From assembly GCF_900114435.1 (NCBI RefSeq), contig NZ_FOZK01000001.1, forward strand, positions 620,001 to 684,000: 64,000 bases of DNA. Reading direction: 5' to 3'. Numbering within the stretch: the stretch's first letter is position 1; every line of letters begins with the position of its first letter. Positions 1 to 64,000 of the stretch are shown in pieces. The translations under genes and the position numbers were made by a program. Under the pieces are notes generated by a model. That model had not been told where the DNA came from, did not search any database, and saw nothing but the letters and a program-made list of their open reading frames with translations. This stretch comes from Halomicrobium zhouii. Its GTDB lineage: Archaea > Halobacteriota > Halobacteria > Halobacteriales > Haloarculaceae.

Positions 1-713
1 GTCTCGAGAACTTCGCCGAGATGGCTAACGACGCAGTGTTCCGGACCGCGCTGTGGCAGACGGTGGTGCTCACCGCGCTCGCGGTGTCGATCCAGTACCT
101 GCTCGGGATGGCGCTGGCGCTGGTGCTCAAGGAGAAGGTGCCGGGAATGCGCTTTTTCAGGAGCGTCTCGATGGTGACGTGGGTCCTGCCGATCATCGTG
201 ATGGTCATCCTGTTCCGGTTCATGGTCCAGAACGGCTTCGGCCCCGTGAACATCATCCTCGGCGCGCTCGGCCTGGAGACGACCTACTGGTTCGGCGACC
301 CGGAGATGGCGTTCCCGCTCATCGTGTTGATGCACGTCTGGCGGAACGTCCCGTTCTACGCCATCGCGCTGATGGCGGCGATGAACTCGATCCCCGAGAC
401 CCAGTACGAGGCCGCGCGCCTCGACGGCGCGGGCGCACTCCAGCGCTTCCGCCACGTCACGCTCCCGCAGATCTCCTACGTGTCGATGATAATGATCGTG
501 TTGCACGTCATCTTCACGTTCAACAACTTCGAGATCGTCTACCTCTCGACCGGCGGGGGACCGCTCGGCAACACCGAAGTGCTCGCGACGTACGTCTACA
601 AGACGGCCTTCGAGACGTACGCGCTCGGCTACGCGGCGAGCATGGGCGTCGTGATGCTCATCATCATGCTCACGTTCACCGCAGTGTACGTGAAACTGGA
701 GGACACCGACTGA
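1..713 (+). CDS. Sugar ABC transporter permease (MalF/UgpA type), 5' end outside window
   Basis: Membrane permease of a binding-protein-dependent carbohydrate importer. The frame is open to the left edge (first full codon at base 3), so the ATG at 21 is internal and the protein starts upstream. The visible 236 residues contain several hydrophobic segments and the cytoplasmic EAA loop that docks on the ATPase, seen as EAARLDGAGALQRF. A second permease follows after 18 bases, so the two are the heterodimeric channel of one transporter. The solute-binding protein is presumably encoded to the left. No ATPase gene follows, so the ATPase is upstream or shared with another transporter. The substrate cannot be told from this sequence. 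Confidence 0.9.
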   Translation, partial: LENFAEMANDAVFRTALWQTVVLTALAVSIQYLLGMALALVLKEKVPGMRFFRSVSMVTWVLPIIVMVILFRFMVQNGFGPVNIILGALGLETTYWFGDPEMAFPLIVLMHVWRNVPFYAIALMAAMNSIPETQYEAARLDGAGALQRFRHVTLPQISYVSMIMIVLHVIFTFNNFEIVYLSTGGGPLGNTEVLATYVYKTAFETYALGYAASMGVVMLIIMLTFTAVYVKLEDTD

Positions 714-731
714 TGCACAGCGAGGTATTCC

Positions 732-1643
732 ATGGCAACTGAAACGGACGCTATCGACGGCGGAACCGGGACGACGAGCGCCATCCAGCGCTTCGACGAG
801 TGGCTGGACGAAGACGTCTCTCCACGGCGAGCGCTGGCCGTGTACGCGGCCCTCGGGGTGTTCATGCTGTTCCTCCTGCTCCCGGTCCTGTACATGATAC
901 TGGCGACGTTCACGAACCAGACGTTCCTCTACTCGTCGGCGCTGCTCCCGTCGCTGTCCAGTCTAACGATCGCGAACTACGTCAACGTCCTCTCGACGGG
1001 CGCCTTCCAGCAGTACTTCGTCAACTCGACTATCATCGCGACGGCGACGACCGCGCTGACGCTGTCGGTCGGCACCCTCGCCGCCTACTCGCTGAGCCGG
1101 TTCGACTACCCGGGGCGAGGATCGCTCCTGCTGGCGTTCCTCGGGACTCAGATGTTGCCGTACGTACTGATCCTGATCCCCTTCTTCCTGTTGATGTACA
1201 CGCTGGACCTCATCAACTCCCACCTCGGGATCATCATCGCCCACTCGGTCATCGCCCTGCCACTGGCGATCTGGCTGCTGAAGGGTTACTTCGACGACAT
1301 CCCCGAGTCGCTGGACGAGGCCGCCAAGATGGACGGCTGTTCGCAACTGGACGTCCTGGCCCGGGTCATCCTCCCGCTGTCGCTGCCGGGCCTGGCCGTG
1401 GCGGGATTCTACACGTTCACCATCTCCTGGAACGACTTCCTGCTCGTCTCGGTGCTCTCCCAGACCGGTGCGACCCGCACGCTCCCCTACGGGCTGCAGC
1501 TGTTCCAGTCCCAGAACCAGGTCGCCTGGCACCTCGTGCTCACGGCGGCGACGATCACCATGGTTCCGGTCATCGTCCTGTTCGCGGCGGTCCAGCAGTG
1601 GGTCGTCAAGGGCCTGGCCAGCGGCGGCATGAAGGGGGCGTGA
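732..1643 (+). CDS. Sugar ABC transporter permease (MalG/UgpE type)
   Basis: Second inner-membrane permease of the same carbohydrate importer, 303 residues, a normal length for the family. An N-terminal cytoplasmic stretch of about 35 acidic residues precedes the first membrane segment (residues about 38-60). The EAA docking loop is visible near residue 197 (DEAAKMDGCSQLDV). It starts 18 bases after the upstream permease stops, consistent with one transcript. A short GC-rich inverted repeat (GGAGCC to GGCTCC) lies just after the stop at about 1649-1673 and could mark the operon end. Assignment to the transport family is firm; sugar specificity is unknown. Confidence 0.93.
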   Translation: MATETDAIDGGTGTTSAIQRFDEWLDEDVSPRRALAVYAALGVFMLFLLLPVLYMILATFTNQTFLYSSALLPSLSSLTIANYVNVLSTGAFQQYFVNSTIIATATTALTLSVGTLAAYSLSRFDYPGRGSLLLAFLGTQMLPYVLILIPFFLLMYTLDLINSHLGIIIAHSVIALPLAIWLLKGYFDDIPESLDEAAKMDGCSQLDVLARVILPLSLPGLAVAGFYTFTISWNDFLLVSVLSQTGATRTLPYGLQLFQSQNQVAWHLVLTAATITMVPVIVLFAAVQQWVVKGLASGGMKGA

Positions 1644-2209
1644 CCACGGAGCCCCCCTTCGTTCGCGGCTCCCCGCTCCAGTCCCTCGTCGTCGGTCTGG
1701 CGTTTCGTCGTCGGTCTGGCGTTCGGTGTCCCACCGTCGTGGCGACACCCGATTTCGGCACTACTTATAAGAATTGAGCAATACTATTTTATTTGGTACT
1801 ACGAAGTACGGCGTCGAACGTCGTTCGCGGACTAGAACTCACAACCGCTTCGAGCGGACACAGAACGCCGTCTCAGCCCGGATCAAATTCACCGGCCGAT
1901 TCGCGCGATCTCGAAGATAGTCTTGACAATTGTGGCCTATATGGCGGTTTCGACGCTCAGCCGTCTGGTTCTGCTTCAGACAAGCTACTTCCGTTTCTTC
2001 TGACTAATTTCTTATAGTACATCGGAATGATATAGAAGGTGCCAATTACACCTGGCGCCCTGATCCATCCCTGTCCGAGACGCGTACTGACGGTCACCGT
2101 GGCTGGCCGCTGTCGCTACGGGCCAGGAGCGGGTGTGAAAACGATGTGAAAAACTGCAAACCGTCAAAACGGCCACCGATGGCCGCGTTCGACCGACGAA
2201 CCGCGCGCC
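1644..2209. other. Long intergenic region with an AT-rich core
   Basis: No convincing gene. Bases 1688-1725 hold two tandem copies of a 19-base unit around CGTCGTCGGTCTGGCG. From about 1760 to 2040 the base composition is clearly less GC-rich than the neighbours, with TATA-like stretches (CTTATAAG near 1763). A 74-codon open frame at 1793-2017 has no recognisable features and is not called. The segment separates the rightward transporter operon from the leftward NifU-type gene, so it should contain terminators for both. It could also be decayed mobile DNA, but no transposase fragment was recognised. Confidence 0.5.
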
Positions 2210-2581
2210 CTAGAACGGTGCTGCGGGACCTTCGTCGTCGTCGCCGCCAATCTCGCCGCCGCGGGAGTCGCCGGGCATCGAGGGACCCGACCCGCCGCCC
2301 ATGCCGCCACCGCCGCCCATGCCGGTGTTCGCGTGGACGGTGTCGATCTCCGGGATCTCCTTGGTCATGCGCGTCTTGATGGCCTGGATGGTCATCGGCG
2401 AGATGCCACAGCCCGAACAGGCGCCGCCGAGCTGGATGGTGACGCTGCCTTCCTCGCGGTCGAGGTTCTCGATGGCCGCGTTCCCGCCGTGCATCTGGAT
2501 CTGGGGGAAGTTGCGGCGCAGGAAGTTGGAGATGCGCTCCTTCAGGTCGTCGTTCGCGGCCTCGTCTGTTTCGGTGCTCAT
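2210..2581 (-). CDS. NifU C-terminal-domain Fe-S scaffold/carrier protein
   Basis: Small Fe-S cluster scaffold or carrier of the Nfu family, 123 residues. The NifU-like C-terminal domain occupies about residues 12-85 and has the cluster-binding CxxC in GACSGCGIS near residue 55. Two such protomers normally share a [4Fe-4S] cluster. The tail (about 90-123) is rich in Gly, Met and Asp and looks disordered. It stands apart from sufS and sufU at 34-39 kb but should act in the same cluster-delivery pathway. The start is the ATG at 2581. Family assignment is firm; the client proteins are unknown. Confidence 0.9.
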   Translation of the reverse strand: MSTETDEAANDDLKERISNFLRRNFPQIQMHGGNAAIENLDREEGSVTIQLGGACSGCGISPMTIQAIKTRMTKEIPEIDTVHANTGMGGGGGMGGGSGPSMPGDSRGGEIGGDDDEGPAAPF

Positions 2582-2680
2582 GATATCCTGTCTTTGATTC
2601 CGCGGGCGCTTAGACCTTTGGACTCACCCGTTCGTTGCCCGCGGTCCGGAACGGGGGGTCGGGCCGACGACGGTGGGCGG

Positions 2681-3001
2681 TCACTCCTCGAAGCCGAAGA
2701 TGCGCCGGTGCTGGCGCTCCAGCTCCTGGACGTAGCGTTCGAGCACCGCCTCGACCTTCTCGTCGGCGACGACGATAGCGTCCATGCGGTCGACGGGACT
2801 CTCTGGCAGGTCGATCCGGAACTCGCCGTCCCCCTCGTAGAACGGCTCGGACTCGTTGAGGATCTGCTGGTCGATTGCGTGGATCAGTTCCGAGTCGTAC
2901 GCGTCGTTCATCTCCTCGAAGGCCTGTTTGTACGCCTTCTGTAGCTCGGGGAAGTAGTTCGCGTACTTGTCCTCGAACTGTTCGGGGTCGAAGTCGGTCA
3001 T
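2681..3001 (-). CDS. Conserved haloarchaeal protein (DUF5783-like)
   Basis: A 106-residue acidic soluble protein without membrane segments or cysteines. It starts MTDFDPEQFEDKY and is predicted mostly helical, with the charged phrase NESEPFYEGDGEFRI in the middle. It matches my memory of the haloarchaeal DUF5783 family, for which no function is known. It sits 99 bases upstream of the NifU-type gene on the same strand, so cotranscription is possible. The family name is recalled, not searched. Confidence 0.75.
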   Translation of the reverse strand: MTDFDPEQFEDKYANYFPELQKAYKQAFEEMNDAYDSELIHAIDQQILNESEPFYEGDGEFRIDLPESPVDRMDAIVVADEKVEAVLERYVQELERQHRRIFGFEE

Positions 3002-3103
3002 TGCCAGACGGATCGGCGCCCCCAGATAAAGGTCACGCGGTCTCTCCGCGTTCGCGACCGGCCCGTCGCCCCTGCCCTCGCCGCCGCGGTGCCTGCCGCT
3101 CGA

Positions 3104-3340
3104 TTACCGGCGGACGGGCTGGCTGGCGTCTTTCTTCGGCAGGTACACCGTGAGGTAGCCGACGAAGACGATGCCGAACAGCCCCCCGAGGACGAGGTAC
3201 ACCTCGACGCCGATACCAGCGAAGATGGCGACTATCTCGTCGACCGTCGCGATGGGGTCGGCCAGCCCGAACGCCTCGACGTAGGTGAGGACGGCCAGGA
3301 CGGCGACGAGGAACAGGTCCAGCACGTCGCGCTCTTGCAT
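3104..3340 (-). CDS. Small two-segment membrane protein
   Basis: A 78-residue protein with two hydrophobic helices (about residues 7-24 and 44-66) joined by an acidic loop and ending in a short basic tail (KKDASQPVRR), which suggests a hairpin with the C terminus inside. No enzymatic motif is visible. It lies about 100 bases upstream of the DUF5783-like gene on the same strand. Hypothetical; the call rests on a clean hydrophobicity pattern and haloarchaeal codon usage. Confidence 0.6.
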   Translation of the reverse strand: MQERDVLDLFLVAVLAVLTYVEAFGLADPIATVDEIVAIFAGIGVEVYLVLGGLFGIVFVGYLTVYLPKKDASQPVRR

Positions 3341-4049
3341 TCCGTGGGTACTCTCTGGAGCAGACGCTTAGCTCTTTTTGCCGTTCAGTGTAGTGTGTGT
3401 AGTGAGCGATCTGGTGGGTTCGGGGTTGTGACGGAGTAGGAGACGACAACAACTCTCAGAAAGCCCTCGACGCGCTCCGGTCCCGCGGCCCCGCTGTCGT
3501 CCGAAAATCGGAGATTTTCGTGATGACGAGAGAGCGAAGCTCTCTCGAACCACGCTCCTCACTTCGTTCCGGTGCTTGCGGGACTGGGGTTCCCGGAGCC
3601 CGCCTCGCCCTTTCAGTCCACCAGGAGAGCAAGCTCTCCTGAGCCTTGCGCTCACTCCGTTCGCGCAAGACACCAGGACAGCATCGCTCGCGCCACAGAG
3701 GCGCTCGCGGTTAGGACCACCAGTCCTCCCCGGTCGTGCCTGGCGGCACGACACGCTTCCTGACCGCCCAGCAACCGCGCGGCGGTCGGCCGGGAGGCCG
3801 TTTCTTCGGCCGACCCGGGGAAGGGCAGGGCAGGGCAGCGGTGCTGTGCCGACCCTGGAGGACTGAAAGGGCGAGGCGGGGTGGAGGAAGCACGGACCCG
3901 CAAGCACGCGAGGGACGAGCGCGCACAGCGTGGTCCGCGCGACTCCAGCCCGCCGAGGGCTTTCGAGTTGTTGCCCTCTTCGTTCCTTCCAGCGCCAACT
4001 CACCAGAACCACCCGTCACAGAAGCAAACGAACACTACCGAACGTCCAC
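3341..4049. repeat. Non-coding repeat region: an element present as two inverted copies
   Basis: About 700 bases without a believable gene. A forward copy of an element lies at about 3817-3985. It runs GGGGAAGGGCAGGGC, GGTGCTGTGCC, GACTGAAAGGGCGAGG, CCCGCAAGCAC, then GAGGGCTTTCGAGTTGTTG. Reading the minus strand from about 3686 down to 3440 gives the same order of blocks (GCTGTCCTGGTG, GACTGAAAGGGCGAGG, CCCGCAAGCAC, GAGGGCTTTC, GAGTTGTTG), so this is an inverted second copy. A third copy lies at 56344-56482. Small hairpins of the type GAGAGCGAAGCTCTCTC (near 3530), AGGAGAGCAAGCTCTCCT (near 3622) and GGCCGTTTCTTCGGCC (near 3796) are inserted in or beside it. Open frames here are Arg/Ser-rich shadows. 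Confidence 0.75.
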
Positions 4050-5525
4050 TTACCCGAGCTGTTCGGCGACGATGGCGTCGGCGGCCTCGACGAACTCCTG
4101 CTCTTTTCCGGCGGGTACCGTCGCACCCGCGGCGATGTCGTGACCGCCGCCGTCGCCGCCGACGGACCGCGATGCTTCGCCCATCACGGCCGAGAGGTCG
4201 AGGCCGCGGCCGACGAGTGGGCCGGTGCCCCGCGAGGACACCTTCGTCTCCTCGTCGTTCTTTCGGGCGAACGCGAGGATGGGCTTGTCGGAGTCGACGC
4301 CGTCGGTGCCGAGCGCCATCCCGGCGACGATGCCGACGATGGTCTCGCGGATGGCCTCGCCCGCGTCGAACCACTGGACGTGCTCCTCGTGGGTGACGCC
4401 GCGCTCCTGGACCAGTGTCAGGCCCTCCGAGAGGTTGCGCCGGTGGTTCGCGAGCAGGGTCTGGGCCCGGTCCAGCGCGCCGTCGCGGTTGCCCAGGCAG
4501 ACCGCCAGGCCGACGTCGGCCCGTTCGTAGCGGGCGGTGGCGTTCAGCAGCGTCGAGAACTCACTGGCGTCGCGCAACTCGGTGCCGACGGGTTCGTCCG
4601 CGAGGGTGTAGGTGGTCCCGACGAGGGAGTCGATCTTCCCGGCAGGGACGCCCCGCTCGACGGCCCGCTTGACGAGCGCGCTGGCGACGGTCTGGCGCTC
4701 GTCGTCGGTCAGGTCCGCCCAGGTGCGCCAGTCGCCGTTCGTCTTGAGGTCGAGTCCCAGGCCGTCGAGAAACCGGATCGCACCGGCCTGGTCGTTGGAG
4801 ACGCCTGGAATCGGCACTTCGGTGGCGTACTCCAGCAACTTCGGGAGCGGGCGGGTCTGTTTGCCGTACAGCGTGAGGTCGGTCCCCTCGTCGAGGACGC
4901 CCGCCTCGACGCCCTCGGCGACGATGCCCGCGTTCGCGCCAATCAACTCCCCGCCGACGGCCTGCATGTCGCCGACGGCGCCGACGACGGCGAGGCCGGC
5001 CAGGTCGCGGTTCTCGTCGGGCACGTCCGCGTCGGCGTCCGCGGTCTCGGCCAGCGCGCGGGCGAGGACGTAGGCCGCCCCCGCACCAGACAGTTCGGAC
5101 GCGCCGTTGATCCCCTCCAGCAGCGGGTTGCAGTGATACTCCGTGTCGGCGTATCCGTCGGTCGTCACGACGGCGTCGGGGTGGCAATCTTCGGGGTCCG
5201 ACGGCTGGTGGTGGTCGGCGACGACGGGCGTGAAATCGCCCGCCGCCGCGTGCTCGCTGATGACGTCCAGTTGCCCGGAGCCGAAGTCGGTGAACAGGAC
5301 GGTGTCGTAGTCGGTGGCCGCGATGCCGGCGATGGCCTCGGGGTCGAGTTGCTTCTCGAAGACCGTCTCGAACTCGATGCCCGCGCGTTCGAGGGCCGAC
5401 GACGCGACGGCCGCGCTCGTCAGCCCGTCGGCGTCGATGTGGGACGCGAGCAGTACCTCGTCTGCTCGCTGGAGTCGATTCGCGCACGCGGCGGCGCGGT
5501 CGTCCAGGTCAGGTACCGGTCCCAT
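4050..5525 (-). CDS. RecJ-like DHH-family phosphoesterase / exonuclease
   Basis: Single-strand-specific 5' exonuclease-like protein of the archaeal RecJ (DHH subfamily 1) group, 491 residues. The N-terminal DHH domain shows the metal-binding motifs HIDADGLTSAA near residue 29, LFTDFGSGQ near 81 and the signature DHHQPSD near 102. A DHHA1 domain closes the protein with GGDGGGHDIAAG near residue 467. The family cleaves single-stranded DNA or RNA with Mn or Mg; archaeal relatives work with the replisome or in RNA turnover. It is monocistronic, with TTTATA on the minus strand at 5553-5558, about 30 bases before the ATG. Family firm; exact role inferred. Confidence 0.9.
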   Translation of the reverse strand: MGPVPDLDDRAAACANRLQRADEVLLASHIDADGLTSAAVASSALERAGIEFETVFEKQLDPEAIAGIAATDYDTVLFTDFGSGQLDVISEHAAAGDFTPVVADHHQPSDPEDCHPDAVVTTDGYADTEYHCNPLLEGINGASELSGAGAAYVLARALAETADADADVPDENRDLAGLAVVGAVGDMQAVGGELIGANAGIVAEGVEAGVLDEGTDLTLYGKQTRPLPKLLEYATEVPIPGVSNDQAGAIRFLDGLGLDLKTNGDWRTWADLTDDERQTVASALVKRAVERGVPAGKIDSLVGTTYTLADEPVGTELRDASEFSTLLNATARYERADVGLAVCLGNRDGALDRAQTLLANHRRNLSEGLTLVQERGVTHEEHVQWFDAGEAIRETIVGIVAGMALGTDGVDSDKPILAFARKNDEETKVSSRGTGPLVGRGLDLSAVMGEASRSVGGDGGGHDIAAGATVPAGKEQEFVEAADAIVAEQLG

Positions 5526-5552
5526 GCTGAGCGAGGGTGGTGCCCGCTCGCG

Positions 5553-5558
5553 TATAAA
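5553..5558 (-). promoter_or_regulatory. TATA box of the RecJ-like gene
   Basis: TTTATA on the minus strand, 28-33 bases before the ATG at 5525. At that spacing transcription would begin at or just before the start codon, giving a leaderless or nearly leaderless message. Confidence 0.5.
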
Positions 5559-5660
5559 CTATCGGACTGGGACCGGGAGAACGCGAACGCCGCTGGGGGC
5601 GCAATCTCACACACGGACACCTCTCGCAACGTGAGACCGTCCCGGGCTTCCGACAGCGAC

Positions 5661-6317
5661 TCACCCACTCGCTGGTCGGAGTGCCCAGACCTCGTAGGGT
5701 TGTTCGGCAGGTTCCTCGGGGTCGATCCCTGCCTGCTTCTCGGCCTCGTACCGGCTCCGTTCGACGGTCTCGAAATTCGATTCCAGGATCGTCCGCACGG
5801 TACGCACGGTTCGCTCCTGGGCGAACACCGGTCCGTCGTCGCGTGGCATGTGATTGTGGGCGGCGACCAGCAGGCCGTCGTCGGCGACGACGCCACGCAG
5901 GTCGTCGGCGAACTCGAACAGGTCAGTCACGGAGTAGTCTGCACAGAGGTAGTACAGCGATCCGACGGCGACGACGGCGTCGAAGGCGCGCTCGCTTTCG
6001 GCCACCCAGTCAACGATGTCCGCCCGCTCGTAAGACGCGTCAGGGGCCCACTCGCGGGCGGCGTCGAGCGCCTCCTTCGAACAGTCGACGCCGACGACTT
6101 CGGCGTCGGGATACGCCTCGGTCGCCAGTCTCGTTTTGGCGCCGTTGCCACAGCCCAGATCGAGGATCCGGTCGACCTCTTCCGGCGCTTTCCGGTCGCG
6201 AAGTGCGGCGAGAGGGCGCTCGCCCTTGCGGCGCTCGTACTCGCTCTCGTAGTAGCCCCACGGGTCGCCCTCGGCTTCGGCGTAGCGTTCGTCGAAGTAT
6301 TCGTCGTCGAACCGCAT
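5661..6317 (-). CDS. Class I SAM-dependent methyltransferase
   Basis: A 218-residue Rossmann-fold methyltransferase. Motif I, which binds S-adenosylmethionine, is ILDLGCGNGAKT near residue 53; the acidic residue ending strand 2 is in VVGVDCSKEAL near 76; motif IV-like FDAVVAVGSLYYL is near 115. The architecture resembles NodS-type small-molecule methyltransferases, but the substrate is not evident. It is the first gene of a module followed by the CGRTCRD-family protein at 6380-6949. Its first 22 codons are duplicated as a dead remnant at 7363-7428, so it took part in a local tandem duplication. Confidence 0.9.
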   Translation of the reverse strand: MRFDDEYFDERYAEAEGDPWGYYESEYERRKGERPLAALRDRKAPEEVDRILDLGCGNGAKTRLATEAYPDAEVVGVDCSKEALDAAREWAPDASYERADIVDWVAESERAFDAVVAVGSLYYLCADYSVTDLFEFADDLRGVVADDGLLVAAHNHMPRDDGPVFAQERTVRTVRTILESNFETVERSRYEAEKQAGIDPEEPAEQPYEVWALRPASG

Positions 6318-6379
6318 GCTCTCACCGGAGGCTGGGGCGAATTAAAAAGTTGGGTCCGGAGGCCTGTCGCTCGCTTGGC

Positions 6380-6949
6380 CTACGCGACCTGGCGCCGTTC
6401 GGTGAAGGTCACGGTCTGGTCGGCTGTCTCGACCGTCGTCTGGACGGTTATCCAGCCGTCGTTCCGCTCGATTTTGTACCCGTCGCTGTACGACAGTTCG
6501 ACGCGCTTCGTCGCGGTGTAGGACTCGCCGGCGTCGAGCGCGCCGACGTCCTCGGAGCCCTGCCAGACCTGGTCGCCGTCGGTGCCGTTGCCGGCGAAGA
6601 TACGCGTGTAGACGGTGACGTCGTCGGCAGTCGCATCTCGCCGGTTGGTGAGGGTCGAGGTGACGTCGCGGCAGGTCCGTCCGCACTCCTCGATGTTCCC
6701 GATAGCGAACGTGAACGGCGGCGTGTCGGTCGCAGTCGCCGTTGCGTCGCTGGTCCCGCCGTCACCGCTTGCGCCGTCACCGCTTGCGCCGTCGCTTCCC
6801 GTATTCGACGGCGTCTCCGTCGGGAACGACTCGACGTCAGACCCGCTGTCGCCGCCGGGCGCGGGACCGAACCCGGTGACGAGCGCCCCGACGACGCCCG
6901 CCACCAGGAGGATTCCGACGCCGACGACTGCGAGTAGTTTCGCGTTCAT
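6380..6949 (-). CDS. Membrane-anchored or secreted haloarchaeal protein, CGRTCRD family (copy 1)
   Basis: A 189-residue protein with one N-terminal hydrophobic segment (about residues 4-26), a low-complexity Gly/Ser/Asp/Thr linker to about residue 85, and a conserved beta-rich domain. This domain begins EECGRTCRD, with two cysteines four residues apart that probably form an extracellular disulfide, and ends FTERRQVA. It contains an N-terminal anchor but no lipobox. A paralog lies at 7494-8048; the two C-terminal domains align almost without gaps. It follows the small secreted protein at 6953-7213 by three bases, so the two are cotranscribed. Function unknown. Confidence 0.8.
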   Translation of the reverse strand: MNAKLLAVVGVGILLVAGVVGALVTGFGPAPGGDSGSDVESFPTETPSNTGSDGASGDGASGDGGTSDATATATDTPPFTFAIGNIEECGRTCRDVTSTLTNRRDATADDVTVYTRIFAGNGTDGDQVWQGSEDVGALDAGESYTATKRVELSYSDGYKIERNDGWITVQTTVETADQTVTFTERRQVA

Positions 6950-6952
6950 TCG

Positions 6953-7213
6953 TCAGGCGTCGACCCCGTTACCGGCGGATTCGCTGACCTCGTCACCTGG
7001 GTTCCCGCCCAGCGTCCCGTCGAGGAACTGGCCGATGGCGTCGAGGATGGACGTGACGAACTCCGGTACCGGGTCGGGCAGGTCCCCGGGCGGCCCCACG
7101 GCTCCGCTGGTCTCGTCGGTCGCACTGGCCGCGGGCGCTGCCGCGACGGAACCGGTCAACAAGCAGATCACAGCGACGAATACGCCAGCCGTCAGGAGTG
7201 AGTTTCGGAACAT
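6953..7213 (-). CDS. Small secreted protein, partner of the CGRTCRD family
   Basis: An 86-residue exported protein. The start at 7213 is chosen because AGGAGG stands six bases before it; the frame is open further upstream to an ATG at 7240, but that one has no such site. The signal peptide (about residues 5-25, ending SVAAAPAASA) is followed by a short acidic mature part with PDPVPEFVTSILDAIGQFL, likely amphipathic. No cysteines. The next gene starts three bases after its stop. The second paralog unit at 7494-8048 lacks such a partner. Function unknown. Confidence 0.75.
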   Translation of the reverse strand: MFRNSLLTAGVFVAVICLLTGSVAAAPAASATDETSGAVGPPGDLPDPVPEFVTSILDAIGQFLDGTLGGNPGDEVSESAGNGVDA

Positions 7214-7362
7214 CGTCGTCCTCCTGTATCCCTCTCGCACACATCAATCGGTTCGATAGTACGCGCGGATTCGCACCGTTTAGCCACTGTTTGTGTCGTT
7301 CAATCCGTGTCGTACCGGGAGACGCGCCCCCGGTGCGCCGGCCAGGACGCCGTGGCGATCTG

Positions 7363-7428
7363 GTGCCCCCAGGGATCATCCCCGGCATCGGCGTAGCGTT
7401 CGTCGAAGTACGTGTCGTCGAACCGCCT
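7363..7428 (-). pseudogene. Remnant of a duplicated methyltransferase 5' end
   Basis: Read on the minus strand this segment encodes RFDDTYFDERYADAGDDPWG, almost identical to residues 2-21 of the methyltransferase at 5661-6317. The start codon has changed from ATG to AGG, and similarity stops after about 22 codons. It lies 3' of the paralog gene's stop, exactly as the intact methyltransferase lies 3' of copy 1. A block covering the methyltransferase start plus its neighbour was therefore duplicated in tandem, and most of the extra methyltransferase was lost. Confidence 0.85.
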
Positions 7429-7493
7429 GGTCTCACCGGCGACGGGGGCGAAGTAACATTTGGCCCAGAAATCGAATCCTCGCCCGACCTCGC

Positions 7494-8048
7494 TTACGCG
7501 ACGTCGCGCCGCTCAGTGATCGTCACGGTCTCTTCGTCCGACTCCACCGTCGTCTCGATGGTCACCCAGCCGCCGGCGCCCGTGACCGCGACGGCGTCAC
7601 CGAACCCGAGCTCGATGCGCTTGGTCGCGGTGTGGGACTCGCCACCGGCCAGGGTACCGACGTCGGCCGACCCCTGCCAGACCTGCCTGCCGTTCCCTTC
7701 CTTGCCGGCGAAAATCTGCGTCGAGACGGTGACGTCCTCCGCCGTCGCGTTCTGCTGGTTCGTGACCGTCGACATCACGTCGCGACAGGTCCGACCGCAC
7801 TTCTCCGTGTTGTCGGCGACGACCGTGAACGCCGGCTCGTCGGTCGTTTCATCGTCGCCGCCGCTGTCTCCGCCGCCGTTATCCGGTGGCGAAGCCGGCG
7901 CCTCTCCCGGAGCGGCGCCGTTACCAGGAGCGTTGTCGGGCCCGAAGCCCGGACCGGGGCCGGATCCGAACCCACTCGCCACGGCGCCACCCGACCCGAC
8001 GACGAGGAGCACGGCGATGCCACACACTGCGAACAGTCTCGCATTCAT
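7494..8048 (-). CDS. Membrane-anchored or secreted haloarchaeal protein, CGRTCRD family (copy 2)
   Basis: A 184-residue paralog of the protein at 6380-6949. It has an N-terminal hydrophobic segment (about residues 4-25), a Pro/Gly/Asp linker, then the same beta-rich domain starting EKCGRTCRD and ending ITERRDVA. Two cysteines are conserved. Unlike copy 1 it has its own promoter: a TATA-like GGATAAATAAC on the minus strand about 35 bases before the ATG, and an 8-base inverted repeat (CAGTCGCT at 8089-8096, AGCGACTG at 8119-8126) further upstream. Function unknown; presumably on the cell surface. Confidence 0.8.
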   Translation of the reverse strand: MNARLFAVCGIAVLLVVGSGGAVASGFGSGPGPGFGPDNAPGNGAAPGEAPASPPDNGGGDSGGDDETTDEPAFTVVADNTEKCGRTCRDVMSTVTNQQNATAEDVTVSTQIFAGKEGNGRQVWQGSADVGTLAGGESHTATKRIELGFGDAVAVTGAGGWVTIETTVESDEETVTITERRDVA

Positions 8049-8248
8049 CTATCGCTGGACTGGTACGTCGCGACCGGTGTTATTTATCCAGTCGCTAAGC
8101 ACTCCCTCCGAACAGTCCAGCGACTGTCACCTGTCGTGGTCCCGGACTGGCAGGGTGCGTTCGAACCGCGGATTCACAGGGCCGAGACGGTGTTAATATC
8201 GGATTAAGCGGCGAGAAGTCGGGCGGTCCGCTCGTCGTTCGGACCCGG

Positions 8249-9001
8249 TCACTCCCGATGCGTCGGGGCGGCGTCCTCGACGACGGCGCAGGCCAGCACC
8301 TCGAAGTCGGCCGTCTCCGGCACGACGTCGACGTCGATGCCGTGGCTCTCGGCGGTCTCCCGCGTCGGGTCGCCGATGGCGCCGACGACGGCATCGTTCA
8401 GGCCCGCGAGCGCGTCGTCGCGAACCCCCCGCTCCTCGGCGGCGTCGAGGAAGTGCTCGACCGTGAGCGAGGACGTGAAGAGCGCGGCGTCGAGGTCGCC
8501 GTCGGCCGCGAGTTCGACCGACTCGCCGGCACCCTTTGGCCGGACGAGCCGATAGAGGACGGTCTCGTGGACGTCGGCGCCCGCGTCGGCCAGTCCATCG
8601 GTCAGGACCGCCGAGCCGTGGTCGGACCGGGCGACCTCGACGCTGGCCCCGTCGACGTCGTCTTCGAGCGCCGCGACCAGCCCCGACGACGTGTACTCCT
8701 CCGGGACCAGGTCGACGTCGTAGCCCGCCTCGCCCAGCGCGTCGGCCGTCGCGGCGCCGATAGCGCAGACGGTCGAGTCGCCCGGCTCCCAGCCGGCTTC
8801 GGCCGCCAGCTCGACGCCCGTCTTGCTCGTGAGAATCACGTAATCCGCGCCCTCACGCGGGGCGTTCCCCGTCGGTTCGACGACGAGCATCGGGTCGGCG
8901 ACCGGGTCGGCGCCGAGCGATTCGAGGAGTTCGACCGCGTCGGCCAGGCGCTCGTCGTCGGGCCGGAAGACGGCGACGCGGAGGCGGGGTTCCTCACGCA
9001 T
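8249..9001 (-). CDS. hemD: Uroporphyrinogen-III synthase
   Basis: Cyclises hydroxymethylbilane with inversion of ring D to uroporphyrinogen III, the branch point to heme, siroheme and cobamides. 250 residues, normal length, with the bilobed HemD layout: FRPDDERLADAVELLESLG at the start, YVILTSKTGVELAAEAG near residue 55, and the second-lobe phrase LDAALFTSSLTVEHFLDAA near residue 175. Sequence conservation in HemD is weak, but position seals it: the gene overlaps the end of the SUMT gene by 8 bases and is the last of hemC-SUMT-hemD. Soluble cytoplasmic enzyme. Confidence 0.92.
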   Translation of the reverse strand: MREEPRLRVAVFRPDDERLADAVELLESLGADPVADPMLVVEPTGNAPREGADYVILTSKTGVELAAEAGWEPGDSTVCAIGAATADALGEAGYDVDLVPEEYTSSGLVAALEDDVDGASVEVARSDHGSAVLTDGLADAGADVHETVLYRLVRPKGAGESVELAADGDLDAALFTSSLTVEHFLDAAEERGVRDDALAGLNDAVVGAIGDPTRETAESHGIDVDVVPETADFEVLACAVVEDAAPTHRE

Positions 9002-9779
9002 CCTCGGTGGCCTCCTGTCCGTCGTCGAGCCGCTCGTTTTGCAGGAACGCTTTCACTCGCTCGCGCTCGCCCGCGACGTCGCCGATGACGGTGATGGCCG
9101 GCGGTTCGATGCCGTCCTCGTCGCGCACGTCGACGATCGAATCGAGCGTGCCGACGGCGACGCGCTGTTCGGGCCGGGTGGCCCGCTCGACCAGCGCCAC
9201 CGGCGTTTCGGGGGCCATCCCGGCCTCCCGGAGCGCGCCGGTGTAGTCCGGGAGCTTGCCGACGCCCATCAGGACGACGATGGTGCCGCCCGTCGCGGCC
9301 AGCGCGCCCCAGTCGATAGCCGATTCCTCTTTGGTCGGGTCCTCGTGGCCGGTGACGAAGGAGACGGAGGAGGCGTGGTCGCGGTGGGTCACCGGGATGC
9401 CGGCGACTTCCGGCCCGGCGACGGCGCTGGTGATGCCCGGCACGACCTCGAAGGGGATCTCGTGCTCGGCGAGGTAGGCCATCTCCTCGCCGCCGCGGCC
9501 GAAGACGGTCGGGTCGCCGCCCTTGAGCCGAACGACGTCGTTCCCCTCTTCGGCGAGTTCGACCATGCGCCGGTTGGTGTACTCCTGAGGGGTCCACTCG
9601 CCGCTGGCGCGCTTGCCGACGTCTTCGCGCTTCTCGCCGGGGATGGCCTCCAGGATCTCCGGGCCGGGAAGCTTGTCGTGGAGGACGACGTCGGCCTCGT
9701 CGATCAGTCGCTTCGCCTTGACGGTCAGCAGTTCCGGGTCGCCGGGGCCAGAGCCCACGAGGTAGACGGTGCCGGTCAT
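8994..9779 (-). CDS. cobA: Uroporphyrinogen-III C-methyltransferase (SUMT)
   Basis: Methylates uroporphyrinogen III at C2 and C7 with SAM to give precorrin-2, the entry to siroheme and cobamide. 261 residues. The family signatures are clear: VYLVGSGPGDPELLTVKA at residue 5, VVRLKGGDPTVFGRGGEE near 83 and VVPGITSAVAGP near 112. It overlaps hemC by 4 bases (ATGA) and hemD by 8 bases, so the three are translationally coupled. No precorrin-2 dehydrogenase/ferrochelatase gene is in the window. The product is needed for the siroheme of the nitrite/sulfite reductase at 23071-24798. Confidence 0.95.
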   Translation of the reverse strand: MTGTVYLVGSGPGDPELLTVKAKRLIDEADVVLHDKLPGPEILEAIPGEKREDVGKRASGEWTPQEYTNRRMVELAEEGNDVVRLKGGDPTVFGRGGEEMAYLAEHEIPFEVVPGITSAVAGPEVAGIPVTHRDHASSVSFVTGHEDPTKEESAIDWGALAATGGTIVVLMGVGKLPDYTGALREAGMAPETPVALVERATRPEQRVAVGTLDSIVDVRDEDGIEPPAITVIGDVAGERERVKAFLQNERLDDGQEATEDA

Positions 9780-10957
9780 TCCTCGGTCGCTCCCCCATCC
9801 TCGGCGATTCCTTCGTCGTCGGTCTCGACGGCGGAGGCGGCGTCATCGTCCGCCTCGCCGCCGTCGTCGAGTTCCTTCTTCGCCGCCTCGATCATGTCTT
9901 TCGCACCCTGGTCGGCCAGGTCCGCGGCGAAGGACTTCGCACCGTCGACGTGGTGGTCGACGGGGATGTCCCGCGTCGCGCTCACTTCCTCGGTGCCGTC
10001 CTGGGAGAGCACCCGGACGCGCGTCCGGACGGACCGCCCCTGCAGGACGGCGTGGATGCCCAGCGGCGCGACGCAGCCACCGCCGAGTTCTTCGAGGATG
10101 ACCCGCTCGACGGTCGTCTCCGCGCGCGAGCGCGGGTGGTCGAGCACTTCGTTGATCTCCTCGGCGACCTCCCCGTCGGCGGTCGCGACCGCCAGCGCAC
10201 CCTGCCCCGGCGCGGGGACGAACGTCTCGGTCGACAGCGGCGTCGCCTCGACGTTGTACAGCAGTCCCGACCGCTCCAGACCTGCGCGGGCGAGGACGAT
10301 GGCGTCGAACTCCGTGTCGACGTCACGGCCCAGCGCCTGTCGTTCTATCTCCCGGAGTCCGTCGAACCACTCCTCGACGTCCTGGTCGTAGGGGAAGACG
10401 TACTCGTCGTCCTCCAGTCGCTCCTTGCGTTCCTTCTCCTCCTCGCTGCGTTCCTCGTGTTCGGCCTGGAGCGACGGGGCCAGCAGCTTCTCGACCCTCG
10501 TGTCGACGTTGCCGCGCAGGGGCTGGACGTCCAGGTCGGGACGCTCGGCCAGGAGTTCGGCCTTCCGGCGGAGGCTCGACGTGCCGACCGTGGCACCCTC
10601 CGGCAGTTCCGAGAGCGTCGCCCCGTCGGGGGTGACCAGCACGTCCGACGGATCGGCGCGCTGGGGGACGGCGGCGACGACGAGCGAGTCTGGCTGTTCG
10701 GTCGGGACGTCCTTCATCGAGTGGACGGCGGCGTCGACGGAGCCGTCGAGGACCTGCTCGTCCAGGCTGCGGACGAACGCGCCGGTCTTGCCCAGGCGGT
10801 GGATCAGCTCGTCGCGGATCTGGTCGCCGGTGGTCTCCACCTCGACGATCTCGACGTCGTAGCGGCGGTCCTCCAGGGCCTCCCGGACGGCGGCGGCCTG
10901 GCGGAGCGCCAGGTCCGACCCCCGCGTCGCCAGCCGCAGCGTCCCTCGCGTAGTCAT
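9776..10957 (-). CDS. hemC: Hydroxymethylbilane synthase (porphobilinogen deaminase) with acidic insertion
   Basis: Polymerises four porphobilinogens into hydroxymethylbilane. The N terminus has the substrate-binding pattern LRLATRGSDLALRQA, then VGTSSLRRKAEL near residue 120, and the dipyrromethane-cofactor cysteine in LGGGCVAPLG. At 393 residues it is about 80 longer than bacterial HemC. The extra length comes from a highly charged insertion around residues 155-205, between the RGNVDTRVEKL and IVLARAGLERSG motifs, and from an acidic C-terminal extension of about 30 residues. It is the first gene of the hemC-SUMT-hemD operon. Confidence 0.95.
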   Translation of the reverse strand: MTTRGTLRLATRGSDLALRQAAAVREALEDRRYDVEIVEVETTGDQIRDELIHRLGKTGAFVRSLDEQVLDGSVDAAVHSMKDVPTEQPDSLVVAAVPQRADPSDVLVTPDGATLSELPEGATVGTSSLRRKAELLAERPDLDVQPLRGNVDTRVEKLLAPSLQAEHEERSEEEKERKERLEDDEYVFPYDQDVEEWFDGLREIERQALGRDVDTEFDAIVLARAGLERSGLLYNVEATPLSTETFVPAPGQGALAVATADGEVAEEINEVLDHPRSRAETTVERVILEELGGGCVAPLGIHAVLQGRSVRTRVRVLSQDGTEEVSATRDIPVDHHVDGAKSFAADLADQGAKDMIEAAKKELDDGGEADDDAASAVETDDEGIAEDGGATEE

Positions 10958-11066
10958 AGCTGTGACTCCACGGTCAGCGGTGAAAAGTCTGCTACTTCGG
11001 GCGCGCGCCGACCACTGAGTGCGGGCCGGACGGGTCAGCGGTCCGTGTCACCACGGCCCGTCCACG

Positions 11067-11615
11067 TCACCACGGCTCGTCCTTGAGCCCGAGCCAGTAG
11101 GCGATGGCGTTGGTCGCGACGTGGAGCAGCGGCGTCGCGACGAGGATGACGACCAGCACGGGGACGGTGAACGTCTCGGTGAACCACCCGAAGTCCGCGA
11201 CGGCGGCGAGCAAGAGCGCGCCGACGACGAAGTCGAGCTGGTCGAGGCCGGGGAAGGCGGCGCCGCGCTCGCGGCCGGTCCGGCGCTTGAGGAAGGAGGC
11301 ACCGACGTCGCCGAGCATCGCACCGAGGGCGAGGCCGACGGCGGCGAGCAGCGGAAATTCGGGGAGCGACGAGATGCCCAGTGCGTCGTTCGCGGTCCCG
11401 TTGACGGCGTTGAGCAGGAGGGCCAGCGCCGTGCCGGCGACGGTGCCCGCGAACGTCCCGCGCCAGGTCTTCCCGTCGCCGAGGACGCGCTTGCCGTTCC
11501 AGGTCCGGCCGCCGTCGATGGGACGCCCGCCGCCCGCCAGGACGGCCGCGTTGTTCGGGACGTAGGCGGGCAACATCGCCCAGAGCGCAGTGGCGACGGT
11601 CGCGAGAATGCTCAT
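11067..11615 (-). CDS. carS: CDP-archaeol synthase (CDP-2,3-bis-O-geranylgeranyl-sn-glycerol synthase)
   Basis: Integral membrane enzyme that activates di-geranylgeranylglyceryl phosphate with CTP, the step before polar head-group addition to archaeal lipids. 182 residues with about five hydrophobic segments. The family signature is visible as [18 protein letters not shown] followed by [13 protein letters not shown], and the cytosolic loop [23 protein letters not shown] is near residue 110. It sits alone, 109 bases before hemC on the same strand. The prenyl synthase at 58810-59652 makes the isoprenoid chains used upstream in this pathway. Confidence 0.93.
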
Positions 11616-11710
11616 TGTCCGGGGGTTTCATGCCTCCCTCTTAACGCTTTCTCGGTCGCTCGTCGCCGAACGCCCCATCCATTTAATCGGGCCGCCACTA
11701 ACACACTGAC

Positions 11711-12547
11711 GTGATCCCTCCGCTCGCACGCCGGTTCGTCGCCGGCGAGACGGCCGCCGAGGCGCTGGACCACGCGGAGACGCTGAACGACCGGGGGGTA
11801 GGGGCTATCCTGAACCACCTCGGCGAACACTACGAGACGCGCGACCCGGCCGACGCGGACGCCGAGGCGTACCAGCGGCTCGTCGACGATATCGTCCAGA
11901 TGGGTCTGGACGCGTGCGTCTCGGTCAAACCTTCCCAGCTCGGCCTCTCCGTCGGCGAAGACGTCTTCCGGGAGAACCTCTCGCGCGTCGTCGACCACGC
12001 CGCCGAGCGCGACGTCTTCGTCTGGCTGGACATGGAGGACCACACGACGACGGACGCGACGCTGGACGCCTTCGAGGCCGAGACGACCGCCCACGGTGGC
12101 GGCGTCGGCGTCTGTCTGCAGTCCAACCTCCGGCGCACCCACGACGACCTCGAACGGCTCGCCGACCTGCCGGGGAAGGTCCGGCTGGTCAAGGGGGCCT
12201 ACGACCCGCCGGCGACCGTCGCCTACAGGGGGAAGGGCCACGTCGACGCGCGGTTCAGGGACGACCTTCGATACATGTTCGCGAACTTCGACGACGGAAT
12301 CGCGGTGGGGAGTCACGACCCCGAGATGATATCGCTGGCCCACTCGCTCCACGAGGAGTTCGGGACGCCCTACGAGATCCAGATGCTGATGGGCGTCCGG
12401 CCCGACGCGCAGTTCGAACTGGCCGACGAGTGCGAAGTCTGGCAGTACGTCCCCTACGGCGAGCGCTGGCTCTCGTACTTCTACCGGCGCGTCTCCGAGC
12501 GCAAGGAGAACGCGCTGTTCGCGGCGCGGGCGCTGCTGGGGATCTGA
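11711..12547 (+). CDS. Proline dehydrogenase family flavoenzyme
   Basis: FAD-dependent TIM-barrel enzyme that oxidises proline to pyrroline-5-carboxylate, 278 residues, the size of monofunctional archaeal and Gram-positive PRODH. Motifs: SVKPSQLG near residue 76, FVWLDMEDHTTTDATLDAF near 100, GKVRLVKGAYDPP near 155, and the substrate-binding YVPYGERWLSYFYRR near 252. It starts at GTG 11711, about ten bases after an AT-rich stretch. It does not sit beside a pyrroline-5-carboxylate dehydrogenase here. Confidence 0.9.
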   Translation: MIPPLARRFVAGETAAEALDHAETLNDRGVGAILNHLGEHYETRDPADADAEAYQRLVDDIVQMGLDACVSVKPSQLGLSVGEDVFRENLSRVVDHAAERDVFVWLDMEDHTTTDATLDAFEAETTAHGGGVGVCLQSNLRRTHDDLERLADLPGKVRLVKGAYDPPATVAYRGKGHVDARFRDDLRYMFANFDDGIAVGSHDPEMISLAHSLHEEFGTPYEIQMLMGVRPDAQFELADECEVWQYVPYGERWLSYFYRRVSERKENALFAARALLGI

Positions 12548-12638
12548 CCTCGCTCCACTGGGTCGTCGCTGGCCGGTGGAGCCGCAGGCGTGAAGAGCGA
12601 CGACCGACCGAGCGGCGCTGCTAGTGCTGCCGATACTA

Positions 12639-12810
12639 CTACCGTTTCTCGCGGAGCGCGGCGCGGTCGAGTTCGTCGACGCTCGACCGGCCCGACAGCC
12701 CGAGCGTCAGGTCCAGGTCGGCGAGAACGTTCCGGCAGTGCTCGCGGACGCCGTCCTCGCCGGCGAGCGCCGTCGAGGCGGCGGCACCCGGTGGCAGTAG
12801 CGACGGGACC
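12639..12810 (-). pseudogene. C-terminal remnant of an FMN-dependent alpha-hydroxy-acid (lactate) dehydrogenase
   Basis: On the minus strand bases 12639-12765 read GEDGVREHCRNVLADLDL, then TLGLSGRSSVDELDRAALRE, then a TAG stop. This matches the final two helices of lactate 2-monooxygenase / L-lactate dehydrogenase type flavoproteins (pattern GxxGVxxHxRNxLAELDLTLxLxG). There is no flavin-binding barrel upstream: the adjacent sequence is the end of the DHFR-like gene at 12811. The rest of the gene has therefore been deleted. Family recognition is from the C-terminal pattern only. Confidence 0.65.
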
Positions 12811-13380
12811 TCACTCGTGGGCCGCGCCGTCGCGCTGGACCTCGTAGGTCAGCGCGGCGAAGACGTCGCCGTACTGGTCCACGTCGACCAGTTTCAGCGG
12901 CGGATCGGTGATCTGCCGCGGCAACACCGGCGCGCCCGACGCGAGCGTGACGGGGGCGACGCTGAGAATAATCTCGTCGAGGAGCGCGGCGTCGTGGAAC
13001 TGCCCGACGAGGTCGCCGCCGCCGACGAGCCAGACGTTCCCGCCGTCCGCGGCCGAGGCCATGTCCGCGTGGACGGGCGCCACGTCACCCTGGACGAACC
13101 GGAGGTCCGCGCCGTCGACCGCCGGCAGGTCGCGACTGGTGAACACCCACACCGGGACGTCGTAGGGCCACTCGTCCGGGCGCTCGCGGAGGTCCTCGTG
13201 TTCCAGGAGCCACTCGTAGGTCGTCGAGCCCATCGCCGCGGCGCCGACGTCCTCGACGAATCGCGAGTAGTCCTCGTCCACGCCCTCGACATCACCGAAC
13301 TGGAACAGCCACTCGAGCGAGTCGTCCTCGTCGGCGATGTACCCGTCGATACTCGTCGCCGTGTAGTACTGGGTCGCCAT
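12811..13380 (-). CDS. Dihydrofolate-reductase / RibD C-terminal-domain family reductase
   Basis: A 189-residue NADPH-dependent reductase-like protein of the DHFR/RibD-C fold. The start at 13380 gives MATQYYTATSIDGYIADED, the usual beginning of the family. Other hallmarks are AAMGSTTYEWLLEH near residue 55, VFTSRDLPAV near 82, and GGNVWLVGGGDLVGQFHDAALLDE near 113. Members are mostly uncharacterised; some reduce pteridines or deazapterins, so a true folate role should not be assumed. It lies beside the lactate-dehydrogenase remnant, whose deletion ends at this gene's 3' end. Confidence 0.87.
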   Translation of the reverse strand: MATQYYTATSIDGYIADEDDSLEWLFQFGDVEGVDEDYSRFVEDVGAAAMGSTTYEWLLEHEDLRERPDEWPYDVPVWVFTSRDLPAVDGADLRFVQGDVAPVHADMASAADGGNVWLVGGGDLVGQFHDAALLDEIILSVAPVTLASGAPVLPRQITDPPLKLVDVDQYGDVFAALTYEVQRDGAAHE

Positions 13381-13434
13381 CTCTCGATCGTCGGAACCGA
13401 GGCGCGGCGGCGCCATAAACCCGACAGGCGCACC

Positions 13435-14001
13435 TCACACCAGCACCCGCACGACGCCAAAGAGGACCAGCACCCCGAGCACGTCGCAGACGTTCGTCAC
13501 GACCGGAATCACCACCTCGTCGGGGTCGAGCGAGAAGCGGTAGGCGGCGTAGGTGGTGACCACCGTCACGGCGACGGCGAGCACCGCGAGCGCGAGGCCA
13601 CTCAGGAGCGCGACGAGGACGACGGTCCGGAGCGGGAGCGCCGTCGCGCCGAACAGCCCCTGGACCAGCCACGCGCCCGCGCCGACGAGCGGGAAGATGG
13701 TCAGCGACAGCGAGACGGTCGCGACGGCGTTACCGGCCAGGCGGTCGTCCGTCGGGGAAAAGGAGAGCAGGCCGAGGTGGAACGCCGTTGAGAGCCGCGC
13801 GGCGAGGACGCTCCCGAGGTTCCCCGCCATCCCGATCGTCACCGGCACCAGCACGAGCAGCGAGGGGTACCGCAGCAGGGTGTCCTCGAAGGTGTCGAGG
13901 ACGAGACCGCTGCCCAGTTCGACCGCCGTCAGGACCGCCAGTATCGGGAGCATCGTTCGCATGATACCCCGGACCGTCCACTCCTGGCGCGCCCCGGCCA
14001 T
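13435..14001 (-). CDS. MgtE-type membrane domain protein, half transporter B
   Basis: A 188-residue integral membrane protein equal to the pore-forming domain of MgtE-like divalent cation channels, without the N and CBS cytoplasmic domains. It has five hydrophobic helices. The conserved phrase VPVTIGMAGNLGSVLAARLSTA near residue 50 matches the family pattern P-x-x-x-x-x-x-G-N-x-G-S. The C-terminal helix contains VIPVVTNVCDVLGVLVLF, the second cation-site motif. It starts one base after half transporter A stops, so the two are coupled and probably form a heterodimer. Mg or another divalent cation is likely. Confidence 0.85.
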   Translation of the reverse strand: MAGARQEWTVRGIMRTMLPILAVLTAVELGSGLVLDTFEDTLLRYPSLLVLVPVTIGMAGNLGSVLAARLSTAFHLGLLSFSPTDDRLAGNAVATVSLSLTIFPLVGAGAWLVQGLFGATALPLRTVVLVALLSGLALAVLAVAVTVVTTYAAYRFSLDPDEVVIPVVTNVCDVLGVLVLFGVVRVLV

Positions 14002-14002
14002 C

Positions 14003-14581
14003 TTACCCGCCCCCCGCGGCGAGGACGACTCTGGCCGCGAACAGCATCGTCGCGACGCCGACGACGTCGCCCGTCGTCGTGACGACCGGGCCGGCCAGCG
14101 TATCGGGGTTGAGCCCGCGCCGGTAGCCCAGGAAGACGACGGAGATGACGGCGGTCGCCAGGAGGACGCCCGAGACGAGCCCCGCGAGCACGGCGATGGC
14201 CACGAGCGTCGCGAGGCCCGCGACGTCCCGACCCAGCGCGACCAGCAGCGCGAACGCGAGCGTCGCGGCGAAGGCGCTGACGAGCACGCCGTTGGCCATC
14301 GACGCCGCGACGGCGCGGTTGAGCCGGTCGTCGCCCAGCGTGAACTCGGGTTCGACGAGCCCCTGGTGGAGCGCCGACCCGAGGCGCGCACCGAGCGAGC
14401 CGTAGACGTTCCCCCTGGTCGCCAGGAGGGCGGGGACGAGGACGATGAGGCCGGTGACCTGCTTCAGTTCCGCCTCCATCCCGCCCAGCACCGCGCCCGC
14501 GAACAGGCCGCCGACCGCGCTGGGGAGGAGCACGGGCAGCGTCTCCCGGTAGGCCTCCACGGCGACCTCACGGACGGTCAT
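14003..14581 (-). CDS. MgtE-type membrane domain protein, half transporter A
   Basis: A 192-residue partner of the downstream gene, with the same five-helix MgtE membrane domain: VPALLATRGNVYGSLGARLGSA near residue 48 and VVTTTGDVVGVATMLF near 165, the positions of the cation-pathway residues. No CBS domain and no long cytoplasmic part. The two-gene arrangement means each polypeptide supplies one half of the pore, where bacterial MgtE is a homodimer. It starts with ATG at 14581 after a short AT-rich spacer. Confidence 0.85.
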   Translation of the reverse strand: MTVREVAVEAYRETLPVLLPSAVGGLFAGAVLGGMEAELKQVTGLIVLVPALLATRGNVYGSLGARLGSALHQGLVEPEFTLGDDRLNRAVAASMANGVLVSAFAATLAFALLVALGRDVAGLATLVAIAVLAGLVSGVLLATAVISVVFLGYRRGLNPDTLAGPVVTTTGDVVGVATMLFAARVVLAAGGG

Positions 14582-14646
14582 ACCGGAGACTCTGCGGCCA
14601 GTTTCAAAAAACGACCGTCACGCGGCAGGAGGCGGCGCGTAGCCGC

Positions 14647-16056
14647 TCAGTCGCCGAACGGATTGCCGCCGCCACCCATGCCGCCCATCCCGCCGCCACC
14701 GCCGCCACCGCCCTGCATCTGTTGCATCATGCGCTCCATGTCCCCGTCGCCCATGCCCTGGAACTGCTTGAGCATCTGCTCCATCTGCTTGTGCTGCTGG
14801 AGCAGTTCGCGGATGCGCTCCTCGGGCTTGCCCGACCCCTTCGCGATCCGTTCGGTTCGGCTCTGGCCGACGACGCGCGGATTTTCGAGTTCCTCCTCGG
14901 TCATCGAGTCCATGACCACCTCGAAGTCACGCATCCGTTCCTGGGTGACGTCCATGGCGTCGTCGGGCAACTGGTCCATCAGCCCGCCGCCGAGGCCCGG
15001 GATCATGTCCATCACCTGGTCGAGGGGGCCCATCTTGTTCATCGTCTCCATCTGCTTGCGCATGTCCTTGAGGGTGAACTGGCCCTCCAGCATGTCCTCG
15101 GGGTCCCAGTCCTCGTCCTCGGCGCCGGTCTCCTCCATCGCGCGCTCGACGCGCTCGGTGAGTTGCTTGAGGTCGCCCATGCCGAGCAGGCGCGAGATAA
15201 AGCCCGAGGGCTCGAAGCGCTCGATGTCCTTGACCGTCTCGCCGGCCCCGAGGAAGGCGATGGTCGAGTCCGTCTCGTTGACGGCGGCCAGTGCGCCCCC
15301 ACCTTTCGCCGTCCCGTCGAGTTTGGTGATGACGACGCCGTCGACGCCCTCCGCGATGGCCTCGTCGAACTTCTGGGCCTGGTCCTTGGCTCCCTGGCCG
15401 ATGGCGGCGTCGAGCACGAGCAGCGAGTGGTCCGGTTCGACCGTCCGGTCGATCTGTTCCAGCTCCTCGATCAGGTCGTCCTCCAGGGCGTGGCGACCGG
15501 CGGTGTCGACGATCTGGACGTCGGCGTCCGCGGTCGCTTCGAGTCCGTCGCGAGCGATCTGGACGGGGTCGTCCGAGTCGGGCTCGCCGTAGAACTCCAC
15601 CTCGGCGCGCTCGGCCATCTGCTTGGCCTGGTCGTAGGCGCCCGGGCGGAAGGTGTCGGTCTGGATGACTGCGGGTCGGAGCCCCTTCTTGGAGAACCAC
15701 CACGCCATCTTCGCCGCGGTGGTCGTCTTCCCCGACCCCTGGAGGCCGGCGAGCATGATCGTCTGCTCTTCGAGGGGCAGTTCGGTGGACTCGCCGACCA
15801 GGTCGACGAGTTCCTCGTAGACGATGCGTAGGACCCAGTCCCGCGGCGAGGTGCCCCCCGGCGGCTCCTCCTCCAGCGCGCGCGTCTTGATGTTGTCCGA
15901 CAGCTCCTGGACGAGCGAGACGTCGACGTCGGCCTGCAGGAGCGAGCGCTGGATCTCCTTGACGATGTCCTGGATGTCCTCCTCGGAGATGCGGGACTTC
16001 CCGCGGAGGTTGTCGAGGGTCCCCCGCAGCGAACTCCCCAGATCGTCGAGTACCAT
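14647..16056 (-). CDS. srp54: Signal recognition particle GTPase SRP54
   Basis: Binds 7S RNA and signal peptides and delivers ribosomes to FtsY. 469 residues from the ATG at 16056. The N-terminal four-helix bundle comes first, then the GTPase domain with P-loop [15 protein letters not shown] near residue 108, [11 protein letters not shown] near 190 and [14 protein letters not shown] near 247. The Met-rich M domain (about 305-445) is followed by a Gly/Met tail ending GNPFGD. A longer in-frame opening upstream is ignored because [15 protein letters not shown] is the typical family start. Its receptor FtsY is at 25178-26389. Confidence 0.97.
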
Positions 16057-16208
16057 TGTTGTCGCGTGGTACGCTGTGGCGGCGGTAAAGCCTTTTTGTC
16101 GGCCGGAGCCGTTCCGATCCGGTTCCCACAGGGTCGGTATCCCGCTGCAGTCCACGACCCCGTCGTCGAGACGGGCGACCGACCACTCTCGGTCCTGAAG
16201 CCTAAAAC

Positions 16209-16217
16209 ACATATAAC
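16209..16217 (+). promoter_or_regulatory. TATA box for the 16240 gene
   Basis: ACATATAAC, 23-31 bases before the ATG at 16240, in an otherwise GC-rich stretch. The spacing implies a leaderless transcript, the common haloarchaeal arrangement. Confidence 0.55.
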
Positions 16218-16239
16218 TGGCTACCATACTTGAATCAAG

Positions 16240-17184
16240 ATGATCGACGAGCTGAAACAACCGGAGTACACCGGTGAGAATCGCTGCCTGCCGTGCACGG
16301 GCGTCAACCTCCTCATCGCCGTCGTCGCCGCGGCGGTGGCCGGCCGCCGCTCGCGGAAAGCGGGTGCCGGCGTCTTCGTCGCCTCGGTGGTCCTGATCTA
16401 CCTCCGCGGCTACCTCGTCCCCGGGACGCCCGCACTCACGAAGCGGTACCTCCCCGACGACGTCCTCCGGCTGTTCGGGAAGGAACCGGCCAGGCCCGTC
16501 CAGAGCGGACTCGGCGCCGGCCTCGACAGCGACGGTCCCTCGTCGAACGGCGTCGGCGATGGACGCGCCGACGACGGCCACAGCGCGACCGACGACGGCG
16601 ACGGTACCAGCACCGTCGAGTCCGCGACGAACGGCGGCGTGGTCGAGGCCGCACGCGACGAGGCGGGCGCCCTGGACCCGGAGATCGTCCTGTCGAACGC
16701 CGGGGCGCTCGAAGCGTGCGATGACGGCGAGGACCTGTGCCTGACCGAGGAGTTCAAGCAGTCATGGGACGACGCGATGGCGGATTTCGACGGCGAGGAG
16801 TCCACGGACCTTGCCGAGCGGCTGGTGGCCCAGTTCGACCTCGACGTCGAGGACTGCGAGATCGAGGCGTTCGACGACGGCCGCGTGCTGACGGACGGCG
16901 ACGGCCGCATCGGGCAGTGGCCCTCCGAGGCGGCGATGATCGCCGACGCCGCGGGAGCCGCGGTGCTCCGGAGCCGGCTGTCGGACTGGGAGGCCCTCTC
17001 GACCCGCGAGAAGGGAAGCTTGCTGAACGGCCTCCGGCTCTTCCTCGAGGAGTGTCCCACCGGCGAGGGCGGCATCGAGTTCGGCCAGGAGACCGTGGAG
17101 TCCTGCTGTAGCTCCTACGAGGTCGTCGCCGTCACCTGCGAGGAGACCGGGGACCGCCTCTTCGAGGAGCCGATCCACGAGTAA
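16240..17184 (+). CDS. Haloarchaeal membrane protein with C-terminal acidic domain, unknown function
   Basis: A 314-residue protein. The N terminus has [11 protein letters not shown], a CxxC pair just before two hydrophobic segments (about residues 23-37 and 45-60). A low-complexity linker (about 85-145) rich in Asp, Gly and Ser follows. The C-terminal domain (about 150-314) is acidic, with cysteines near 179 and 187 and a CC pair in [16 protein letters not shown] near 288. The CxxC and CC pairs suggest a metal or redox site, but no family could be named. It is divergent from srp54 and driven by its own TATA box. Confidence 0.75.
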
Positions 17185-17246
17185 GCTGTTTTCCCGTCGC
17201 AGGCCGGAGGAGTGGGTATTACGGTCGTCCCGCGACCACACCCACC

Positions 17247-17624
17247 GTGCCCTACCACCACGTCGACCCCGACGACCTCGACTCCCCCGCGGACTACCCC
17301 TGCGACCGGCGCTCGATTTCCGACGCCGCCGGCCTGAACCTGCTCCACCTCGCGCGGTACGCCATCGAACCCGGCGAGCAGTTACCCCGGACTTACCACT
17401 ACCACGAACAGCGCGAGGAGGCCTTCTACGTGCTCGCTGGCACCCTCCACGTCGAGACGCCGGAGAGAGAGTTCGTCGTCGAGGCCGACGAGGTCTTCGT
17501 CGCCGAACCCGGCAGTCCCCACCGGGCGTTCAACCCCGTCGAAGCAGACGGAGAGGCGGTCGTGCTCGGGACCGGGTCGCCGCGGACGGACCCGGCACTT
17601 GAATACGACGGCGAAGACGGCTGA
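17247..17624 (+). CDS. Single-domain cupin protein
   Basis: A 125-residue beta-barrel protein of the cupin_2 type, starting at GTG 17247. Motif 1 is seen as YHYHEQREEAFYVLAGTLHV near residue 51, with two histidines and a glutamate able to hold a metal. Motif 2 is VAEPGSPHRAFNP near residue 89. No other domain is attached, so a specific reaction cannot be assigned. It follows the membrane protein by 62 bases on the same strand. Confidence 0.88.
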   Translation: MPYHHVDPDDLDSPADYPCDRRSISDAAGLNLLHLARYAIEPGEQLPRTYHYHEQREEAFYVLAGTLHVETPEREFVVEADEVFVAEPGSPHRAFNPVEADGEAVVLGTGSPRTDPALEYDGEDG

Positions 17625-17690
17625 GCGTCGACACGGGTGACCGGCGACCCGTGACTCACTCCGGGGGGCGACTCACTCCGCGAGGGTGAC

Positions 17691-19580
17691 TCACTCCGCG
17701 GGGAACCGCTCGTCGAGGAAGTCGGCGAGTTCGTGGAAGACGCGGATCTTGTAGCCGACGTCGGTCGAGGCGTGTCCCTCGTCGCCGAGTTCGTGGTACT
17801 CGAACTCCTCGCCCTCGGTCCACCCGCGGCGTTCCACCAGCGCATCGCGGAACAGGCGGGCCTGGGAGATCGGACAGCGGGGGTCGTTGACGCCGTGGAG
17901 CATCAGGAGGGGCGCTTCGATCGCTTCGACGTGCGTGATGGGACTGCGCTCGCGCCAGAGGTCGGCGTTTTCCTCCGGATCGCCCATCTGCTCGCGCAGG
18001 TTCGTCTTGAAGTGCGCCATCGACTCCTCGAACAGCGCCGGGAGGTCGGTGATGCCGACGGAGGCGATGCCGGCGTCCCAGAGGTCGGGGTACCGGACCA
18101 GTTGCCAGTACGCCGAGTAGCCGCCGAAGGACCCGCCGAAGACGGCCAGGTTGTCCCCGTCGACCCACTCCTTCTCGGCGATCCAGCGCGCGCCGGCGGC
18201 GACGTCCGCCTGTTCCTGCCCGCCCCAGTCCCCGTGGATGGCGTTCTTGAACTCCCGGCCGCGCCCGGTCGAGCCCCGGAAGTTCGGCCACAGCACCGAG
18301 TAGCCGCGGTCGACCAGGAACTGCGTGCGCTCGTCGAACCCCTTCTTGACGTCGTACCGGGGGCCGCCGTGGACGGCGACGACGACCGGCGACGGGCGCG
18401 CGCCGCTGTCGTAGAGCACGGCCCCGACGTCGGTGCCGTCGGTCGACTCGTAGGTGACGTACTCGGCGTCGGCGAACGCGGCCGGGTCGACGTCGCCGTA
18501 CTCGGGTTCCCTGAGGACGGTCGCCTCGTCGGCCGCCGGGTCGTAGCGGTAGTACGTGTCCCGCGTCGTCGGGGCGTTCTGCCCGGTGAGGACGCTCCCG
18601 TCGGGGAAGACGCCGGCGCGGCGACCGCCCTCCGACCAGGCGACGCCGTCGGTGAACGGCGTCGCGAGTTCGGCGCCGTCGCGGTCGTAGACGACGAGTC
18701 GCTGGGTCCCCTCGGTCGTCCGTTCTGCGAAGACGTACCCGTCGGGGTGGACGAAGTGACCCGTCTCGTCGGCCGCGGCGTCGCCCAGCCAGGTCACCTC
18801 GTCGGTCGCGAGGTCGTACAGGCCACACCGCTGGAAGTTCGTCTCGTTGTCGGTGAGGAGGAGCGCGTCGCCGTCGGGCGTCCAGTCGCTCACCCACGTC
18901 TCTCGACCTTCGCTACTCACGTCGAGGCGGCGGGGTTCGAAGCCGTCGGCGGTGTCGCCGTCGGTGGAACCGCCCCCGCCGGCGGCCCTGTTCCCGCCAG
19001 CGGCCCTGTCCCCGACTGTCGGCGCCAGGCTGGCGACGTAGGCGTCGCGGTTCTCCAGGTCGTCGCGTTCGTTCGTCACGTACGCGACGTGGTTGCCGTC
19101 GGGGGAGAACTGCCCGCCGTACACCGGCCGGTCGTATCGGGTCAGTTGCGTCGACTCGCCGGCGTCGTGGTCGTAGAGATAGAGGTTCATCTGATCGCCG
19201 GCGTCCGTCGTGTAGAGCAACCGACGGCCGTCGCTGGCGACGTCGACGAGGAACGTCTGGCCGTCGTTCTCGACGACCGGCCGGGCCTCGCCGTCGTCGA
19301 CGTCGAATGCGTAGACGTCGTTCTGCTCGTCGCCGCCCTGGTCCCGGTGGAAGTACACCGACTCGCCGTCGGCCGACCACTGGATGGGGAACTTGGCGTC
19401 CCGCGGGACGTTGCCGTCGCTGACCTGGGTCAGATCGCCCGTCTCCGGGTCGATCAGGCAGAGTTCGTTGCGACCGCTGCCGTCGTAGAAGCAGGCGACC
19501 CGGTCGCCGTCGGGCGAGACGCGCAGGTGGTGGAGGCTGGGGAGGCTCGCCAGTTCCTCCAGTGGGATGGTATCGGACAT
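17691..19580 (-). CDS. S9-family serine peptidase (acylaminoacyl / prolyl oligopeptidase-like)
   Basis: A 629-residue cytoplasmic peptidase. The N-terminal half is a WD40-like beta-propeller with repeated phrases such as LRVSPDGDRVACF and IQWSADGESVYFH. The C-terminal alpha/beta hydrolase starts near residue 370 with VVAVHGGPRYDVKKGFD. The nucleophile serine is in GGSFGGYSAYW near 470, the acid in GVNDPRCP near 555 and the histidine in GDEGHAST near 595. The start MSDTIPLEELASLPSL is chosen although the frame is open upstream. Related enzymes remove N-acylated residues or cleave short peptides. No signal peptide. Confidence 0.93.
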   Translation of the reverse strand: MSDTIPLEELASLPSLHHLRVSPDGDRVACFYDGSGRNELCLIDPETGDLTQVSDGNVPRDAKFPIQWSADGESVYFHRDQGGDEQNDVYAFDVDDGEARPVVENDGQTFLVDVASDGRRLLYTTDAGDQMNLYLYDHDAGESTQLTRYDRPVYGGQFSPDGNHVAYVTNERDDLENRDAYVASLAPTVGDRAAGGNRAAGGGGSTDGDTADGFEPRRLDVSSEGRETWVSDWTPDGDALLLTDNETNFQRCGLYDLATDEVTWLGDAAADETGHFVHPDGYVFAERTTEGTQRLVVYDRDGAELATPFTDGVAWSEGGRRAGVFPDGSVLTGQNAPTTRDTYYRYDPAADEATVLREPEYGDVDPAAFADAEYVTYESTDGTDVGAVLYDSGARPSPVVVAVHGGPRYDVKKGFDERTQFLVDRGYSVLWPNFRGSTGRGREFKNAIHGDWGGQEQADVAAGARWIAEKEWVDGDNLAVFGGSFGGYSAYWQLVRYPDLWDAGIASVGITDLPALFEESMAHFKTNLREQMGDPEENADLWRERSPITHVEAIEAPLLMLHGVNDPRCPISQARLFRDALVERRGWTEGEEFEYHELGDEGHASTDVGYKIRVFHELADFLDERFPAE

Positions 19581-19742
19581 CGCCCGGGAAGTTCTCGACC
19601 AGTTTACAAGTAGTTTCCGGATACCTAGCGTACAGCACTCCAGGCGCACGATTCGGGAAGTGAGAGAGCGGGATCGCGGACCGGGCCGGGCGGCGACGAT
19701 CGGTCGCACACCACTGGCGGCGATACTGGCATCCTTTTGGCC

Positions 19743-19756
19743 CCTCCGTTCGGAGG
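19743..19756 (+). promoter_or_regulatory. Perfect palindrome overlapping the ribosome-binding site of the aldolase gene
   Basis: CCTCCG-TT-CGGAGG is a perfect 6-base inverted repeat whose 3' arm contains the Shine-Dalgarno GGAGG, seven bases before the ATG at 19764. A T-rich block (CCTTTTGG, 19732-19739) lies just upstream. If transcription starts before it, the RNA hairpin would hide the ribosome-binding site. If the message is leaderless, the palindrome is a DNA operator between TATA and start. Confidence 0.45.
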
Positions 19757-19763
19757 ACCAGAC

Positions 19764-20414
19764 ATGACGAACAAACGGGCGGTCCAGGACAAACTGGTCG
19801 AGAGCGGCGTCGTCGCGGTGCTTCGCGGGATCGACGAGGACGACATCGTCCCCGTGGCGAAGGCCATCCACGAGGGCGGGGTCACGGCGCTCGAACTGAC
19901 GGCCGACGCCAAGCGCTGCAGCGAGATGATCGCGGCGGTCGACCGGGAACTCGCGGACACCGACGCGGTGATCGGTGCGGGCACGGTCATGGACGCGGCG
20001 GCGGCCCGGAACGTCGTCGAGGCCGGCGCGGAGTTCGTCCTCGCGCCCAACGTCAACGAGGAGGTACTGAAGGTGTGCAACCGCGCCGGCGTCGTCTCCG
20101 TCCCGGGCGTCATGACGCCGACGGAGGCCGACCGGGCGATGGCCGCGGGCGCGGATATCCTGAAGATGTTCCCCGCCTCGACGGTCGGGCCGGGTCACAT
20201 CGGCGCGCTCCAGGGCCCGCTCGGTGACGTTCCGATCATGCCGACGGGCGGGGTCTCCGCGGACAACGTCGCCGACTACTTCGAGGCCGACGCGGTGGCC
20301 GTCGGCGCGGGGTCGGCGCTGGTGAACTACGAGGCCATCGAGGAGGGTGACATGGACGGGGTCCGCGAGCGGGCCGCCGACTTCGTCGCGGCGGTCGAAG
20401 CGGCACGGGAGTGA
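19764..20414 (+). CDS. eda: 2-dehydro-3-deoxyphosphogluconate / 4-hydroxy-2-oxoglutarate aldolase (Eda type)
   Basis: Class I aldolase that splits KDPG into pyruvate and glyceraldehyde-3-phosphate. 216 residues from ATG 19764, where GGAGG stands at the right distance; an upstream ATG at 19737 has none. Motifs: GVVAVLRGIDEDD near residue 13, ALELTADA near 39, IGAGTVMDA near 69 and the Schiff-base lysine in ILKMFPASTVGPGH near 133. It is monocistronic and divergent from the S9 peptidase. This would supply the last step of the semiphosphorylative Entner-Doudoroff route. A palindrome covers its translation start region. Confidence 0.92.
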   Translation: MTNKRAVQDKLVESGVVAVLRGIDEDDIVPVAKAIHEGGVTALELTADAKRCSEMIAAVDRELADTDAVIGAGTVMDAAAARNVVEAGAEFVLAPNVNEEVLKVCNRAGVVSVPGVMTPTEADRAMAAGADILKMFPASTVGPGHIGALQGPLGDVPIMPTGGVSADNVADYFEADAVAVGAGSALVNYEAIEEGDMDGVRERAADFVAAVEAARE

Positions 20415-20860
20415 CCGCGCGCCAGGGGGACCGAACGCGCCGAGCGGCGACCCGGGGCCCGTGCGAGGGGTCACGTGGGGCGCACTGACACGCTGAGGGC
20501 ACCCGACTGTTGCCGGCAATCACCCTTTGTTATGGCCGGTGTTCGTGGGGAAAGTCACGCATAGCTCGCGGTGGCGGAACGTACGCGCGAGTTAGGGGGT
20601 GCCGATCCGATTTCGCGTCGCAGTTTCCCGACCAAACTGCGCAGTCCGCCACTGGCAGCGGCGCGTGGATTCTGGCCCCACCGCACGTCGGCGGTGACGC
20701 GCCGCTAGCGACCGTCGCGGTCCGTGTCACGCCATCGAAATGACCCTCTACTCGGCCGTCCAGCCGTCGAGACGGTACTCCCTTCCGGGTGTCCGAGCGG
20801 GGGGATAGCGCTTCCGACCGTTCGAAACTGATTTGCGGAGGGGGAGAGAGACCGAGCGTG
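20415..20860. other. Intergenic region, no gene recognised
   Basis: About 445 bases after the aldolase. It contains a short palindrome TTGCCGGCAA near 20513 and a GC-rich stretch with several small inverted repeats. Open frames here are short and Arg-rich. A Shine-Dalgarno-like GGAGGGGG lies at about 20837-20844, about 16 bases before the ATG at 20861. No tRNA or transposase trace was found. Confidence 0.4.
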
Positions 20861-21427
20861 ATGCCCTCCATCCGACCGATCGCACGAGGTGCCAGCGCTC
20901 TCGTTCTCCTCGCGTTCACCGGTCTGGCGGCCGCACAGTCCCCAACCCCCGGCGCAGAACTCGGCCTCGGAACCACCGTCGCGATCCGCTTCTGTGTCGC
21001 CCTCGGGCTCAATCTCGTCTTCGGCGGGGGGCTCGTGCTGATCGGTCCCCGCTACGCGACGAGGATGGTCGAGGAAATTCGCCGCGATCCGGGCGAAGCG
21101 TTCGGCTGGGGCCTCATCGTCGCGATCGCTGTACCGATCGCCCTCGTTCTCGTTGCGCTCACGATCATCGGATTGATCATCACCATTCCGGGATTGTTCG
21201 TCCTCACGGTCGTGGGTATCGTCGGCAACGCCGTCTCGATCGTCTGGATCGGGGCCGCGCTCCGGGGGCGAGCGGACCGGTACGGCGGGAAGGCCGCTGG
21301 AGTCGGTGCGCTCGCCCTCGCGGTCCCGATGGCGATCCCCGTCCTGGGCAACCTCGTGCAGACTCTGGTCGGCTTCTTCGGGATCGGTGCCGTCGGTCGC
21401 GACCTGTATCGGGAGTACCGGGGGTGA
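20861..21427 (+). CDS. Multi-pass membrane protein with N-terminal signal-like helix
   Basis: A 188-residue membrane protein. The first helix (about residues 9-25, ending LAAAQS) resembles a cleavable signal. Further hydrophobic segments lie near residues 40-62, 85-108, 110-135 and 148-175, separated by the basic-acidic loop RYATRMVEEIRRDPG. The repeated Gly/Ile/Val pattern is typical of small haloarchaeal membrane proteins of unknown function. The start at 20861 is preferred over an in-frame ATG at 20789, because it follows a purine-rich ribosome site and begins MPSIRPIARGAS before the helix. No catalytic motif. Confidence 0.7.
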   Translation: MPSIRPIARGASALVLLAFTGLAAAQSPTPGAELGLGTTVAIRFCVALGLNLVFGGGLVLIGPRYATRMVEEIRRDPGEAFGWGLIVAIAVPIALVLVALTIIGLIITIPGLFVLTVVGIVGNAVSIVWIGAALRGRADRYGGKAAGVGALALAVPMAIPVLGNLVQTLVGFFGIGAVGRDLYREYRG

Positions 21428-21473
21428 CCTCTCCACCGACGTCACGAGGACACGCGGACCGGCATCGCGTGGC

Positions 21474-23078
21474 TCAGTGCCCGGCTTCGTGGGGGTTCAG
21501 TTCGGTCCCGTAGTTTGCGGCGTGGTCCGCGTAGTCGATGAAGCGCGGCGCGTCGGGGTCGAAGGGACGCTCCAGGGAGTCGAAGGCCTTCTTCTTGTCC
21601 CAGGACTGGAGCCCGCCGACGGCGCCGCGGTCCTCCAGGTCGTGGTAGTCCAGGTCGTCCTTCGTCAGCTCCCAGGCGTCCAGGCCCTGCTCGGTCCGGA
21701 CGATGACCGAGGAGTACTCGTCGCTGGACCCCACGGAGCCCACCGTCAGGTCGGCGCAGTAGCCGGTGAAGTCCGCGCACTCGTCACAGCCCTTGAGGGC
21801 GGCGCCGTGGAACGCCTCGACGTCCTCGTCGACGATCAACTCCCCGTCGCGGTCGTACACCATCATCTTCCCGTCGAGGACGTCCATCTTGCCGACGTCG
21901 TCGAGGTCGATGTCGCGCTGTTCGACCAGTTGCTCGCCCATCAGGCGCTCGTAGTTGAAGTTCTTCGTGCACATCAGGGCGATGGTGTAGTCGACGGCGC
22001 GGACGCCGGCCTCCTGGCTCGCGTAGTCCCACTCGAAGTCCTGCAGCGCGCGGATCCCCTCTATCTCACAGGGTGTCCCCACGAGCGCGAGCGAGATGTC
22101 TGCTGGGTCTTTGTCGGGCAGTTTGTGCTCCCACTGGTCGAGCCCCAGGTTCCCCAGCGCCATCGTCTGGTTGTAGATGCTCCCGGCGCTGTCGATCAGT
22201 TCTGCGGGCGTGGTCGCCAGGAAGGACTCGGCCTTCCATGGCTCGTCGTCGCTCTCCGTGGCGACCAGTGCCCCGTCGATCTCGCCTGCTTCGAGCAGGT
22301 GGATCAGGACGCTCGTCACGAGCCCACCGTCCTGGGCGCCCTCACGCCAGTCTTCCTCGACCTTCGCCGAGAACTCGGTGATGGGGTCGCCGGCGCCCTT
22401 GACGTTGTCGTCGCCGCCGGTGATCTTCCACTGGCGCTCATAGCGCAGGCCCCCGCGGGGACAGAAGTCCCAGCACATCGAGCAGCCGGTGCACATCTTG
22501 ACGAGTTCCGGCAGGCCGTCCTCGCCGATGCCGATGGAGTCGGAGGGACACGATGCGACGCAGGTCCCACACTGGATGCAGCGGCCCTCGTCGATGACCG
22601 CCTCGTCCAGTTCCATGAACCAGGTCTTGTCCTCGGGCGTCTCGATATCGTTCATCTCCGCGCGGATCCCGTACGATGGCGTGCCCGGTTTCGCGCCGTC
22701 GGGCGGATTGACTATCTCGTCGGGCCGGCCGTCCTCGACGTCCTGGCTGAGGCCCTCTGCGGGCTTCGTGAACTCGACGTCGCCGAGCTTGCCGTCCTCG
22801 TCGACGTTGGCGGGCGTGGCTCCTCCGTCTGGGACCGCGGTCGAGTCACCACCGGTGTCGCCACAGCCGCACGAACTCCCGCAGCCACACCTTTCCTCGT
22901 CATCGCCGTGGTCGCCGTGGTCGCTGTGGTCTGCGTGGTCGTGCGAGTGGCCGTGAGCATGGCTGTCCTCTGGATCTCCGTGAGCCTCGGGACCCGAGAC
23001 GTCACTGTGGTCCGTTCCGGGGCCGTCCGGAACGCCTGGCATTCGACCCTCGCCGCTCGCGTCCCGCTCTTCAGTCAT
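21474..23078 (-). CDS. F420H2 dehydrogenase (FrhB-type) with two [4Fe-4S] motifs and a metal-binding-like N terminus
   Basis: A 534-residue iron-sulfur flavoprotein-like enzyme. Residues about 33-58 are His/Asp-rich (HGHSHDHADHSDHGDHG) and are followed by CGCGSSCGCG. Two ferredoxin motifs come next, CIQCGTCVASCP near residue 167 and CTGCSMCWDFCP near 196. The C-terminal two thirds is the FrhB/FdhB domain, with LVGTPCEIEGIRALQ and CDECADFTGYCADLTVGSVGS. FrhB proteins oxidise reduced F420 through FAD and pass electrons to Fe-S clusters. The ATG at 23078 overlaps the end of the siroheme reductase gene by 8 bases, so this is probably its electron donor. F420 use is inferred. Confidence 0.85.
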   Translation of the reverse strand: MTEERDASGEGRMPGVPDGPGTDHSDVSGPEAHGDPEDSHAHGHSHDHADHSDHGDHGDDEERCGCGSSCGCGDTGGDSTAVPDGGATPANVDEDGKLGDVEFTKPAEGLSQDVEDGRPDEIVNPPDGAKPGTPSYGIRAEMNDIETPEDKTWFMELDEAVIDEGRCIQCGTCVASCPSDSIGIGEDGLPELVKMCTGCSMCWDFCPRGGLRYERQWKITGGDDNVKGAGDPITEFSAKVEEDWREGAQDGGLVTSVLIHLLEAGEIDGALVATESDDEPWKAESFLATTPAELIDSAGSIYNQTMALGNLGLDQWEHKLPDKDPADISLALVGTPCEIEGIRALQDFEWDYASQEAGVRAVDYTIALMCTKNFNYERLMGEQLVEQRDIDLDDVGKMDVLDGKMMVYDRDGELIVDEDVEAFHGAALKGCDECADFTGYCADLTVGSVGSSDEYSSVIVRTEQGLDAWELTKDDLDYHDLEDRGAVGGLQSWDKKKAFDSLERPFDPDAPRFIDYADHAANYGTELNPHEAGH

Positions 23079-24798
23079 CGGCGACACCCCCCTCCCCGTC
23101 GTGGGCGACCCCGCCGGCCACGTTGGCGTCGGCGCGCTGCATTATCTGGCGCAGGCGGTCGTTGTCCACCCGGCGACACCACTCGTAGAACCGCTCTCCA
23201 TCCTCGCGTTCGTCGGCGTAGGCGTCGAACAGCTGTTCGAGCGCCGGGATGACGCTCCCCGCCGGAACCGCATTTTCCACCCAGTCGAGGAACTCGTTGT
23301 CCGAGCCGAGGCTCCCGCCGAGGCCGAAGTCCATCCCCTCGACGATGTTGTCGCCCTCCTCGTTGGTCGTGCCCTCCGGATCGTTGACGTTGACCGTCTC
23401 GCCGCGGAAACCGATGTCGGCGATCTGGGGCTGGGCGCAGGAGGCCGAACAGCCCGACATGTGCATCCGGACGACGTCGAGGTCGTCGGGCGTGTCGATC
23501 TGTCGGTCCAGTGCCTTGGCCCAGCGGCGGACCCGATTCTTGGTCTCGATGATGCCGTAGTTGCAGAACTCCGAACCGGTACAGCCCACCGCGCCGCGGG
23601 AGAACGGCCCCGGGTCGGGTCGGTAGTTCCGGGCGAAGGGCTCGTTCAGCAGGTCACCGACGTTCTCGGGCGGGACGTGGGTGATCAGGAAGTTCTGGTC
23701 CGTCGCCAGTCTGACCGAGGCGTCCTCGGTGCCGTACTCCCTCGCCGCGCGGGCGGCCTCGGCGAACTCGTCGCCGCCCATCCGGCCGGCGATGACGTTG
23801 AAGCCGACGTACTTCAGGTCGCCGTCCTTCTGGTCGTGGACGCCGACGTGGTCGCCCCGGTACCCCTGGGTGAGGTCCGTCCCGCGCGTGGGGAGGTCGA
23901 CCTGGCAGCGGTCGCGGACCGCTTCCTCGAATTTCTCGGGGCCCAGCTGCTCGACGAGGTAACGCATCCGGCAGACGCCCCGGTTGTTCCGGTCGCCCAG
24001 TTCCTTGAACGTCTGGGCCACCGCGCGGCAGAACTCGACGGCGTGTTCGGGCAGGACGAACACGTCCAGCGGCGAGGCCATCCGCGGACCGTCGGAGAGG
24101 CCGCCACCGACCTTGACGTGGAAGCCGTAGTGGGGCTCTCCCGCCACCTCCCGCTTCGCCGGCGTCAGGCCGACGTCGTTGATCTGTGACTGCCCGCAGT
24201 CGTGCGCACAGCCGGTGATGGTCATCTTGAACTTCCGGGGCAGGTTGGCGTACTCCCGGTTCTCGGTGAAAAAGTCCGAGACCGCCTCGATCACGGGCTG
24301 GGCGTCGAAGCACTCGTGGTCGTCGAGGCCGGCGGCGGGACAGCCCAGCACGTTGCGCGCCGAGTCGCCACACCCCTGGATGGTCGTCAGGCCGACCTCG
24401 TCGTATTTCGCCCAGATCTCGGGGACGTCCTCAACCTCGATCCAGTGTTTCTGGATGTCCTGTCTGGTCGTGATGTCGAGGAAGGCATCGCCCCAGATCG
24501 AGTTCTGTTCCTCGCCGCCGTACTCCTCGGGCGCAGTGGCGTACTCCTGGGCCACCTCGCCGATCACTTCGGCCTGCTCCGGGGTGAGATAGCCGCCGGG
24601 GACCTTCGTCCGCATCATGAAGTAGCCCCGCTGGCGGCCGTGGGCGTACATCCCTGCCCACTTCAGGCGCTCCCACTCGCCGTCGCCCGCGCGCGCTTCG
24701 ATCTCGTCGAAGGTCAGTCCCTCCTCGGCGTACTCCTTCACGTCCTCGACGACGTCGAGGGGATGTTTCTCCTGTTTGTACCGCTCGACCGAGTTCAT
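23071..24798 (-). CDS. Siroheme [4Fe-4S] nitrite/sulfite reductase (NirA/Sir type)
   Basis: Catalyses the six-electron reduction of nitrite to ammonia or sulfite to sulfide. 575 residues with the duplicated ferrodoxin-like and catalytic halves of the family. The cluster/siroheme cysteines are complete in the second half: C406 and C412 in GCTGSEFCNYG, C450 and C454 in MSGCSASCAQPQIAD. Unusually, the first half also keeps cysteines at the equivalent places (C143 and C153; C197 and C201 in TGCAHDCGQSQIND). GGAGG stands before the ATG. It is the first gene of a two-gene unit with the FrhB-like protein. Nitrite versus sulfite cannot be decided by eye. Confidence 0.9.
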   Translation of the reverse strand: MNSVERYKQEKHPLDVVEDVKEYAEEGLTFDEIEARAGDGEWERLKWAGMYAHGRQRGYFMMRTKVPGGYLTPEQAEVIGEVAQEYATAPEEYGGEEQNSIWGDAFLDITTRQDIQKHWIEVEDVPEIWAKYDEVGLTTIQGCGDSARNVLGCPAAGLDDHECFDAQPVIEAVSDFFTENREYANLPRKFKMTITGCAHDCGQSQINDVGLTPAKREVAGEPHYGFHVKVGGGLSDGPRMASPLDVFVLPEHAVEFCRAVAQTFKELGDRNNRGVCRMRYLVEQLGPEKFEEAVRDRCQVDLPTRGTDLTQGYRGDHVGVHDQKDGDLKYVGFNVIAGRMGGDEFAEAARAAREYGTEDASVRLATDQNFLITHVPPENVGDLLNEPFARNYRPDPGPFSRGAVGCTGSEFCNYGIIETKNRVRRWAKALDRQIDTPDDLDVVRMHMSGCSASCAQPQIADIGFRGETVNVNDPEGTTNEEGDNIVEGMDFGLGGSLGSDNEFLDWVENAVPAGSVIPALEQLFDAYADEREDGERFYEWCRRVDNDRLRQIMQRADANVAGGVAHDGEGGVADD

Positions 24799-25177
24799 CT
24801 GTCTCGCCTCCGTGACGATGGGCCACGATCACTCATGTCGTATTTCTAGTTGACACGTGCGCTCTTCAAGCGACTCGTCACGGCGAAAACCCCCTCACCT
24901 ACTCCGACGCGGTGATTGTTGCCGGCTATCGAGGGAACTGCTCTCGGAGAATACGTGTCTACCCGCCGCTCCCGGTCGGTTACTCGGCCCCCGGTGGTTA
25001 GCGGCGGGTCTGGGCGTCACCGGCGCTGGAAATAATTGCCGCTACCCTGCCCCACTCCGTTCCCCGCTCGGGTTCACGCTGGTTCCGCACTGCGTTCGGA
25101 ACCAGCCTACGCCTCACGGCTCACGCTGGTCGCCGTTCGGAGGATAGTTGGGCCGCTCGCTTCGCTCGCGCCCCAAC
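24799..25177. other. Intergenic region rich in palindromes
   Basis: About 380 bases between the reductase start and the end of ftsY. No gene is recognised. It holds a strong hairpin CTGGTTCCG-CACTGCGTT-CGGAACCAG at about 25079-25105 and the GCTCGCTTCGCTCGC palindrome near 25152. The side next to the reductase includes an AT-rich stretch (AACTAGAAATACG on the minus strand, about 50 bases before its ATG) that is the best promoter candidate for the reductase operon. Confidence 0.5.
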
Positions 25178-26389
25178 CTACTCTTCGAACAGCCTATCAA
25201 CCACTTCTTCGGGGTCAAACCGTTCGATGTCGTCGTACCCCTGGCCCGTCCCGAGGAAGAGGATGGGCTTCCCGGTGACGTGGGCGACCGAAATCGCGGC
25301 ACCGCCCTGGGAGTCGGCGTCGGCCTTCGTCAGGATGGCGCCGTCGATGGCCGAAGCGTCGTTGAACTCGCGCGCGCGGTTGACGGCGTCCTGGCCGGCG
25401 ACCGCCTCGTCGACGAAGATGGTCATGTCCGGGTCGACGACGCGGTCGATCTTCTCAAGCTGGGCCATCAGGTCGTCGGAGGTGTGCAGGCGACCGGCGG
25501 TGTCGCCCAGCACCACGTCGACGTCGTTGGCCTCGGCGTACTCGACGGCGTCGTAGACGACCGCCGCCGGGTCGGAGCCTTGCTCGTGGGAGATCAGCGT
25601 CCGGTCGAGGTTGTCGGCGTGTTTCTGGAGCTGCTCGTTCGCGCCGGCGCGGTAGGTGTCCCCGTTGGCCAGCACCGACGAGAGGCCGCGTTCTTCGAGG
25701 TACTGGGAGAGCTTCGCGATGGTGGTCGTCTTCCCGACGCCGTTGACGCCGGTGAAGATGATGACGACGGGCTTGTCGGCCTCGGCAACGCGCTCCTCGA
25801 AGTCGAACTGGCCGACGCTGATCACGTCGTACAGCGCCTCGCGGACCGCGTCCCGCACGAGGTTGCCCGTGCTGGAGAGTCGCCGGCGGGTCTCGCCGAC
25901 GAGGTTCTCCTTCACGCCCTCGAGGATCTCGCCGGCGACGCCCATCTCGACGTCGCTCGAAAGCAAGGCGAGTTCGAGGTCGTCCAGGTGGTCGTCCAGG
26001 TCGTCCTCGTCGATGACGGACTTGCCCGACGCGAGAATCTTCGCGCGCTGGGCGAATCCGCGGCCCGAACCGTCGTCCTCGGCTTCTTCGGCTTCCTCGT
26101 CCGCGGCTTCCTCGGCTTCCCCGTCGGCATCTTCCCCGCCCTCGGGTTCGGCCGCCGACTCGCCCTCCTCCTCGGCGTCTTCCTCGTCGGATGCGTCGCC
26201 GGCCGATTCCTCGTCTTCCGTCTCGGCACCGGCATCCGCGGACGCGTCCGGTTCGGCAGGCTGGTCGGCTTCGGCCTCGGCGTCCGCCGCCTCGTCCTCG
26301 GCGGCTTCGTCCTCGACGGCCTCCTCGTCCACGTCCTCCTCGACGTCGGACGTGAAACTGCCCAGCTTGTCTTTCAGTCCGTCGAACAT
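25178..26389 (-). CDS. ftsY: Signal recognition particle receptor FtsY
   Basis: GTPase receptor that docks SRP-ribosome complexes at the membrane. 403 residues. The first ~120 residues are an extremely acidic region of Glu, Asp and Ala, as in halophilic FtsY. The NG domain follows, with P-loop TGVNGVGKTTTIAKL near residue 205, DTAGRLHTSDDLM near 292 and a final GTGQGYDDIERFDPEEVV near 378. It is the last gene of the L18a-pfdA-ftsY unit, seven bases after pfdA stops. Its partner SRP54 is 9 kb away. Confidence 0.96.
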   Translation of the reverse strand: MFDGLKDKLGSFTSDVEEDVDEEAVEDEAAEDEAADAEAEADQPAEPDASADAGAETEDEESAGDASDEEDAEEEGESAAEPEGGEDADGEAEEAADEEAEEAEDDGSGRGFAQRAKILASGKSVIDEDDLDDHLDDLELALLSSDVEMGVAGEILEGVKENLVGETRRRLSSTGNLVRDAVREALYDVISVGQFDFEERVAEADKPVVIIFTGVNGVGKTTTIAKLSQYLEERGLSSVLANGDTYRAGANEQLQKHADNLDRTLISHEQGSDPAAVVYDAVEYAEANDVDVVLGDTAGRLHTSDDLMAQLEKIDRVVDPDMTIFVDEAVAGQDAVNRAREFNDASAIDGAILTKADADSQGGAAISVAHVTGKPILFLGTGQGYDDIERFDPEEVVDRLFEE

Positions 26390-26396
26390 CGCTGCC

Positions 26397-26867
26397 CTAC
26401 TCGTCGTCCTGCTCGCCCTGCTCGGCCTGCTGTTGCTGCATCATCTGCTGCATCTGCTGCTGTTGCATCTGCTGGGCCTGCTGTTCGAGCTGCTCGGCCT
26501 CCGACTCGAGTTCGGTGACCTGGGACTGCAGTTCCTCGATGCGCTCGTCGATGGTGTCCTTCTTGGTCTCGAGGCTGTCGATTGCGCCCTCCTCCTCGCG
26601 CTCCGCGGCGTAGCCGCCGCCGAGCGAGACGATGACCTCGTCGATGTCGGCGATCTCCGCGCGGAGGTAGGCGTCGCCGCCCAGCGGGACCTGCACCGTG
26701 TCGCCGCTGTCGAGCGTACGAATAGCCTCGATGGCCTCGTCGATCTCCGTCTGCTCGTCGCGGAGGTTCTCGATCTCGTTCTCGATGGCTTCCTGCTCCT
26801 GCTCGATCTGTTCGATCTCCTGGGCGAGCTGCTGGGCCTGGCCGCCGCCGCCACCACCGAGGCTCAT
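26397..26867 (-). CDS. pfdA: Prefoldin subunit alpha
   Basis: Alpha subunit of the jellyfish-shaped chaperone that hands unfolded proteins to the thermosome. 156 residues. Two long coiled-coil helices (about residues 8-50 and 90-140) flank the beta hairpin [18 protein letters not shown]. The C-terminal end is strikingly Gln- and Met-rich (runs of QQQ and MQQ). The start overlaps the L18a stop (ATGA) and ftsY follows after seven bases, a tightly packed operon. The beta subunit is not in this window. Confidence 0.95.
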
Positions 26868-27037
26868 GCCGCCACCTCGCTGATTTCGACTTGCGTGCGC
26901 TTGAGCCCGTGCTTGGAGCCGAACTCCGCGTAGGCGCGGTCCTCGGCGACGTCCTCGTTCGGTGCCTCGATAGTCTTCTCGAACTGCTGCATCCCGTCGC
27001 GGGCCTGGAACGAACCCGTCACAGTAAACTCACTCAT
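26864..27037 (-). CDS. rpl18a: Ribosomal protein L18Ae (LX / L20a)
   Basis: A 57-residue large-subunit protein beginning [20 protein letters not shown] and ending [11 protein letters not shown], with the family phrase [17 protein letters not shown] in the middle. It is the archaeal half-length form of eukaryotic L18a. It overlaps pfdA by four bases (ATGA). Upstream lies the oppositely oriented SDR gene, which separates it from the eIF6-L31e-L39e genes. Confidence 0.93.
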
Positions 27038-27193
27038 GTCTGCGGGTGCGAGTCATAGCGGGAAGTATCTTCCGTCTCCGCCTCTTTTCGAGTCCGGCGT
27101 CCCGGCGTCGAAGGTGGCCGCGCTCGGCACTCGACGGTCGTTCGCGGCCGGGGTAGCGGAAAGAGGTAACCCGATGGGATCGAATACGGGCGT

Positions 27194-27979
27194 ATGAGCC
27201 AGCGATTCCAGAACGACGTCGCCGTCGTCACCGGTGGCGGTGCGGGGATCGGCGCCGCGACGTGCCGGCGCCTCGCCAGAGAGGGCGCCCACGTGGTCGC
27301 GGTCGACTGGGACGGCGAATCGGCCGAGGAGACCGTCGATGCGATCCATCGAGACGGTGGCCCCGAATCCCTCGCGATCGAGACCGACGTGAGCGACGAG
27401 AGTGCAGTCGCGGAGATGGCCGACCGGGTCGACGAACGGTTCGGCGCGGTCGACGCCCTCGTCAACAACGCCGGGATCAGGGTCGACCCGAAGCCCGTGA
27501 CCGAAGCCGACGAAGCGAGCTGGGACCGCGTGCTCGACGTGAATCTCAAGGGGACGGCCTTCTGCAGCAAACACCTCGTTCCACTCATCGACGACGGCAG
27601 CGGTGGCGCCGTCGTCAACGTCGCGTCGGTCGGTGCCGGCTGGGCCCGGGAGAACTGGGCGCAGTACGACGCGACGAAGGGCGGTATCGTGTCGATGACG
27701 CACGACATGGCCTGTGACCACGCGGACCAGGACATCCGGGTCAACGCCGTCTCTCCCGGCTGGGTCATCACGGAGTACCACGTCGGCGACCGGACGGGGC
27801 AGGCGGCCCGGGAGTTCGTCGACGAGAAGACGACCCGGGGCGGTTCCGACGAGAACATCCTCGAACGGGCCGCGAAACCGGACGAGCTCGCCGCGGCCAT
27901 CTGCTTTCTCGCCTCCGACGAGGCGTCCTTCCTGACCGGCGTGAACGTCCCCGTCGACGGCGGCGCGTCGGTGATCTGA
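27194..27979 (+). CDS. Short-chain dehydrogenase/reductase (SDR)
   Basis: A 261-residue classical SDR. The NAD(P)-binding TGGGAGIGAAT is at residue 14, an acidic residue in VVAVDWDGES near 39 favours NAD, NNAGIRVD is near 92, and the catalytic YDATKGG (Tyr-x-x-x-Lys) is near 158. The C-terminal SDEASFLTGVNVPVDGGASV is standard. The substrate is unknown. It stands on the opposite strand between two halves of a translation gene cluster, and all adjacent genes run the other way. That looks like an insertion into a conserved locus. Confidence 0.93.
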   Translation: MSQRFQNDVAVVTGGGAGIGAATCRRLAREGAHVVAVDWDGESAEETVDAIHRDGGPESLAIETDVSDESAVAEMADRVDERFGAVDALVNNAGIRVDPKPVTEADEASWDRVLDVNLKGTAFCSKHLVPLIDDGSGGAVVNVASVGAGWARENWAQYDATKGGIVSMTHDMACDHADQDIRVNAVSPGWVITEYHVGDRTGQAAREFVDEKTTRGGSDENILERAAKPDELAAAICFLASDEASFLTGVNVPVDGGASVI

Positions 27980-28072
27980 CCGCAGTCCGGTCGCCGCGCG
28001 GTATCCGTCGTGATCGGCGGCGGTGTGACGGGAGCGAGACGCCGCCGGTGCCTGCGGTGAAGAAATCGCCGT

Positions 28073-28738
28073 TCAGTCGATGTAGCCCAGTGCGTCGTCG
28101 ATGCGGCCAAGTTCCGGGCCGGTGGTGTCGTTGCCGACGACGTAACCGTTCTCGTTGGCGACGAGTCCGGAGCCGACGAGCGGGCCGCCGTAGTTGACCG
28201 TGCCGATGTCGGCGGGGACACCGAGCAGGTCTTCGAGCGCGTCGAGTTCGGCGTCCGTGGACTTGGGGTGACAGAGCACGCCGCGGTTGTTCGCGACGGC
28301 GGCGGTGCCGACGGTCTGGACCGTCGCCAGCGTGCCGCGTTCGACGGGAACCTCGAGGGCGTCTTTCACCGCCTGCACGGCCTCCCGGGAGAGGTCGGCG
28401 TGGACGTACGCACCGGAGTCGTTACAGCAGACGACGTTGCCGGCGGCGTTGATCCGGCCCGGCAGTTCGTGGACCGGCAGGTCCGTGGCCTCGGCGATCC
28501 GGTCGCGCTCGCGCTCGGTGACGCGACTGGAGACGAGCAGCCCGTTCTCGTTGCCGGTCGCGAGCGCGCCGACGGTCCCCGATCCGGCGACGGTTGTCGG
28601 GACAACGGGCACCTCGAGTTCCTCGCCCAGGTCCTCGCGGAGGTCGTCCTCGACGTCCGGCCGCACCAGGAGACAGTCGTCGGTCGCGCGGGCGAACACG
28701 CCCACGTACGCCGAGCCGGAGAAGACCGCGCGGAGCAA
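28073..28738 (-). CDS. eif6: Translation initiation factor aIF6
   Basis: Ribosome anti-association factor that binds the 50S subunit near L14 and L24e. 221 residues. The start is taken as TTG 28738, because the family begins M-L-R[12 protein letters not shown]; there is no ATG at that place. The five-fold pseudo-symmetric repeats are visible as [39 protein letters not shown] and [18 protein letters not shown]. It begins four bases after the L31e gene stops and ends the L39e-L31e-eIF6 operon. Confidence 0.95.
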
Positions 28739-28742
28739 GGTA

Positions 28743-29021
28743 TCAGTCCGCGGTCTCTGCTTCGACGACGCTCTCGCCCTCCTCGTCGAAGCGGGCGGCG
28801 CGAACGCGAAGCTTGCTCGGGGGCTTCGAGCGACCGCGTTCCCACACCGCCTCGTTGATCGAGGGGTCGAGGCGCACGGCGTCGCCGTCGACGGAGAAGT
28901 GCGTGGCGAGGTGCTCTCGAACGAGCGACATCGCGCGGTCGGCACGCTCCTGTTTCGGTTCGGCCTTGGCGTCTCGGAGCGGGACGGTGACGACGCGCTC
29001 CTCGAAGTCGTTCGCGCTCAT
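28743..29021 (-). CDS. rpl31e: Ribosomal protein L31e
   Basis: A 92-residue large-subunit protein lining the exit-tunnel rim. The family core is visible: [15 protein letters not shown] near residue 9, [15 protein letters not shown] near 28 and [22 protein letters not shown] near 50. Its ATG shares one base with the L39e stop (TAATG), and eIF6 follows four bases after its own stop. Confidence 0.96.
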
Positions 29022-29173
29022 TATTCGTCGGTGTTGCTACGGCGCCAGTTGCGTCGCTTCGGGTTGCGCTGGACGTTGCGGTCGGTCTTGAGGGTGACCC
29101 ACGCCGGGACGCGGCTGTTCTGGTTGTCGAGTTTGGCCAGACGCTGCTTCTTGGCCTTGGACTTCTTGCTCAT
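29021..29173 (-). CDS. rpl39e: Ribosomal protein L39e
   Basis: A 50-residue, very basic exit-tunnel protein beginning [20 protein letters not shown] and ending [14 protein letters not shown], which is the whole family signature. The start is ATG 29173; the frame is open further upstream without family similarity. It is the first gene of the L39e-L31e-eIF6 operon, with a one-base overlap to L31e. The basic composition stands out in a genome of acidic proteins and is normal for this protein. Confidence 0.97.
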
Positions 29174-29344
29174 AGTGTCCGTCTGTTCCGCGCCGGGGCA
29201 TAAATGTGTGTTCTTTTCACCGGAGGCGGGTGCGGGAGGCGGGGCCCCGCCACGCCGCACGACCGGCGGAGAACGTCACCGCCGTTATCAACCGCGGGAA
29301 TCGGCCACGAACAGTTATGCGGACCTATCAGAGAGCGTATCGAC

Positions 29345-29863
29345 ATGAGACGACGGACGTTCCTGCGGACGGCTGGCGTTGGCGCGGTGACGGTCGGCAG
29401 CGGCTGTCTCGGGACCGGTGGTAACGTCGTCGTGAACGTCACCGAGAGCGTCACCGTCGGGGCGGGCGACGGCTGGGTCAGGGAGGTACCGGACGTCTCG
29501 GACCCCGGCGGCGCCGTCTCCTACACGGTCCGGTCGAGACAGCGCGCCTTCGACGTCTACTTCTTCGTCGGCGAGACGCAGTTCGACCACTACGACGCGT
29601 TCGTCGGCGGCGACGAACCCGAGGAGACGCCACGTGGCCACGCTTCGTTCAGCAAAGCAGCGGTCCCGAAGGCCGACGCCGAGGGCGTGTTCGAGGCCGC
29701 GACCGCCGACGGCGGCGCTCGCGAACCGCTCGACGCGACCGGGCCGTACTACTTCGTCGTCGACCACTCGAACTACCGGATGGAGAACCGTGTCGACGAG
29801 TACGGCGAGGATCTCTCGGCGTTCGTCGACCTGAAAGTCGTCCAGCAGCGGAACGTCCTCTGA
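29345..29863 (+). CDS. Tat-exported lipoprotein, unknown function
   Basis: A 172-residue exported protein. MRRRTFLRTAGVGAVTVGSG is a twin-arginine signal (RRRTFLR), followed by the lipobox GSGCLG, so the mature protein is lipid-anchored at the cysteine near residue 21. The mature domain has no other cysteine and is beta-rich. Phrases such as FDVYFFVGETQFDHYDAF and YYFVVDHSNYRMEN near the end are typical of haloarchaeal surface lipoproteins. The start at 29345 is chosen to place the signal at the N terminus. Divergent from L39e. Confidence 0.8.
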   Translation: MRRRTFLRTAGVGAVTVGSGCLGTGGNVVVNVTESVTVGAGDGWVREVPDVSDPGGAVSYTVRSRQRAFDVYFFVGETQFDHYDAFVGGDEPEETPRGHASFSKAAVPKADAEGVFEAATADGGAREPLDATGPYYFVVDHSNYRMENRVDEYGEDLSAFVDLKVVQQRNVL

Positions 29864-29869
29864 GGCGCC

Positions 29870-30673
29870 CTAGACGAACGCGAGGGGGATCATGATCAGG
29901 ACACCAACCAGGGCGCCCACGACGAGTTCGCGACGGCCTTTCCCGGGGAGGTCGGCGCCGTACTCCAGTGCCTCCGGGACGAACTCCGTGGCGACGAGGT
30001 AGATCATCGCGCCGGCCGCGAACCCGAAGCCCAGCGGCAGGAACTCCTTCGCGAGCGAGACGAAGTAGAACGCGACGACGGCGCCGATGGGCTGTGGGAG
30101 CGAGGAGAACACCGCCCACCACACCATGCGCCACTCGCTGACGTGCAGCGACCGCAGCGGGATCGATACCGCGACGCCCTCGGGGACGTTGTGGATCGAG
30201 ATGGCGACGGTCATGAACACGGCGAGAACGGGCAGGCCGAAGCCGAGGACGCCGACCGTCTCCGCCTCGGCCAGGCCGAGTTCGCCGAAGGAGACGCCGA
30301 CGGCGACGCCCTCTGGAAAGCTGTGGACGGTCAGCACACCCAGGATGAGCACGAGTTTCCGGAAGTCGGCCTCCTCGTACTGTTTCGGGCTGTGTTTGAT
30401 TCCGTCGACGAGGCGGTGGCCGACGACCACCAGTGCGACGCCCGCGGCCATCCCGGGGACGAGCAACACCGGTGACCCGTAGGCGAGTCCCTCCCGGAGC
30501 AGGCCGAACACCGACGCCGCGACCATGATGCCCGAGGCGAGTCCCCAGAGGGTGACGTTCCACCTGTCTGAGAAGTCGTCGACCACGAAGAATGGGAGCG
30601 CCCCGAGCCCGGTGGCCAGCGCCGTAATCAGCCCGGCGACGAACACGAGCACCAGATTCTCGACCAGCGGCAT
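29870..30673 (-). CDS. ZIP-family divalent metal transporter
   Basis: A 267-residue membrane protein with about eight helices that imports zinc or related divalent metals. The two metal-pathway motifs are HSFPEGVAVGVSFGE (near residue 117) and HNVPEGVAVSIPL (near 160), together with EFVPEAL near the C terminus. The loop after helix 3 carries a short HRLVDGIKHSPKQYEE stretch in place of a long His-rich loop. An AT-rich region (30674-30733) in front has repeated TTATG/TAAC half-sites that might bind a metal-responsive repressor. Confidence 0.93.
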   Translation of the reverse strand: MPLVENLVLVFVAGLITALATGLGALPFFVVDDFSDRWNVTLWGLASGIMVAASVFGLLREGLAYGSPVLLVPGMAAGVALVVVGHRLVDGIKHSPKQYEEADFRKLVLILGVLTVHSFPEGVAVGVSFGELGLAEAETVGVLGFGLPVLAVFMTVAISIHNVPEGVAVSIPLRSLHVSEWRMVWWAVFSSLPQPIGAVVAFYFVSLAKEFLPLGFGFAAGAMIYLVATEFVPEALEYGADLPGKGRRELVVGALVGVLIMIPLAFV

Positions 30674-30733
30674 GGATAGATATAGCCGGGTCGGAGCTAC
30701 ATAGTTATCACGAAAGTTATGTTTTTGGCGGCC

Positions 30734-31291
30734 CTAAAGCGGGATCGCCTCGACCGTGGAGTAGTCGGGCCCCTCTCCGGTGAGTACGCTCTCCGTGAGT
30801 CGGACCTCGTCGACCCGGAGCGTGCCGACGTCGGGGTCGCGATTCTGCACGACGTCCTGGACGAGTTCCTTGCCGCCAGCGTGCTGCATGCGCGCGAGCG
30901 TGGCGTGCGGGGTGAACTCGTGGTCCTCCGGTTCGAACCCCATAGCGACGGTGCGTTCCTCGATGGCCTCGTGGAGCGCGGTGAGTTCGTCGCCGCCCGC
31001 TCTCGTTCCCAGCCAGACGACGCTGATGTACTCCAGCGACGGGAAGACGCCGAGGCCGCCGAACTCCGCCTCGAAGGGTTCGACGCCGCTGTCCGCGACG
31101 GCGACCTCCAGTTCCCTCACCAGGTCGTCGACGCGCTCCGCGTCGGTGTCGCCGAGGAACTTCAGGGTGACGTGTGCCTGCTCGGGGTCGGTGAGGCTGA
31201 GGCCGCTCGCGTCCGCGAACAGGTCCTGGACCGCCGCGACCTCCTCGGCGAGGCCGTCGAGGTCGACGCTGACGAACAGTCGCTTGCTCAT
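30734..31291 (-). CDS. thpR: RNA 2',3'-cyclic phosphodiesterase (2'-5' RNA ligase family)
   Basis: A 185-residue member of the LigT/ThpR family, which opens 2',3'-cyclic phosphates on RNA ends and can ligate tRNA halves in vitro. The two HxTx catalytic motifs are present: HVTLKFLGD near residue 42 and HATLARMQH near 133. The start is ATG 31291 (MSKRLFVSVDL), the usual family beginning. It is monocistronic, ending close to the ZIP gene start on the same strand. Confidence 0.93.
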   Translation of the reverse strand: MSKRLFVSVDLDGLAEEVAAVQDLFADASGLSLTDPEQAHVTLKFLGDTDAERVDDLVRELEVAVADSGVEPFEAEFGGLGVFPSLEYISVVWLGTRAGGDELTALHEAIEERTVAMGFEPEDHEFTPHATLARMQHAGGKELVQDVVQNRDPDVGTLRVDEVRLTESVLTGEGPDYSTVEAIPL

Positions 31292-31481
31292 ACCGGTGGT
31301 GCGTGCGCCGACGGGGAAAATCCCGCGGCGGTCGACGAATCCCGGGGCGGTCGACGAATCTCGGGACAGTCGACGAATCTCGGGGCGGTTGGCACTCGAC
31401 ACCATGCGATTATATGTCACCCGGACAGTACTGCCAATATTAGAACAACCCTCTTGGTCGCTCGCCGATTTCGCTCCGGTA

Positions 31482-31610
31482 ATGGCAACTCAACAGCAGA
31501 CCACGACCGAGACGTACACCTGTCCCGACTGCGGGAGCGCGATCGCCCGGCGCGTCGGCACGTGGACGTGCACCGACTGCGGGCGCGTTCCCCGACACGG
31601 CGCCGACTGA
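31482..31610 (+). CDS. Zinc-ribbon micro-protein
   Basis: A 42-residue protein with two CxxC knuckles (CPDCGSAI and CTDCGRVP) spaced like a rubredoxin-type zinc ribbon, after a short Gln/Thr leader. One zinc per molecule is expected. It sits alone with an AT-rich stretch (TATATGTC near 31413, then TACTGCCAATATTAG) in front. Zinc-finger micro-proteins of this kind are common and mostly uncharacterised in haloarchaea. Confidence 0.75.
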   Translation: MATQQQTTTETYTCPDCGSAIARRVGTWTCTDCGRVPRHGAD

Positions 31611-31761
31611 CGGGGCGCTCCCGGCCCCAGTTCTGAGTTGCGTAACCGAACCGCGAACCGATTCTTCGGGCAGTTGGGCGACCGATCGTTACGGGCCAGC
31701 GCGACGGGCATCATATCTGCGGGACGTAGCCCTTAACACTCCGCCTCGCCAAACGGAGGCT

Positions 31762-32541
31762 ATGACTGACCGAGAGCGCGACGACCACGAGTTCTCCGAG
31801 GGGCAGGGGTTCGGCGACCCGTACGATCCCTTCGACCTCGACCCGCCGGAGCTGTCCGTCGACCCCGACAAGGTGGACCCGGTCGACTCCCGGGTCGTCA
31901 CGGACATGCTCGACGAGCGCAACCTCTCGAAGGGGGAGGTCGACGCCGAGGAACTGCTCGACGTCGGCGTCTCGTACGTCCACATCAACCGCCACGAGCA
32001 GGCCGCCGACACGTTCGAGCGGGCAGCGATGTTCGCCGACCGCCTCGACGTCGAACAGGAAGCCTGGGCCAACAAGGGCGCGGCCCACGCCGAGATGGAG
32101 GAGTGGGACGCCGCCATCGGCGCCTACCGCGAGGCCATCGCCATCGCCGACGAGGAGGACGCCGAGCGTGACCCCGAGCGCGCGAGCCAGGGCGCGCCCA
32201 GCAGCGAACACACCGCCACCGCGGAGACGAACCTGGCCTACGCCCTCTGGGAGTCCGGCCAGACCGAGCAGGCCCTGGAACACGCCGAGCGCGCCGTCGA
32301 GCGGGACCCGCGCTTCGCCGAAGCCTGGTACAACCGCGGCTTCTTCCTCCTGGAGCGCGGCCTCGCGGAGGACGCCGTCGAGGCCTTCGACAACGCCATC
32401 CGCCTGGGCTTTCGCAACGCCGAGATCCTCGGCGAGAAGGCCCGTGCCCTCGAAGAGGTCGGCGAGTACGACCGCGCCCAGGAGATCGCCGAGGAGGCAG
32501 AAGAGATGCGCGAACGAGCCGAGGAGGAACTGGTCGAGTGA
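31762..32541 (+). CDS. Tetratricopeptide-repeat protein
   Basis: A 259-residue acidic scaffold protein. After about 45 disordered residues, TPR helix pairs run from about residue 60 to 245. The clearest repeats are AADTFERAAMFADRLDVEQE, ALEHAERAVERDPRFAEAWY and AVEAFDNAIRLGFRNAEIL. No enzymatic domain. A protein-protein interaction role is inferred. It is followed after 23 bases by the DUF424 gene, so the two may be cotranscribed. Confidence 0.9.
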   Translation: MTDRERDDHEFSEGQGFGDPYDPFDLDPPELSVDPDKVDPVDSRVVTDMLDERNLSKGEVDAEELLDVGVSYVHINRHEQAADTFERAAMFADRLDVEQEAWANKGAAHAEMEEWDAAIGAYREAIAIADEEDAERDPERASQGAPSSEHTATAETNLAYALWESGQTEQALEHAERAVERDPRFAEAWYNRGFFLLERGLAEDAVEAFDNAIRLGFRNAEILGEKARALEEVGEYDRAQEIAEEAEEMRERAEEELVE

Positions 32542-32564
32542 TCGTTCCTGGAGGTCGCTGATCG

Positions 32565-32855
32565 ATGCTACTCAACGAACGCGAGACGGACGAGGGGCTG
32601 CTCGTCTCCGTCTGCGACCCCGACGTCCTGGGCGAGACCTTCGAGAACGGGAAGGTCTCCCTCACCGTCGACGAGGCGTTCTACGACGGCGAGGAGGCCG
32701 ACGAACAGGCCGTCGTCGACAGCCTCGCGCGGTGCAGCGTCGCCAACCTCGTCGGCACCGACAGCGTCGCCCTCGCCGTCGAACACGGCTTCGTCGAGGA
32801 GGAGAACGTCCTCGACCTGGAGGGGACCCGCCACGCACAGCTCCTCTGGATGTAG
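32565..32855 (+). CDS. DUF424 family protein
   Basis: A 96-residue archaeal-specific protein beginning MLLNERETDEGLLVSVCDPD and containing the family phrase CSVANLVGTDSVALAVEHG near residue 60, ending TRHAQLLWM. DUF424 proteins have been linked to translation by gene context in other archaea, but a biochemical role is not established to my knowledge. It lies between the TPR gene (23 bases) and a membrane protein gene (33 bases), all on the plus strand. Confidence 0.9.
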   Translation: MLLNERETDEGLLVSVCDPDVLGETFENGKVSLTVDEAFYDGEEADEQAVVDSLARCSVANLVGTDSVALAVEHGFVEEENVLDLEGTRHAQLLWM

Positions 32856-32888
32856 CTTTACGGTCTCCCCGCCGCATTCTCCGGGCGG

Positions 32889-33494
32889 ATGTACTCCCGC
32901 GAACACGCCCTGGTCTCGCTGGCCGTCGGCCTCACCGGCGTCTGGGCACTCCCGCTCCCGGACGTCGTCCCGTGGTGGGCCGCCGTCGCGTGGGCCCTCG
33001 CCGTCGGCGTCGGCATCGACTTCGACCACTTCCTCGTCGCGCGCCTGGTGAGCGGCGACTGGTCGGCGCTCGCCCGCCTCCTCCGGAACCCGCTGCTCCC
33101 GCTCACCGACCCGGCGAGTATCTTCGCGGACGACGACCTCTGGGCGATCCAGCGGCTGTTCAGCCACGTCGTCATCGCCGGCGGACTGGTCGGCGCGCTG
33201 TGGCTCTGGGACCAGCCGTTCGCCGTCTTCACCGCCGTCGTCCTCTACGCTCACCTCCTCTCGGACCTGGCGTGGGACAACTATCGCCTCGAGGAGTACC
33301 AGCGCCGCCACGCCGAACACGTCCGGCGGATGGAGCAGGCTGGCGATGCGGCCGATGCGGACTGCACGGCGGATGCGGACGGCACGTCGGACGCGGACGC
33401 CACGGCGGATGCGGACGGCAGGGCCGACGCTGGCAGCGTAGTGGATGCGGACCTGGAAAGTGACGGTGACGCCCCCGACGTCACTCGATCGTGA
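32889..33494 (+). CDS. Haloarchaeal membrane protein with repetitive acidic tail
   Basis: A 201-residue protein. The first ~150 residues contain four hydrophobic helices with intervening acidic residues, including GIDFDHFLVAR near residue 42 and an HLLSDLAWDNY motif near 122. These motifs resemble YdjM/LexA-regulated membrane-bound hydrolase-type proteins (D-x-D-H and H-x-x-x-D). The final ~45 residues are a low-complexity run built from DADGT/ADAD units, encoded by a degenerate DNA repeat. Its last 14 bases overlap the end of the convergent CBM6-like gene. Confidence 0.75.
   Translation: MYSREHALVSLAVGLTGVWALPLPDVVPWWAAVAWALAVGVGIDFDHFLVARLVSGDWSALARLLRNPLLPLTDPASIFADDDLWAIQRLFSHVVIAGGLVGALWLWDQPFAVFTAVVLYAHLLSDLAWDNYRLEEYQRRHAEHVRRMEQAGDAADADCTADADGTSDADATADADGRADAGSVVDADLESDGDAPDVTRS
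33344..33459 (+). repeat. Degenerate tandem repeat inside a coding region
   Basis: A run of imperfect 9- to 12-base units centred on GCGGATGCGGAC / GGCACGTCGGAC. It encodes the Asp-Ala tail of the membrane protein at 32889-33494. The unit keeps the frame, so expansion or contraction would change only tail length. Confidence 0.6.
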
Positions 33495-33999
33495 GTGCTT
33501 CGAGCTTCCACCCGCCGTCGAAGACCACCAGTCTGATGGTGTGTTCCCCCGCCGGGAGCTCTATCTCCTCGCCGACCTCCTCCCAGCTGTACCAGCCCCC
33601 CGTCGGGTCGAACGACAGTCGCGCGAGCGGGTCGTCGTTCAGGACGACGCCGACGTCACCGCCGCCGAAGGCGCTCTCGGCGGCGACCCGTAGCGACAGG
33701 TCGTAGTTCCCGGCCTCGGGGACGTTCACCTCGTAGGCGAGCCACTGGTCGGTCGACAGCCAGTCCAGATCGCGTCCGCCGACGCGCCGGAGCGGTCGCT
33801 CGTTGGCACGGTGGCGGTTCCGGTGGAAGTAGGCGTGATACTCGCCGACGGGTATCGTCGCCGGCAGTTCGTGCCGGTCCTGTCCCGGCCGGTCGTTGAC
33901 CGACGCCCGGCTTCGGTCCGTCTTCCTGCGATCGTACTGTATCTCCTGGCGCTCTCTACTCGATACGACCTCCTGACCCCTCGATCCGTCAGCCCCCAT
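33481..33999 (-). CDS. CBM6-like carbohydrate-binding module protein
   Basis: A 172-residue protein. The C-terminal ~125 residues look like a family 6 carbohydrate-binding module: LDWLSTDQWLAYEVNVPEAG, then YDLSLRVAAES, a Gly-rich turn with VVLNDDPLARLSF, and ELPAGEHTIRLVVFDGGW at the end. The first ~45 residues are Arg/Asp-rich with no signal peptide, which is odd for a sugar-binding module and suggests a truncated or fused gene. An AT-rich promoter (GATTAATTCG on the minus strand) lies 26-35 bases before the start. Divergent from sufS. No catalytic domain is attached. Confidence 0.65.
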   Translation of the reverse strand: MGADGSRGQEVVSSRERQEIQYDRRKTDRSRASVNDRPGQDRHELPATIPVGEYHAYFHRNRHRANERPLRRVGGRDLDWLSTDQWLAYEVNVPEAGNYDLSLRVAAESAFGGGDVGVVLNDDPLARLSFDPTGGWYSWEEVGEEIELPAGEHTIRLVVFDGGWKLEALTIE

Positions 34000-34190
34000 G
34001 GTTCCCTACGCGTCCCCACCACGAATTAATCATTCCGATCGTTCAACGAAATATATTACTGTTAAATCCCGTCCAGCGCTCGATTCTACACGCCTCGATG
34101 ACACGTTTGTCTGGTCGCGATCGACCGTACCAGCCGAGACTGCCCGCCGGATCGAAGGAAAGTTGGCCATCCAGAAAAACTAGTTATACA

Positions 34191-35432
34191 ATGAGCCAAC
34201 CCGAATCCGACGTTCTCGACGTCGCGGCCATCCGCGAGGACTTTCCCGTCCTCGACCGGGAGGTGGGCGACGAGCCCCTGGTCTACCTCGACAACGGGGC
34301 GACGAGCCAGACGCCCAAACAGGTCGTCGACACCATCGTCGACTACTACTACAACTACAACGCCAACGTCCACCGCGGCATCCACCAGCTGAGCCAGGAG
34401 GCTTCCATCGCCTACGAGGAGGCCCACGACACCGTCGCGGAGTTCATCGGCGCGGACGGCCGCGAGGAGGTCGTCTTCACCAAGAACACGACAGAGGCCG
34501 AGAACCTCGTCGCCTACGCGTGGGGCCTGAACGAACTCGGTCCCGGCGACGAGATCGTCCTGACCGAGATGGAACACCACGCCTCGCTGGTCACCTGGCA
34601 GCAGATCGGCAAGAAGACCGGCGCCGACGTGAAGTACATCCCCATCACCGACCAGGGTCGTCTGGACGTGGACGCCGCGCGCGAGCTGATCACCGACGAC
34701 ACCGAGATGGTCAGCGTCGTCCACGTCTCCAACACGCTCGGAACTGTGAACCCCGTCGCGGAGATCACCGACATCGCCCACGAGCACGACGCGCTGTCGT
34801 TCGTCGACGGCGCCCAGTCGGTGCCCACCCGCCCCGTCGACGTCAAGGAGATCGACTGCGACTTCCTCGCGTTCTCGGGCCACAAGATGTGCGGGCCGAC
34901 CGGCAGCGGCGCGCTGTACGGGAAGGAGGAAGTCCTCGAGGAGATGGAGCCGTACCTCTACGGCGGCGACATGATCACGAAGGTCACCTACGAGGACTCC
35001 ACCTGGAACGAACTCCCCTGGAAGTTCGAGGCCGGCACGCCCTCCATCAGCGAGGGTATCGCGCTCGCCGCCGCCGTCGACTACCTCGAGGACATCGGCA
35101 TGGATCGGGTCCGCCGCCACGAGGAGGCGATGGCCGAGTACGCCTACGACCGCCTGAGCGAGTTCGACGATATCGAGATCTACGGGCCGCCGGGCGACGA
35201 CCGCTCGGGCCTCGTCGCGTTCAACCTCGAGAGCGTCCACGCCCACGACCTGGCCTCTATCGTCAACGACTCCGGCGTCGCCATCCGCGCCGGCGACCAC
35301 TGCACGCAGCCGCTCCACGACAAACTGGGCGTCGCGGCCTCCGCCCGCGCGTCGTTCTACATCTACAACACCAGAGAAGAAATCGACGTGTTGATCGAGG
35401 CGATGGACGATGCGCGGCAGCTGTTCGCCTGA
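34191..35432 (+). CDS. sufS: Cysteine desulfurase SufS
   Basis: PLP enzyme that takes sulfur from cysteine for Fe-S cluster assembly. 413 residues from ATG 34191; the frame opens earlier, but the family begins at this MSQPESDVLDVAAIREDFPV. Key features: YLDNGATSQTPKQV near residue 28, ANVHRGIHQLS near 54, the PLP-stacking EMEHHASLV near 123, the lysine in FSGHKMCGPTG near 224, and the active cysteine in RAGDHCTQPLH near 368. A T-run hairpin follows the gene. Its usual partner sufU lies 3.4 kb further on, after two opposite-strand genes. Confidence 0.96.
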   Translation: MSQPESDVLDVAAIREDFPVLDREVGDEPLVYLDNGATSQTPKQVVDTIVDYYYNYNANVHRGIHQLSQEASIAYEEAHDTVAEFIGADGREEVVFTKNTTEAENLVAYAWGLNELGPGDEIVLTEMEHHASLVTWQQIGKKTGADVKYIPITDQGRLDVDAARELITDDTEMVSVVHVSNTLGTVNPVAEITDIAHEHDALSFVDGAQSVPTRPVDVKEIDCDFLAFSGHKMCGPTGSGALYGKEEVLEEMEPYLYGGDMITKVTYEDSTWNELPWKFEAGTPSISEGIALAAAVDYLEDIGMDRVRRHEEAMAEYAYDRLSEFDDIEIYGPPGDDRSGLVAFNLESVHAHDLASIVNDSGVAIRAGDHCTQPLHDKLGVAASARASFYIYNTREEIDVLIEAMDDARQLFA

Positions 35433-35443
35433 CGGGTCACTGA

Positions 35444-35474
35444 CGGCCACGAGCGGAGCGAGTGGCCGCTTTTT
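35444..35474 (+). terminator. Hairpin with T-run after sufS
   Basis: CGGCCAC and GTGGCCG form a perfect 7-base stem with an 11-base loop, directly followed by GCTTTTT. It starts 11 bases after the sufS stop and looks like an intrinsic terminator on the plus strand. Confidence 0.55.
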
Positions 35475-35664
35475 CGCCACCGTCAGCGCTGCGCTCTGAC
35501 GAGCCTGCGTTCACTTCGTTCACGCAGACTGCGTTTTTCGACGAACTGAATGGTCTCACGACGAACTGCAGTAGAAAACAGGGATGGCGTCCGTCGCAGT
35601 CGCTCGGGGGTCGACGCGTCGCTCGGCCACGGCGACGGGACCGATGTGGGTCACGGCGTCCAGC

Positions 35665-36936
35665 TCAGTCGGCGGAGCCCCACTGCCACTCGGCACGTTC
35701 GATCTTCACTTCCAGCGTGCCGATCCGGTCTTCGAGCGGGGCCGCAGTGAGTTCCGGATGGTCCTCGGCCAGGTCGCGGGCACGTTCCAGGTTCCGGCAG
35801 GCCTCCTCGTAGCGCCCGATGGCGTCCGACCCAGTCCCGCCGAACTCCTCGGCGGCGGCCTCCCGCTCGTCGGCACGGGAGACGAGCGCGTCGACGAGGT
35901 TGCCGACCACCCAGGCCAGCTGGAACCGCAGGGCCTCCTGGCTCGCCCCGGCGGGGCCGTCCCAGCCGGCGGCGGCGGCCTCGCGGTACCGGTCGAGCGC
36001 CTCCTGCCAGGCAGCGATAGCGGCTGCGTCGTCTGCGGCCTGGAGGGCACGGTGACAGGCACGCTCGGCCTCGTTCAGGAGCGCCTGGGCCACGGTGTCG
36101 AGCGTGTTCGCCTGCGACGTCAGCCGGTCACTGAGCCCGGGTGCGTCGACGTCGTGCAGGACCGACGCGACGTCGCGGATGACGTCCGTCGCCTCGACGA
36201 CGGCGGCCACGCCGTCCGCGAACGCCCCGGATCGCTGGGCGCGCCGGGCGTCGTCGATGAGCCCGTCCGCCCGGTCGAGTCGCGAGCCGTAGCGGAGCTG
36301 CTCGAGCCTGTCCTCGACCGGCTGGATCTGGTCCCGCATCAATTCGGTCGGCGCGTCGTCGTGGTGGGTCGCACAGTGGTGCGCGTTCGAGAGCCGCGTC
36401 CGCGTCTGCTGGATGGCGCTCTCCGGGTCCTCGCCGGCCTTGATTGCCGATTCAACGCTCGCGAGCGACCGGTGGGCCTTCTCCAGGGCCTCGAACAGGT
36501 CCGACCATGCCTTGCCGACGCGGGAGACGTAGGAGACGACGACCTCTGCCGTCTCGGTGTCGGCCGGGACGAACCTGACCGCGCCCGTCGTCGTCGAGAA
36601 GACGAGTGTGGTGGAGAGCAGGGCGTTCCGCAGCTCTACGTTCGAGATCTGCTCCATGTCCACGGTCAACTCCGGTTCAGCGAGGTCGTCGCCGAGCAGA
36701 AAGTAGACGCGCCGGTTGGACACCACCGCGTAGGCGGCGGTGTCCGGGCCGGGTTCGATGGTCGTCGTGCGATCCGCCGTCGTCTGTTCGATGCCCGCCG
36801 CGCTGGCGAGGACGTACTGCACCGCTTCGGCGTCGGCGAGCGACGACTCGAATGACCCGACGTCGAGGTTCCCCCGCGTCTGTGACGCGTCAGCGACGAA
36901 CGCTTGCTTGGATAGTTTGCTTACTCGATTGAACAT
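35665..36936 (-). CDS. PH-like / helical-repeat protein ending EWQWG, paralog A (unknown function)
   Basis: A 423-residue cytoplasmic protein without signal peptide. Residues about 35-145 look like a bacterial pleckstrin-homology fold (bPH_3/YokE type), with AAYAVVSNRRVYFLLGDD followed by alternating beta strands. Residues about 150-410 are nearly all helical, with TRTRLSNAHH, QPVEDRLEQLRYGSRLDRAD, ERACHRALQAADDAAAIAAW and FQLAWVVGNLVDALVSRADE. The C terminus is IERAEWQWGSAD. It is a clear paralog of the next gene. An AT-rich promoter lies before it at 36937-37010. Together they interrupt sufS-sufU. Function unknown. Confidence 0.85.
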   Translation of the reverse strand: MFNRVSKLSKQAFVADASQTRGNLDVGSFESSLADAEAVQYVLASAAGIEQTTADRTTTIEPGPDTAAYAVVSNRRVYFLLGDDLAEPELTVDMEQISNVELRNALLSTTLVFSTTTGAVRFVPADTETAEVVVSYVSRVGKAWSDLFEALEKAHRSLASVESAIKAGEDPESAIQQTRTRLSNAHHCATHHDDAPTELMRDQIQPVEDRLEQLRYGSRLDRADGLIDDARRAQRSGAFADGVAAVVEATDVIRDVASVLHDVDAPGLSDRLTSQANTLDTVAQALLNEAERACHRALQAADDAAAIAAWQEALDRYREAAAAGWDGPAGASQEALRFQLAWVVGNLVDALVSRADEREAAAEEFGGTGSDAIGRYEEACRNLERARDLAEDHPELTAAPLEDRIGTLEVKIERAEWQWGSAD

Positions 36937-37168
36937 CAGCCAACCCCCATCGACAATTTACAGCGTCACGAATAATTATAACCTTGGATCGGGAGAAAAT
37001 TACCTCCGGGGCTGCCGCGCTTAACGTGACATTAACGGCCGTCGTACCACCGGAGCGTAGCGGGACGTATCGGTTCGGGATGTCAGTCGATGGCTCGACG
37101 GCGACGTCGTGACGTCCTGGCTTCGAAAAAACAGTATAGACCGTCTCACCGACTGTGGACCGTCGCCC

Positions 37169-38431
37169 TCAGGCGTCGCCCCACTGCCACTCGCTGACCT
37201 CGATCTTCTCCTGGAGGTCCTCGAGTCGCTCGTCGAAGCGGTCGGCGTCGGTGTGGGGATGCTCGTCGGCGAGGGTCTGGGCCGTCTCCACTGCGGCCTT
37301 CGCCGCCTCGAACCGCTCGGTCGCGTCGTCGCCGCTGTCGTCGAGGTCGTCGCCTTCGGTTTCCAGTTCCGCACCGCGGGCACACAGGGCGTCGATGCGG
37401 TTGCCGACGACCCAGGCGATCTGGAAGTCCAGCGCGTCCTCGTTCGCCCCACCGAGTTCGTCCCAGTCGGCGTCGCGGACCGTCCGATACCGCGCCAGTG
37501 CAGTCTCCCAGGCATCCGCCGCGGCGTCGGTGTCGGCCGCGTCGAGCGCCTGGTGACAGGCGTCCTCGGCGTCGGCGAGCAGGGACGTCGCGTAGTCGTC
37601 GATGGCCGCCGCCCGCTCGTCGATAGACTCCGCGGCACCCTCGCCCGCGAGGGCCTCCTCGTCGAGCGCGCCGCGGGCCTCTTCGAGGCGGTCACGGGCC
37701 TCGACGAGCGCGGCGACGGCGTCGTCGAACGCGTCTTCTGCCTCGGCGTCGGCGAGCAGGTCGTCCACCCGGTCGAGGCGGGCCTCGACCTGGAGCTGGT
37801 CGAGTTCGTCCTCGACGGGCTCGAGTATCTCCAGCATGGCCTCGACCGGCCCGTCCTCGTTGCGCGTGGCGTGGTGGTGGGCGTTCGAGAGCCGCGACTG
37901 GGCGGTCGTGAGTTCCTCCTGGGCGTCTTCGCCGGCCGTGAGCGTGGCCTCGAACGCGTCGATGGCCTCGCGCGTGGCGGCGATGGCGCGGTGGAAGTCC
38001 GCCCAGCAGTCGCTGAGACGGTCGATGTACTCGGCGACCTCCTCGACGTCCGGGCCACCGGAGGGGGTGAACTTGACCGTCGTCTTCTCCTCGGAGGCGA
38101 CCACGAGACTCGAACTCAGCAGGCTGTTGCGTGCCTTCGAACTCGCGACCATCGGCAGGTCGAACTCGATGTCGATAGACGGCTCCTCGGCGTCGCTCCC
38201 GACGAGAAAGAGCACCCGGAAGTCAGTGACGATGGCGTAGGCGTCGTGGCCCGAACCCGGCTGGACGGTCGTCGTCCGCCCGTCCTGGGTCTGCTCGATT
38301 CCCTTCGAACTCGTCAGGACGTATCGGACCGTCTCACCCTCCTGGAGGAGCGGACCGAGGGTCGCAGTTGCATCGCTCCCGGCGGCCGACGTGCCCGACG
38401 GGTTAGATAGACTCTGAATACTGTTGAGCAT
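37169..38431 (-). CDS. PH-like / helical-repeat protein ending EWQWG, paralog B (unknown function)
   Basis: A 420-residue paralog of the adjacent gene, in the same order of parts: a PH-like domain (about residues 30-145, HDAYAIVTDFRVLFLVGSD), helical region, and C-terminal KIEVSEWQWGDA. Shared landmarks are RLSNAHHHATRNEDG, LEPVEDELDQL, RLDRVDDLLADAEAE, AEDACHQALDAAD and FQIAWVVGNRIDALCARG. GGAG lies 5 bases before the ATG, and an inverted repeat CCCGACT to AGTCGGG (38433-38462) lies in the leader. Identity to paralog A looks moderate, so the duplication is not recent. Possible sensor or scaffold; function unknown. Confidence 0.85.
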   Translation of the reverse strand: MLNSIQSLSNPSGTSAAGSDATATLGPLLQEGETVRYVLTSSKGIEQTQDGRTTTVQPGSGHDAYAIVTDFRVLFLVGSDAEEPSIDIEFDLPMVASSKARNSLLSSSLVVASEEKTTVKFTPSGGPDVEEVAEYIDRLSDCWADFHRAIAATREAIDAFEATLTAGEDAQEELTTAQSRLSNAHHHATRNEDGPVEAMLEILEPVEDELDQLQVEARLDRVDDLLADAEAEDAFDDAVAALVEARDRLEEARGALDEEALAGEGAAESIDERAAAIDDYATSLLADAEDACHQALDAADTDAAADAWETALARYRTVRDADWDELGGANEDALDFQIAWVVGNRIDALCARGAELETEGDDLDDSGDDATERFEAAKAAVETAQTLADEHPHTDADRFDERLEDLQEKIEVSEWQWGDA

Positions 38432-38799
38432 CCCGACTCCGTTAGTTCCTCACATAGTCGGGAGCTAATAAGCTTTGTTGGGAATCTACTATCAAGTTTG
38501 ACAGGGCAGTATAATTGACGCTAGCTGTATTGCGAAAATAAATCGCTGGTCCGCCGACAGTACTCGTCGGTGGTCGGTGTTGCCGGTTGTCGGCGGTCGC
38601 TCGGCCCGGCGCGCGGTCGGTCCCGTGGTCCCGCTCGCCCATCCAGTGGCCCGCTCCTCCTTTCGACGATGCTCGCTTCGCTCGCGCCACCCGGCTCACG
38701 GGTCGCTTCGCTCCCCGTTCGCTCGTCCGGTGCCCCTCGCTTCGCTCCCGCCACCCGCCCCGGAACCCTTTTGCCGCCCACTCGCCAAATACGGCCAAC
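38432..38799. other. Intergenic region between paralog B and sufU with palindromic motifs
   Basis: The left third is AT-rich (AGTATAATTGACG near 38509; AATAAGC near 38468) and serves as promoter of paralog B. The right part is GC-rich and contains three copies of the TCGCTTCGCTC core (near 38673, 38706 and 38731), each able to fold on itself. CCTTTTG near 38767 is about 30 bases before the sufU ATG and is its likely promoter element. No gene seen. Confidence 0.5.
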
Positions 38800-39222
38800 A
38801 TGGGTATTGGCGGCTCTGACATGTACCGACAGCAGATCCTCGACCACTACAAGAATCCCCGCAACCACGGGGAGATCGAGGACCCCACGTTCACCCACGT
38901 CGGCGAGAACCCGATGTGCGGTGACACAATCGAGATGGACGTCGTCCTCGACGAATCGGAGGAGACGATCGAACACGTCGCCTTCCGCGGCGACGGCTGT
39001 GCCATCTCGCAGGCCTCGGCCTCCATGCTCTCGGAGAAGCTCCAGGGGACGACGGTCGAGGAACTCCAGGCGATGGACCGGGACGACGTCGTCGACATGC
39101 TCGGCGTCGACATCTCGCCGATGCGGATCAAGTGCGCCGTGCTGGCCGAGAAGGTCGCCCAGGACGGCGCGGAGATCTACTTCGGCGAGAAGGACCTGGA
39201 CATGACGAGCACCGAGGAGTAA
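38800..39222 (+). CDS. sufU: Fe-S cluster scaffold SufU
   Basis: A 140-residue U-type scaffold or zinc-dependent sulfur acceptor that works with SufS. MYRQQILDHYKNPRNHGEIE at residue 8 is the family N-terminal signature. Three conserved cysteines are present: NPMCGDTIEM near residue 45, GDGCAISQASASM near 71, and MRIKCAVLAEK near 115. ATG 38800 gives a short MGIGGSD leader; ATG 38821 is an alternative start. Same strand as sufS but separated from it by the two EWQWG genes. Confidence 0.95.
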   Translation: MGIGGSDMYRQQILDHYKNPRNHGEIEDPTFTHVGENPMCGDTIEMDVVLDESEETIEHVAFRGDGCAISQASASMLSEKLQGTTVEELQAMDRDDVVDMLGVDISPMRIKCAVLAEKVAQDGAEIYFGEKDLDMTSTEE

Positions 39223-39239
39223 CGGCTCGTTTCCAGTTT

Positions 39240-40286
39240 TCAGTCGAGCGGATCTTCCAGTTCGCCCATCACCGCCTCGAAAGCGTCCGTCGCGGTGACC
39301 AGGCCGACCACCTCGCCCCCTTCCATCACGAGTGCGAGCTCCTGGCTCTCGGTCTGGAACTGGTCGACGGCGTCGCTGACGGTCGTGTCCGCGGCGACGG
39401 TCATCGGCGGCGCGGCGACGTCGGCGAAGGACTGCTCCCCCGAGCGGAGCGCGTCGACGTTGTCGACGATCGAGGGCGCGTAGACGATACCCTCGAACTG
39501 TTCGGGGTCGTCGTCGGCTATCAGTGGGAAGCGGACGTGCGGTGTGCCCGCCATGCGGTCGAAGTTCTCCTCGGGGTCGGCGTCCGTCGAGAGGAAGACG
39601 ACGTCCTCGACGTCGACCATGATCTCCCGGACCGGAACCCCGCCGACTTCGAGAGCGTTGAGGACCTCTTCGTGGCGTTCTTCGGAGAGGTCGCCGCGTT
39701 CGAGCAGCGACCCGAGCCGGTTGCGCAGATCGGCTCTGGTCTCGATTATCTCCTCCTCGGTCTCCAGCCACGCGCCGGTCATCTCGATGCCGAACAGGCC
39801 GAGCGTCCACTTGGCGACGGTGTCGCCGATGCGCATCACCGGCCGGATGCTCCAGGCGAACCAGTACAGCGGGGTGGCGCCGTACCGGCAGACGAACTTC
39901 GTCCGCTCGACGCCGAGGTAGGTCGGCGTCTGCTCGCCGTGGGTGAGGTGGACGAGGTTGATGATCACGAACGCCAGGATAGCGCCCGCGCCGACGGACG
40001 CGAGGCCGGTGTTCGCGAAGACGGGTTCGAAGATCGCCGCGAGCGCCGGTTCGGCGACGATCCCGACGGCGATGCTGGACGCCGTGATCCCCACCTGACA
40101 GCTGGTGAGGTATATCTCCAGTTCGTGGGTCATCTCCCAGGCCCGTCGAAGTCCCGATTCGTCGAACTCCGACTCGGGGTACTGGCGAACCCTGGTCAGG
40201 GCGAACTCGATGGCCACGAAGAAGCCGTTCGCGAGGATCAGTCCGACCCCGGCGAGCAGGCGGATCCAGATCTCCACCGCGTTCAT
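39240..40286 (-). CDS. CNNM/CorC-type membrane protein (DUF21 plus CBS pair)
   Basis: A 348-residue protein. The N-terminal DUF21 membrane domain (about residues 1-190) has the family phrases ANGFFVAIEFALTRVR near residue 19, TSCQVGITASSIAVGI near 60 and HGEQTPTYLGVERT near 114. Two CBS motifs follow (about 215-330): VPVREIMVDVEDVVFLSTDA and MTVAADTTVSDAVDQF. Relatives move or regulate Mg or other divalent cations. The bacterial C-terminal CorC_HlyC domain is missing. It converges with sufU, 17 bases apart. Confidence 0.9.
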   Translation of the reverse strand: MNAVEIWIRLLAGVGLILANGFFVAIEFALTRVRQYPESEFDESGLRRAWEMTHELEIYLTSCQVGITASSIAVGIVAEPALAAIFEPVFANTGLASVGAGAILAFVIINLVHLTHGEQTPTYLGVERTKFVCRYGATPLYWFAWSIRPVMRIGDTVAKWTLGLFGIEMTGAWLETEEEIIETRADLRNRLGSLLERGDLSEERHEEVLNALEVGGVPVREIMVDVEDVVFLSTDADPEENFDRMAGTPHVRFPLIADDDPEQFEGIVYAPSIVDNVDALRSGEQSFADVAAPPMTVAADTTVSDAVDQFQTESQELALVMEGGEVVGLVTATDAFEAVMGELEDPLD

Positions 40287-40355
40287 GTGAGTTTCCTTCC
40301 GACGCGAGCGGTAAACGCCCTGTGCTTTCGCGAGGACCCTCGATGGGGCAGTCCG

Positions 40356-40457
40356 TCACCGCTTCCGGTAGAAGACGGTGTCTATCCGGTGGCTCTCTCC
40401 CGGGTCGCCGAGAATCGTCACCCTGCCGTTTCGGTCGGGAACGAAGTACGTCGCAGA
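40356..40457 (-). other. In-frame open extension directly after the PitA stop codon
   Basis: The frame of the heme protein at 40458 stays open for about 33 codons after its TGA. It reads SATYFVPDRNGRVTILGDPG then ESHRIDTVFYRKR and ends at a second TGA. The composition looks protein-like and not like the Arg-rich noise seen in most spurious frames here. It may be the tail of a lost gene or a stop-codon change in this strain. No family was recognised. Confidence 0.3.
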
Positions 40458-42503
40458 TCAGGCCAGGAAGACGTGCCGCGGCCGGTCGGCAAGCACGTCG
40501 CGGCCCCACTCGACGGTCTCAGCGAAGGCGTCCGAGCGGAAGAATTCCATCGCGTCCTCCCTGGCGTCCCACTGGCTGGCGATGAACATGTCGTTCTCGT
40601 CCTCGCGGTTGGCCAGTAGCGTCGTCTCGCGGTGGCCGTCCATCTCCGCGAGCAGGCCGCCGACCTCGCCGAACGTCTCGACGAACTCCTCGCGGTGCTC
40701 GGGCTTGACGGTGTAGAACATCCCCATCGTCCCGAAGCCGTCTTCGTGCTCCGGGCGGCCGACGACGCCGGGGAGGTCCGCCAGGTGCTCGCTGGCGGTG
40801 TCGGCGGCGTCCCGCGTCTTCCAGAGGCTGACGACGGCGACGGTCTCGGCTGGGGCGTCCCGGTACACCGCCGTCTTGACGTGGCTGTCGTAGCGGACGA
40901 AGTGCTCGCGCAGGCCGCCGACCTCGGCGGCGAGTTCGACGGGGTCGGTCTCCGAGTACAGCACCAGCGCGTAGACGTCCTCGCCGTGGGGCTTCCCGGC
41001 GTAGATGTCCAGGTCGGACAGTTCCTCGCGGATGGACTCCTCTTCGTCGGCGTCCCCACCAGCGTCACCAGCTGCCGACTCGTCGGTCGCGTCGGCATCG
41101 GCGGCCCCGCCCCCTTCGCCGAGGTGGCCGCCGTACTGCTCCCCGATGCCTGGGAGGTCACCGAGGAACCCGGCGGCCGTCTCGGCAGCCTCCTTCGCGG
41201 TCCAGACGCTGACGACGGCGGCCTGGCCGCCCTGGGCGCGGACGCTCGTCAGGACGTGGCGGTCGTAGTGGTCGAAGTTCGAGCGCAGCCCCTCGACCTC
41301 TTCGGCCAGGTCCTCGGCGTCTGCCTCTGAGTGGAACAGGAGCCCGTAGTCGCCGGCGTCGTAGTCCTCGGCCTCGCGGACGCCCAGCGAGCCGAGGCGC
41401 TGGCCGAGATCGTCGACCTCGGCGAACTCGCCGTCGCCGCCCATCGGCGGGCCGCCGGAGGCGGAGCCGCTGTCCGTCGATCCGTCGTCGCCCGCCGATT
41501 CCGCGGCGCTGCCGCCGTCGTCGCTGGCCGCGTCACCGGCGTGTGGATGGTCGCCCTCGCCGGCGCTGCCGGGGTGAGCACCCCCGGTGTCGCCGGCGTC
41601 GCCCGCCGTCCGGGCAGTGGCGGCCGTCGGCCGGTCGCCGTCTCCCGTCGGCGAACTGGTCCCCGCGCTGGCGTGGGCGACCCGCTCGCCGCCCGTCGCG
41701 GCCGCCTCGCCCTCGCCGGTGGGGACGCGTTCGCCCGCCATGACGGCCGGGAGGTCGCCCGGTCGGAACCGGCGGCCGACGTAGAAGGAGCCGAACTCGG
41801 CGAACTTCGAGGTCGAGGGGTCGAAGCGCATCTCGGTCAGCAGGTCCTTCACGTCGGTCATGTCGTCGGCCCACAGCGTGATCCCCCACTCCCAGTCGTC
41901 GAAGCCGATGGAGCCGGCGATCATCTGTGAGACTTTGCCGCCGTAGCCCCGGCCGATGTCGCCGTGGCGCTCGATGTGTTCGGCCCGCTCGTCGAAGGGC
42001 ATGTCGTACCAGTTCTGCTCCGGGTCGCGGCGCTTGCTCATCGGGTAGAAGCAGACGAACTCGTCGTCGGGGATGTCCGGGTGGAGCCGCGAGCGGATGT
42101 ACTTCGCCAGGCCGGAGTCGTCGTCGACTTCGCCGTCGAAGTACTCCTTGGCCTTGTCGGTGTACCCCGAAGCCTCCGTCACCGAGACGTAGGACGTCGC
42201 GCGGTCCGTGTAGCGGGCGAACTCGGTCTGCTCGAACTGGCGCTCGGCGGCGTCGATGTCGGCCATCGTCGGCCGCAGGTGGACGACCATGAGGTCGGCC
42301 TTGTGGCCCTGGACGGTGTAGACGGCCGTCTGGCCCTCTTCGGCGTCCTCGACGCCCTCGTAGTACTCCAGGAAGTCGATGCCGTCGACCAGTGCGCGTT
42401 CCTGGTCGCGGGCGGACGCCTCCCGCCAGGCGTCCCAGTCGATGCGTCGCAGGTCGTGGAGCGCGTACCACCCCTCCTCGGTCTGTGGGGGCTCTCTCGT
42501 CAT
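40458..42503 (-). CDS. pitA: PitA-like heme protein: chlorite-dismutase domain fused to ABM-like domains
   Basis: A 681-residue soluble protein. Residues 1-250 are a chlorite dismutase/HemQ-fold domain, with YTDRATSYVSVTEASGYT, YPMSKRRDPEQNWYDMPF, the proximal-heme histidine in ERHGDIGRGYGG near residue 180 and DDWEWGITLWADD. A long Gly/Ala/Ser/Asp linker (about 255-360) follows. Two similar ~75-residue modules come next (about 385-452 and 506-580, each with YD-x-H and VVS-x-W), and the ABM-type domain (about 592-680). This Cld-monooxygenase fusion is the haloarchaeal PitA pattern. Heme handling or oxidative chemistry is inferred. Start ATG 42503. Confidence 0.88.
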   Translation of the reverse strand: MTREPPQTEEGWYALHDLRRIDWDAWREASARDQERALVDGIDFLEYYEGVEDAEEGQTAVYTVQGHKADLMVVHLRPTMADIDAAERQFEQTEFARYTDRATSYVSVTEASGYTDKAKEYFDGEVDDDSGLAKYIRSRLHPDIPDDEFVCFYPMSKRRDPEQNWYDMPFDERAEHIERHGDIGRGYGGKVSQMIAGSIGFDDWEWGITLWADDMTDVKDLLTEMRFDPSTSKFAEFGSFYVGRRFRPGDLPAVMAGERVPTGEGEAAATGGERVAHASAGTSSPTGDGDRPTAATARTAGDAGDTGGAHPGSAGEGDHPHAGDAASDDGGSAAESAGDDGSTDSGSASGGPPMGGDGEFAEVDDLGQRLGSLGVREAEDYDAGDYGLLFHSEADAEDLAEEVEGLRSNFDHYDRHVLTSVRAQGGQAAVVSVWTAKEAAETAAGFLGDLPGIGEQYGGHLGEGGGAADADATDESAAGDAGGDADEEESIREELSDLDIYAGKPHGEDVYALVLYSETDPVELAAEVGGLREHFVRYDSHVKTAVYRDAPAETVAVVSLWKTRDAADTASEHLADLPGVVGRPEHEDGFGTMGMFYTVKPEHREEFVETFGEVGGLLAEMDGHRETTLLANREDENDMFIASQWDAREDAMEFFRSDAFAETVEWGRDVLADRPRHVFLA

Positions 42504-42560
42504 GTCCGGAGGTTGCGTGCGGACGGTAAGGAAACTTCCCATGTCCGCCCGTGCGTTCGA

Positions 42561-43484
42561 TCAGTCAGCGTCCGCGTCGACGTCGGCGATGGCTTCGGTG
42601 ACCCGGCCCGGAATCGGCCGCGACGGCGACCGCCGGCCGCCGACGGCGTGTATCGGCGGCGTCGTGCGCTTGTGCTGCGTGTCGACGTAACGGGCGAGCA
42701 ACTCCTCGGCCATCGCGCGGTCGACGTCGAGTTCGTCGGCGGCCGCCTCGACGCTCGCTCCCCCGTCGAGGACCCGGACGAACAGCGCGTCGATGGTCTC
42801 GTAGGGGGCGCCGAGTTCGGACTCGTCGGTCTGGCCGCTCCAGAACCCGGCGGTCGACTCCTTCGCGACGATGCGGCGCGGGAGGCCGACGTGCTGGGCG
42901 AGCGCTCGCACCTCGGTCTTGTAGAGGTCGCCCGTCGGGTACAGGTCGGCGGCGCCGTCCCCGTACTTCGTGAAGTAGCCGGTCAGTAGCTCCGACCGGT
43001 TCGCCGTCCCGACGACGAGCCGGGACCGGGCGTTGGCGACGTAGTAGAGCGCAGCCATCCGGAGGCGCGCGACGAGGTTGCCCCCGACGACCGTGTCGCC
43101 CTCGACGCCGGTCGCGTCGGATATCGCCGACTCGAAGGCCTCGACGGTTCGCCACAGGGGTATCTCCGCGAACTCGATGCCGATGCCGTCGGCGATGGTC
43201 TTCGCGTCGGTGGCGTCCGGCCGGTGGCCCTTCCTGCTGGGCAGGGTGATCCCGAGCACCCTGTCACCCCCGAGGGCTTCCGCGGCCAGGAACGCCGTCA
43301 ACGTGGAGTCGATGCCGCCGCTGAGGCCCACGACAACGCCGTCGGCTCCTGCGTCGTCGACGGCCCGTTCGATGTGCGCCACGACGGCTGCCCGGAGTTC
43401 GGCGAGCGCGTCCGCTCCGGTGATGAACGTCGACGATTCGACGGATCTGTCATACGGTCTCTTTCCACCTATTTTGGCATCCAT
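42561..43484 (-). CDS. nadE: NAD synthetase (ammonia-dependent type)
   Basis: Amidates deamido-NAD to NAD with ATP. 307 residues. PP-loop VGLSGGIDSTLTA near residue 49, GITLPSRKGHRPD near 78, VVGTANRSELLTGYFTKYGD near 155, and the acidic substrate site near ESTAGFWSGQTDESELGAPY near 213. No glutaminase domain, so free ammonia is the nitrogen source. Start ATG 43484 (MDAKIGGKRPYD), with an upstream in-frame ATG at 43526 less likely. Divergent from the wyosine synthase gene. Confidence 0.94.
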   Translation of the reverse strand: MDAKIGGKRPYDRSVESSTFITGADALAELRAAVVAHIERAVDDAGADGVVVGLSGGIDSTLTAFLAAEALGGDRVLGITLPSRKGHRPDATDAKTIADGIGIEFAEIPLWRTVEAFESAISDATGVEGDTVVGGNLVARLRMAALYYVANARSRLVVGTANRSELLTGYFTKYGDGAADLYPTGDLYKTEVRALAQHVGLPRRIVAKESTAGFWSGQTDESELGAPYETIDALFVRVLDGGASVEAAADELDVDRAMAEELLARYVDTQHKRTTPPIHAVGGRRSPSRPIPGRVTEAIADVDADAD

Positions 43485-43648
43485 ACGTCTATTTCTAACC
43501 CAGTCTTCGATACGATCGAGGATCACTTAGTCGTGTTCCTAAAACAATTAGTATGTCACGGTGCCACGACGGACGACTACTTCGGCGGGTGGCCTCTCGT
43601 TGCCCGCGAGGAAAGGATGTTTCAGCGCCGGCGCCGTTGGCACCGCTA

Positions 43649-44629
43649 ATGAGCGATTCCGAGGGCGGTCCGAAACAGGTCTCGGACCCCGACTACCACA
43701 GCGAGAACCACACGGCCGCCCAGACCTGTGGCTGGACGGCCAACGCCCTGCGGGGGGAGGGCAAGTGTTACAAGTACATCTTCTACGGGATCGAGTCCCA
43801 TAGATGCATCCAGATGACGCCCGTCGTCAAGTGCAACGAGCGCTGCGTCTTCTGCTGGCGCGACCACGCCGGCCACGCCTACGAACTCGGCGACGTCGAG
43901 TGGGACGACCCCGCCGCCGTCGCGGACGCCTCCCTCGAACTCCAGAAGAAACTCCTCTCGGGGTTCGGCGGCAACGAGAAGGTCCCTCGCGAACGCTTCG
44001 AGGAGGCCATGGAACCCCGCCACGTCGCCATCTCGCTCGACGGCGAGCCCTCCCTCTACCCCTACCTGCCCGAACTCATCGAGGAGTTCCACGACCGCGA
44101 CATCACGACGTTCCTCGTCTCCAACGGAACTCGGCCCGAGGTGCTGGAGCGCTGTGACCCCACGCAACTGTACGTCTCCGTCGACGCCCCCGACCGCAAG
44201 ACGTTCGAGGACACCGTCAAAGCCGTCGAGGGCGGCGCCTGGGAGTCACTGATCGACACGCTGGACGTCCTCGCCGAGAAGGAGGACACCCGGACCGTCA
44301 TCCGCACGACGCTCGTCAAGGGCCACAACATGCACTACCCGGCGTGGTACGCGGCGATGTGCGACCGCGCCGACGCCGACTTCGTCGAGCTGAAGGCGTA
44401 CATGCACGTCGGCCACTCCAGAGGGCGACTGGACCGCGAGTCGATGCCGAGCCACGACGAAGTGCTAGAGTTCACGAAGGACGTCGGCGAGTTCCTGCCC
44501 GACCACGACACCATCAAGGAAGTCGAGGCGTCCAACGTCGCCGTGCTCGCCCGCGACGAGCAGACCTGGGTGCCCAAACTGGAGAAGTCGAGCGAGTTCT
44601 GGGAGCGGGATCCGGTCGTGAGTTACTGA
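43649..44629 (+). CDS. taw1: 4-demethylwyosine synthase (TYW1/Taw1, radical SAM)
   Basis: Builds the imidazopurine ring of wyosine at G37 of tRNA-Phe from pyruvate and methylguanosine. 326 residues, starting at ATG 43649. The radical SAM motif is CNERCVFCWRD near residue 61, preceded by an extra upstream cysteine in GKCYKYIFYGI that is part of the second cluster. ISLDGEPSLYPYLPELI near 130 and AYMHVGHSRGRL near 252 are standard. The last ten codons (ending ERDPVVSY) are part of a 134-base tandem repeat that continues after the stop. Confidence 0.95.
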   Translation: MSDSEGGPKQVSDPDYHSENHTAAQTCGWTANALRGEGKCYKYIFYGIESHRCIQMTPVVKCNERCVFCWRDHAGHAYELGDVEWDDPAAVADASLELQKKLLSGFGGNEKVPRERFEEAMEPRHVAISLDGEPSLYPYLPELIEEFHDRDITTFLVSNGTRPEVLERCDPTQLYVSVDAPDRKTFEDTVKAVEGGAWESLIDTLDVLAEKEDTRTVIRTTLVKGHNMHYPAWYAAMCDRADADFVELKAYMHVGHSRGRLDRESMPSHDEVLEFTKDVGEFLPDHDTIKEVEASNVAVLARDEQTWVPKLEKSSEFWERDPVVSY

Positions 44630-44950
44630 GCCCGACCGCGAGCGAACGAAGTGAGTGAGCGTTTTTTGGTCCAGATTTTTGGACGAGTGGTTCGCGAGCG
44701 CAGCGAGCGAACCCGAGGAGAAAAAGGTGGTCTCGGGAGCGGGACCCGGTCGTGAGTTACTGAGTCAGGCCGCGAGCGAACGAAGTGAGTGAGCGTTTTT
44801 TGGTCCAGATTTTTGGACGAGTGGTTCGCGAGCGCAGCGAGCGAACCCGAGGAGAAAAAGGTGGTCTCGGGAGCGGGACCCAGTCGTGAGTTACTGAGCT
44901 GGGTCGCGAACGAGCGGGGCGAGTGAGCGCTTTTTGGTCCAGATTTTGTG
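44601..44950 (+). repeat. 134-base tandem repeat, 2.6 copies, covering the 3' end of the wyosine gene
   Basis: Units start at 44601, 44735 and 44869, each with GGGAGCGGGA, so the period is exactly 134. Each unit repeats the coding end (RERDPVVSY and stop), then a GCGAGCGAACGAAGTGAGTGAGCG block, a T-run (GCGTTTTTTGG), CAGATTTTTGGACGAG, the hairpin GGTTCGC to GCGAACC, and GGAGAAAAAGGTGGTCTC. Units 1 and 2 are nearly identical; the third is cut after about 80 bases and more diverged. Each unit contains a terminator-like hairpin and T-run. Confidence 0.9.
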
Positions 44951-45005
44951 CGATTCGGGCGGGGACGACGATTCGGTCGAGAGAGAAGGCGCCGGGAAAC
45001 GATGC

Positions 45006-45557
45006 TCAGGCGACGCCACCGAGGAGGGTCCCGACGGTGTAGGCGACGCCAGCGGCAGTCATGCCGACGACGAACATCTCGACCCCGTTGACGGCCCATC
45101 GCCGGCTCGTCACGAGGCTTCGACTCGCTCCGACGGCGAAGAACGCGAATCCGGTGAATGCGATCGAGAGGGGAAAGGTGGCGCCGAGTTCGAAGAGGTA
45201 CGGGATCAGCGGTGCCCATCCAGCGACGACGAAGGCGAGAAACGTGACAGACGCCGTGCGTCGCGGTGACTTCCCGTCGCCAAGTTCCGTCGGCGGAACT
45301 CGGTCGCTCTCCCGGACGGAGCGACGGTAATCGAGGTCCGACCGACGACTGAGGTAGTTGCTCATCCCCATGGAGAACCCGTCGGCGAACAGGTTCGCTG
45401 CCCCCAGAATCAACACGATAGATGGGTTCAACGCGGCTCCGGCCACGCCCGAGACGACGGCGAACGTCGTGACTATCCCGTCGTTGGCGCCGTAGATCAC
45501 TTCGGCGAGGTACTGCCCAGACGGTTCGACGTCGTCGCCGAGAATGTGTTCTATCAT
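45006..45557 (-). CDS. VIT1/CCC1-family iron/manganese transporter
   Basis: A 183-residue membrane protein. The N-terminal phrase YLAEVIYGANDGIVTTFAVVSG is the family signature and helix 1. ILGAANLFADGFSMGMSNYLS near residue 50 is helix 2 with its metal-path residues. A short acidic loop (about 70-100) replaces the larger cytoplasmic metal-binding domain of plant VIT1. Three more helices follow. In archaea and bacteria such proteins move Fe(II) or Mn(II) across the cell membrane; direction cannot be told. It converges with the repeat region downstream of taw1. Confidence 0.9.
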   Translation of the reverse strand: MIEHILGDDVEPSGQYLAEVIYGANDGIVTTFAVVSGVAGAALNPSIVLILGAANLFADGFSMGMSNYLSRRSDLDYRRSVRESDRVPPTELGDGKSPRRTASVTFLAFVVAGWAPLIPYLFELGATFPLSIAFTGFAFFAVGASRSLVTSRRWAVNGVEMFVVGMTAAGVAYTVGTLLGGVA

Positions 45558-45862
45558 CTGTCACGTACTGGTTCACCGCCTCTCGACTAAGTATCCGTGG
45601 TCGGGTACTACGTCGGGACTCGCGATTTCACGCTCTCGACCCGGCGAGCGATTACGGGAGGGCGCACTCACGTTCCGTTCGATGGCCCTTCCCGCTCTCG
45701 GCGAGCGCGTGGCGAAGCTGTAGCGACGAGACGAACAGGCACGAAACCGAACATCTTCCCCCGAACGCACACAACCTGAGAGCGCGAAAACACAGTGTCG
45801 GACGCACCACCGACACGGTTCTGGCCCGGTCTGTCTCTCGCACTCATTTTTCACCGCTTCCA
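45558..45862. other. Intergenic region, divergent promoters of the transporter and ribK
   Basis: About 300 bases without a recognisable gene between two divergent genes. The right end carries the ribK operator and TATA box. The left end should hold the transporter promoter, but no clear TATA element was identified. Short Arg-rich open frames are ignored. Confidence 0.4.
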
Positions 45863-45877
45863 AACTCGTTACGAGTT
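45863..45877. promoter_or_regulatory. Candidate operator in front of ribK
   Basis: AACTCGT-T-ACGAGTT is a perfect 7-base inverted repeat with a one-base centre. It ends 10 bases upstream of the TATA-like TATGCTTAT. Its position and symmetry suit binding of a dimeric winged-helix regulator. The protein encoded just downstream has such a domain, so autoregulation is likely. Confidence 0.6.
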
Positions 45878-45887
45878 CCACATCCGA

Positions 45888-45896
45888 TATGCTTAT
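45888..45896 (+). promoter_or_regulatory. TATA box of the ribK-ribB operon
   Basis: TATGCTTAT, 26-34 bases upstream of the ATG at 45922. This spacing predicts a leaderless transcript and supports that start over the in-frame ATG at 45889, which overlaps the box. Confidence 0.55.
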
Positions 45897-45921
45897 CCCG
45901 TTCTCTCGCAAATTTCCGTCC

Positions 45922-46620
45922 ATGGCAACCACATCGCGGGCCGTCGGCTACGACGAACTCGCGACGTTGAAGCTGCTGGCCCTCGACGGCGCGCTCGAGG
46001 GCCGGGAGAAGGCGTCGTGTGCGGACATCGCCGACCGGCTCGACGCCTCGAACCAGACCGCCTCGCGCCGACTGCAGCGCCTGGAGGAGGCGGACCTGAT
46101 CGAACGCGACATCGTCAGCGACGGCCAGCAGATCGCGATTACGGAGGTCGGCGAGGCCGCGCTCCAGCGGGAGTACGCCGACTATCAGCGCATCTTCGAC
46201 CGCGGCGTCGGCGTCGACCTGGGCGGCATCGTCACCTCCGGGATGGGCGAGGGACGCCACTACATCACCCTCCCGGGATACATGGAGCAGTTCGTCGAGA
46301 AACTGGGCTACGAACCGTTCGCCGGAACCCTCAACGTGGACCTCCTCGACGAGAGCGTGCGCAAGCGCGCCCGAATGAGCGCGTTCGACCCCATCACTAT
46401 CGAGGGATGGGAGGACGAGGAGCGCACCTACGGCCCGGCCTACTGCTACCCAGCCAGCGTCGTCGGCGGCGACGGCGAGTACGAACCGGCCCACGTCATC
46501 GCCCCCGAGCGCACCCACCACGGCGAGGACCAGCTGGAGGTCATCGCGCCGGAGAAACTCCGCGAGGTCCTCGACCTGGCCGACGGCGACGAGGTGACTG
46601 TCCATGTCGACGAGCAGTGA
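45922..46620 (+). CDS. ribK: CTP-dependent riboflavin kinase fused to a winged-helix regulator (RbkR type)
   Basis: A 232-residue bifunctional protein. Residues about 10-85 form a MarR-like winged helix ([21 protein letters not shown], then a wing). Residues about 95-232 are the DUF120 riboflavin kinase, with [17 protein letters not shown] near residue 105, [11 protein letters not shown] near 135 and [10 protein letters not shown] near 176. It makes FMN from riboflavin using CTP. Two-domain proteins of this kind are known in archaea as regulators of riboflavin genes (RbkR). A palindrome and TATA box stand directly in front, and ribB overlaps its end by 17 bases. Confidence 0.93.
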
Positions 46621-47272
46621 CGTGAGCAGTGCGGAATCGGTCGACGACGCCGTCGAGGCGTTCCGGCGAGGCGAGCCGGTGCTGGTCCACGACGCCGCCG
46701 ACCGCGAGGGCGAGACCGATCTCGTCTATCCCGCCGGGAGCGTCACGCCCGAGGCCGTGGCTCGCATGCGCAACGACGCCGGCGGGCTCGTCTGCGTCGC
46801 TCTGTCGGACGCCGTCAGCGAGGCGTTCGACCTCCCGTTCGTCCAGGCGGCCGTCGACCACCCGCTCACCGACGACCACCAGCTCTCCTACGACGACCGC
46901 TCGTCGTTCTCGCTGACGGTCAACCACCGTGACACCGAGACGGGGATCACCGACGCCGAGCGGGCGCTGACGATCACCGAGCTGGCTGCCGCGAGCGAAG
47001 ATCCAGACGCCGAGGCGTTCGCCACCACGTTCCGTGCGCCCGGCCACGTCCACCTGCTCCGGGCCGCATCGTCGCTGGCCGAGCGCCAGGGTCACACCGA
47101 ACTCGGCATCGCGCTCGCTGCCGCTGCCGACCTGCCCCCCGCCGTCGTCGTCTGCGAGATGCTCGACGACGAGAGCGGCGCCGAGTTGCCCCCGGCGGCG
47201 GCCCGGGCCTACGCCGACCGCCACGGCCTGGTGTACGTCGAGGGCGCCGCCATCGCCGAGCGGTTCGCGTAA
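46604..47272 (+). CDS. ribB: 3,4-dihydroxy-2-butanone-4-phosphate synthase
   Basis: Converts ribulose-5-phosphate to the four-carbon unit of riboflavin plus formate. 222 residues. The active-site stretch is [18 protein letters not shown] near residue 28, followed by [14 protein letters not shown] near 56. [20 protein letters not shown] covers residues near 86, [14 protein letters not shown] is near 142, and [12 protein letters not shown] is near 164. It overlaps ribK by 17 bases and shares its promoter. There is no GTP cyclohydrolase II domain attached, as expected for archaea. Confidence 0.95.
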
Positions 47273-47337
47273 CCGACCGACCGAGACGGGAAAGCCTTTA
47301 CTTTCCCGATCCGAACTCTCCCTCACTACCCTCCACT

Positions 47338-48792
47338 ATGGACTCGTATCCTCGTAGCACGGTTCTCCGTGGAACCGCCGCGGTCGTCGTCGTCGCGCTC
47401 CTCGTGGCCTGTGCCGGGCTGACGCTGGCGTACGAACCGCCCCAGCTCGGCGCCGGGACGATCAAGGACCCGGCGGACGGCACGACCGCAGTCGCCGTCC
47501 AGGGCTTCCACTTCCAGGGCGAAGGGAGCGAGAAGAAGCCTGCGCGACTGCTGCGCGTCAACGAGACCGGCGGGATCACCGAACTGGCCAACGGGACCGA
47601 CCGCGGGGTGAACTGGTTCTACGACGTCGACCCGCTGGACGACGGCAACCTGCTCGTCACCTCGACGGTCCCCGGCGACACCGTCGCCTACGAACTGAAC
47701 CCCGAGACCGGCGAGCGCGTCTGGGAACAGCGCTTCGACGCCGAGGACACCCACGACGTGGCGATGCTGAACGAGCACGAACTCCTCGTCGCGAACATGC
47801 GCAACACCCCCGAGGACGGCGGGGTGAGCAACGACCGGCTGTTCGTCTACAACCTCACCACGGACGAGGTCGTCTGGGAGTGGTACTTCAAGGACCACTA
47901 CCCGCACGACCTGGACAACGGCGCGAACAGCGACGACTGGAGCCACGTCAACGACGTCGACCAGATCGAGGAGGGACGCTTCCTCGTCTCGCCACGTAAC
48001 TTCGACCAGGCAATCGTCGTCAACCGCTCGACGAAGGAGATAGAGATGCGCCTCGGCGAGGACGGCAACCACTCGATCCTCGAGGAGCAACACAACCCCG
48101 ACTACCTGGAGTCGGAGGACGGGACGCCGACGATGCTCGTCGCCGACAGCGACAACGACCGCATCGTCGAGTACGAGCGCGACTGCGGCGACGCCGACCC
48201 GGGCCTCGGCGCCGGCACGCCGCCGGAGGAGTGTCACTGGGATCTGGTCTGGGAACTCGGCGAGGACCAGTTCAACTGGCCCCGTGACGCCGACCGCCTG
48301 CCGAACGGCAACACGCTGATCACCGACTCGCTGAACCACCGCGTCGTCGAGGTCACCCCGCAGGGCGAGGTCGTCTGGGAGGCCCGGACGCCGTGGGGTC
48401 CGTACGACGCCGAGCGGGTCAAGTACGGCCCCGAGTCCAACGGCCCGACGATGCGCGACCAGGGGGTCAACGGGAGCTTCCGGCTCCAGGAGGCGAACTC
48501 GACCAACGCGACGGCCGGCATCGGCAGCACCGGGACCGAGGGGACGAGCTTCCCCGAGTGGATCCAGCGGACGACCGCCGGCTGGCCCGGTGAAGCCGCC
48601 TTCGACGAGTTCGCGGAGACCTGGGAGGGCGTCTCCCAGTGGGTCAAGCCCGTCTGGATGGCGCCCTGGGGGTTCGTCACGCTCGTGGGCGCGCTCGTCC
48701 TGTCGGTCGGCTGGGTGCTGGCCGAGCTGGTGTACAACCGACGGCGCGTCTACCGTCGGGTGACGTCGCTCCGTTCCGCGCGAACGGAGTGA
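47338..48792 (+). CDS. Arylsulfotransferase-like (ASST) membrane-anchored beta-propeller protein
   Basis: A 484-residue exported protein. The N-terminal hydrophobic helix (about residues 13-32) and a C-terminal helix (about 443-463) followed by a basic tail anchor it at both ends. The middle is a six-bladed propeller with repeated phrases like DVDPLDDGNLLVTSTVPGDT, TPQGEVVWEARTPWGPYDAE and ADRLPNGNTLITDSLNHRVV. These blades and the conserved histidines (HDVAMLNEHELLVAN, HPH-type DHYPHDLDNG, EEQHNPDY) fit the arylsulfate sulfotransferase family. The acceptor is unknown, and a general propeller role is possible. Confidence 0.8.
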   Translation: MDSYPRSTVLRGTAAVVVVALLVACAGLTLAYEPPQLGAGTIKDPADGTTAVAVQGFHFQGEGSEKKPARLLRVNETGGITELANGTDRGVNWFYDVDPLDDGNLLVTSTVPGDTVAYELNPETGERVWEQRFDAEDTHDVAMLNEHELLVANMRNTPEDGGVSNDRLFVYNLTTDEVVWEWYFKDHYPHDLDNGANSDDWSHVNDVDQIEEGRFLVSPRNFDQAIVVNRSTKEIEMRLGEDGNHSILEEQHNPDYLESEDGTPTMLVADSDNDRIVEYERDCGDADPGLGAGTPPEECHWDLVWELGEDQFNWPRDADRLPNGNTLITDSLNHRVVEVTPQGEVVWEARTPWGPYDAERVKYGPESNGPTMRDQGVNGSFRLQEANSTNATAGIGSTGTEGTSFPEWIQRTTAGWPGEAAFDEFAETWEGVSQWVKPVWMAPWGFVTLVGALVLSVGWVLAELVYNRRRVYRRVTSLRSARTE

Positions 48793-48908
48793 GCGCTACG
48801 GACGGAATGAGCGGCGCGGACGAGCGCGCGGCACTCGCCTTTCGGTGGTGTGTCACGTCGACGCGCGGACCGTCAACACTCTTAACGGTGCCGTCCAATG
48901 GGCAGGAT

Positions 48909-48995
48909 ATGAGTTTCGACGACGGTGACGCGAGGGCTCACTGGGGACAGCATCGCATGACGACGGCCCAGACATTCCGGGGGTGGACGGCGTGA
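48909..48995 (+). CDS. Short 28-codon ORF overlapping the start of ilvE
   Basis: Starts MSFDDGDARAHWGQHRMTTA and ends RGWTA. A TATA-like CTTAAC (48881-48886) lies 23-28 bases upstream, so this ATG would be the first codon of a leaderless message. The stop TGA overlaps the GTG at 48992 of the aminotransferase (GTGA), giving translational coupling. It has no run of branched-chain codons, so classic attenuation is unlikely. It could be a real micro-gene or an upstream regulatory ORF. Confidence 0.45.
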   Translation: MSFDDGDARAHWGQHRMTTAQTFRGWTA

Positions 48996-49930
48996 GCGAG
49001 CGCCCGGAGATGTTCGAAGGGGTCGACACCGTCTGGCAGGACGGTGAGTTCGTCGACTTCGAGGACGCGACGACGCACGTCCTCACCCACGGCCTGCACT
49101 ACGGCACGGGCGTCTTCGAGGGCGTCCGGTGTTACGACACGGCCAACGGCCCGGCTATCTTCCGCTGGGAGGAGCACCTCCAGCGCCTCTACGACTCGGC
49201 GAAGGTGTACGACATCGAGATCCCGTTCGAACAGGCGGAGCTCTCCGAGGCGACGCTGGAACTCATTCGCCGGGAGGAGCTACAGTCCTGTTACATTCGG
49301 CCCATCGCCTACTACGGCTACGGCCCGCTCGGGCTGAACCCCTCGAAGTCGCCCGTCGAGACCGCCATCGCGGTGTGGCCCTGGGGCGCCTACCTCGGCG
49401 AGGAGGCCCTGGAAGAGGGCGTCGACGTCGCCATCTCCTCGTGGCGCAAGCACGCCTCCAGCCAGATCCCGACGAACGCGAAGACGACGGGCGCGTACGT
49501 CAACAGCGTCCTCGCCAACCTGGAGGCGACGGGTAACGGGTACACCGAAGCCATCGTCCTCAACAAGGAGGGCAACGTCGCCGAAGGTCCGGGCGAGAAC
49601 ATCTTCCTCGTCCGCGACGGCGAGATCCACACCCCCGGCCTCGCCGAGTCCATCCTCGACGGCATCACCCGCCAGTCAGTGATCGACCTGGCCGAGGACC
49701 TGGGCTACACCGTCCACGAGGGCGCCACCATCTCGCGGGGCGAACTGTACACCGCCGACGAACTGTTCTTCTCCGGGACAGCCGCGGAGGTCACTCCGAT
49801 CCGCAGCGTCGACGACAACGAGATCGGTGCGGGTACCAAAGGCCCCGTCACCGACGAGATCCAGACCCGCTTCTTCGACGTCCTCGACGAGGCGCCCGAG
49901 CAGTACGACGACTGGTTCACCTACGTCTAA
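48992..49930 (+). CDS. ilvE: Branched-chain amino acid aminotransferase
   Basis: PLP fold-type IV transaminase for the last step of Leu, Ile and Val synthesis. About 312 residues. GLHYGTGVFEGVRCYDT near residue 33 is the family N-terminal signature. The Schiff-base lysine is in IPTNAKTTGAYVNSVLA near 160, NVAEGPGENIFLVRDG near 193 binds the phosphate side, and ELFFSGTAAEVTPI is near 260. The start is uncertain: GTG 48992 is preferred because the short upstream ORF overlaps it as GTGA. GTG 48983 and ATG 49010 are in frame. Confidence 0.93.
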   Translation: MSERPEMFEGVDTVWQDGEFVDFEDATTHVLTHGLHYGTGVFEGVRCYDTANGPAIFRWEEHLQRLYDSAKVYDIEIPFEQAELSEATLELIRREELQSCYIRPIAYYGYGPLGLNPSKSPVETAIAVWPWGAYLGEEALEEGVDVAISSWRKHASSQIPTNAKTTGAYVNSVLANLEATGNGYTEAIVLNKEGNVAEGPGENIFLVRDGEIHTPGLAESILDGITRQSVIDLAEDLGYTVHEGATISRGELYTADELFFSGTAAEVTPIRSVDDNEIGAGTKGPVTDEIQTRFFDVLDEAPEQYDDWFTYV

Positions 49931-49984
49931 CTGGCGAGCAGTTCTTCGATTCGAGTCCGGTCGCGAGAAACAACTACCGCGCCG

Positions 49985-50653
49985 TCAGTCGTCGTCGGCG
50001 TCGTCGGCTCCTACGCCGATGGTCATCGGCGGGGTGTCGTCGTCCGTGTCACCGAACCCGGCCGAGAGGATGCGAGTTAGCGCGTCTTCGACGCTCTCCT
50101 CGATCTCCTCGTAGTTCTCGGGCTCGACCTCGATGACGTAGCCGCTGGTGATGTTCGGGGCGGTCGGCAGGAACAGCAGGTCGCGCCCGTCCGGCGTGGA
50201 CTTGCCGGTCTTGAACGCCGTCATCCGCATCCCGTTCCAGGGCTCGAGTTTCACCGGCGCCTGAAGGTCCTCCGTCCCCGAGACGGCCGTCTCGACGGCC
50301 ATCTTCGAGGCGTTGTACACCACCCGCAGCCCCGGGAGCTGGTTCATCAGTTCGTCGAGTTTGCCCTCGGCGTAGTCGCCCATCGCCGTCCGCATTAGGT
50401 AGCCGATGGAGAACACCAGCAGGATGAACACGGACAGCGTCGTCATCACGCGCACGAAGGTGAGGAACCAGGCGCTGTTGACGAGCATCGACGGGAGGTT
50501 CAGGTCGCGGAGCGTTCCCGTATCGATGACGAGCGAGAACGGCGCGCCGGCGAGGATACCGTAGAGGTACGCGAGGACGTACAGACTGACGAGTATCGGC
50601 AGGAGGATGATGAGACCGCTCGCGAAGTCTCGTTTCCACGAGGTCGCCGCCAT
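49985..50653 (-). CDS. DUF502 family membrane protein
   Basis: A 222-residue protein. Two N-terminal helices (about residues 12-34 and 60-85) are separated by an external loop. A cytoplasmic domain follows with the family phrases LPGLRVVYNASKMAVETAVS near residue 104 and VKLEPWNGMRMTAFKTGKST near 132, then LLFLPTAPNITSGYVIEV. The C-terminal ~25 residues are Asp-rich. DUF502 proteins are widespread and have no settled function. Start ATG 50653. Convergent with ilvE. Confidence 0.9.
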   Translation of the reverse strand: MAATSWKRDFASGLIILLPILVSLYVLAYLYGILAGAPFSLVIDTGTLRDLNLPSMLVNSAWFLTFVRVMTTLSVFILLVFSIGYLMRTAMGDYAEGKLDELMNQLPGLRVVYNASKMAVETAVSGTEDLQAPVKLEPWNGMRMTAFKTGKSTPDGRDLLFLPTAPNITSGYVIEVEPENYEEIEESVEDALTRILSAGFGDTDDDTPPMTIGVGADDADDD

Positions 50654-50792
50654 GTCAATCAGATTTCGCTCCCCTGTTATCAGCCCTTTCCTTTCGCGCG
50701 CCGCGGGGACGAACCACGCGAGCGACGGGAGCGCGGCCCGCAAATTCGCCGAAAACGACGGCCATTAGCCGCCGGAGCCGAAACCCTCGCCA

Positions 50793-51821
50793 GTGACCGA
50801 GTGGCTGGTTGACCTGCTGGCCGGGACTGTCCTTCCCAGAGTGGCCAGTATCGGCGTCCTCGTCGCTATCGGGGTGCTGCTGGCGAACCTGGCGGTCTCG
50901 TTCGGGCTGGTCGACCGCGTCGCCGCGCTCTCGCGGTACCTCACCGAACCGGCCAACCTCCCGAAGGAGGTGGGGACGGCCATCCTCGCGACGACGGCGT
51001 CGCCGACGGCGGGCTACGGCATGCTCGCCGAGTACCGCGAGTCCGGGGTGCTGGACGACCGCGCGACGCTGGTGGCCGTCACCATCAACACGTTCTTCGG
51101 CTTCGCCCAGCACATCTTCACCTTCTACGCGCCCGTGTTGATCCCTATCCTCGGGCTGGAGGTCGGCCTGCTGTACGTCGGATTCCGGGCGGCCATCGCG
51201 CTGGCCATCACGCTCGTGGGCATCCTCGCGGGCCGACTCCTCCTCTCCGGCGGGAACGTCGACGCCGCCGCGATTCCGGACGTCGAAGGGCCGAACGGGA
51301 CTGACGGCGACGAGGGCGACGACGGCCCGAGGACGGCCCGCGGGAAGGTCCGGGAGGCGGTATTGAGCACGGGCGACAAACTCCGTTCGATACTGCCCCG
51401 GCTCCTCGTGGTGTACGTGCTCGTTGCCGTCCTGATCGAAAGACAGGACGCCGTCTCCGCGTTCCTTGAGGCCACGGTCGGCGTGTCGATCCCGGGCCTC
51501 GCCGCGCCCGTCGAGGCGCTGGCGGGCCTCGTCGGGCTGCCCGGCGCCGCCGTCCCGGTCATCGCGGTGTTCGCTATCGAGACGACCAACGGCGCCATCG
51601 TCATCGCGCCGCTGATCGAACAGGGAGTGTTCACCCCGCGACAGGCCGTCGCGACGATGCTCGTCGGCGGCATCGTCTCCTTCGCGGTGTCGACGTTCAA
51701 ACGGTCGATTCCGTTCCAGTACGGCATCTGGGGCGCGGAGTTCGGATCGAAGGTGATCGCCGTCAACACCGCGCTGAAGGTCGTCTTCATCGGTATCGCC
51801 GTGGTCGCGTTGCTGGCGTGA
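50793..51821 (+). CDS. Nucleoside-recognition (Gate) domain membrane protein
   Basis: A 342-residue membrane protein starting at GTG 50793, with about eight hydrophobic helices. Two Gate-type regions are visible: TAILATTASPTAGYGMLAEY near residue 65, and VIAVFAIETTNGAIVIAPLI followed by the final ISFAVSTFKRSIPFQYGIWG. The central loop (about 165-200) is an acidic cytoplasmic stretch. Proteins of this type resemble SpmA/SpmB and FeoB Gate regions, and transport of an unknown solute is possible. Divergent from the DUF502 gene. Confidence 0.85.
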   Translation: MTEWLVDLLAGTVLPRVASIGVLVAIGVLLANLAVSFGLVDRVAALSRYLTEPANLPKEVGTAILATTASPTAGYGMLAEYRESGVLDDRATLVAVTINTFFGFAQHIFTFYAPVLIPILGLEVGLLYVGFRAAIALAITLVGILAGRLLLSGGNVDAAAIPDVEGPNGTDGDEGDDGPRTARGKVREAVLSTGDKLRSILPRLLVVYVLVAVLIERQDAVSAFLEATVGVSIPGLAAPVEALAGLVGLPGAAVPVIAVFAIETTNGAIVIAPLIEQGVFTPRQAVATMLVGGIVSFAVSTFKRSIPFQYGIWGAEFGSKVIAVNTALKVVFIGIAVVALLA

Positions 51822-51851
51822 CGGCAGCACTGCACGTCGGCGCCAGGGTCC

Positions 51852-52631
51852 CTACCTGCTGATCTCTGTCCCGTCGGCGCGAATCGCGTTGACGACGAGG
51901 CCGAGCATGAGGGAGATGGCGCCCAGGTAGAGACTCGTGAGGATGAGGATGATCCCGCTGAGGACGCCGTAGATCGCGTAGCTGGCCGCGTTGGCGGCGT
52001 AGACCTGGGCGACCGTCAGCAGTATCGTCCACCCCAGCGCCCCGATGAACGCGCCGGGGACGGCCTCGACGAAGCGGGTCACCTCCCGGGAGGGGACGGT
52101 GTACATCGGAAGGAAGGCCACGGTCAGCGCCAGGAGCAAGACGGCGTGACCGACGAACGCGAACGGCGACCCCGTGGGAAGCAGCGCGAAGGTGACGCTC
52201 GTGAGCGCGATGAGGACGATGGCGATGGCGAGCGACCCCAGGATGCTGGCCGCGGCCCGCAGCTGGTGGCGGAACGGGTCGCCCTCGCGCTCCTCGACGC
52301 GCTCGACGGCGGTCTGGAAGCCCAGGACGACGTTCGCCCCGCCCCAGGCGATGACGACCACCGCGAAGACCGCCGCGCCCGCTCGCCCGGACGCGGCCGT
52401 CAGCCCCTCGTAGACGAGCGCCTGGGCTTCGGGCGTGAGAAAACGCGGCGTCGTGCTCTGGAGGTCACTCGCGAGTGATTCACCCAGGACCGCAAGGACG
52501 AGCACCGCCAGGGGGAGAAAGGAGACGAAGGCGTAGTAGGCCATCGCCGCCGCGGGATACTTGACGTCGTGGTCGTCCGCGGTCCGGAGGACGGTCAACA
52601 CTGCAGTCAGGACGCCGGGGAGGCGTGACAT
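51852..52631 (-). CDS. YihY/BrkB-family membrane protein
   Basis: A 259-residue protein with six hydrophobic helices. YPAAAMAYYAFVSFLPLAVLVL near residue 25 is the family signature. Another is VVIAWGGANVVLGFQTAVERV near 95, and the last third has GWTILLTVAQVYAANAASYAIYG near 200. Older literature called this family ribonuclease BN, but that was a mis-assignment, so no enzymatic role is claimed. It converges with the Gate-domain gene, 30 bases apart. Confidence 0.9.
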   Translation of the reverse strand: MSRLPGVLTAVLTVLRTADDHDVKYPAAAMAYYAFVSFLPLAVLVLAVLGESLASDLQSTTPRFLTPEAQALVYEGLTAASGRAGAAVFAVVVIAWGGANVVLGFQTAVERVEEREGDPFRHQLRAAASILGSLAIAIVLIALTSVTFALLPTGSPFAFVGHAVLLLALTVAFLPMYTVPSREVTRFVEAVPGAFIGALGWTILLTVAQVYAANAASYAIYGVLSGIILILTSLYLGAISLMLGLVVNAIRADGTEISR

Positions 52632-52681
52632 GTGGCGGGGGTGGGAGAACCGGGCGGGTTTCGTCGGTCGCGCTCGCAGCG

Positions 52682-52990
52682 TTACTTCTCGGCGCGTTCG
52701 CTCGCGAGTTCGACGTCCTGCTTGGCAGCGACGCGCTCCAGGATCTCCCTGGCGCGCTCAGCGCTCACGTCGTCGACGAGGCAGTCGACGAAGTCGGCGA
52801 GGACGTCCGGGCGGACCTGCAGGTCGACGTACTCGACGCGGCCGTCGACGACGACGGCGTCGAGGTTCCACTCGCCGGCCGCCGGGTCGGTCATGCGAAT
52901 GTCGACCCACTCGTCGTCCGGGCGATCCGTTCCGTTCTCACTCGGCGACCGGTCTGCGTCGTCGGGGTCCGTGAACACGTCGTCACTCAT
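52682..52990 (-). CDS. Small acidic haloarchaeal protein, unknown function
   Basis: A 102-residue soluble protein. The first ~28 residues are a disordered acidic leader. The core (about residues 28-95) has WNLDAVVVDGRVEYVDLQVRPDVLADFVDCLV followed by a helix with SAERAREILERVAA, giving a beta-alpha pattern. There is one cysteine. No family name could be given with confidence. It lies 50 bases upstream of the YihY gene on the same strand. Confidence 0.7.
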   Translation of the reverse strand: MSDDVFTDPDDADRSPSENGTDRPDDEWVDIRMTDPAAGEWNLDAVVVDGRVEYVDLQVRPDVLADFVDCLVDDVSAERAREILERVAAKQDVELASERAEK

Positions 52991-53079
52991 TCGTGAATTG
53001 GTGTACGATAGCAGGCTGCATAAACCTCCGTTTCGGGTGCAGACGGGCGCGCCGGGTCGGTCGTTCGCGGGAACGGCTC

Positions 53080-53973
53080 TCAGACGCCCTCGGGGTGGGG
53101 GTCGGAGATGACGACCGCCTTGCCGTCGACGGCCGTCTCGCCGTCCGCGTCCGCCACCGTGGTCGTCAGCCGGAAGCGGCGGTTGCCCAGCTCCTCGACC
53201 ACCTCACACCGGGCGGTCACCCGTTCGTTCAGGTCGACCGGGCCGCGGTAGCTCACCTCCTGTGAGAGGTAGATGGTGAGGCCGGGGAGGCGGGCGAGTG
53301 CCGCGCTGATGAGGCCGGCGACGAGCGTCCCGTGGACGATGCGTCGACCGAAGCGCGTCTCCTCGGCGTACGCTTCGTCGAGGTGGAGCCGGTTCGTGTC
53401 GCCCGAGGCCTCGGCGAAGGTCCGGACGTCGCTCTCGGAGAGCGTCTTCGTGAACGTGACGTGGTCGCCGACGTCGATGCCGTCCTCGGTGCCGTAGCTC
53501 TCGAAGTCCCACTCCTCGTCCTCGTAGGCCGTGTCCGGGCGCGTGAAGGGTTGGCGATCGTGGCGGGGGACGGACTCGCCCGCCGTCCAGGTGCCGCGGG
53601 GGACGTAGTCGGCGACGTCCGTCGTCGTGACGATGCCGACCAGCGCCCCGTCTTCGAGTACCGGCAACTTCTCGACGTCGTGGGCCCGCAGGGACTCGAC
53701 GGCCGCTTCCACGGTGGCGTCGGGGTCGACGGTCACCAGGTCCTCCGACATCACGTCCCCGACGGTGAGTGCGTCCGTGTCTCCGCGGGCCGCCGCCACT
53801 GCGACCACGTCGCTCTCGGTGATGATCCCCACTGGCTCGCCACCGTGGACGACGACGAGCGATCCGACGTCTCCGTCGCGGAGCCGTTCTGCCGCCTCGA
53901 CGACGGCCGCTTCTGGCGATATCCGTTCGACGGGCGACCGCATTATCTCCCGGACCGGCGTCGGTACGAGCAT
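53080..53973 (-). CDS. CBS-CBS-MaoC fusion protein (regulated hot-dog hydratase)
   Basis: A 297-residue protein. Two CBS domains fill residues 1-130 (VREIMRSPVERISPEAAV, GIITESDVVAVAAA, VGDVMSEDLVTVDPDATV, GIVTTTDVADYVP). The C-terminal ~135 residues form a MaoC/R-hydratase hot-dog domain, with FAEASGDTNRLHLDEAYAEE near residue 190 and RRIVHGTLVAGLISAAL near 215 (catalytic Asp and His). The hot-dog part should hydrate or dehydrate an acyl-CoA, and the CBS pair could bind an adenosyl ligand to regulate it. The two parts are joined by an acidic linker. Start ATG 53973. Confidence 0.88.
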   Translation of the reverse strand: MLVPTPVREIMRSPVERISPEAAVVEAAERLRDGDVGSLVVVHGGEPVGIITESDVVAVAAARGDTDALTVGDVMSEDLVTVDPDATVEAAVESLRAHDVEKLPVLEDGALVGIVTTTDVADYVPRGTWTAGESVPRHDRQPFTRPDTAYEDEEWDFESYGTEDGIDVGDHVTFTKTLSESDVRTFAEASGDTNRLHLDEAYAEETRFGRRIVHGTLVAGLISAALARLPGLTIYLSQEVSYRGPVDLNERVTARCEVVEELGNRRFRLTTTVADADGETAVDGKAVVISDPHPEGV

Positions 53974-54090
53974 CTCTGGTCTAGTCGTTGACTGGTACCC
54001 ATTTGACTGTTTGTGCGATCGGCCCCGGTCAACGCGACACTCGCGCCACCGGGTCGCCAGGTTTGTAGGCCGGCGCGGCGCAGGTGCGGT

Positions 54091-55071
54091 ATGGACCGCC
54101 GACGCCGCCGACGGCGCCGCCACACGCTGGTGCTCCTGGTCACGCTCGCCGTCGCGCTGTCGGGCTGTGGCGCGGTTTCGGTCCCCACCGAGGGGCCGCC
54201 GAGCGGCCCGGACGTGACGGCCAGCCCGGCCGCACCGAACGCGACGGGCGATCCGGGCGTCCCTGCCGACGGCGACAGCCGGGCGGCAACAGTGACGCGA
54301 GTCGTCGACGGCGACACCGTCGAGGTCAGCTATCCCGACGGCTCGACGGACGCCGTCCGGCTGGTCGGCGTCGACGCCCCCGAGACCCGCGGCGAGACGA
54401 ACCCGGCGGAGTTCGAAGGCGTGCCCGACAACGAGTCCGGGCGGGCCTGCCTCGCCGACGCGGGTGACCGGGCGTCCACCACCCTGACCGAGTGGGTCGA
54501 CGGGGCCGACGTCACCCTCGTCGTCGACCCCGAGACCGACACGCGGGACCAGTACGACCGCCTGCTCGCCTACGTCGTGCGGGACGACGCGAACCTGAAC
54601 TACCAGCTCGTCGCCCGTGGGTACGCCCGCGTCTACGATACCTCGTTCACTCGCGCCGATTCGTTCTACGCCGCCGAGTCCGATGCCCGGCAGGCCAGTC
54701 TCGGCGTCTGGCAGTGCGCCGACCCCGCGTCCCGGAGCGCGAGCGACGGTCTCGACGTCCGCGTCGTCGCGGACGCACCCGGCAACGACAACGAGAACCT
54801 CAACGGCGAGTTCGTCGTCCTGACGAACGACGGTGACGAGTCCCTGGATATCGGCGGCTGGACGGTCGGCGACGAGGCCGGCCGCGAGTACACCTTTCCG
54901 GACGGCGCGTCGGTCGCTGCCGGGGGCTCGGTCCGGCTCTACTCCGGGTCCGGGACCGACAACGAGACCGCTTACTTCTGGGCCGCGAACGGCGCCGTCT
55001 GGAACAACGACGGCGACGCGGTGACCGTGCGGAACGAGGACGGGGCCGTCGTCGCCCGGGAGTCGTACTGA
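54091..55071 (+). CDS. Lipoprotein with thermonuclease (SNase) and lamin-tail domains
   Basis: A 326-residue exported protein. A very Arg-rich N terminus precedes a hydrophobic helix and the lipobox ALSGCGAV (cysteine near residue 26). The SNase-like domain (about 65-210) has VTRVVDGDTVEVSYPDG, VRLVGVDAPETRGETNP, DQYDRLLAYVV and LVARGYARVYDTSF, which carry the catalytic Arg and Asp positions of the family. The C-terminal ~95 residues are a lamin-tail (LTD) immunoglobulin-like domain (GEFVVLTNDGDESLDIGGW, AAGGSVRLYSGSG). It is probably a surface nuclease. Confidence 0.88.
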   Translation: MDRRRRRRRRHTLVLLVTLAVALSGCGAVSVPTEGPPSGPDVTASPAAPNATGDPGVPADGDSRAATVTRVVDGDTVEVSYPDGSTDAVRLVGVDAPETRGETNPAEFEGVPDNESGRACLADAGDRASTTLTEWVDGADVTLVVDPETDTRDQYDRLLAYVVRDDANLNYQLVARGYARVYDTSFTRADSFYAAESDARQASLGVWQCADPASRSASDGLDVRVVADAPGNDNENLNGEFVVLTNDGDESLDIGGWTVGDEAGREYTFPDGASVAAGGSVRLYSGSGTDNETAYFWAANGAVWNNDGDAVTVRNEDGAVVARESY

Positions 55072-55109
55072 CCGGACTGACTTCCCAGTTCTCGCCGACC
55101 GCACAATCC

Positions 55110-56246
55110 ATGCGTCTGGGTACCAAAGATCGTGCCGTGGTGTACGCGCTCGACCGCCTCGAACCACCGCCGCGAGCCGTCGACTGGAGCCTCGCGGCGA
55201 CTATCGCCGTCCTCGTCGGGACGGGGCTCTACAGCCTCGTCGTCGGCGATCCGAGCGGTGCGTGGGTGTTCGACGTCCACGCCGTCGCGGCCTTCGCGCT
55301 CGTCGTCCTGCTGGCCTTCAAGCTTCGCCGGGTGGCCACCCGCCTCCGCCCAAACAGGCTCACGCGCGTGCGCTTCGTCTCTATACTCCTCGCTCTCACC
55401 GCTCTCGGTGCGCTCGGAACCGGACTCTGGTGGGCGTTCGGCGGGTCGGTCCGGGTCGGCCCGTGGGGACTCCTGATGGTCCACATGACCCTCGGCGTCG
55501 CGGTGCCGGTCGTTTTGCTCTGGCATCTCCGCCACCGCTATCACTCGCCCGCCGGGGCCACGCACCAGGGCCGACGGACCGCGCTACAGTACGCCGCCGT
55601 CGTCGGGCTGAGCGCGCTGGCCTGGCGCGGCCAGCGGGCGGCCAACGACCTGCTCGACACGGCTGGTTCGGACCGGCGGTTCACCGGCTCCCGCGAGGAG
55701 GGCAGCGGCGAGGGGAACGCCTTCCCGGTGACCAGCTGGGTCGCCGACGACCCGACCCCCGTCGACGTCGAGGACTGGGAACTCCGGGTCGACGGACTCG
55801 TCGACGACCCCGCGACGCTCGGCGTGGACGACCTGGGGCTCGGTGACGAGACGGCCGACGACGAGCGGGGCGATCTGGCGACCGACGCCGAACGGCGCGC
55901 GGTGCTCGACTGCACCAGCGGCTGGTACTCCGACCACGACTGGCGCGGCCTGGCCGTCGGTGACCTGCTCGACGCCGTGGAACCGACCGACGACGCTCGC
56001 TGGGTCCAGTTCCGCTCGGTGACGGGCTACCGCTGGTCACTCCCCGTCGAGGAAGCCCGGGAAGCGCTACTGGCGACCCACGTCGACGGCGAACGGATCA
56101 GCCACGACCACGGCTTTCCGATGCGACTCGTCGCGCCCGGCCGGCGCGGCTTCCAGTGGGTCAAGTGGGTGACCGACGTCCGGGCGACGAGGCGACGTGA
56201 TTTCAGTGAGTCCGTCGCTATCTTCGTGAGCGGGTTCGAGGAGTGA
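55110..56246 (+). CDS. Molybdopterin oxidoreductase with N-terminal membrane heme domain
   Basis: A 378-residue protein. Residues about 25-155 contain four hydrophobic helices with histidines placed like b-type heme ligands (VFDVHAVAAFALVV, LLMVHMTLGVAVPVVLLWHL). A linker follows, then a sulfite-oxidase/YedY-type molybdopterin domain (about 195-378). That domain has WELRVDGLVDDPATLGVDDL, the molybdenum cysteine in LDCTSGWYSDHDWRGL near 270, and FPMRLVAPGRRGFQWVKWV near 335. The membrane part could pass electrons to or from the quinone pool. The substrate is unknown. It follows the nuclease lipoprotein by 38 bases. Confidence 0.87.
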   Translation: MRLGTKDRAVVYALDRLEPPPRAVDWSLAATIAVLVGTGLYSLVVGDPSGAWVFDVHAVAAFALVVLLAFKLRRVATRLRPNRLTRVRFVSILLALTALGALGTGLWWAFGGSVRVGPWGLLMVHMTLGVAVPVVLLWHLRHRYHSPAGATHQGRRTALQYAAVVGLSALAWRGQRAANDLLDTAGSDRRFTGSREEGSGEGNAFPVTSWVADDPTPVDVEDWELRVDGLVDDPATLGVDDLGLGDETADDERGDLATDAERRAVLDCTSGWYSDHDWRGLAVGDLLDAVEPTDDARWVQFRSVTGYRWSLPVEEAREALLATHVDGERISHDHGFPMRLVAPGRRGFQWVKWVTDVRATRRRDFSESVAIFVSGFEE

Positions 56247-56530
56247 AGTTCGGCTCGGCCGGGAGCGCGTTTCATCGCGCGACCCACCGAAAGACTCGGC
56301 ACACCTCGTCTTTCGAGCCCACACTCGCTTCGCTCGCGTGGAAGGGGAAGGGCAGGGCTGCGGTGCTGTGCCTGGTGGATGAAAGGGCGAGCGGCGGTCG
56401 AACCCTCCCGGGCGACGCAAGCACCTACTGGAGCGCAGCGAGCCCCGGAGTGGTCGAGCGCCGCGAGGGCTTTCGGGTTGCTCGCACTCCCAGTCGCAGT
56501 CCCGGGAGACGACCCAGAAACAACTCCCCG
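56247..56530 (+). repeat. Third copy of the 3.4-4.0 kb non-coding element
   Basis: Bases 56344-56482 reproduce the forward copy at 3817-3985 in order: GGGGAAGGGCAGGGC, GCGGTGCTGTGCC, GGTGGATGAAAGGGCGAG, CGCAAGCAC and GCGAGGGCTTTCGGGTTG. The 5-base AGGGC duplication of the first copy is missing here. A CTCGCTTCGCTCGCG palindrome stands just before it at 56324-56338. No gene is seen; the region lies between two genes that converge on it. Confidence 0.75.
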
Positions 56531-57169
56531 TCACATCATCGCACGGAGCGTCGCAAATAGCTCGGGTCCGTCGTCGTCGTTCTCGTAGTGGATCGGGACG
56601 AACCCGGCCGCACGCGCGCCCTCGACGTCGGACTCGTAGTCGTCGCCGACCATGACGTACTCGTCGGCGTCGAGGCGGTCCCGAATTTCGTCGTAGGGCG
56701 CGCCGTCGGTCTTGTGGCCGCCGACGTCGTAGGAGACGATCACTTCGTCGAAGTACTCGGTCAGCCCGTGGTGGTCCAGTTTGGCTCGCTGCCAGTCGCC
56801 GACGCCGTCGGTGACGACGGCGAGGGTGGTGTGATCGTCCGCGGCGAGTTCGGCCAGGCACGCCCGGGCGGCGTCGGGGACGAACGACGCCGCGTACTCT
56901 GCTTCGCGGATGGTCGCGACCAGTTCGTCGTGGTCCAGTTCGGGCTCCACGTCCGGGTGGTCGGCGAGGGCCGCGACGCCGGTGTCGTAGGGGTCGGCCT
57001 CCAGCGCGTCGAACGCCGCGAAGAAGGCCTCGTCGTAGGCGTCGAGGTGTCCGTCGTCGGTGACGGAGAGGTGCTGATCGAACGCTTCGGCGAGGATGCG
57101 GTCGTACGCCCGGTCGAAGTGGACCAGGGTCCCGTCGAGGTCGAAACAGACGACGGTGTCGGTGGCCAT
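56531..57169 (-). CDS. HAD-superfamily hydrolase
   Basis: A 212-residue phosphatase-like enzyme. Motif I VCFDLDGTLVHFDRAYD is at the N terminus, a helical cap follows, and motif II is in VVTDGVGDWQRAKLDHHG near residue 115. Motif IV is MVGDDYESDVEGARAAG near 170. The size and cap fit subfamily I phosphoglycolate phosphatase-like enzymes, but the substrate is not determined. It starts ATG 57169. The gene ends just beside the repeat element. Confidence 0.92.
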   Translation of the reverse strand: MATDTVVCFDLDGTLVHFDRAYDRILAEAFDQHLSVTDDGHLDAYDEAFFAAFDALEADPYDTGVAALADHPDVEPELDHDELVATIREAEYAASFVPDAARACLAELAADDHTTLAVVTDGVGDWQRAKLDHHGLTEYFDEVIVSYDVGGHKTDGAPYDEIRDRLDADEYVMVGDDYESDVEGARAAGFVPIHYENDDDGPELFATLRAMM

Positions 57170-57255
57170 ACCGGGCGGTCGGGAGTCGAAGACAAATGGG
57201 TTGCGACGGGCAGGGACGGGACAGCAGCGTTAGCGCTGGCCGCCAGGGCGGCTGC

Positions 57256-57675
57256 TCACCCGTCGAGGTCGACCGGTTTGCCTTGCTCCGTCGGCGGCGC
57301 GACGTGGTCGATGAACTCCTCGGCGGAGGGCTCGTTCACGCGCACGCGGACGTGGATGTCGCCCAGTTCGGCGGGGTCGCCGACGGCGAAGTTGATCCGC
57401 TCCTCGAAGGCCGCCTGTTTCTTCAGGTCGAAGGCGATGGTGTCGCCCGCCAGTTCGTCGAAGAACACCGACCGGGCGGTGTCGAGGATCTCGAAGCGGT
57501 GGAGGAGTTCCGAGAAGTGGTCCATGTCGTGGGTCTCGGCCAGCAGCTCGCCGTGGCGGAACTCGGGGTCGGCGTTCGGGAAGAGGTTCGTGATGGCGTC
57601 GGCGACCCGGTCGGTCACCTCGGTGTCGGCGACGGGGGCCGTTATCTGAACGTCGATCTGGTAGATGGTGGTCAT
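57256..57675 (-). CDS. Archaeal RNA-binding domain protein (DUF54, PF01877 type)
   Basis: A 139-residue protein of the archaeal DUF54/RNA_binding family. Hallmarks are QIDVQITAPVADTEVTDRVADAI at the start, NADPEFRHGELLAET near residue 35, FFDELAGDTIAFDLKKQAAF near 71 and GDIHVRVRVNEPS near 105. Members share a fold with L5-like RNA-binding proteins. A role in RNA metabolism is assumed, not shown. It lies 40 bases downstream of the kinase-like gene on the same strand, so cotranscription is likely. Confidence 0.88.
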   Translation of the reverse strand: MTTIYQIDVQITAPVADTEVTDRVADAITNLFPNADPEFRHGELLAETHDMDHFSELLHRFEILDTARSVFFDELAGDTIAFDLKKQAAFEERINFAVGDPAELGDIHVRVRVNEPSAEEFIDHVAPPTEQGKPVDLDG

Positions 57676-57715
57676 TGCTGGAGAGCGCGAGTGGTTGAAT
57701 CGAGCGCGGTCATTG

Positions 57716-58291
57716 TCACTGGCTGTACTGGCTCCGGTAGGCGGCGACGCCCTCGGTCAATAGTGTCCGGATCCGGGCACGGAAGGTGTCGAGGCTGTCG
57801 GTGTTGTCGATACTGACGTCGGCGCGGTCGATGGCCTCGCCCATGCCGAAGCCGAGTTCGCGCTCGTCGCGCTCCTCGAGGGATTCGCCGCCCTCGTCGC
57901 TACCCTTGTCGCGGCCGCGCTCGTCGATGCGGTCCGCGCGCACGTCGAAGGGAGCCTCGATGCTGACGAGCGCGAACTCCCCGTCGAAGGCCGCCTCGAA
58001 CTCGTCGACTTCGACGCCAGAGCGGACGCCGTCGACGAGGACGACGTCGCTGTCTTCCAGTGCGTCCTCGATCAGCGGCAGCGAGCGCTCGGCGATGGCC
58101 GCCGGGCCGTTCTCCTCGCGCAGCGCCTGTGCGACCTGGCCGTGGTGCGTCGCCGGGTCGAGGTCGCGGTCGCGACACTCCGCGCGGATGACGTCGCCCA
58201 TCGTCACGACGGGGACGTCGAGTTCTGCGGCGACGTTCGCGGCCTCGCCCTTGCCGCTGCCGGGCAGGCCGACCGTCGCGATGACTGTCAT
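57716..58291 (-). CDS. P-loop kinase-like protein (UPF0200, adenylate/dephospho-CoA kinase fold)
   Basis: A 191-residue nucleotide-binding protein. The P-loop is VGLPGSGKGEAANVA at the N terminus, MGDVIRAECRDRDL near residue 32 follows, and VVLVDGVRSGVEVDEF near 80 resembles a nucleotide-kinase core. The lid is charged and contains DERELGFGMGEAIDRADVSI. It matches the archaeal UPF0200 group, whose substrate is unknown to me. ATG 58291 is used over the GTG at 58297. It heads a two-gene unit with the DUF54 protein. Confidence 0.85.
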   Translation of the reverse strand: MTVIATVGLPGSGKGEAANVAAELDVPVVTMGDVIRAECRDRDLDPATHHGQVAQALREENGPAAIAERSLPLIEDALEDSDVVLVDGVRSGVEVDEFEAAFDGEFALVSIEAPFDVRADRIDERGRDKGSDEGGESLEERDERELGFGMGEAIDRADVSIDNTDSLDTFRARIRTLLTEGVAAYRSQYSQ

Positions 58292-58368
58292 TGCCACTTC
58301 GTTGTCCCACGCCGCGCTTAAGGACTACGTTCGGCCAACGCTTTGTGGATGGCCGCCGTACCACCACT

Positions 58369-58746
58369 ATGGCACAACGATCGTTCCCGGTTCGCGCCCT
58401 CTGGTTCGTCTTCGTCGGCTGGTGGCTCACGCCGATACTCGTCAACGTCGCCTGGTTCTGCAACGCGACGATCCTCCTGATCCCGGTCGGGATCAAGCTG
58501 ACGAACCTGGTGCCGACGGCGCTCACGCTGGCCGAACCCCGGTCGCTCGAGGACCCCGATTCCGCCCGCGGGCAACAGTCGCTCGCGGTGCGTGCGGTCT
58601 ACTTCGTCTTCGTCGGCTGGTGGCTCTCGTGGCTCTGGGCAAACGCCGCGTCGTTCCTGGCGATAACCATCGTCGGGCTCCCGGTCGCTATCTGGATGTT
58701 CAACCGGCTCCCCTACGTCACGTCGCTGTACCGGTTCCACGGGTGA
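58369..58746 (+). CDS. YccF-domain membrane protein
   Basis: A 125-residue inner-membrane protein made of two YccF-type repeats: ALWFVFVGWWLTPILVNVAW near residue 10 and AVYFVFVGWWLSWLWANAAS near 76, each followed by a second helix with a PVGI or PVAI turn. The internal repeat suggests an even, symmetric fold. Function unknown. Divergent from the kinase-like gene. Confidence 0.9.
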   Translation: MAQRSFPVRALWFVFVGWWLTPILVNVAWFCNATILLIPVGIKLTNLVPTALTLAEPRSLEDPDSARGQQSLAVRAVYFVFVGWWLSWLWANAASFLAITIVGLPVAIWMFNRLPYVTSLYRFHG

Positions 58747-58809
58747 ACTGGCCGTCGCTCCCACCGGCGTCCCCGTAAGCCCGACGCGTCGCGTCGTGCG
58801 CGACGCGTC

Positions 58810-59652
58810 CTACTTCTCCCGAACGACCACGAACTCCGCCAGGTCACGGAGGTACTCCATCGCCTGCGAATCCGGCGCGTCGACGGTCGAGAGCGCCTCC
58901 AGGGCGGCGTCGGACTCGGCGCGGGCCCGCTCGTTGGCCTCCTCGGGCGCCAGGCCGGTCACCTCCACGAACGAGGGCCGTTCCATCTCGGCGTCCTGGC
59001 CGGCGGGTTTGCCGAGTTTCTCTGAGTCGGCCGTCGCGTCCAGCACGTCGTCGCGGATCTGGAAAGCGACGCCGACGCGCTCGGCGTAGGTGCCGAAGGC
59101 CTCGACGGTGTAGGCGTCGGCGTCGGCGGCGATGGCGCCCAGCTCCGCGGCGGCACGAAAGAGCGCGCCGGTCTTCCGGCGGGCCAGTTCCATGTATTCG
59201 TCCTCCGAGGCGGGCTGGGCGACGAGTTCCGTCGCCTCCCCCTCGCCGAGTTCGACCATCGCCTCGGAGACGGCCTGCATCGCGCGCTCGTCGGCCGAGA
59301 ACAGCCCGAACGCCTCGCCGAGCAGCCCGTCGGAGGCGATGATCGCCGGCCCGTGGCCGTACTCGGCCCACGCCGAGGGCGTCCCCCGCCGGACGTCGGA
59401 CTCGTCGATGATGTCGTCGATGACGAGCGAGGCGTTGTGGACGAGTTCGATGCCGACGGCGTAGTCTGTGGCGTCGGTCGGCTCGCCGCCCAGTGCCTCA
59501 CAGACGAGGACGGTCACCGTCGGGCGAACGCGCTTGCCGCCCGCGAGCGTGACGTGCCGGACCTGGTCGGCGAGCTCGCCGGGCTCGACGCCGTCGAGCA
59601 CCTCGACCAGGCGGTCCTCCACCTGGTCCCGGCGCCGTTCCAGGTATTCCAT
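58810..59652 (-). CDS. idsA: Geranylgeranyl/geranyl-farnesyl diphosphate synthase (trans-prenyl synthase)
   Basis: Condenses isopentenyl diphosphate onto allylic chains to make C20 or C25 precursors for archaeal lipids. 280 residues. HVTLAGGKRVRPTVTVLV is near residue 34, and the first Asp-rich motif LVIDDIIDESDVRRG is near 75. The second motif is QIRDDVLDATADSEKLGKPAG near 200, and the family end is YLRDLAEFVVVREK. The start is ATG 59652, since upstream sequence is not conserved-like. Chain length cannot be fixed by eye. It feeds the pathway that ends with CarS. Confidence 0.92.
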   Translation of the reverse strand: MEYLERRRDQVEDRLVEVLDGVEPGELADQVRHVTLAGGKRVRPTVTVLVCEALGGEPTDATDYAVGIELVHNASLVIDDIIDESDVRRGTPSAWAEYGHGPAIIASDGLLGEAFGLFSADERAMQAVSEAMVELGEGEATELVAQPASEDEYMELARRKTGALFRAAAELGAIAADADAYTVEAFGTYAERVGVAFQIRDDVLDATADSEKLGKPAGQDAEMERPSFVEVTGLAPEEANERARAESDAALEALSTVDAPDSQAMEYLRDLAEFVVVREK

Positions 59653-59792
59653 GTGGCGTGGCTTTGGGAGAGGTGGGCAAGTAGCTGACGGATGCGGTCG
59701 TGGGTGCGCTATGGCCGGTGATCGCAATCGTCTATCCCTCGCACGGTGTTGGCTCGCACCACGATGGGTGGTCGAAGGCCGCGGATCGGGCT

Positions 59793-60746
59793 TTACCCGG
59801 AGAACTCCTCGGTGAGCGCCGGAACGACGTCGAAGAGGTCGTCGACGATGCCGTAGTCGGCGATGTCGAAGATGGGCGCGTTCGGGTCGGTGTTGATGGC
59901 GACGATGGTGTCGGCGCCCTTCATTCCGGCGACGTGCTGGACGGCCCCGGAGATGCCGATGGCGAGGTAGACGTCCGGCGTGACGACCTTGCCGGACTGA
60001 CCGACCTGGCGGTCGGCGGGGAGCCAGCCGTTGTCGACGATCGGTCGGGACGCCGAGAGCGTCGCGCCGAGGGCGTCGGCCAGGTCGCGGACGAGGTCGA
60101 GGTTCTCCTCTTCCTCGATGCCGCGGCCGACCGAGACCAGGACGTCGGCGTCAGTGATGTCGACGTCGCCGCTGACGGCCTCCTCGAACCCGGTGACCGT
60201 CGAACGGACCTGTGACTCGTCGATCGTCGCGTCGAACGCCTCGATGCTGGCCTCGCCGTTCCCGTCCGCGGGCGGCCACTCGCCGGGCCGGACCGTCACG
60301 ACGGCGCGGTCGGCGTGGACGTCGACGGTCGTCTCCACCTTCGAGCCGTACAGTTCGCGCGTCACCGTCAGGTCGTCGCCGACGGCCAGGTCGACCGCGT
60401 CGGTGACCAGCGGTCGGTCGAGCCGGCTCGCCACGGCGGGGGCGTAGTCCATCCCGTTGACGGTGTGGGCCAGGAGGAGGACGGTCGGGTCGACGGCGTC
60501 GACCAGCTGTTCGACCGCCTGGACGGAGACGTCGTGGTTGAACTCCGCACCGGCCTCGACGGTGTGGACGACGTCGACGCCCGGTCGGTTCAGTCGATCG
60601 CCGTACTCCGCCGTGTCGCCGCCGACGACGGCTACGTGGAGCTCGCTGTCGGTCTCGGCCGCGAGGTCGTACCCGGCAGCGACGAGCTGGTCGCTCACGT
60701 CCCGGAGTTCGCCGCGGCGGTGTTCCGCGACGGCGAGGACCGTCAC
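59793..60746 (-). CDS. etfA: Electron transfer flavoprotein alpha subunit
   Basis: FAD-binding subunit of ETF, which collects electrons from acyl-CoA and other dehydrogenases. 317 residues. The C-terminal FAD domain shows [20 protein letters not shown] near residue 203, [20 protein letters not shown] near 232, and [22 protein letters not shown] then [20 protein letters not shown]. It overlaps etfB by four bases. No ETF:quinone oxidoreductase (FixC) is adjacent. Confidence 0.95.
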
Positions 60747-61534
60747 TGGCCCACCCCCTTCTCCCGGAGGAGGCCAGCGAGTTCACCGGCCGTCTCCTCG
60801 GCGCTCCCCTCGAACAGGGCGGCCTCGCCCTCGGTCTCGGGTTCGTACAGCGCCGTCTGTTCGATGGGGCTCTCGAGGGCGTCGGGACCCAGCCCGAGGT
60901 CGTCGAGCGATTTCACGGCGAGGTCCTTGCTCTGGGCCTGGCGAATCCCGCGGAGGCTGGCGTACCGCGGGTCGTTGATACCGGTCTGGATGGTCAACAC
61001 CGCCGGGAGCTCGACGTCGGTAATCTCGTCGACGCCGCCCTCGAGTTCGCGGTGGACGTGCGCCACACCCTCGTCCGCACTGAGATCCAGCTGGTTGACG
61101 ACCGCTGCCCACCCCATATCGAGCCGTTCGGCCAGCGAGACGCCGGTGGCGCCCAGGCTGTCGTCGCCCGACTGCACGCCGGTCAGGACGAGGTCGGGGT
61201 CTTCCTCCTCGGCGACGGCACCGAGCAGGCGTGCTTTCGTCGCCGGGTCCAGCATGCTGGCCTCCGCCAGTCGGTCGTCCCAGACGCGGACGGCCCGGTC
61301 GGTGCCCTTGGCCAGCGCCTGCCGGATGGTCTCCTCGGCGCGCTCCGGGCCGATGGTGACGGTCACCACCTCCACGTCGTCGACGTCCTCGGCGATGGTG
61401 ACGGCCTCCTCGACAGCGTACTCGTCCCACTCGTTGAGGTCGTAGGTCACGTACCGGTCGTCGATCGAGAGCCCGTCGATCTCGAACTCGTCGTCGACGA
61501 CGGTCACCTCCTTGACCGTGACAAGAATTTTCAC
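60743..61534 (-). CDS. etfB: Electron transfer flavoprotein beta subunit
   Basis: AMP- or FAD-binding beta subunit of ETF, 263 residues. It starts MKILVTVKEVTVVDDEFEI, with DLNEWDEYAVEEAVTIAEDV near residue 33, the recognition stretch TVTIGPERAEETIRQALAKG near 60, and DLVLTGVQSGDDSLGATGVS near 115. ELPAVLTIQTGINDPRYASL near 175 is the family C-terminal signature. First gene of the etfBA pair, four-base overlap with etfA. ETF beta of the FixA type. Confidence 0.94.
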   Translation of the reverse strand: MKILVTVKEVTVVDDEFEIDGLSIDDRYVTYDLNEWDEYAVEEAVTIAEDVDDVEVVTVTIGPERAEETIRQALAKGTDRAVRVWDDRLAEASMLDPATKARLLGAVAEEEDPDLVLTGVQSGDDSLGATGVSLAERLDMGWAAVVNQLDLSADEGVAHVHRELEGGVDEITDVELPAVLTIQTGINDPRYASLRGIRQAQSKDLAVKSLDDLGLGPDALESPIEQTALYEPETEGEAALFEGSAEETAGELAGLLREKGVGQ

Positions 61535-61632
61535 ACCAGACGTGGGGCCGGCGGGCGAATAAACGTTTCCGAACTCTCACCCACGTGACATCGGTTTCCC
61601 GCCGTCGTGTCCCGAACGTCCGGCGGCAGGTC

Positions 61633-62802
61633 TCAGTCCTGGTCGAATTCGGTGACGTCCTCGTCCGGGAAGGAGATGAGGTTCTCGCGACCGATGCGGA
61701 GTTTGTTTATCGCCCCGTCGTCCTCCATCGTGGAGAGCAACTGGGACACCTTCGCGTTCGACCAGCCCGTCTCCTTGACGATACTCGCCTGTTTCATCCG
61801 GCCGCCGTTGGCCTCGAGGAGCCGTTCGACGCGCTCCTCGTCGCTGAGCAGTTCCTCGTCGACGTCGTCGTCCGGTTCGGTTTCCTCGGTGGTCGGTTCG
61901 ACGGTGCCCGTCGTGGCCGTCTCCTCGCCGTCGTCGGTGGACTGCGCCGTCGTGGGCGGCCCCGCCGATGGCGGTTCGGATCCGCCGTCGTTCCCGACCG
62001 TGGGCGACGGCAACTCGCCGTTCCGTCGCGTGTAGACGTACGCGCCGACGGCGATGATGCAGAGACTGACGAGGAAGAGCCCTTCCAGGAGGAATGCTTC
62101 GGGGCCTTCTGGGCCCGGACCGTCCGGCGAGGCGTCTCCGCTGAAGACGATTTCCATGTATCCGGGGTCGAACTGTTCCGGCCCGTACCAGTGGAGACTG
62201 GTCGTGTCTTCGTAAGAGAACTGGGCGCCGTCGGGCGCGTTGTGGAGCCCGTATCCCTCTGGTAGCTGTATCGCCAGTTCCTGGCTCTCGGTCAGCCCGT
62301 CGAGCCAGGTGCCCCGTGTCGTGTTGAACGCGTCGTCGACGACCATGTGGTCACCTTCCTCGCGCGCGAAGTTGGTCCAGGTGAAGCGAAGAGTGAACGT
62401 GGAGCTGTTGACGTCGCTGGTGAACCGTTCGTCGGTGACGTTCATCTGGCGGCCGCTCGCCTGGGACGACGCAGCGGCAGCGGCGCGAACTGTATCGAGC
62501 CACGGCGGGGTCTTCTGCCCGCTCTCGTACTGGTTCGCCAGGTCGCGGAACGTCGCGTTCTCTTCCTCGGTCGTGGCGTCGAGGCGCGTCCGTATCGTCC
62601 AGTCGGCGTCACCGTTCGCTTGCAGCCGGATCTCGATCTGGGTCGTCTCCGGGGGCATCGGCTCCGTGGGCGTCGCCGTCGTCTGGGTCGCGGTGGCGGA
62701 TCCAGTCGCTGACGGGAGGGACGCCCCGGCGGCCGCCAGCGGCGCGACGGCCACCGTGAGCGCGAGGAGGGCGAGGAGGGCGGGACGGAACCGGGCGGAC
62801 AT
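61633..62802 (-). CDS. Membrane-tethered winged-helix protein with exported sensor-like domain
   Basis: A 389-residue protein of unusual layout. A signal peptide (about 1-26) is followed by an extracellular beta-rich domain (about 50-225) with FTLRFTWTNFAREEGDHMVV and an LPEGYGLHNAPDGAQF stretch. A single transmembrane helix (about 243-262) precedes a disordered Thr/Glu/Asp linker. The C-terminal ~75 residues form a winged helix (EERVERLLEANGGRMKQASI, GWSNAKVSQLLSTMEDDG, INKLRIGRENLISF). Haloarchaea carry several such proteins of unknown role. Divergent from the secreted protein at 62961, with AAAACG palindromes between. Confidence 0.82.
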   Translation of the reverse strand: MSARFRPALLALLALTVAVAPLAAAGASLPSATGSATATQTTATPTEPMPPETTQIEIRLQANGDADWTIRTRLDATTEEENATFRDLANQYESGQKTPPWLDTVRAAAAASSQASGRQMNVTDERFTSDVNSSTFTLRFTWTNFAREEGDHMVVDDAFNTTRGTWLDGLTESQELAIQLPEGYGLHNAPDGAQFSYEDTTSLHWYGPEQFDPGYMEIVFSGDASPDGPGPEGPEAFLLEGLFLVSLCIIAVGAYVYTRRNGELPSPTVGNDGGSEPPSAGPPTTAQSTDDGEETATTGTVEPTTEETEPDDDVDEELLSDEERVERLLEANGGRMKQASIVKETGWSNAKVSQLLSTMEDDGAINKLRIGRENLISFPDEDVTEFDQD

Positions 62803-62854
62803 CTCTCTGTGGAGATTCCAGTGCCCGGGAGGAAAACCCTTTCCATCCGCAAAT

Positions 62855-62882
62855 AAAACGTCAGCGGCCGTTTTAAAACGTC
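62855..62882. promoter_or_regulatory. Candidate operator between the divergent genes at 62.9 kb
   Basis: The half-site AAAACG(TC) occurs at 62855-62862 and again at 62875-62882, 20 bases apart (two helical turns). An inverted CGTTTT at 62869-62874 abuts the second to make the 12-base perfect palindrome CGTTTTAAAACG. It lies 53 bases before the membrane regulator's start and about 80 bases before the divergent gene. Half-site spacing suits binding of a winged-helix dimer or pair. Confidence 0.5.
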
Positions 62883-62960
62883 TTCACTCCTCTCGGGTGT
62901 CCGCTCGGGGTAGACAAAGAGGTGGGTTTTTGGTGATACGTCCTGTAACCACTCGCAAAT

Positions 62961-64000
62961 GCGTCGAAGTTCCGTCCTACTGGTCTCCCTCCTCCTCCTC
63001 GTCGGCGGCGCCTTCGCACCACTGGGTGCCGGCGCCGACGACGCCGCCCAAGCCAGTCCGCTGATCGTGTCGATGGACAACACGTCGAACTACCTCACCG
63101 TCCCGGCGAACGAAGTTACGACGACGGGAACGACCGTCGACGGTCTCTCACTCGCGACCGCTATCGACGGCGACACGACCGGGATGCAGAGCGAGTTCAT
63201 CAGAATCTCCTTCGAGCGATCGTTCGAATCGGCGGCGAACGATACCGAGAAGACTGCTGCGATACGGAACGCCGCCGATAGCGTGGAACGCCGCCAGCAG
63301 GCCCTCGAACGCCGTGACAGGGCCGCCGTGTCCGCGTACGCCAACGGATCGATGACCGCGGCCGAGTTCACCCGCGAACGGGCCCGGATCCACCGGGCGG
63401 CCGCAAAGCTACGGACGACGATCCAGCACGTCGACACCGTCGCTCGCGCCGACGACAACTACTCCCCCTCGGCGAGAATGCGCGTCAGACTGGCGGATAT
63501 CGGTGGCGAACTCGAGGTACTCCAGGGACCGGCGAGCGAACACGTCAGCCGGGCCGCGAGCGGGGAGACGCCCGGCCAGATGATCTACGCCGAAACCTCC
63601 GGTGAGGGGTACACGCTGGCCTACGTCACCGACGACTCCTACGTGCGCGAGACGTACCTCGGAGCCGAGCGAGACGAGAACGCGACGGACGCCTTCACCG
63701 AAGCCGACGTGCCCCGCGGCAACGCCGCCCGGCTCCGCGGCTACGAACTGTACCCGTGGGTCACGAACCACTCGCTCTCCCCCGCCATCCAGGGACTAGG
63801 ACGGACCGGCATCTACCGGTTCACGGCGGACTTTACCGACGGTGAACTGACCGCGTACATCGACGGCGGCACGACGAACGTGTTCCGCGAGTCCCAGCGC
63901 CACAAACTCTCGGCCATGCCGGTCAGCAACACGATAACCGCCCACAACGACTCGCTCGACATGCGCGTGAACAAGACCTACGAGAGCGGCCCACTCCACG
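62961..64000 (+). CDS. Secreted haloarchaeal protein with internal coiled coil, 3' end outside window
   Basis: Open frame from ATG 62961 through the right edge, at least 346 residues. A signal peptide (LLVSLLLLVGGAFAPLGAGA) is followed by MDNTSNYLTVPANEVTTTG, a helical region with many Arg, Ala and Glu (about 80-160, likely coiled coil), and then a beta-rich part with TPGQMIYAETSGEGYTLAYV and VTNHSLSPAIQG. It resembles the large haloarchaeal secreted proteins annotated as DUF7094, which is recalled, not searched. Divergent from the membrane winged-helix protein. Confidence 0.75.

Follow-up and report, generated by a model that had tools for sequence, protein, structure and literature searches.

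Two overlapping genes on the reverse strand

The window analysed here is a 64,000-nucleotide stretch of Halomicrobium zhouii DNA (contig NZ_FOZK01000001.1, positions 620,001 to 684,000). On its reverse strand, a gene for a predicted siroheme reductase is followed by a gene for an FrhB-type protein (Table 1). Such a pair was predicted in haloarchaea by Susanti & Mukhopadhyay 2012 (PMC3448663) as aFsr, with subunits aFsr-alpha and aFsr-beta. The original prediction for this locus was of a siroheme reductase and an FrhB-type gene overlapping by 8 bases, in a two-gene state instead of the fusion seen in Fsr; both open reading frames were recovered at the same positions, as two separate frames with the expected overlap. 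The FrhB frame is open up to a GTG at 23087, which would give 537 amino acids, while the ATG at 23078 gives 534 amino acids and exactly the 8-base overlap, ATGACTGA, that is found again in several homologs. Residue numbers of FrhB refer to the 537-amino-acid form (GTG start). Together with GGAGGGGGG just upstream, this overlap makes translational coupling possible. A single fused frame was rejected: the FrhB frame often continues without a stop into the reductase gene, yet the stop of the reductase is present. Among named relatives, the FrhB gene is nearest to one in 'Halobacteria archaeon HArc-gm2' (89% identical).

Table 1. Positions of the features discussed (in the window, except for the last line, where locus identifiers are given)
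Feature	Position	Strand	Evidence
aFsr-alpha, assimilatory-type siroheme [4Fe-4S] sulfite reductase (NirA/Sir family), 575 aa, predicted	23071..24798	-	ORF; PF01077 (two copies) and PF03460; PDB relatives
aFsr-beta, FrhB-type F420H2:acceptor oxidoreductase subunit, 534 aa from ATG, predicted	21474..23078	-	PF04422, PF04432, Fer4; profile search
Start/stop overlap of 8 bases, ATGACTGA, with GGAGGGGGG just upstream	23071..23078	-	
N-terminal extension of FrhB, residues 1-153	22629..23087	-	alignments
Two ferredoxin-type [4Fe-4S] motifs, C170-C180 and C199-C209	22452..22601	-	Fer4, cysteine conservation
FrhB flavin/F420 domain, residues 240-482, with FAD-proximal cluster cysteines C340, C373, C434, C437	21642..22370	-	
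N-terminal siroheme-reductase half with R148, K189, K191, C143; R63 upstream	23902..24372	-	
Siroheme-coupled [4Fe-4S] ligands C406-x5-C412, C450-x3-C454	23437..23583	-	
Second pair, tandem rhodanese/sulfite-type reductase with FrhB directly downstream	L120:7769-11391, L123:5960-9629, L128:7248-10859, 15 or more similar loci		

The reductase contains two copies of PF01077 as well as PF03460, and its relatives in the PDB are plant nitrite reductase (NiR), M. tuberculosis NirA and maize SiR, with Fsr reached only at E~1e-10. The proposed assimilatory type is borne out by this domain composition and by plant NiR and M. tuberculosis NirA being the closest PDB relatives. A Pfam search of the 575-amino-acid protein gave no Fer4 match. 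The cysteines of the siroheme-[4Fe-4S] centre, said to be intact, are all present, and C406, C412, C450 and C454 are invariant in the 78 homologs (78/78). Other cysteines (C153, C197 and C201, and in most sulfite types also C143) are kept in the N-terminal half of haloarchaeal NirA-type reductases. Their four positions correspond to those of the cluster ligands in the C-terminal half, and plant NiR does not have them; they could be left over from an ancestral duplicated cluster site, or be functional.

The FrhB-type protein matches PF04422 (E=1e-22) and PF04432 (E=3e-33), both above the gathering score, with two Fer4 motifs in residues 164-210, and is encoded by the only PF04432 gene of the H. 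zhouii genome. Its cysteines for cluster A (170/173/176/180), cluster B (199/202/205/209) and the FAD-proximal cluster C (340/373/434/437) are kept in 82 to 83 of the 83 homologs; the last four agree with the claim that the C-terminal FrhB motifs are intact. All twelve are also found in the three F420-enzyme sequences compared, except at position 202, a Cys here and a His in Fsr and in the CODH-linked F420 reductase. Profile matches to PDB entries that span the FrhB domain are all F420 enzymes, namely Fsr, Frh, the CODH-linked F420 reductase and formate dehydrogenase beta (best E 2e-45); matches to other PDB enzymes cover the ferredoxin motifs only.

The first 153 residues of FrhB, missing from Fsr and Frh in the alignments, are acidic and rich in His and Cys. 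They are poorly conserved up to about residue 93, beyond which islands of conservation appear in type-1 homologs (those of the kind found here), for instance N94-V95, T136-P137 and D147. Residues 1-76 (22860-23087) are acidic and contain a His-rich stretch, SHAHGHSHDHADHSDHGDHG, then CGCGSSCGCG. Cys67, Cys73 and Cys75 each recur in 64-70 of the 83 homologs, the His richness is not kept, and this N-terminus could be a metal binder.

Conservation of the pair and its relatives

The distribution of the two genes was followed in 391 Halobacteria genomes, evenly drawn from the class. The type-1 FrhB gene is present in 118 of them, and the same 118 have a close homolog of the reductase (at least 74% identical; a fragment in one genome). 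In every case FrhB is the next gene downstream in the same orientation, and the aligned regions are separated by a median of 68 bases; by chance, two unlinked genes would be expected to adjoin at about 3e-4 per genome. The adjacency is far beyond chance. This is the arrangement that the original prediction had hoped to see conserved across Halobacteria, and reductases routinely devoid of FrhB, which it had counted as contrary evidence, did not turn up within type 1 (118/118 paired). Two genomes of the sample have an extra, stand-alone FrhB copy.

A second collection of 80 named loci, from Natrialba, Haloarcula, Halosimplex, Halorubrum, Natrinema, Halarchaeum and others, and partly from the same genomes as the sample of 391, gave the pair 79 times; only L099 departs from this, being a surplus FrhB whose genome also carries a pair, at L086. 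Neighbouring genes gave no functional hint, because those found upstream in many loci, FtsY and prefoldin genes, are housekeeping genes. Some irregular loci were also seen. FrhB of this type stands alone, with no adjoining reductase, at L124:6059-7342, L125:6801-8084 and L099:5980-7395, two of the three proteins being 427 amino acids long, about 70% identical and devoid of the long N-terminal extension. One contig of Halorubrum laminariae bears two copies of the pair, some 41 kb from each other (L049, L050). Split or partial matches to the reductase or FrhB (L095, L113, G136:C1:1324094-1327679 and G225:C3:640476-643839) reflect either decay or assembly error in a few genomes.

A second type of FrhB-linked reductase, 46-53% identical to the first, occurs in 29 of the 391 genomes, as judged by its FrhB gene (45-48% identical). 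The pair was seen directly in 23 of these, and the other 6, on checking, also have the reductase beside the FrhB gene. According to Pfam, run on two representatives, second-type reductases have N-terminal rhodanese domains, two per protein. The second of these domains has the loop YCNTARRLS, with a candidate catalytic Cys, in all 15 proteins inspected; no similar loop was found in the first domain of the same 15 proteins.

Related reductases without FrhB fall outside these types, into a NasD clade and a further one of sulfite type; the latter is present in genomes such as G041 and G016, neither of which has an FrhB match. They have the same NirA/Sir fold and are 37-46% identical, but differ in having no FrhB partner and, for NasD, an Asn at position 191. 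In a maximum-likelihood tree, the FrhB-linked reductases of types 1 and 2 fall on one side of a branch (support 96/85), and the NasD clade with the FrhB-less sulfite-type reductases on the other (support 100/100); the L095 reductase groups inside type 1. The position of the root is uncertain, given the great length of the plant outgroup branch. The simplest reading of this tree is that the FrhB partner would have been acquired once.

Substrate and electron donor

Group I Fsr binds sulfite through two arginines and two lysines, described as conserved across sulfite reductases (PMC10229431). In an alignment run through M. tuberculosis NirA and plant NiR, R63, R148, K189 and K191 match these four residue types in 78 of 78 homologs. 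The discriminating position is 191, which is Lys in all pair reductases (78/78) and in M. tuberculosis NirA, a sulfite reductase, and Asn in all 8 NasD-clade proteins and in tobacco nitrite reductase (N226 position), so that the active-site motif reads Lys-x-Lys in the former and Lys-x-Asn in the NasD clade. Y51 and C143 segregate in the same way for type 1, Phe and Gly being found in NasD and tobacco. Tyr51 and Cys143 may, we presume, correspond to the Cys-Tyr bond that the structure paper on M. tuberculosis NirA names in its title; we take this as a lead only.

These residues bear on whether the same two-subunit enzyme might act mainly on nitrite, as an F420H2-dependent assimilatory nitrite reductase. 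The best named family of the reductase is indeed ferredoxin-nitrite reductase (PRK09566), but the score is far under the family cut-off (384 of 594 bits). An F420-dependent nitrite reductase is known in ANME-2c (FsrII, PMC9295563), Fsr reduces nitrite as well (PMC10229431), and siroheme reductases often accept nitrite too. Against a nitrite enzyme stand Lys191, Y51 and C143, as well as the separate NasD-type protein of H. zhouii, which has the Lys-x-Asn motif and whose gene lies within a few kb of one for a molybdopterin oxidoreductase (presumably NasA). We consider a mainly nitrite-reducing pair unlikely. Because of K191 and the Arg/Lys active-site residues, as opposed to the NasD-type Asn, sulfite is most likely the substrate, and much more so than nitrite. 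The original prediction had left the choice open between the two; the sulfite half is upheld by the Lys-x-Lys motif, and the nitrite half becomes less likely with the NasD-type Asn absent.

As for the donor, homology provides good support for F420H2. We infer from the sequences that the two proteins form a physical alpha-beta complex, and the donor and the order of electron flow are read in the same way. FrhB would take a hydride from F420H2 onto FAD, and the electrons would then pass to the FAD-proximal [4Fe-4S] cluster, to the two ferredoxin-type clusters and finally to the reductase, whose siroheme-[4Fe-4S] centre would reduce sulfite to sulfide with six electrons. The genome contains cofD (F420 synthesis) and npdG (F420:NADP reductase), both above curated cut-offs, and F420H2 could therefore be regenerated from NADPH. 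AlphaFold2 modelled the two proteins with low confidence (mean pLDDT 52.5 and 68.1), probably owing to shallow alignments, and the models were not used. For Fsr, a positively charged cleft has been inferred for F420 (PMC10229431).

Two other readings of the electron path were weighed. The FrhB family is not exclusively F420-linked and includes members that use ferredoxin, such as plant HCAR and BciB, and a PF04432 match also exists in Synechococcus elongatus, though none was seen in Haloferax volcanii, a control genome; FrhB could then feed the reductase from reduced ferredoxin or another donor, in an HCAR-like manner and with no part for F420. We hold this to be improbable, as no HCAR structure is among the PDB sequence matches over the FrhB domain, genes for F420 biosynthesis and F420:NADP reductase are at hand, and a flavin relay would be superfluous, because FrhB-less homologous reductases presumably draw their electrons straight from ferredoxin. 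The CODH-linked FrhB subunit reduces F420 (PMC11493965), which raises the case of a pair working backwards and reducing F420 with electrons from sulfide or ferredoxin. This is very improbable: Fsr is reported to be unidirectional toward sulfide, and with F420 at about -380 mV and sulfite/sulfide at -116 mV (PMC10229431), sulfide oxidation by F420 would be uphill. We conclude that the two genes most likely specify the subunits, alpha and beta, of an assimilatory-type sulfite reductase that depends on F420H2 (aFsr), and the split, F420H2-linked siroheme reductase of the original prediction, already predicted earlier as aFsr, holds as the best reading.

H. zhouii has another sulfite-type NirA, without FrhB, at L119:6860-8686 on a 134-kb contig (contig C6). 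It may therefore hold both ferredoxin-type and F420-type sulfite reductases, and F420 would not be generally needed for sulfite reduction in haloarchaea.

Known systems and the source of sulfite

The pair itself is not new, having been a known prediction since 2012. The tree legend of that report names four haloarchaea (Halogeometricum borinquense, Halorhabdus utahensis, Halalkalicoccus jeotgali and Haloterrigena turkmenica; PMC3448663), and the pair was still called putative in 2022 (PMC9295563); no report of an aFsr assay was found in the open-access literature. The architecture is identical, with two genes, an aSir-type alpha and an Fsr-N-type beta. The H. zhouii genes are adjacent, the alpha subunit is of the aSir/NirA type with the C-x5-C...C-x3-C signature, the FrhB beta has two N-terminal ferredoxin-type clusters, and there is no essential difference: the pair is a further member. 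What is new is the strict pairing, the residue evidence for a sulfite type, the clade structure and the rhodanese-fused second pair, whose FrhB partner is apparently unreported.

Compared with group I Fsr (Methanocaldococcus jannaschii, Methanothermococcus; PDB 7NP8, 7NPA), the order of FrhB, two N-terminal ferredoxin clusters and siroheme-[4Fe-4S] reductase is shared, as are the four Arg/Lys substrate residue types. However, group I Fsr is one polypeptide with a Dsr-type half carrying an inserted ferredoxin domain, whereas H. zhouii has two genes and a four-domain NirA/Sir-type reductase with no such insertion. FsrII of ANME-2c is also an F420H2-linked siroheme reductase, with a likeness to the predicted aFsr, but it is fused, of the Dsr type and altered in its substrate arginines, and with F420H2 it reduces nitrite, not sulfite (PMC9295563).

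The source of sulfite was looked for in 60 genomes, 30 with the pair and 30 without. ATP sulfurylase (PF01747) was found in 1 of the 60, whether pair-bearing or not, and CysH (TIGR00434, above cut-off) in 0 of the 60; in H. zhouii, PF01507 gave weak matches only. Sulfate assimilation was therefore rejected as the source, and since the searches did not bring up the usual genes of sulfate activation, the sulfite must have another origin. In line with these counts, the Natrinema genome paper states that sequenced haloarchaea lack the adenylylsulfate route to sulfide and that their way of making sulfide is poorly understood; the same paper proposes that in haloarchaea thiosulfate is converted to sulfite by a sulfurtransferase and the sulfite then reduced (PMC3402447). 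The reductase probably acts on sulfite that stems from thiosulfate, sulfonates, the medium or some other route. Its likely role is to provide sulfide for cysteine and to remove toxic sulfite, in the manner of a sulfur source or of detoxification, as in Methanocaldococcus.

The tandem rhodanese fused to an FrhB-linked reductase suggests thiosulfate as the source of sulfite, and the second pair fits the sulfurtransferase proposal; it is predicted to carry out F420-linked thiosulfate/sulfite reduction. A 2024 survey reports the rhodanese fusion in 19 halobacterial proteins and, where it describes them, does not mention FrhB (PMC11237513). Tentatively, and with more doubt than belief, we picture haloarchaea as driving sulfite to sulfide with F420 through both the aFsr pair and the rhodanese-fused pair, thiosulfate being cleaved and its sulfite reduced on the same complex.

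In 2021, curators of haloarchaeal genomes counted only one F420-dependent reaction reported in halophilic archaea, and called the role of F420 enigmatic (PMC8305020). A strictly conserved, sulfite-type, F420-linked reductase would, if true, be a partial answer both to the role of F420 and to the making of sulfide in haloarchaea.
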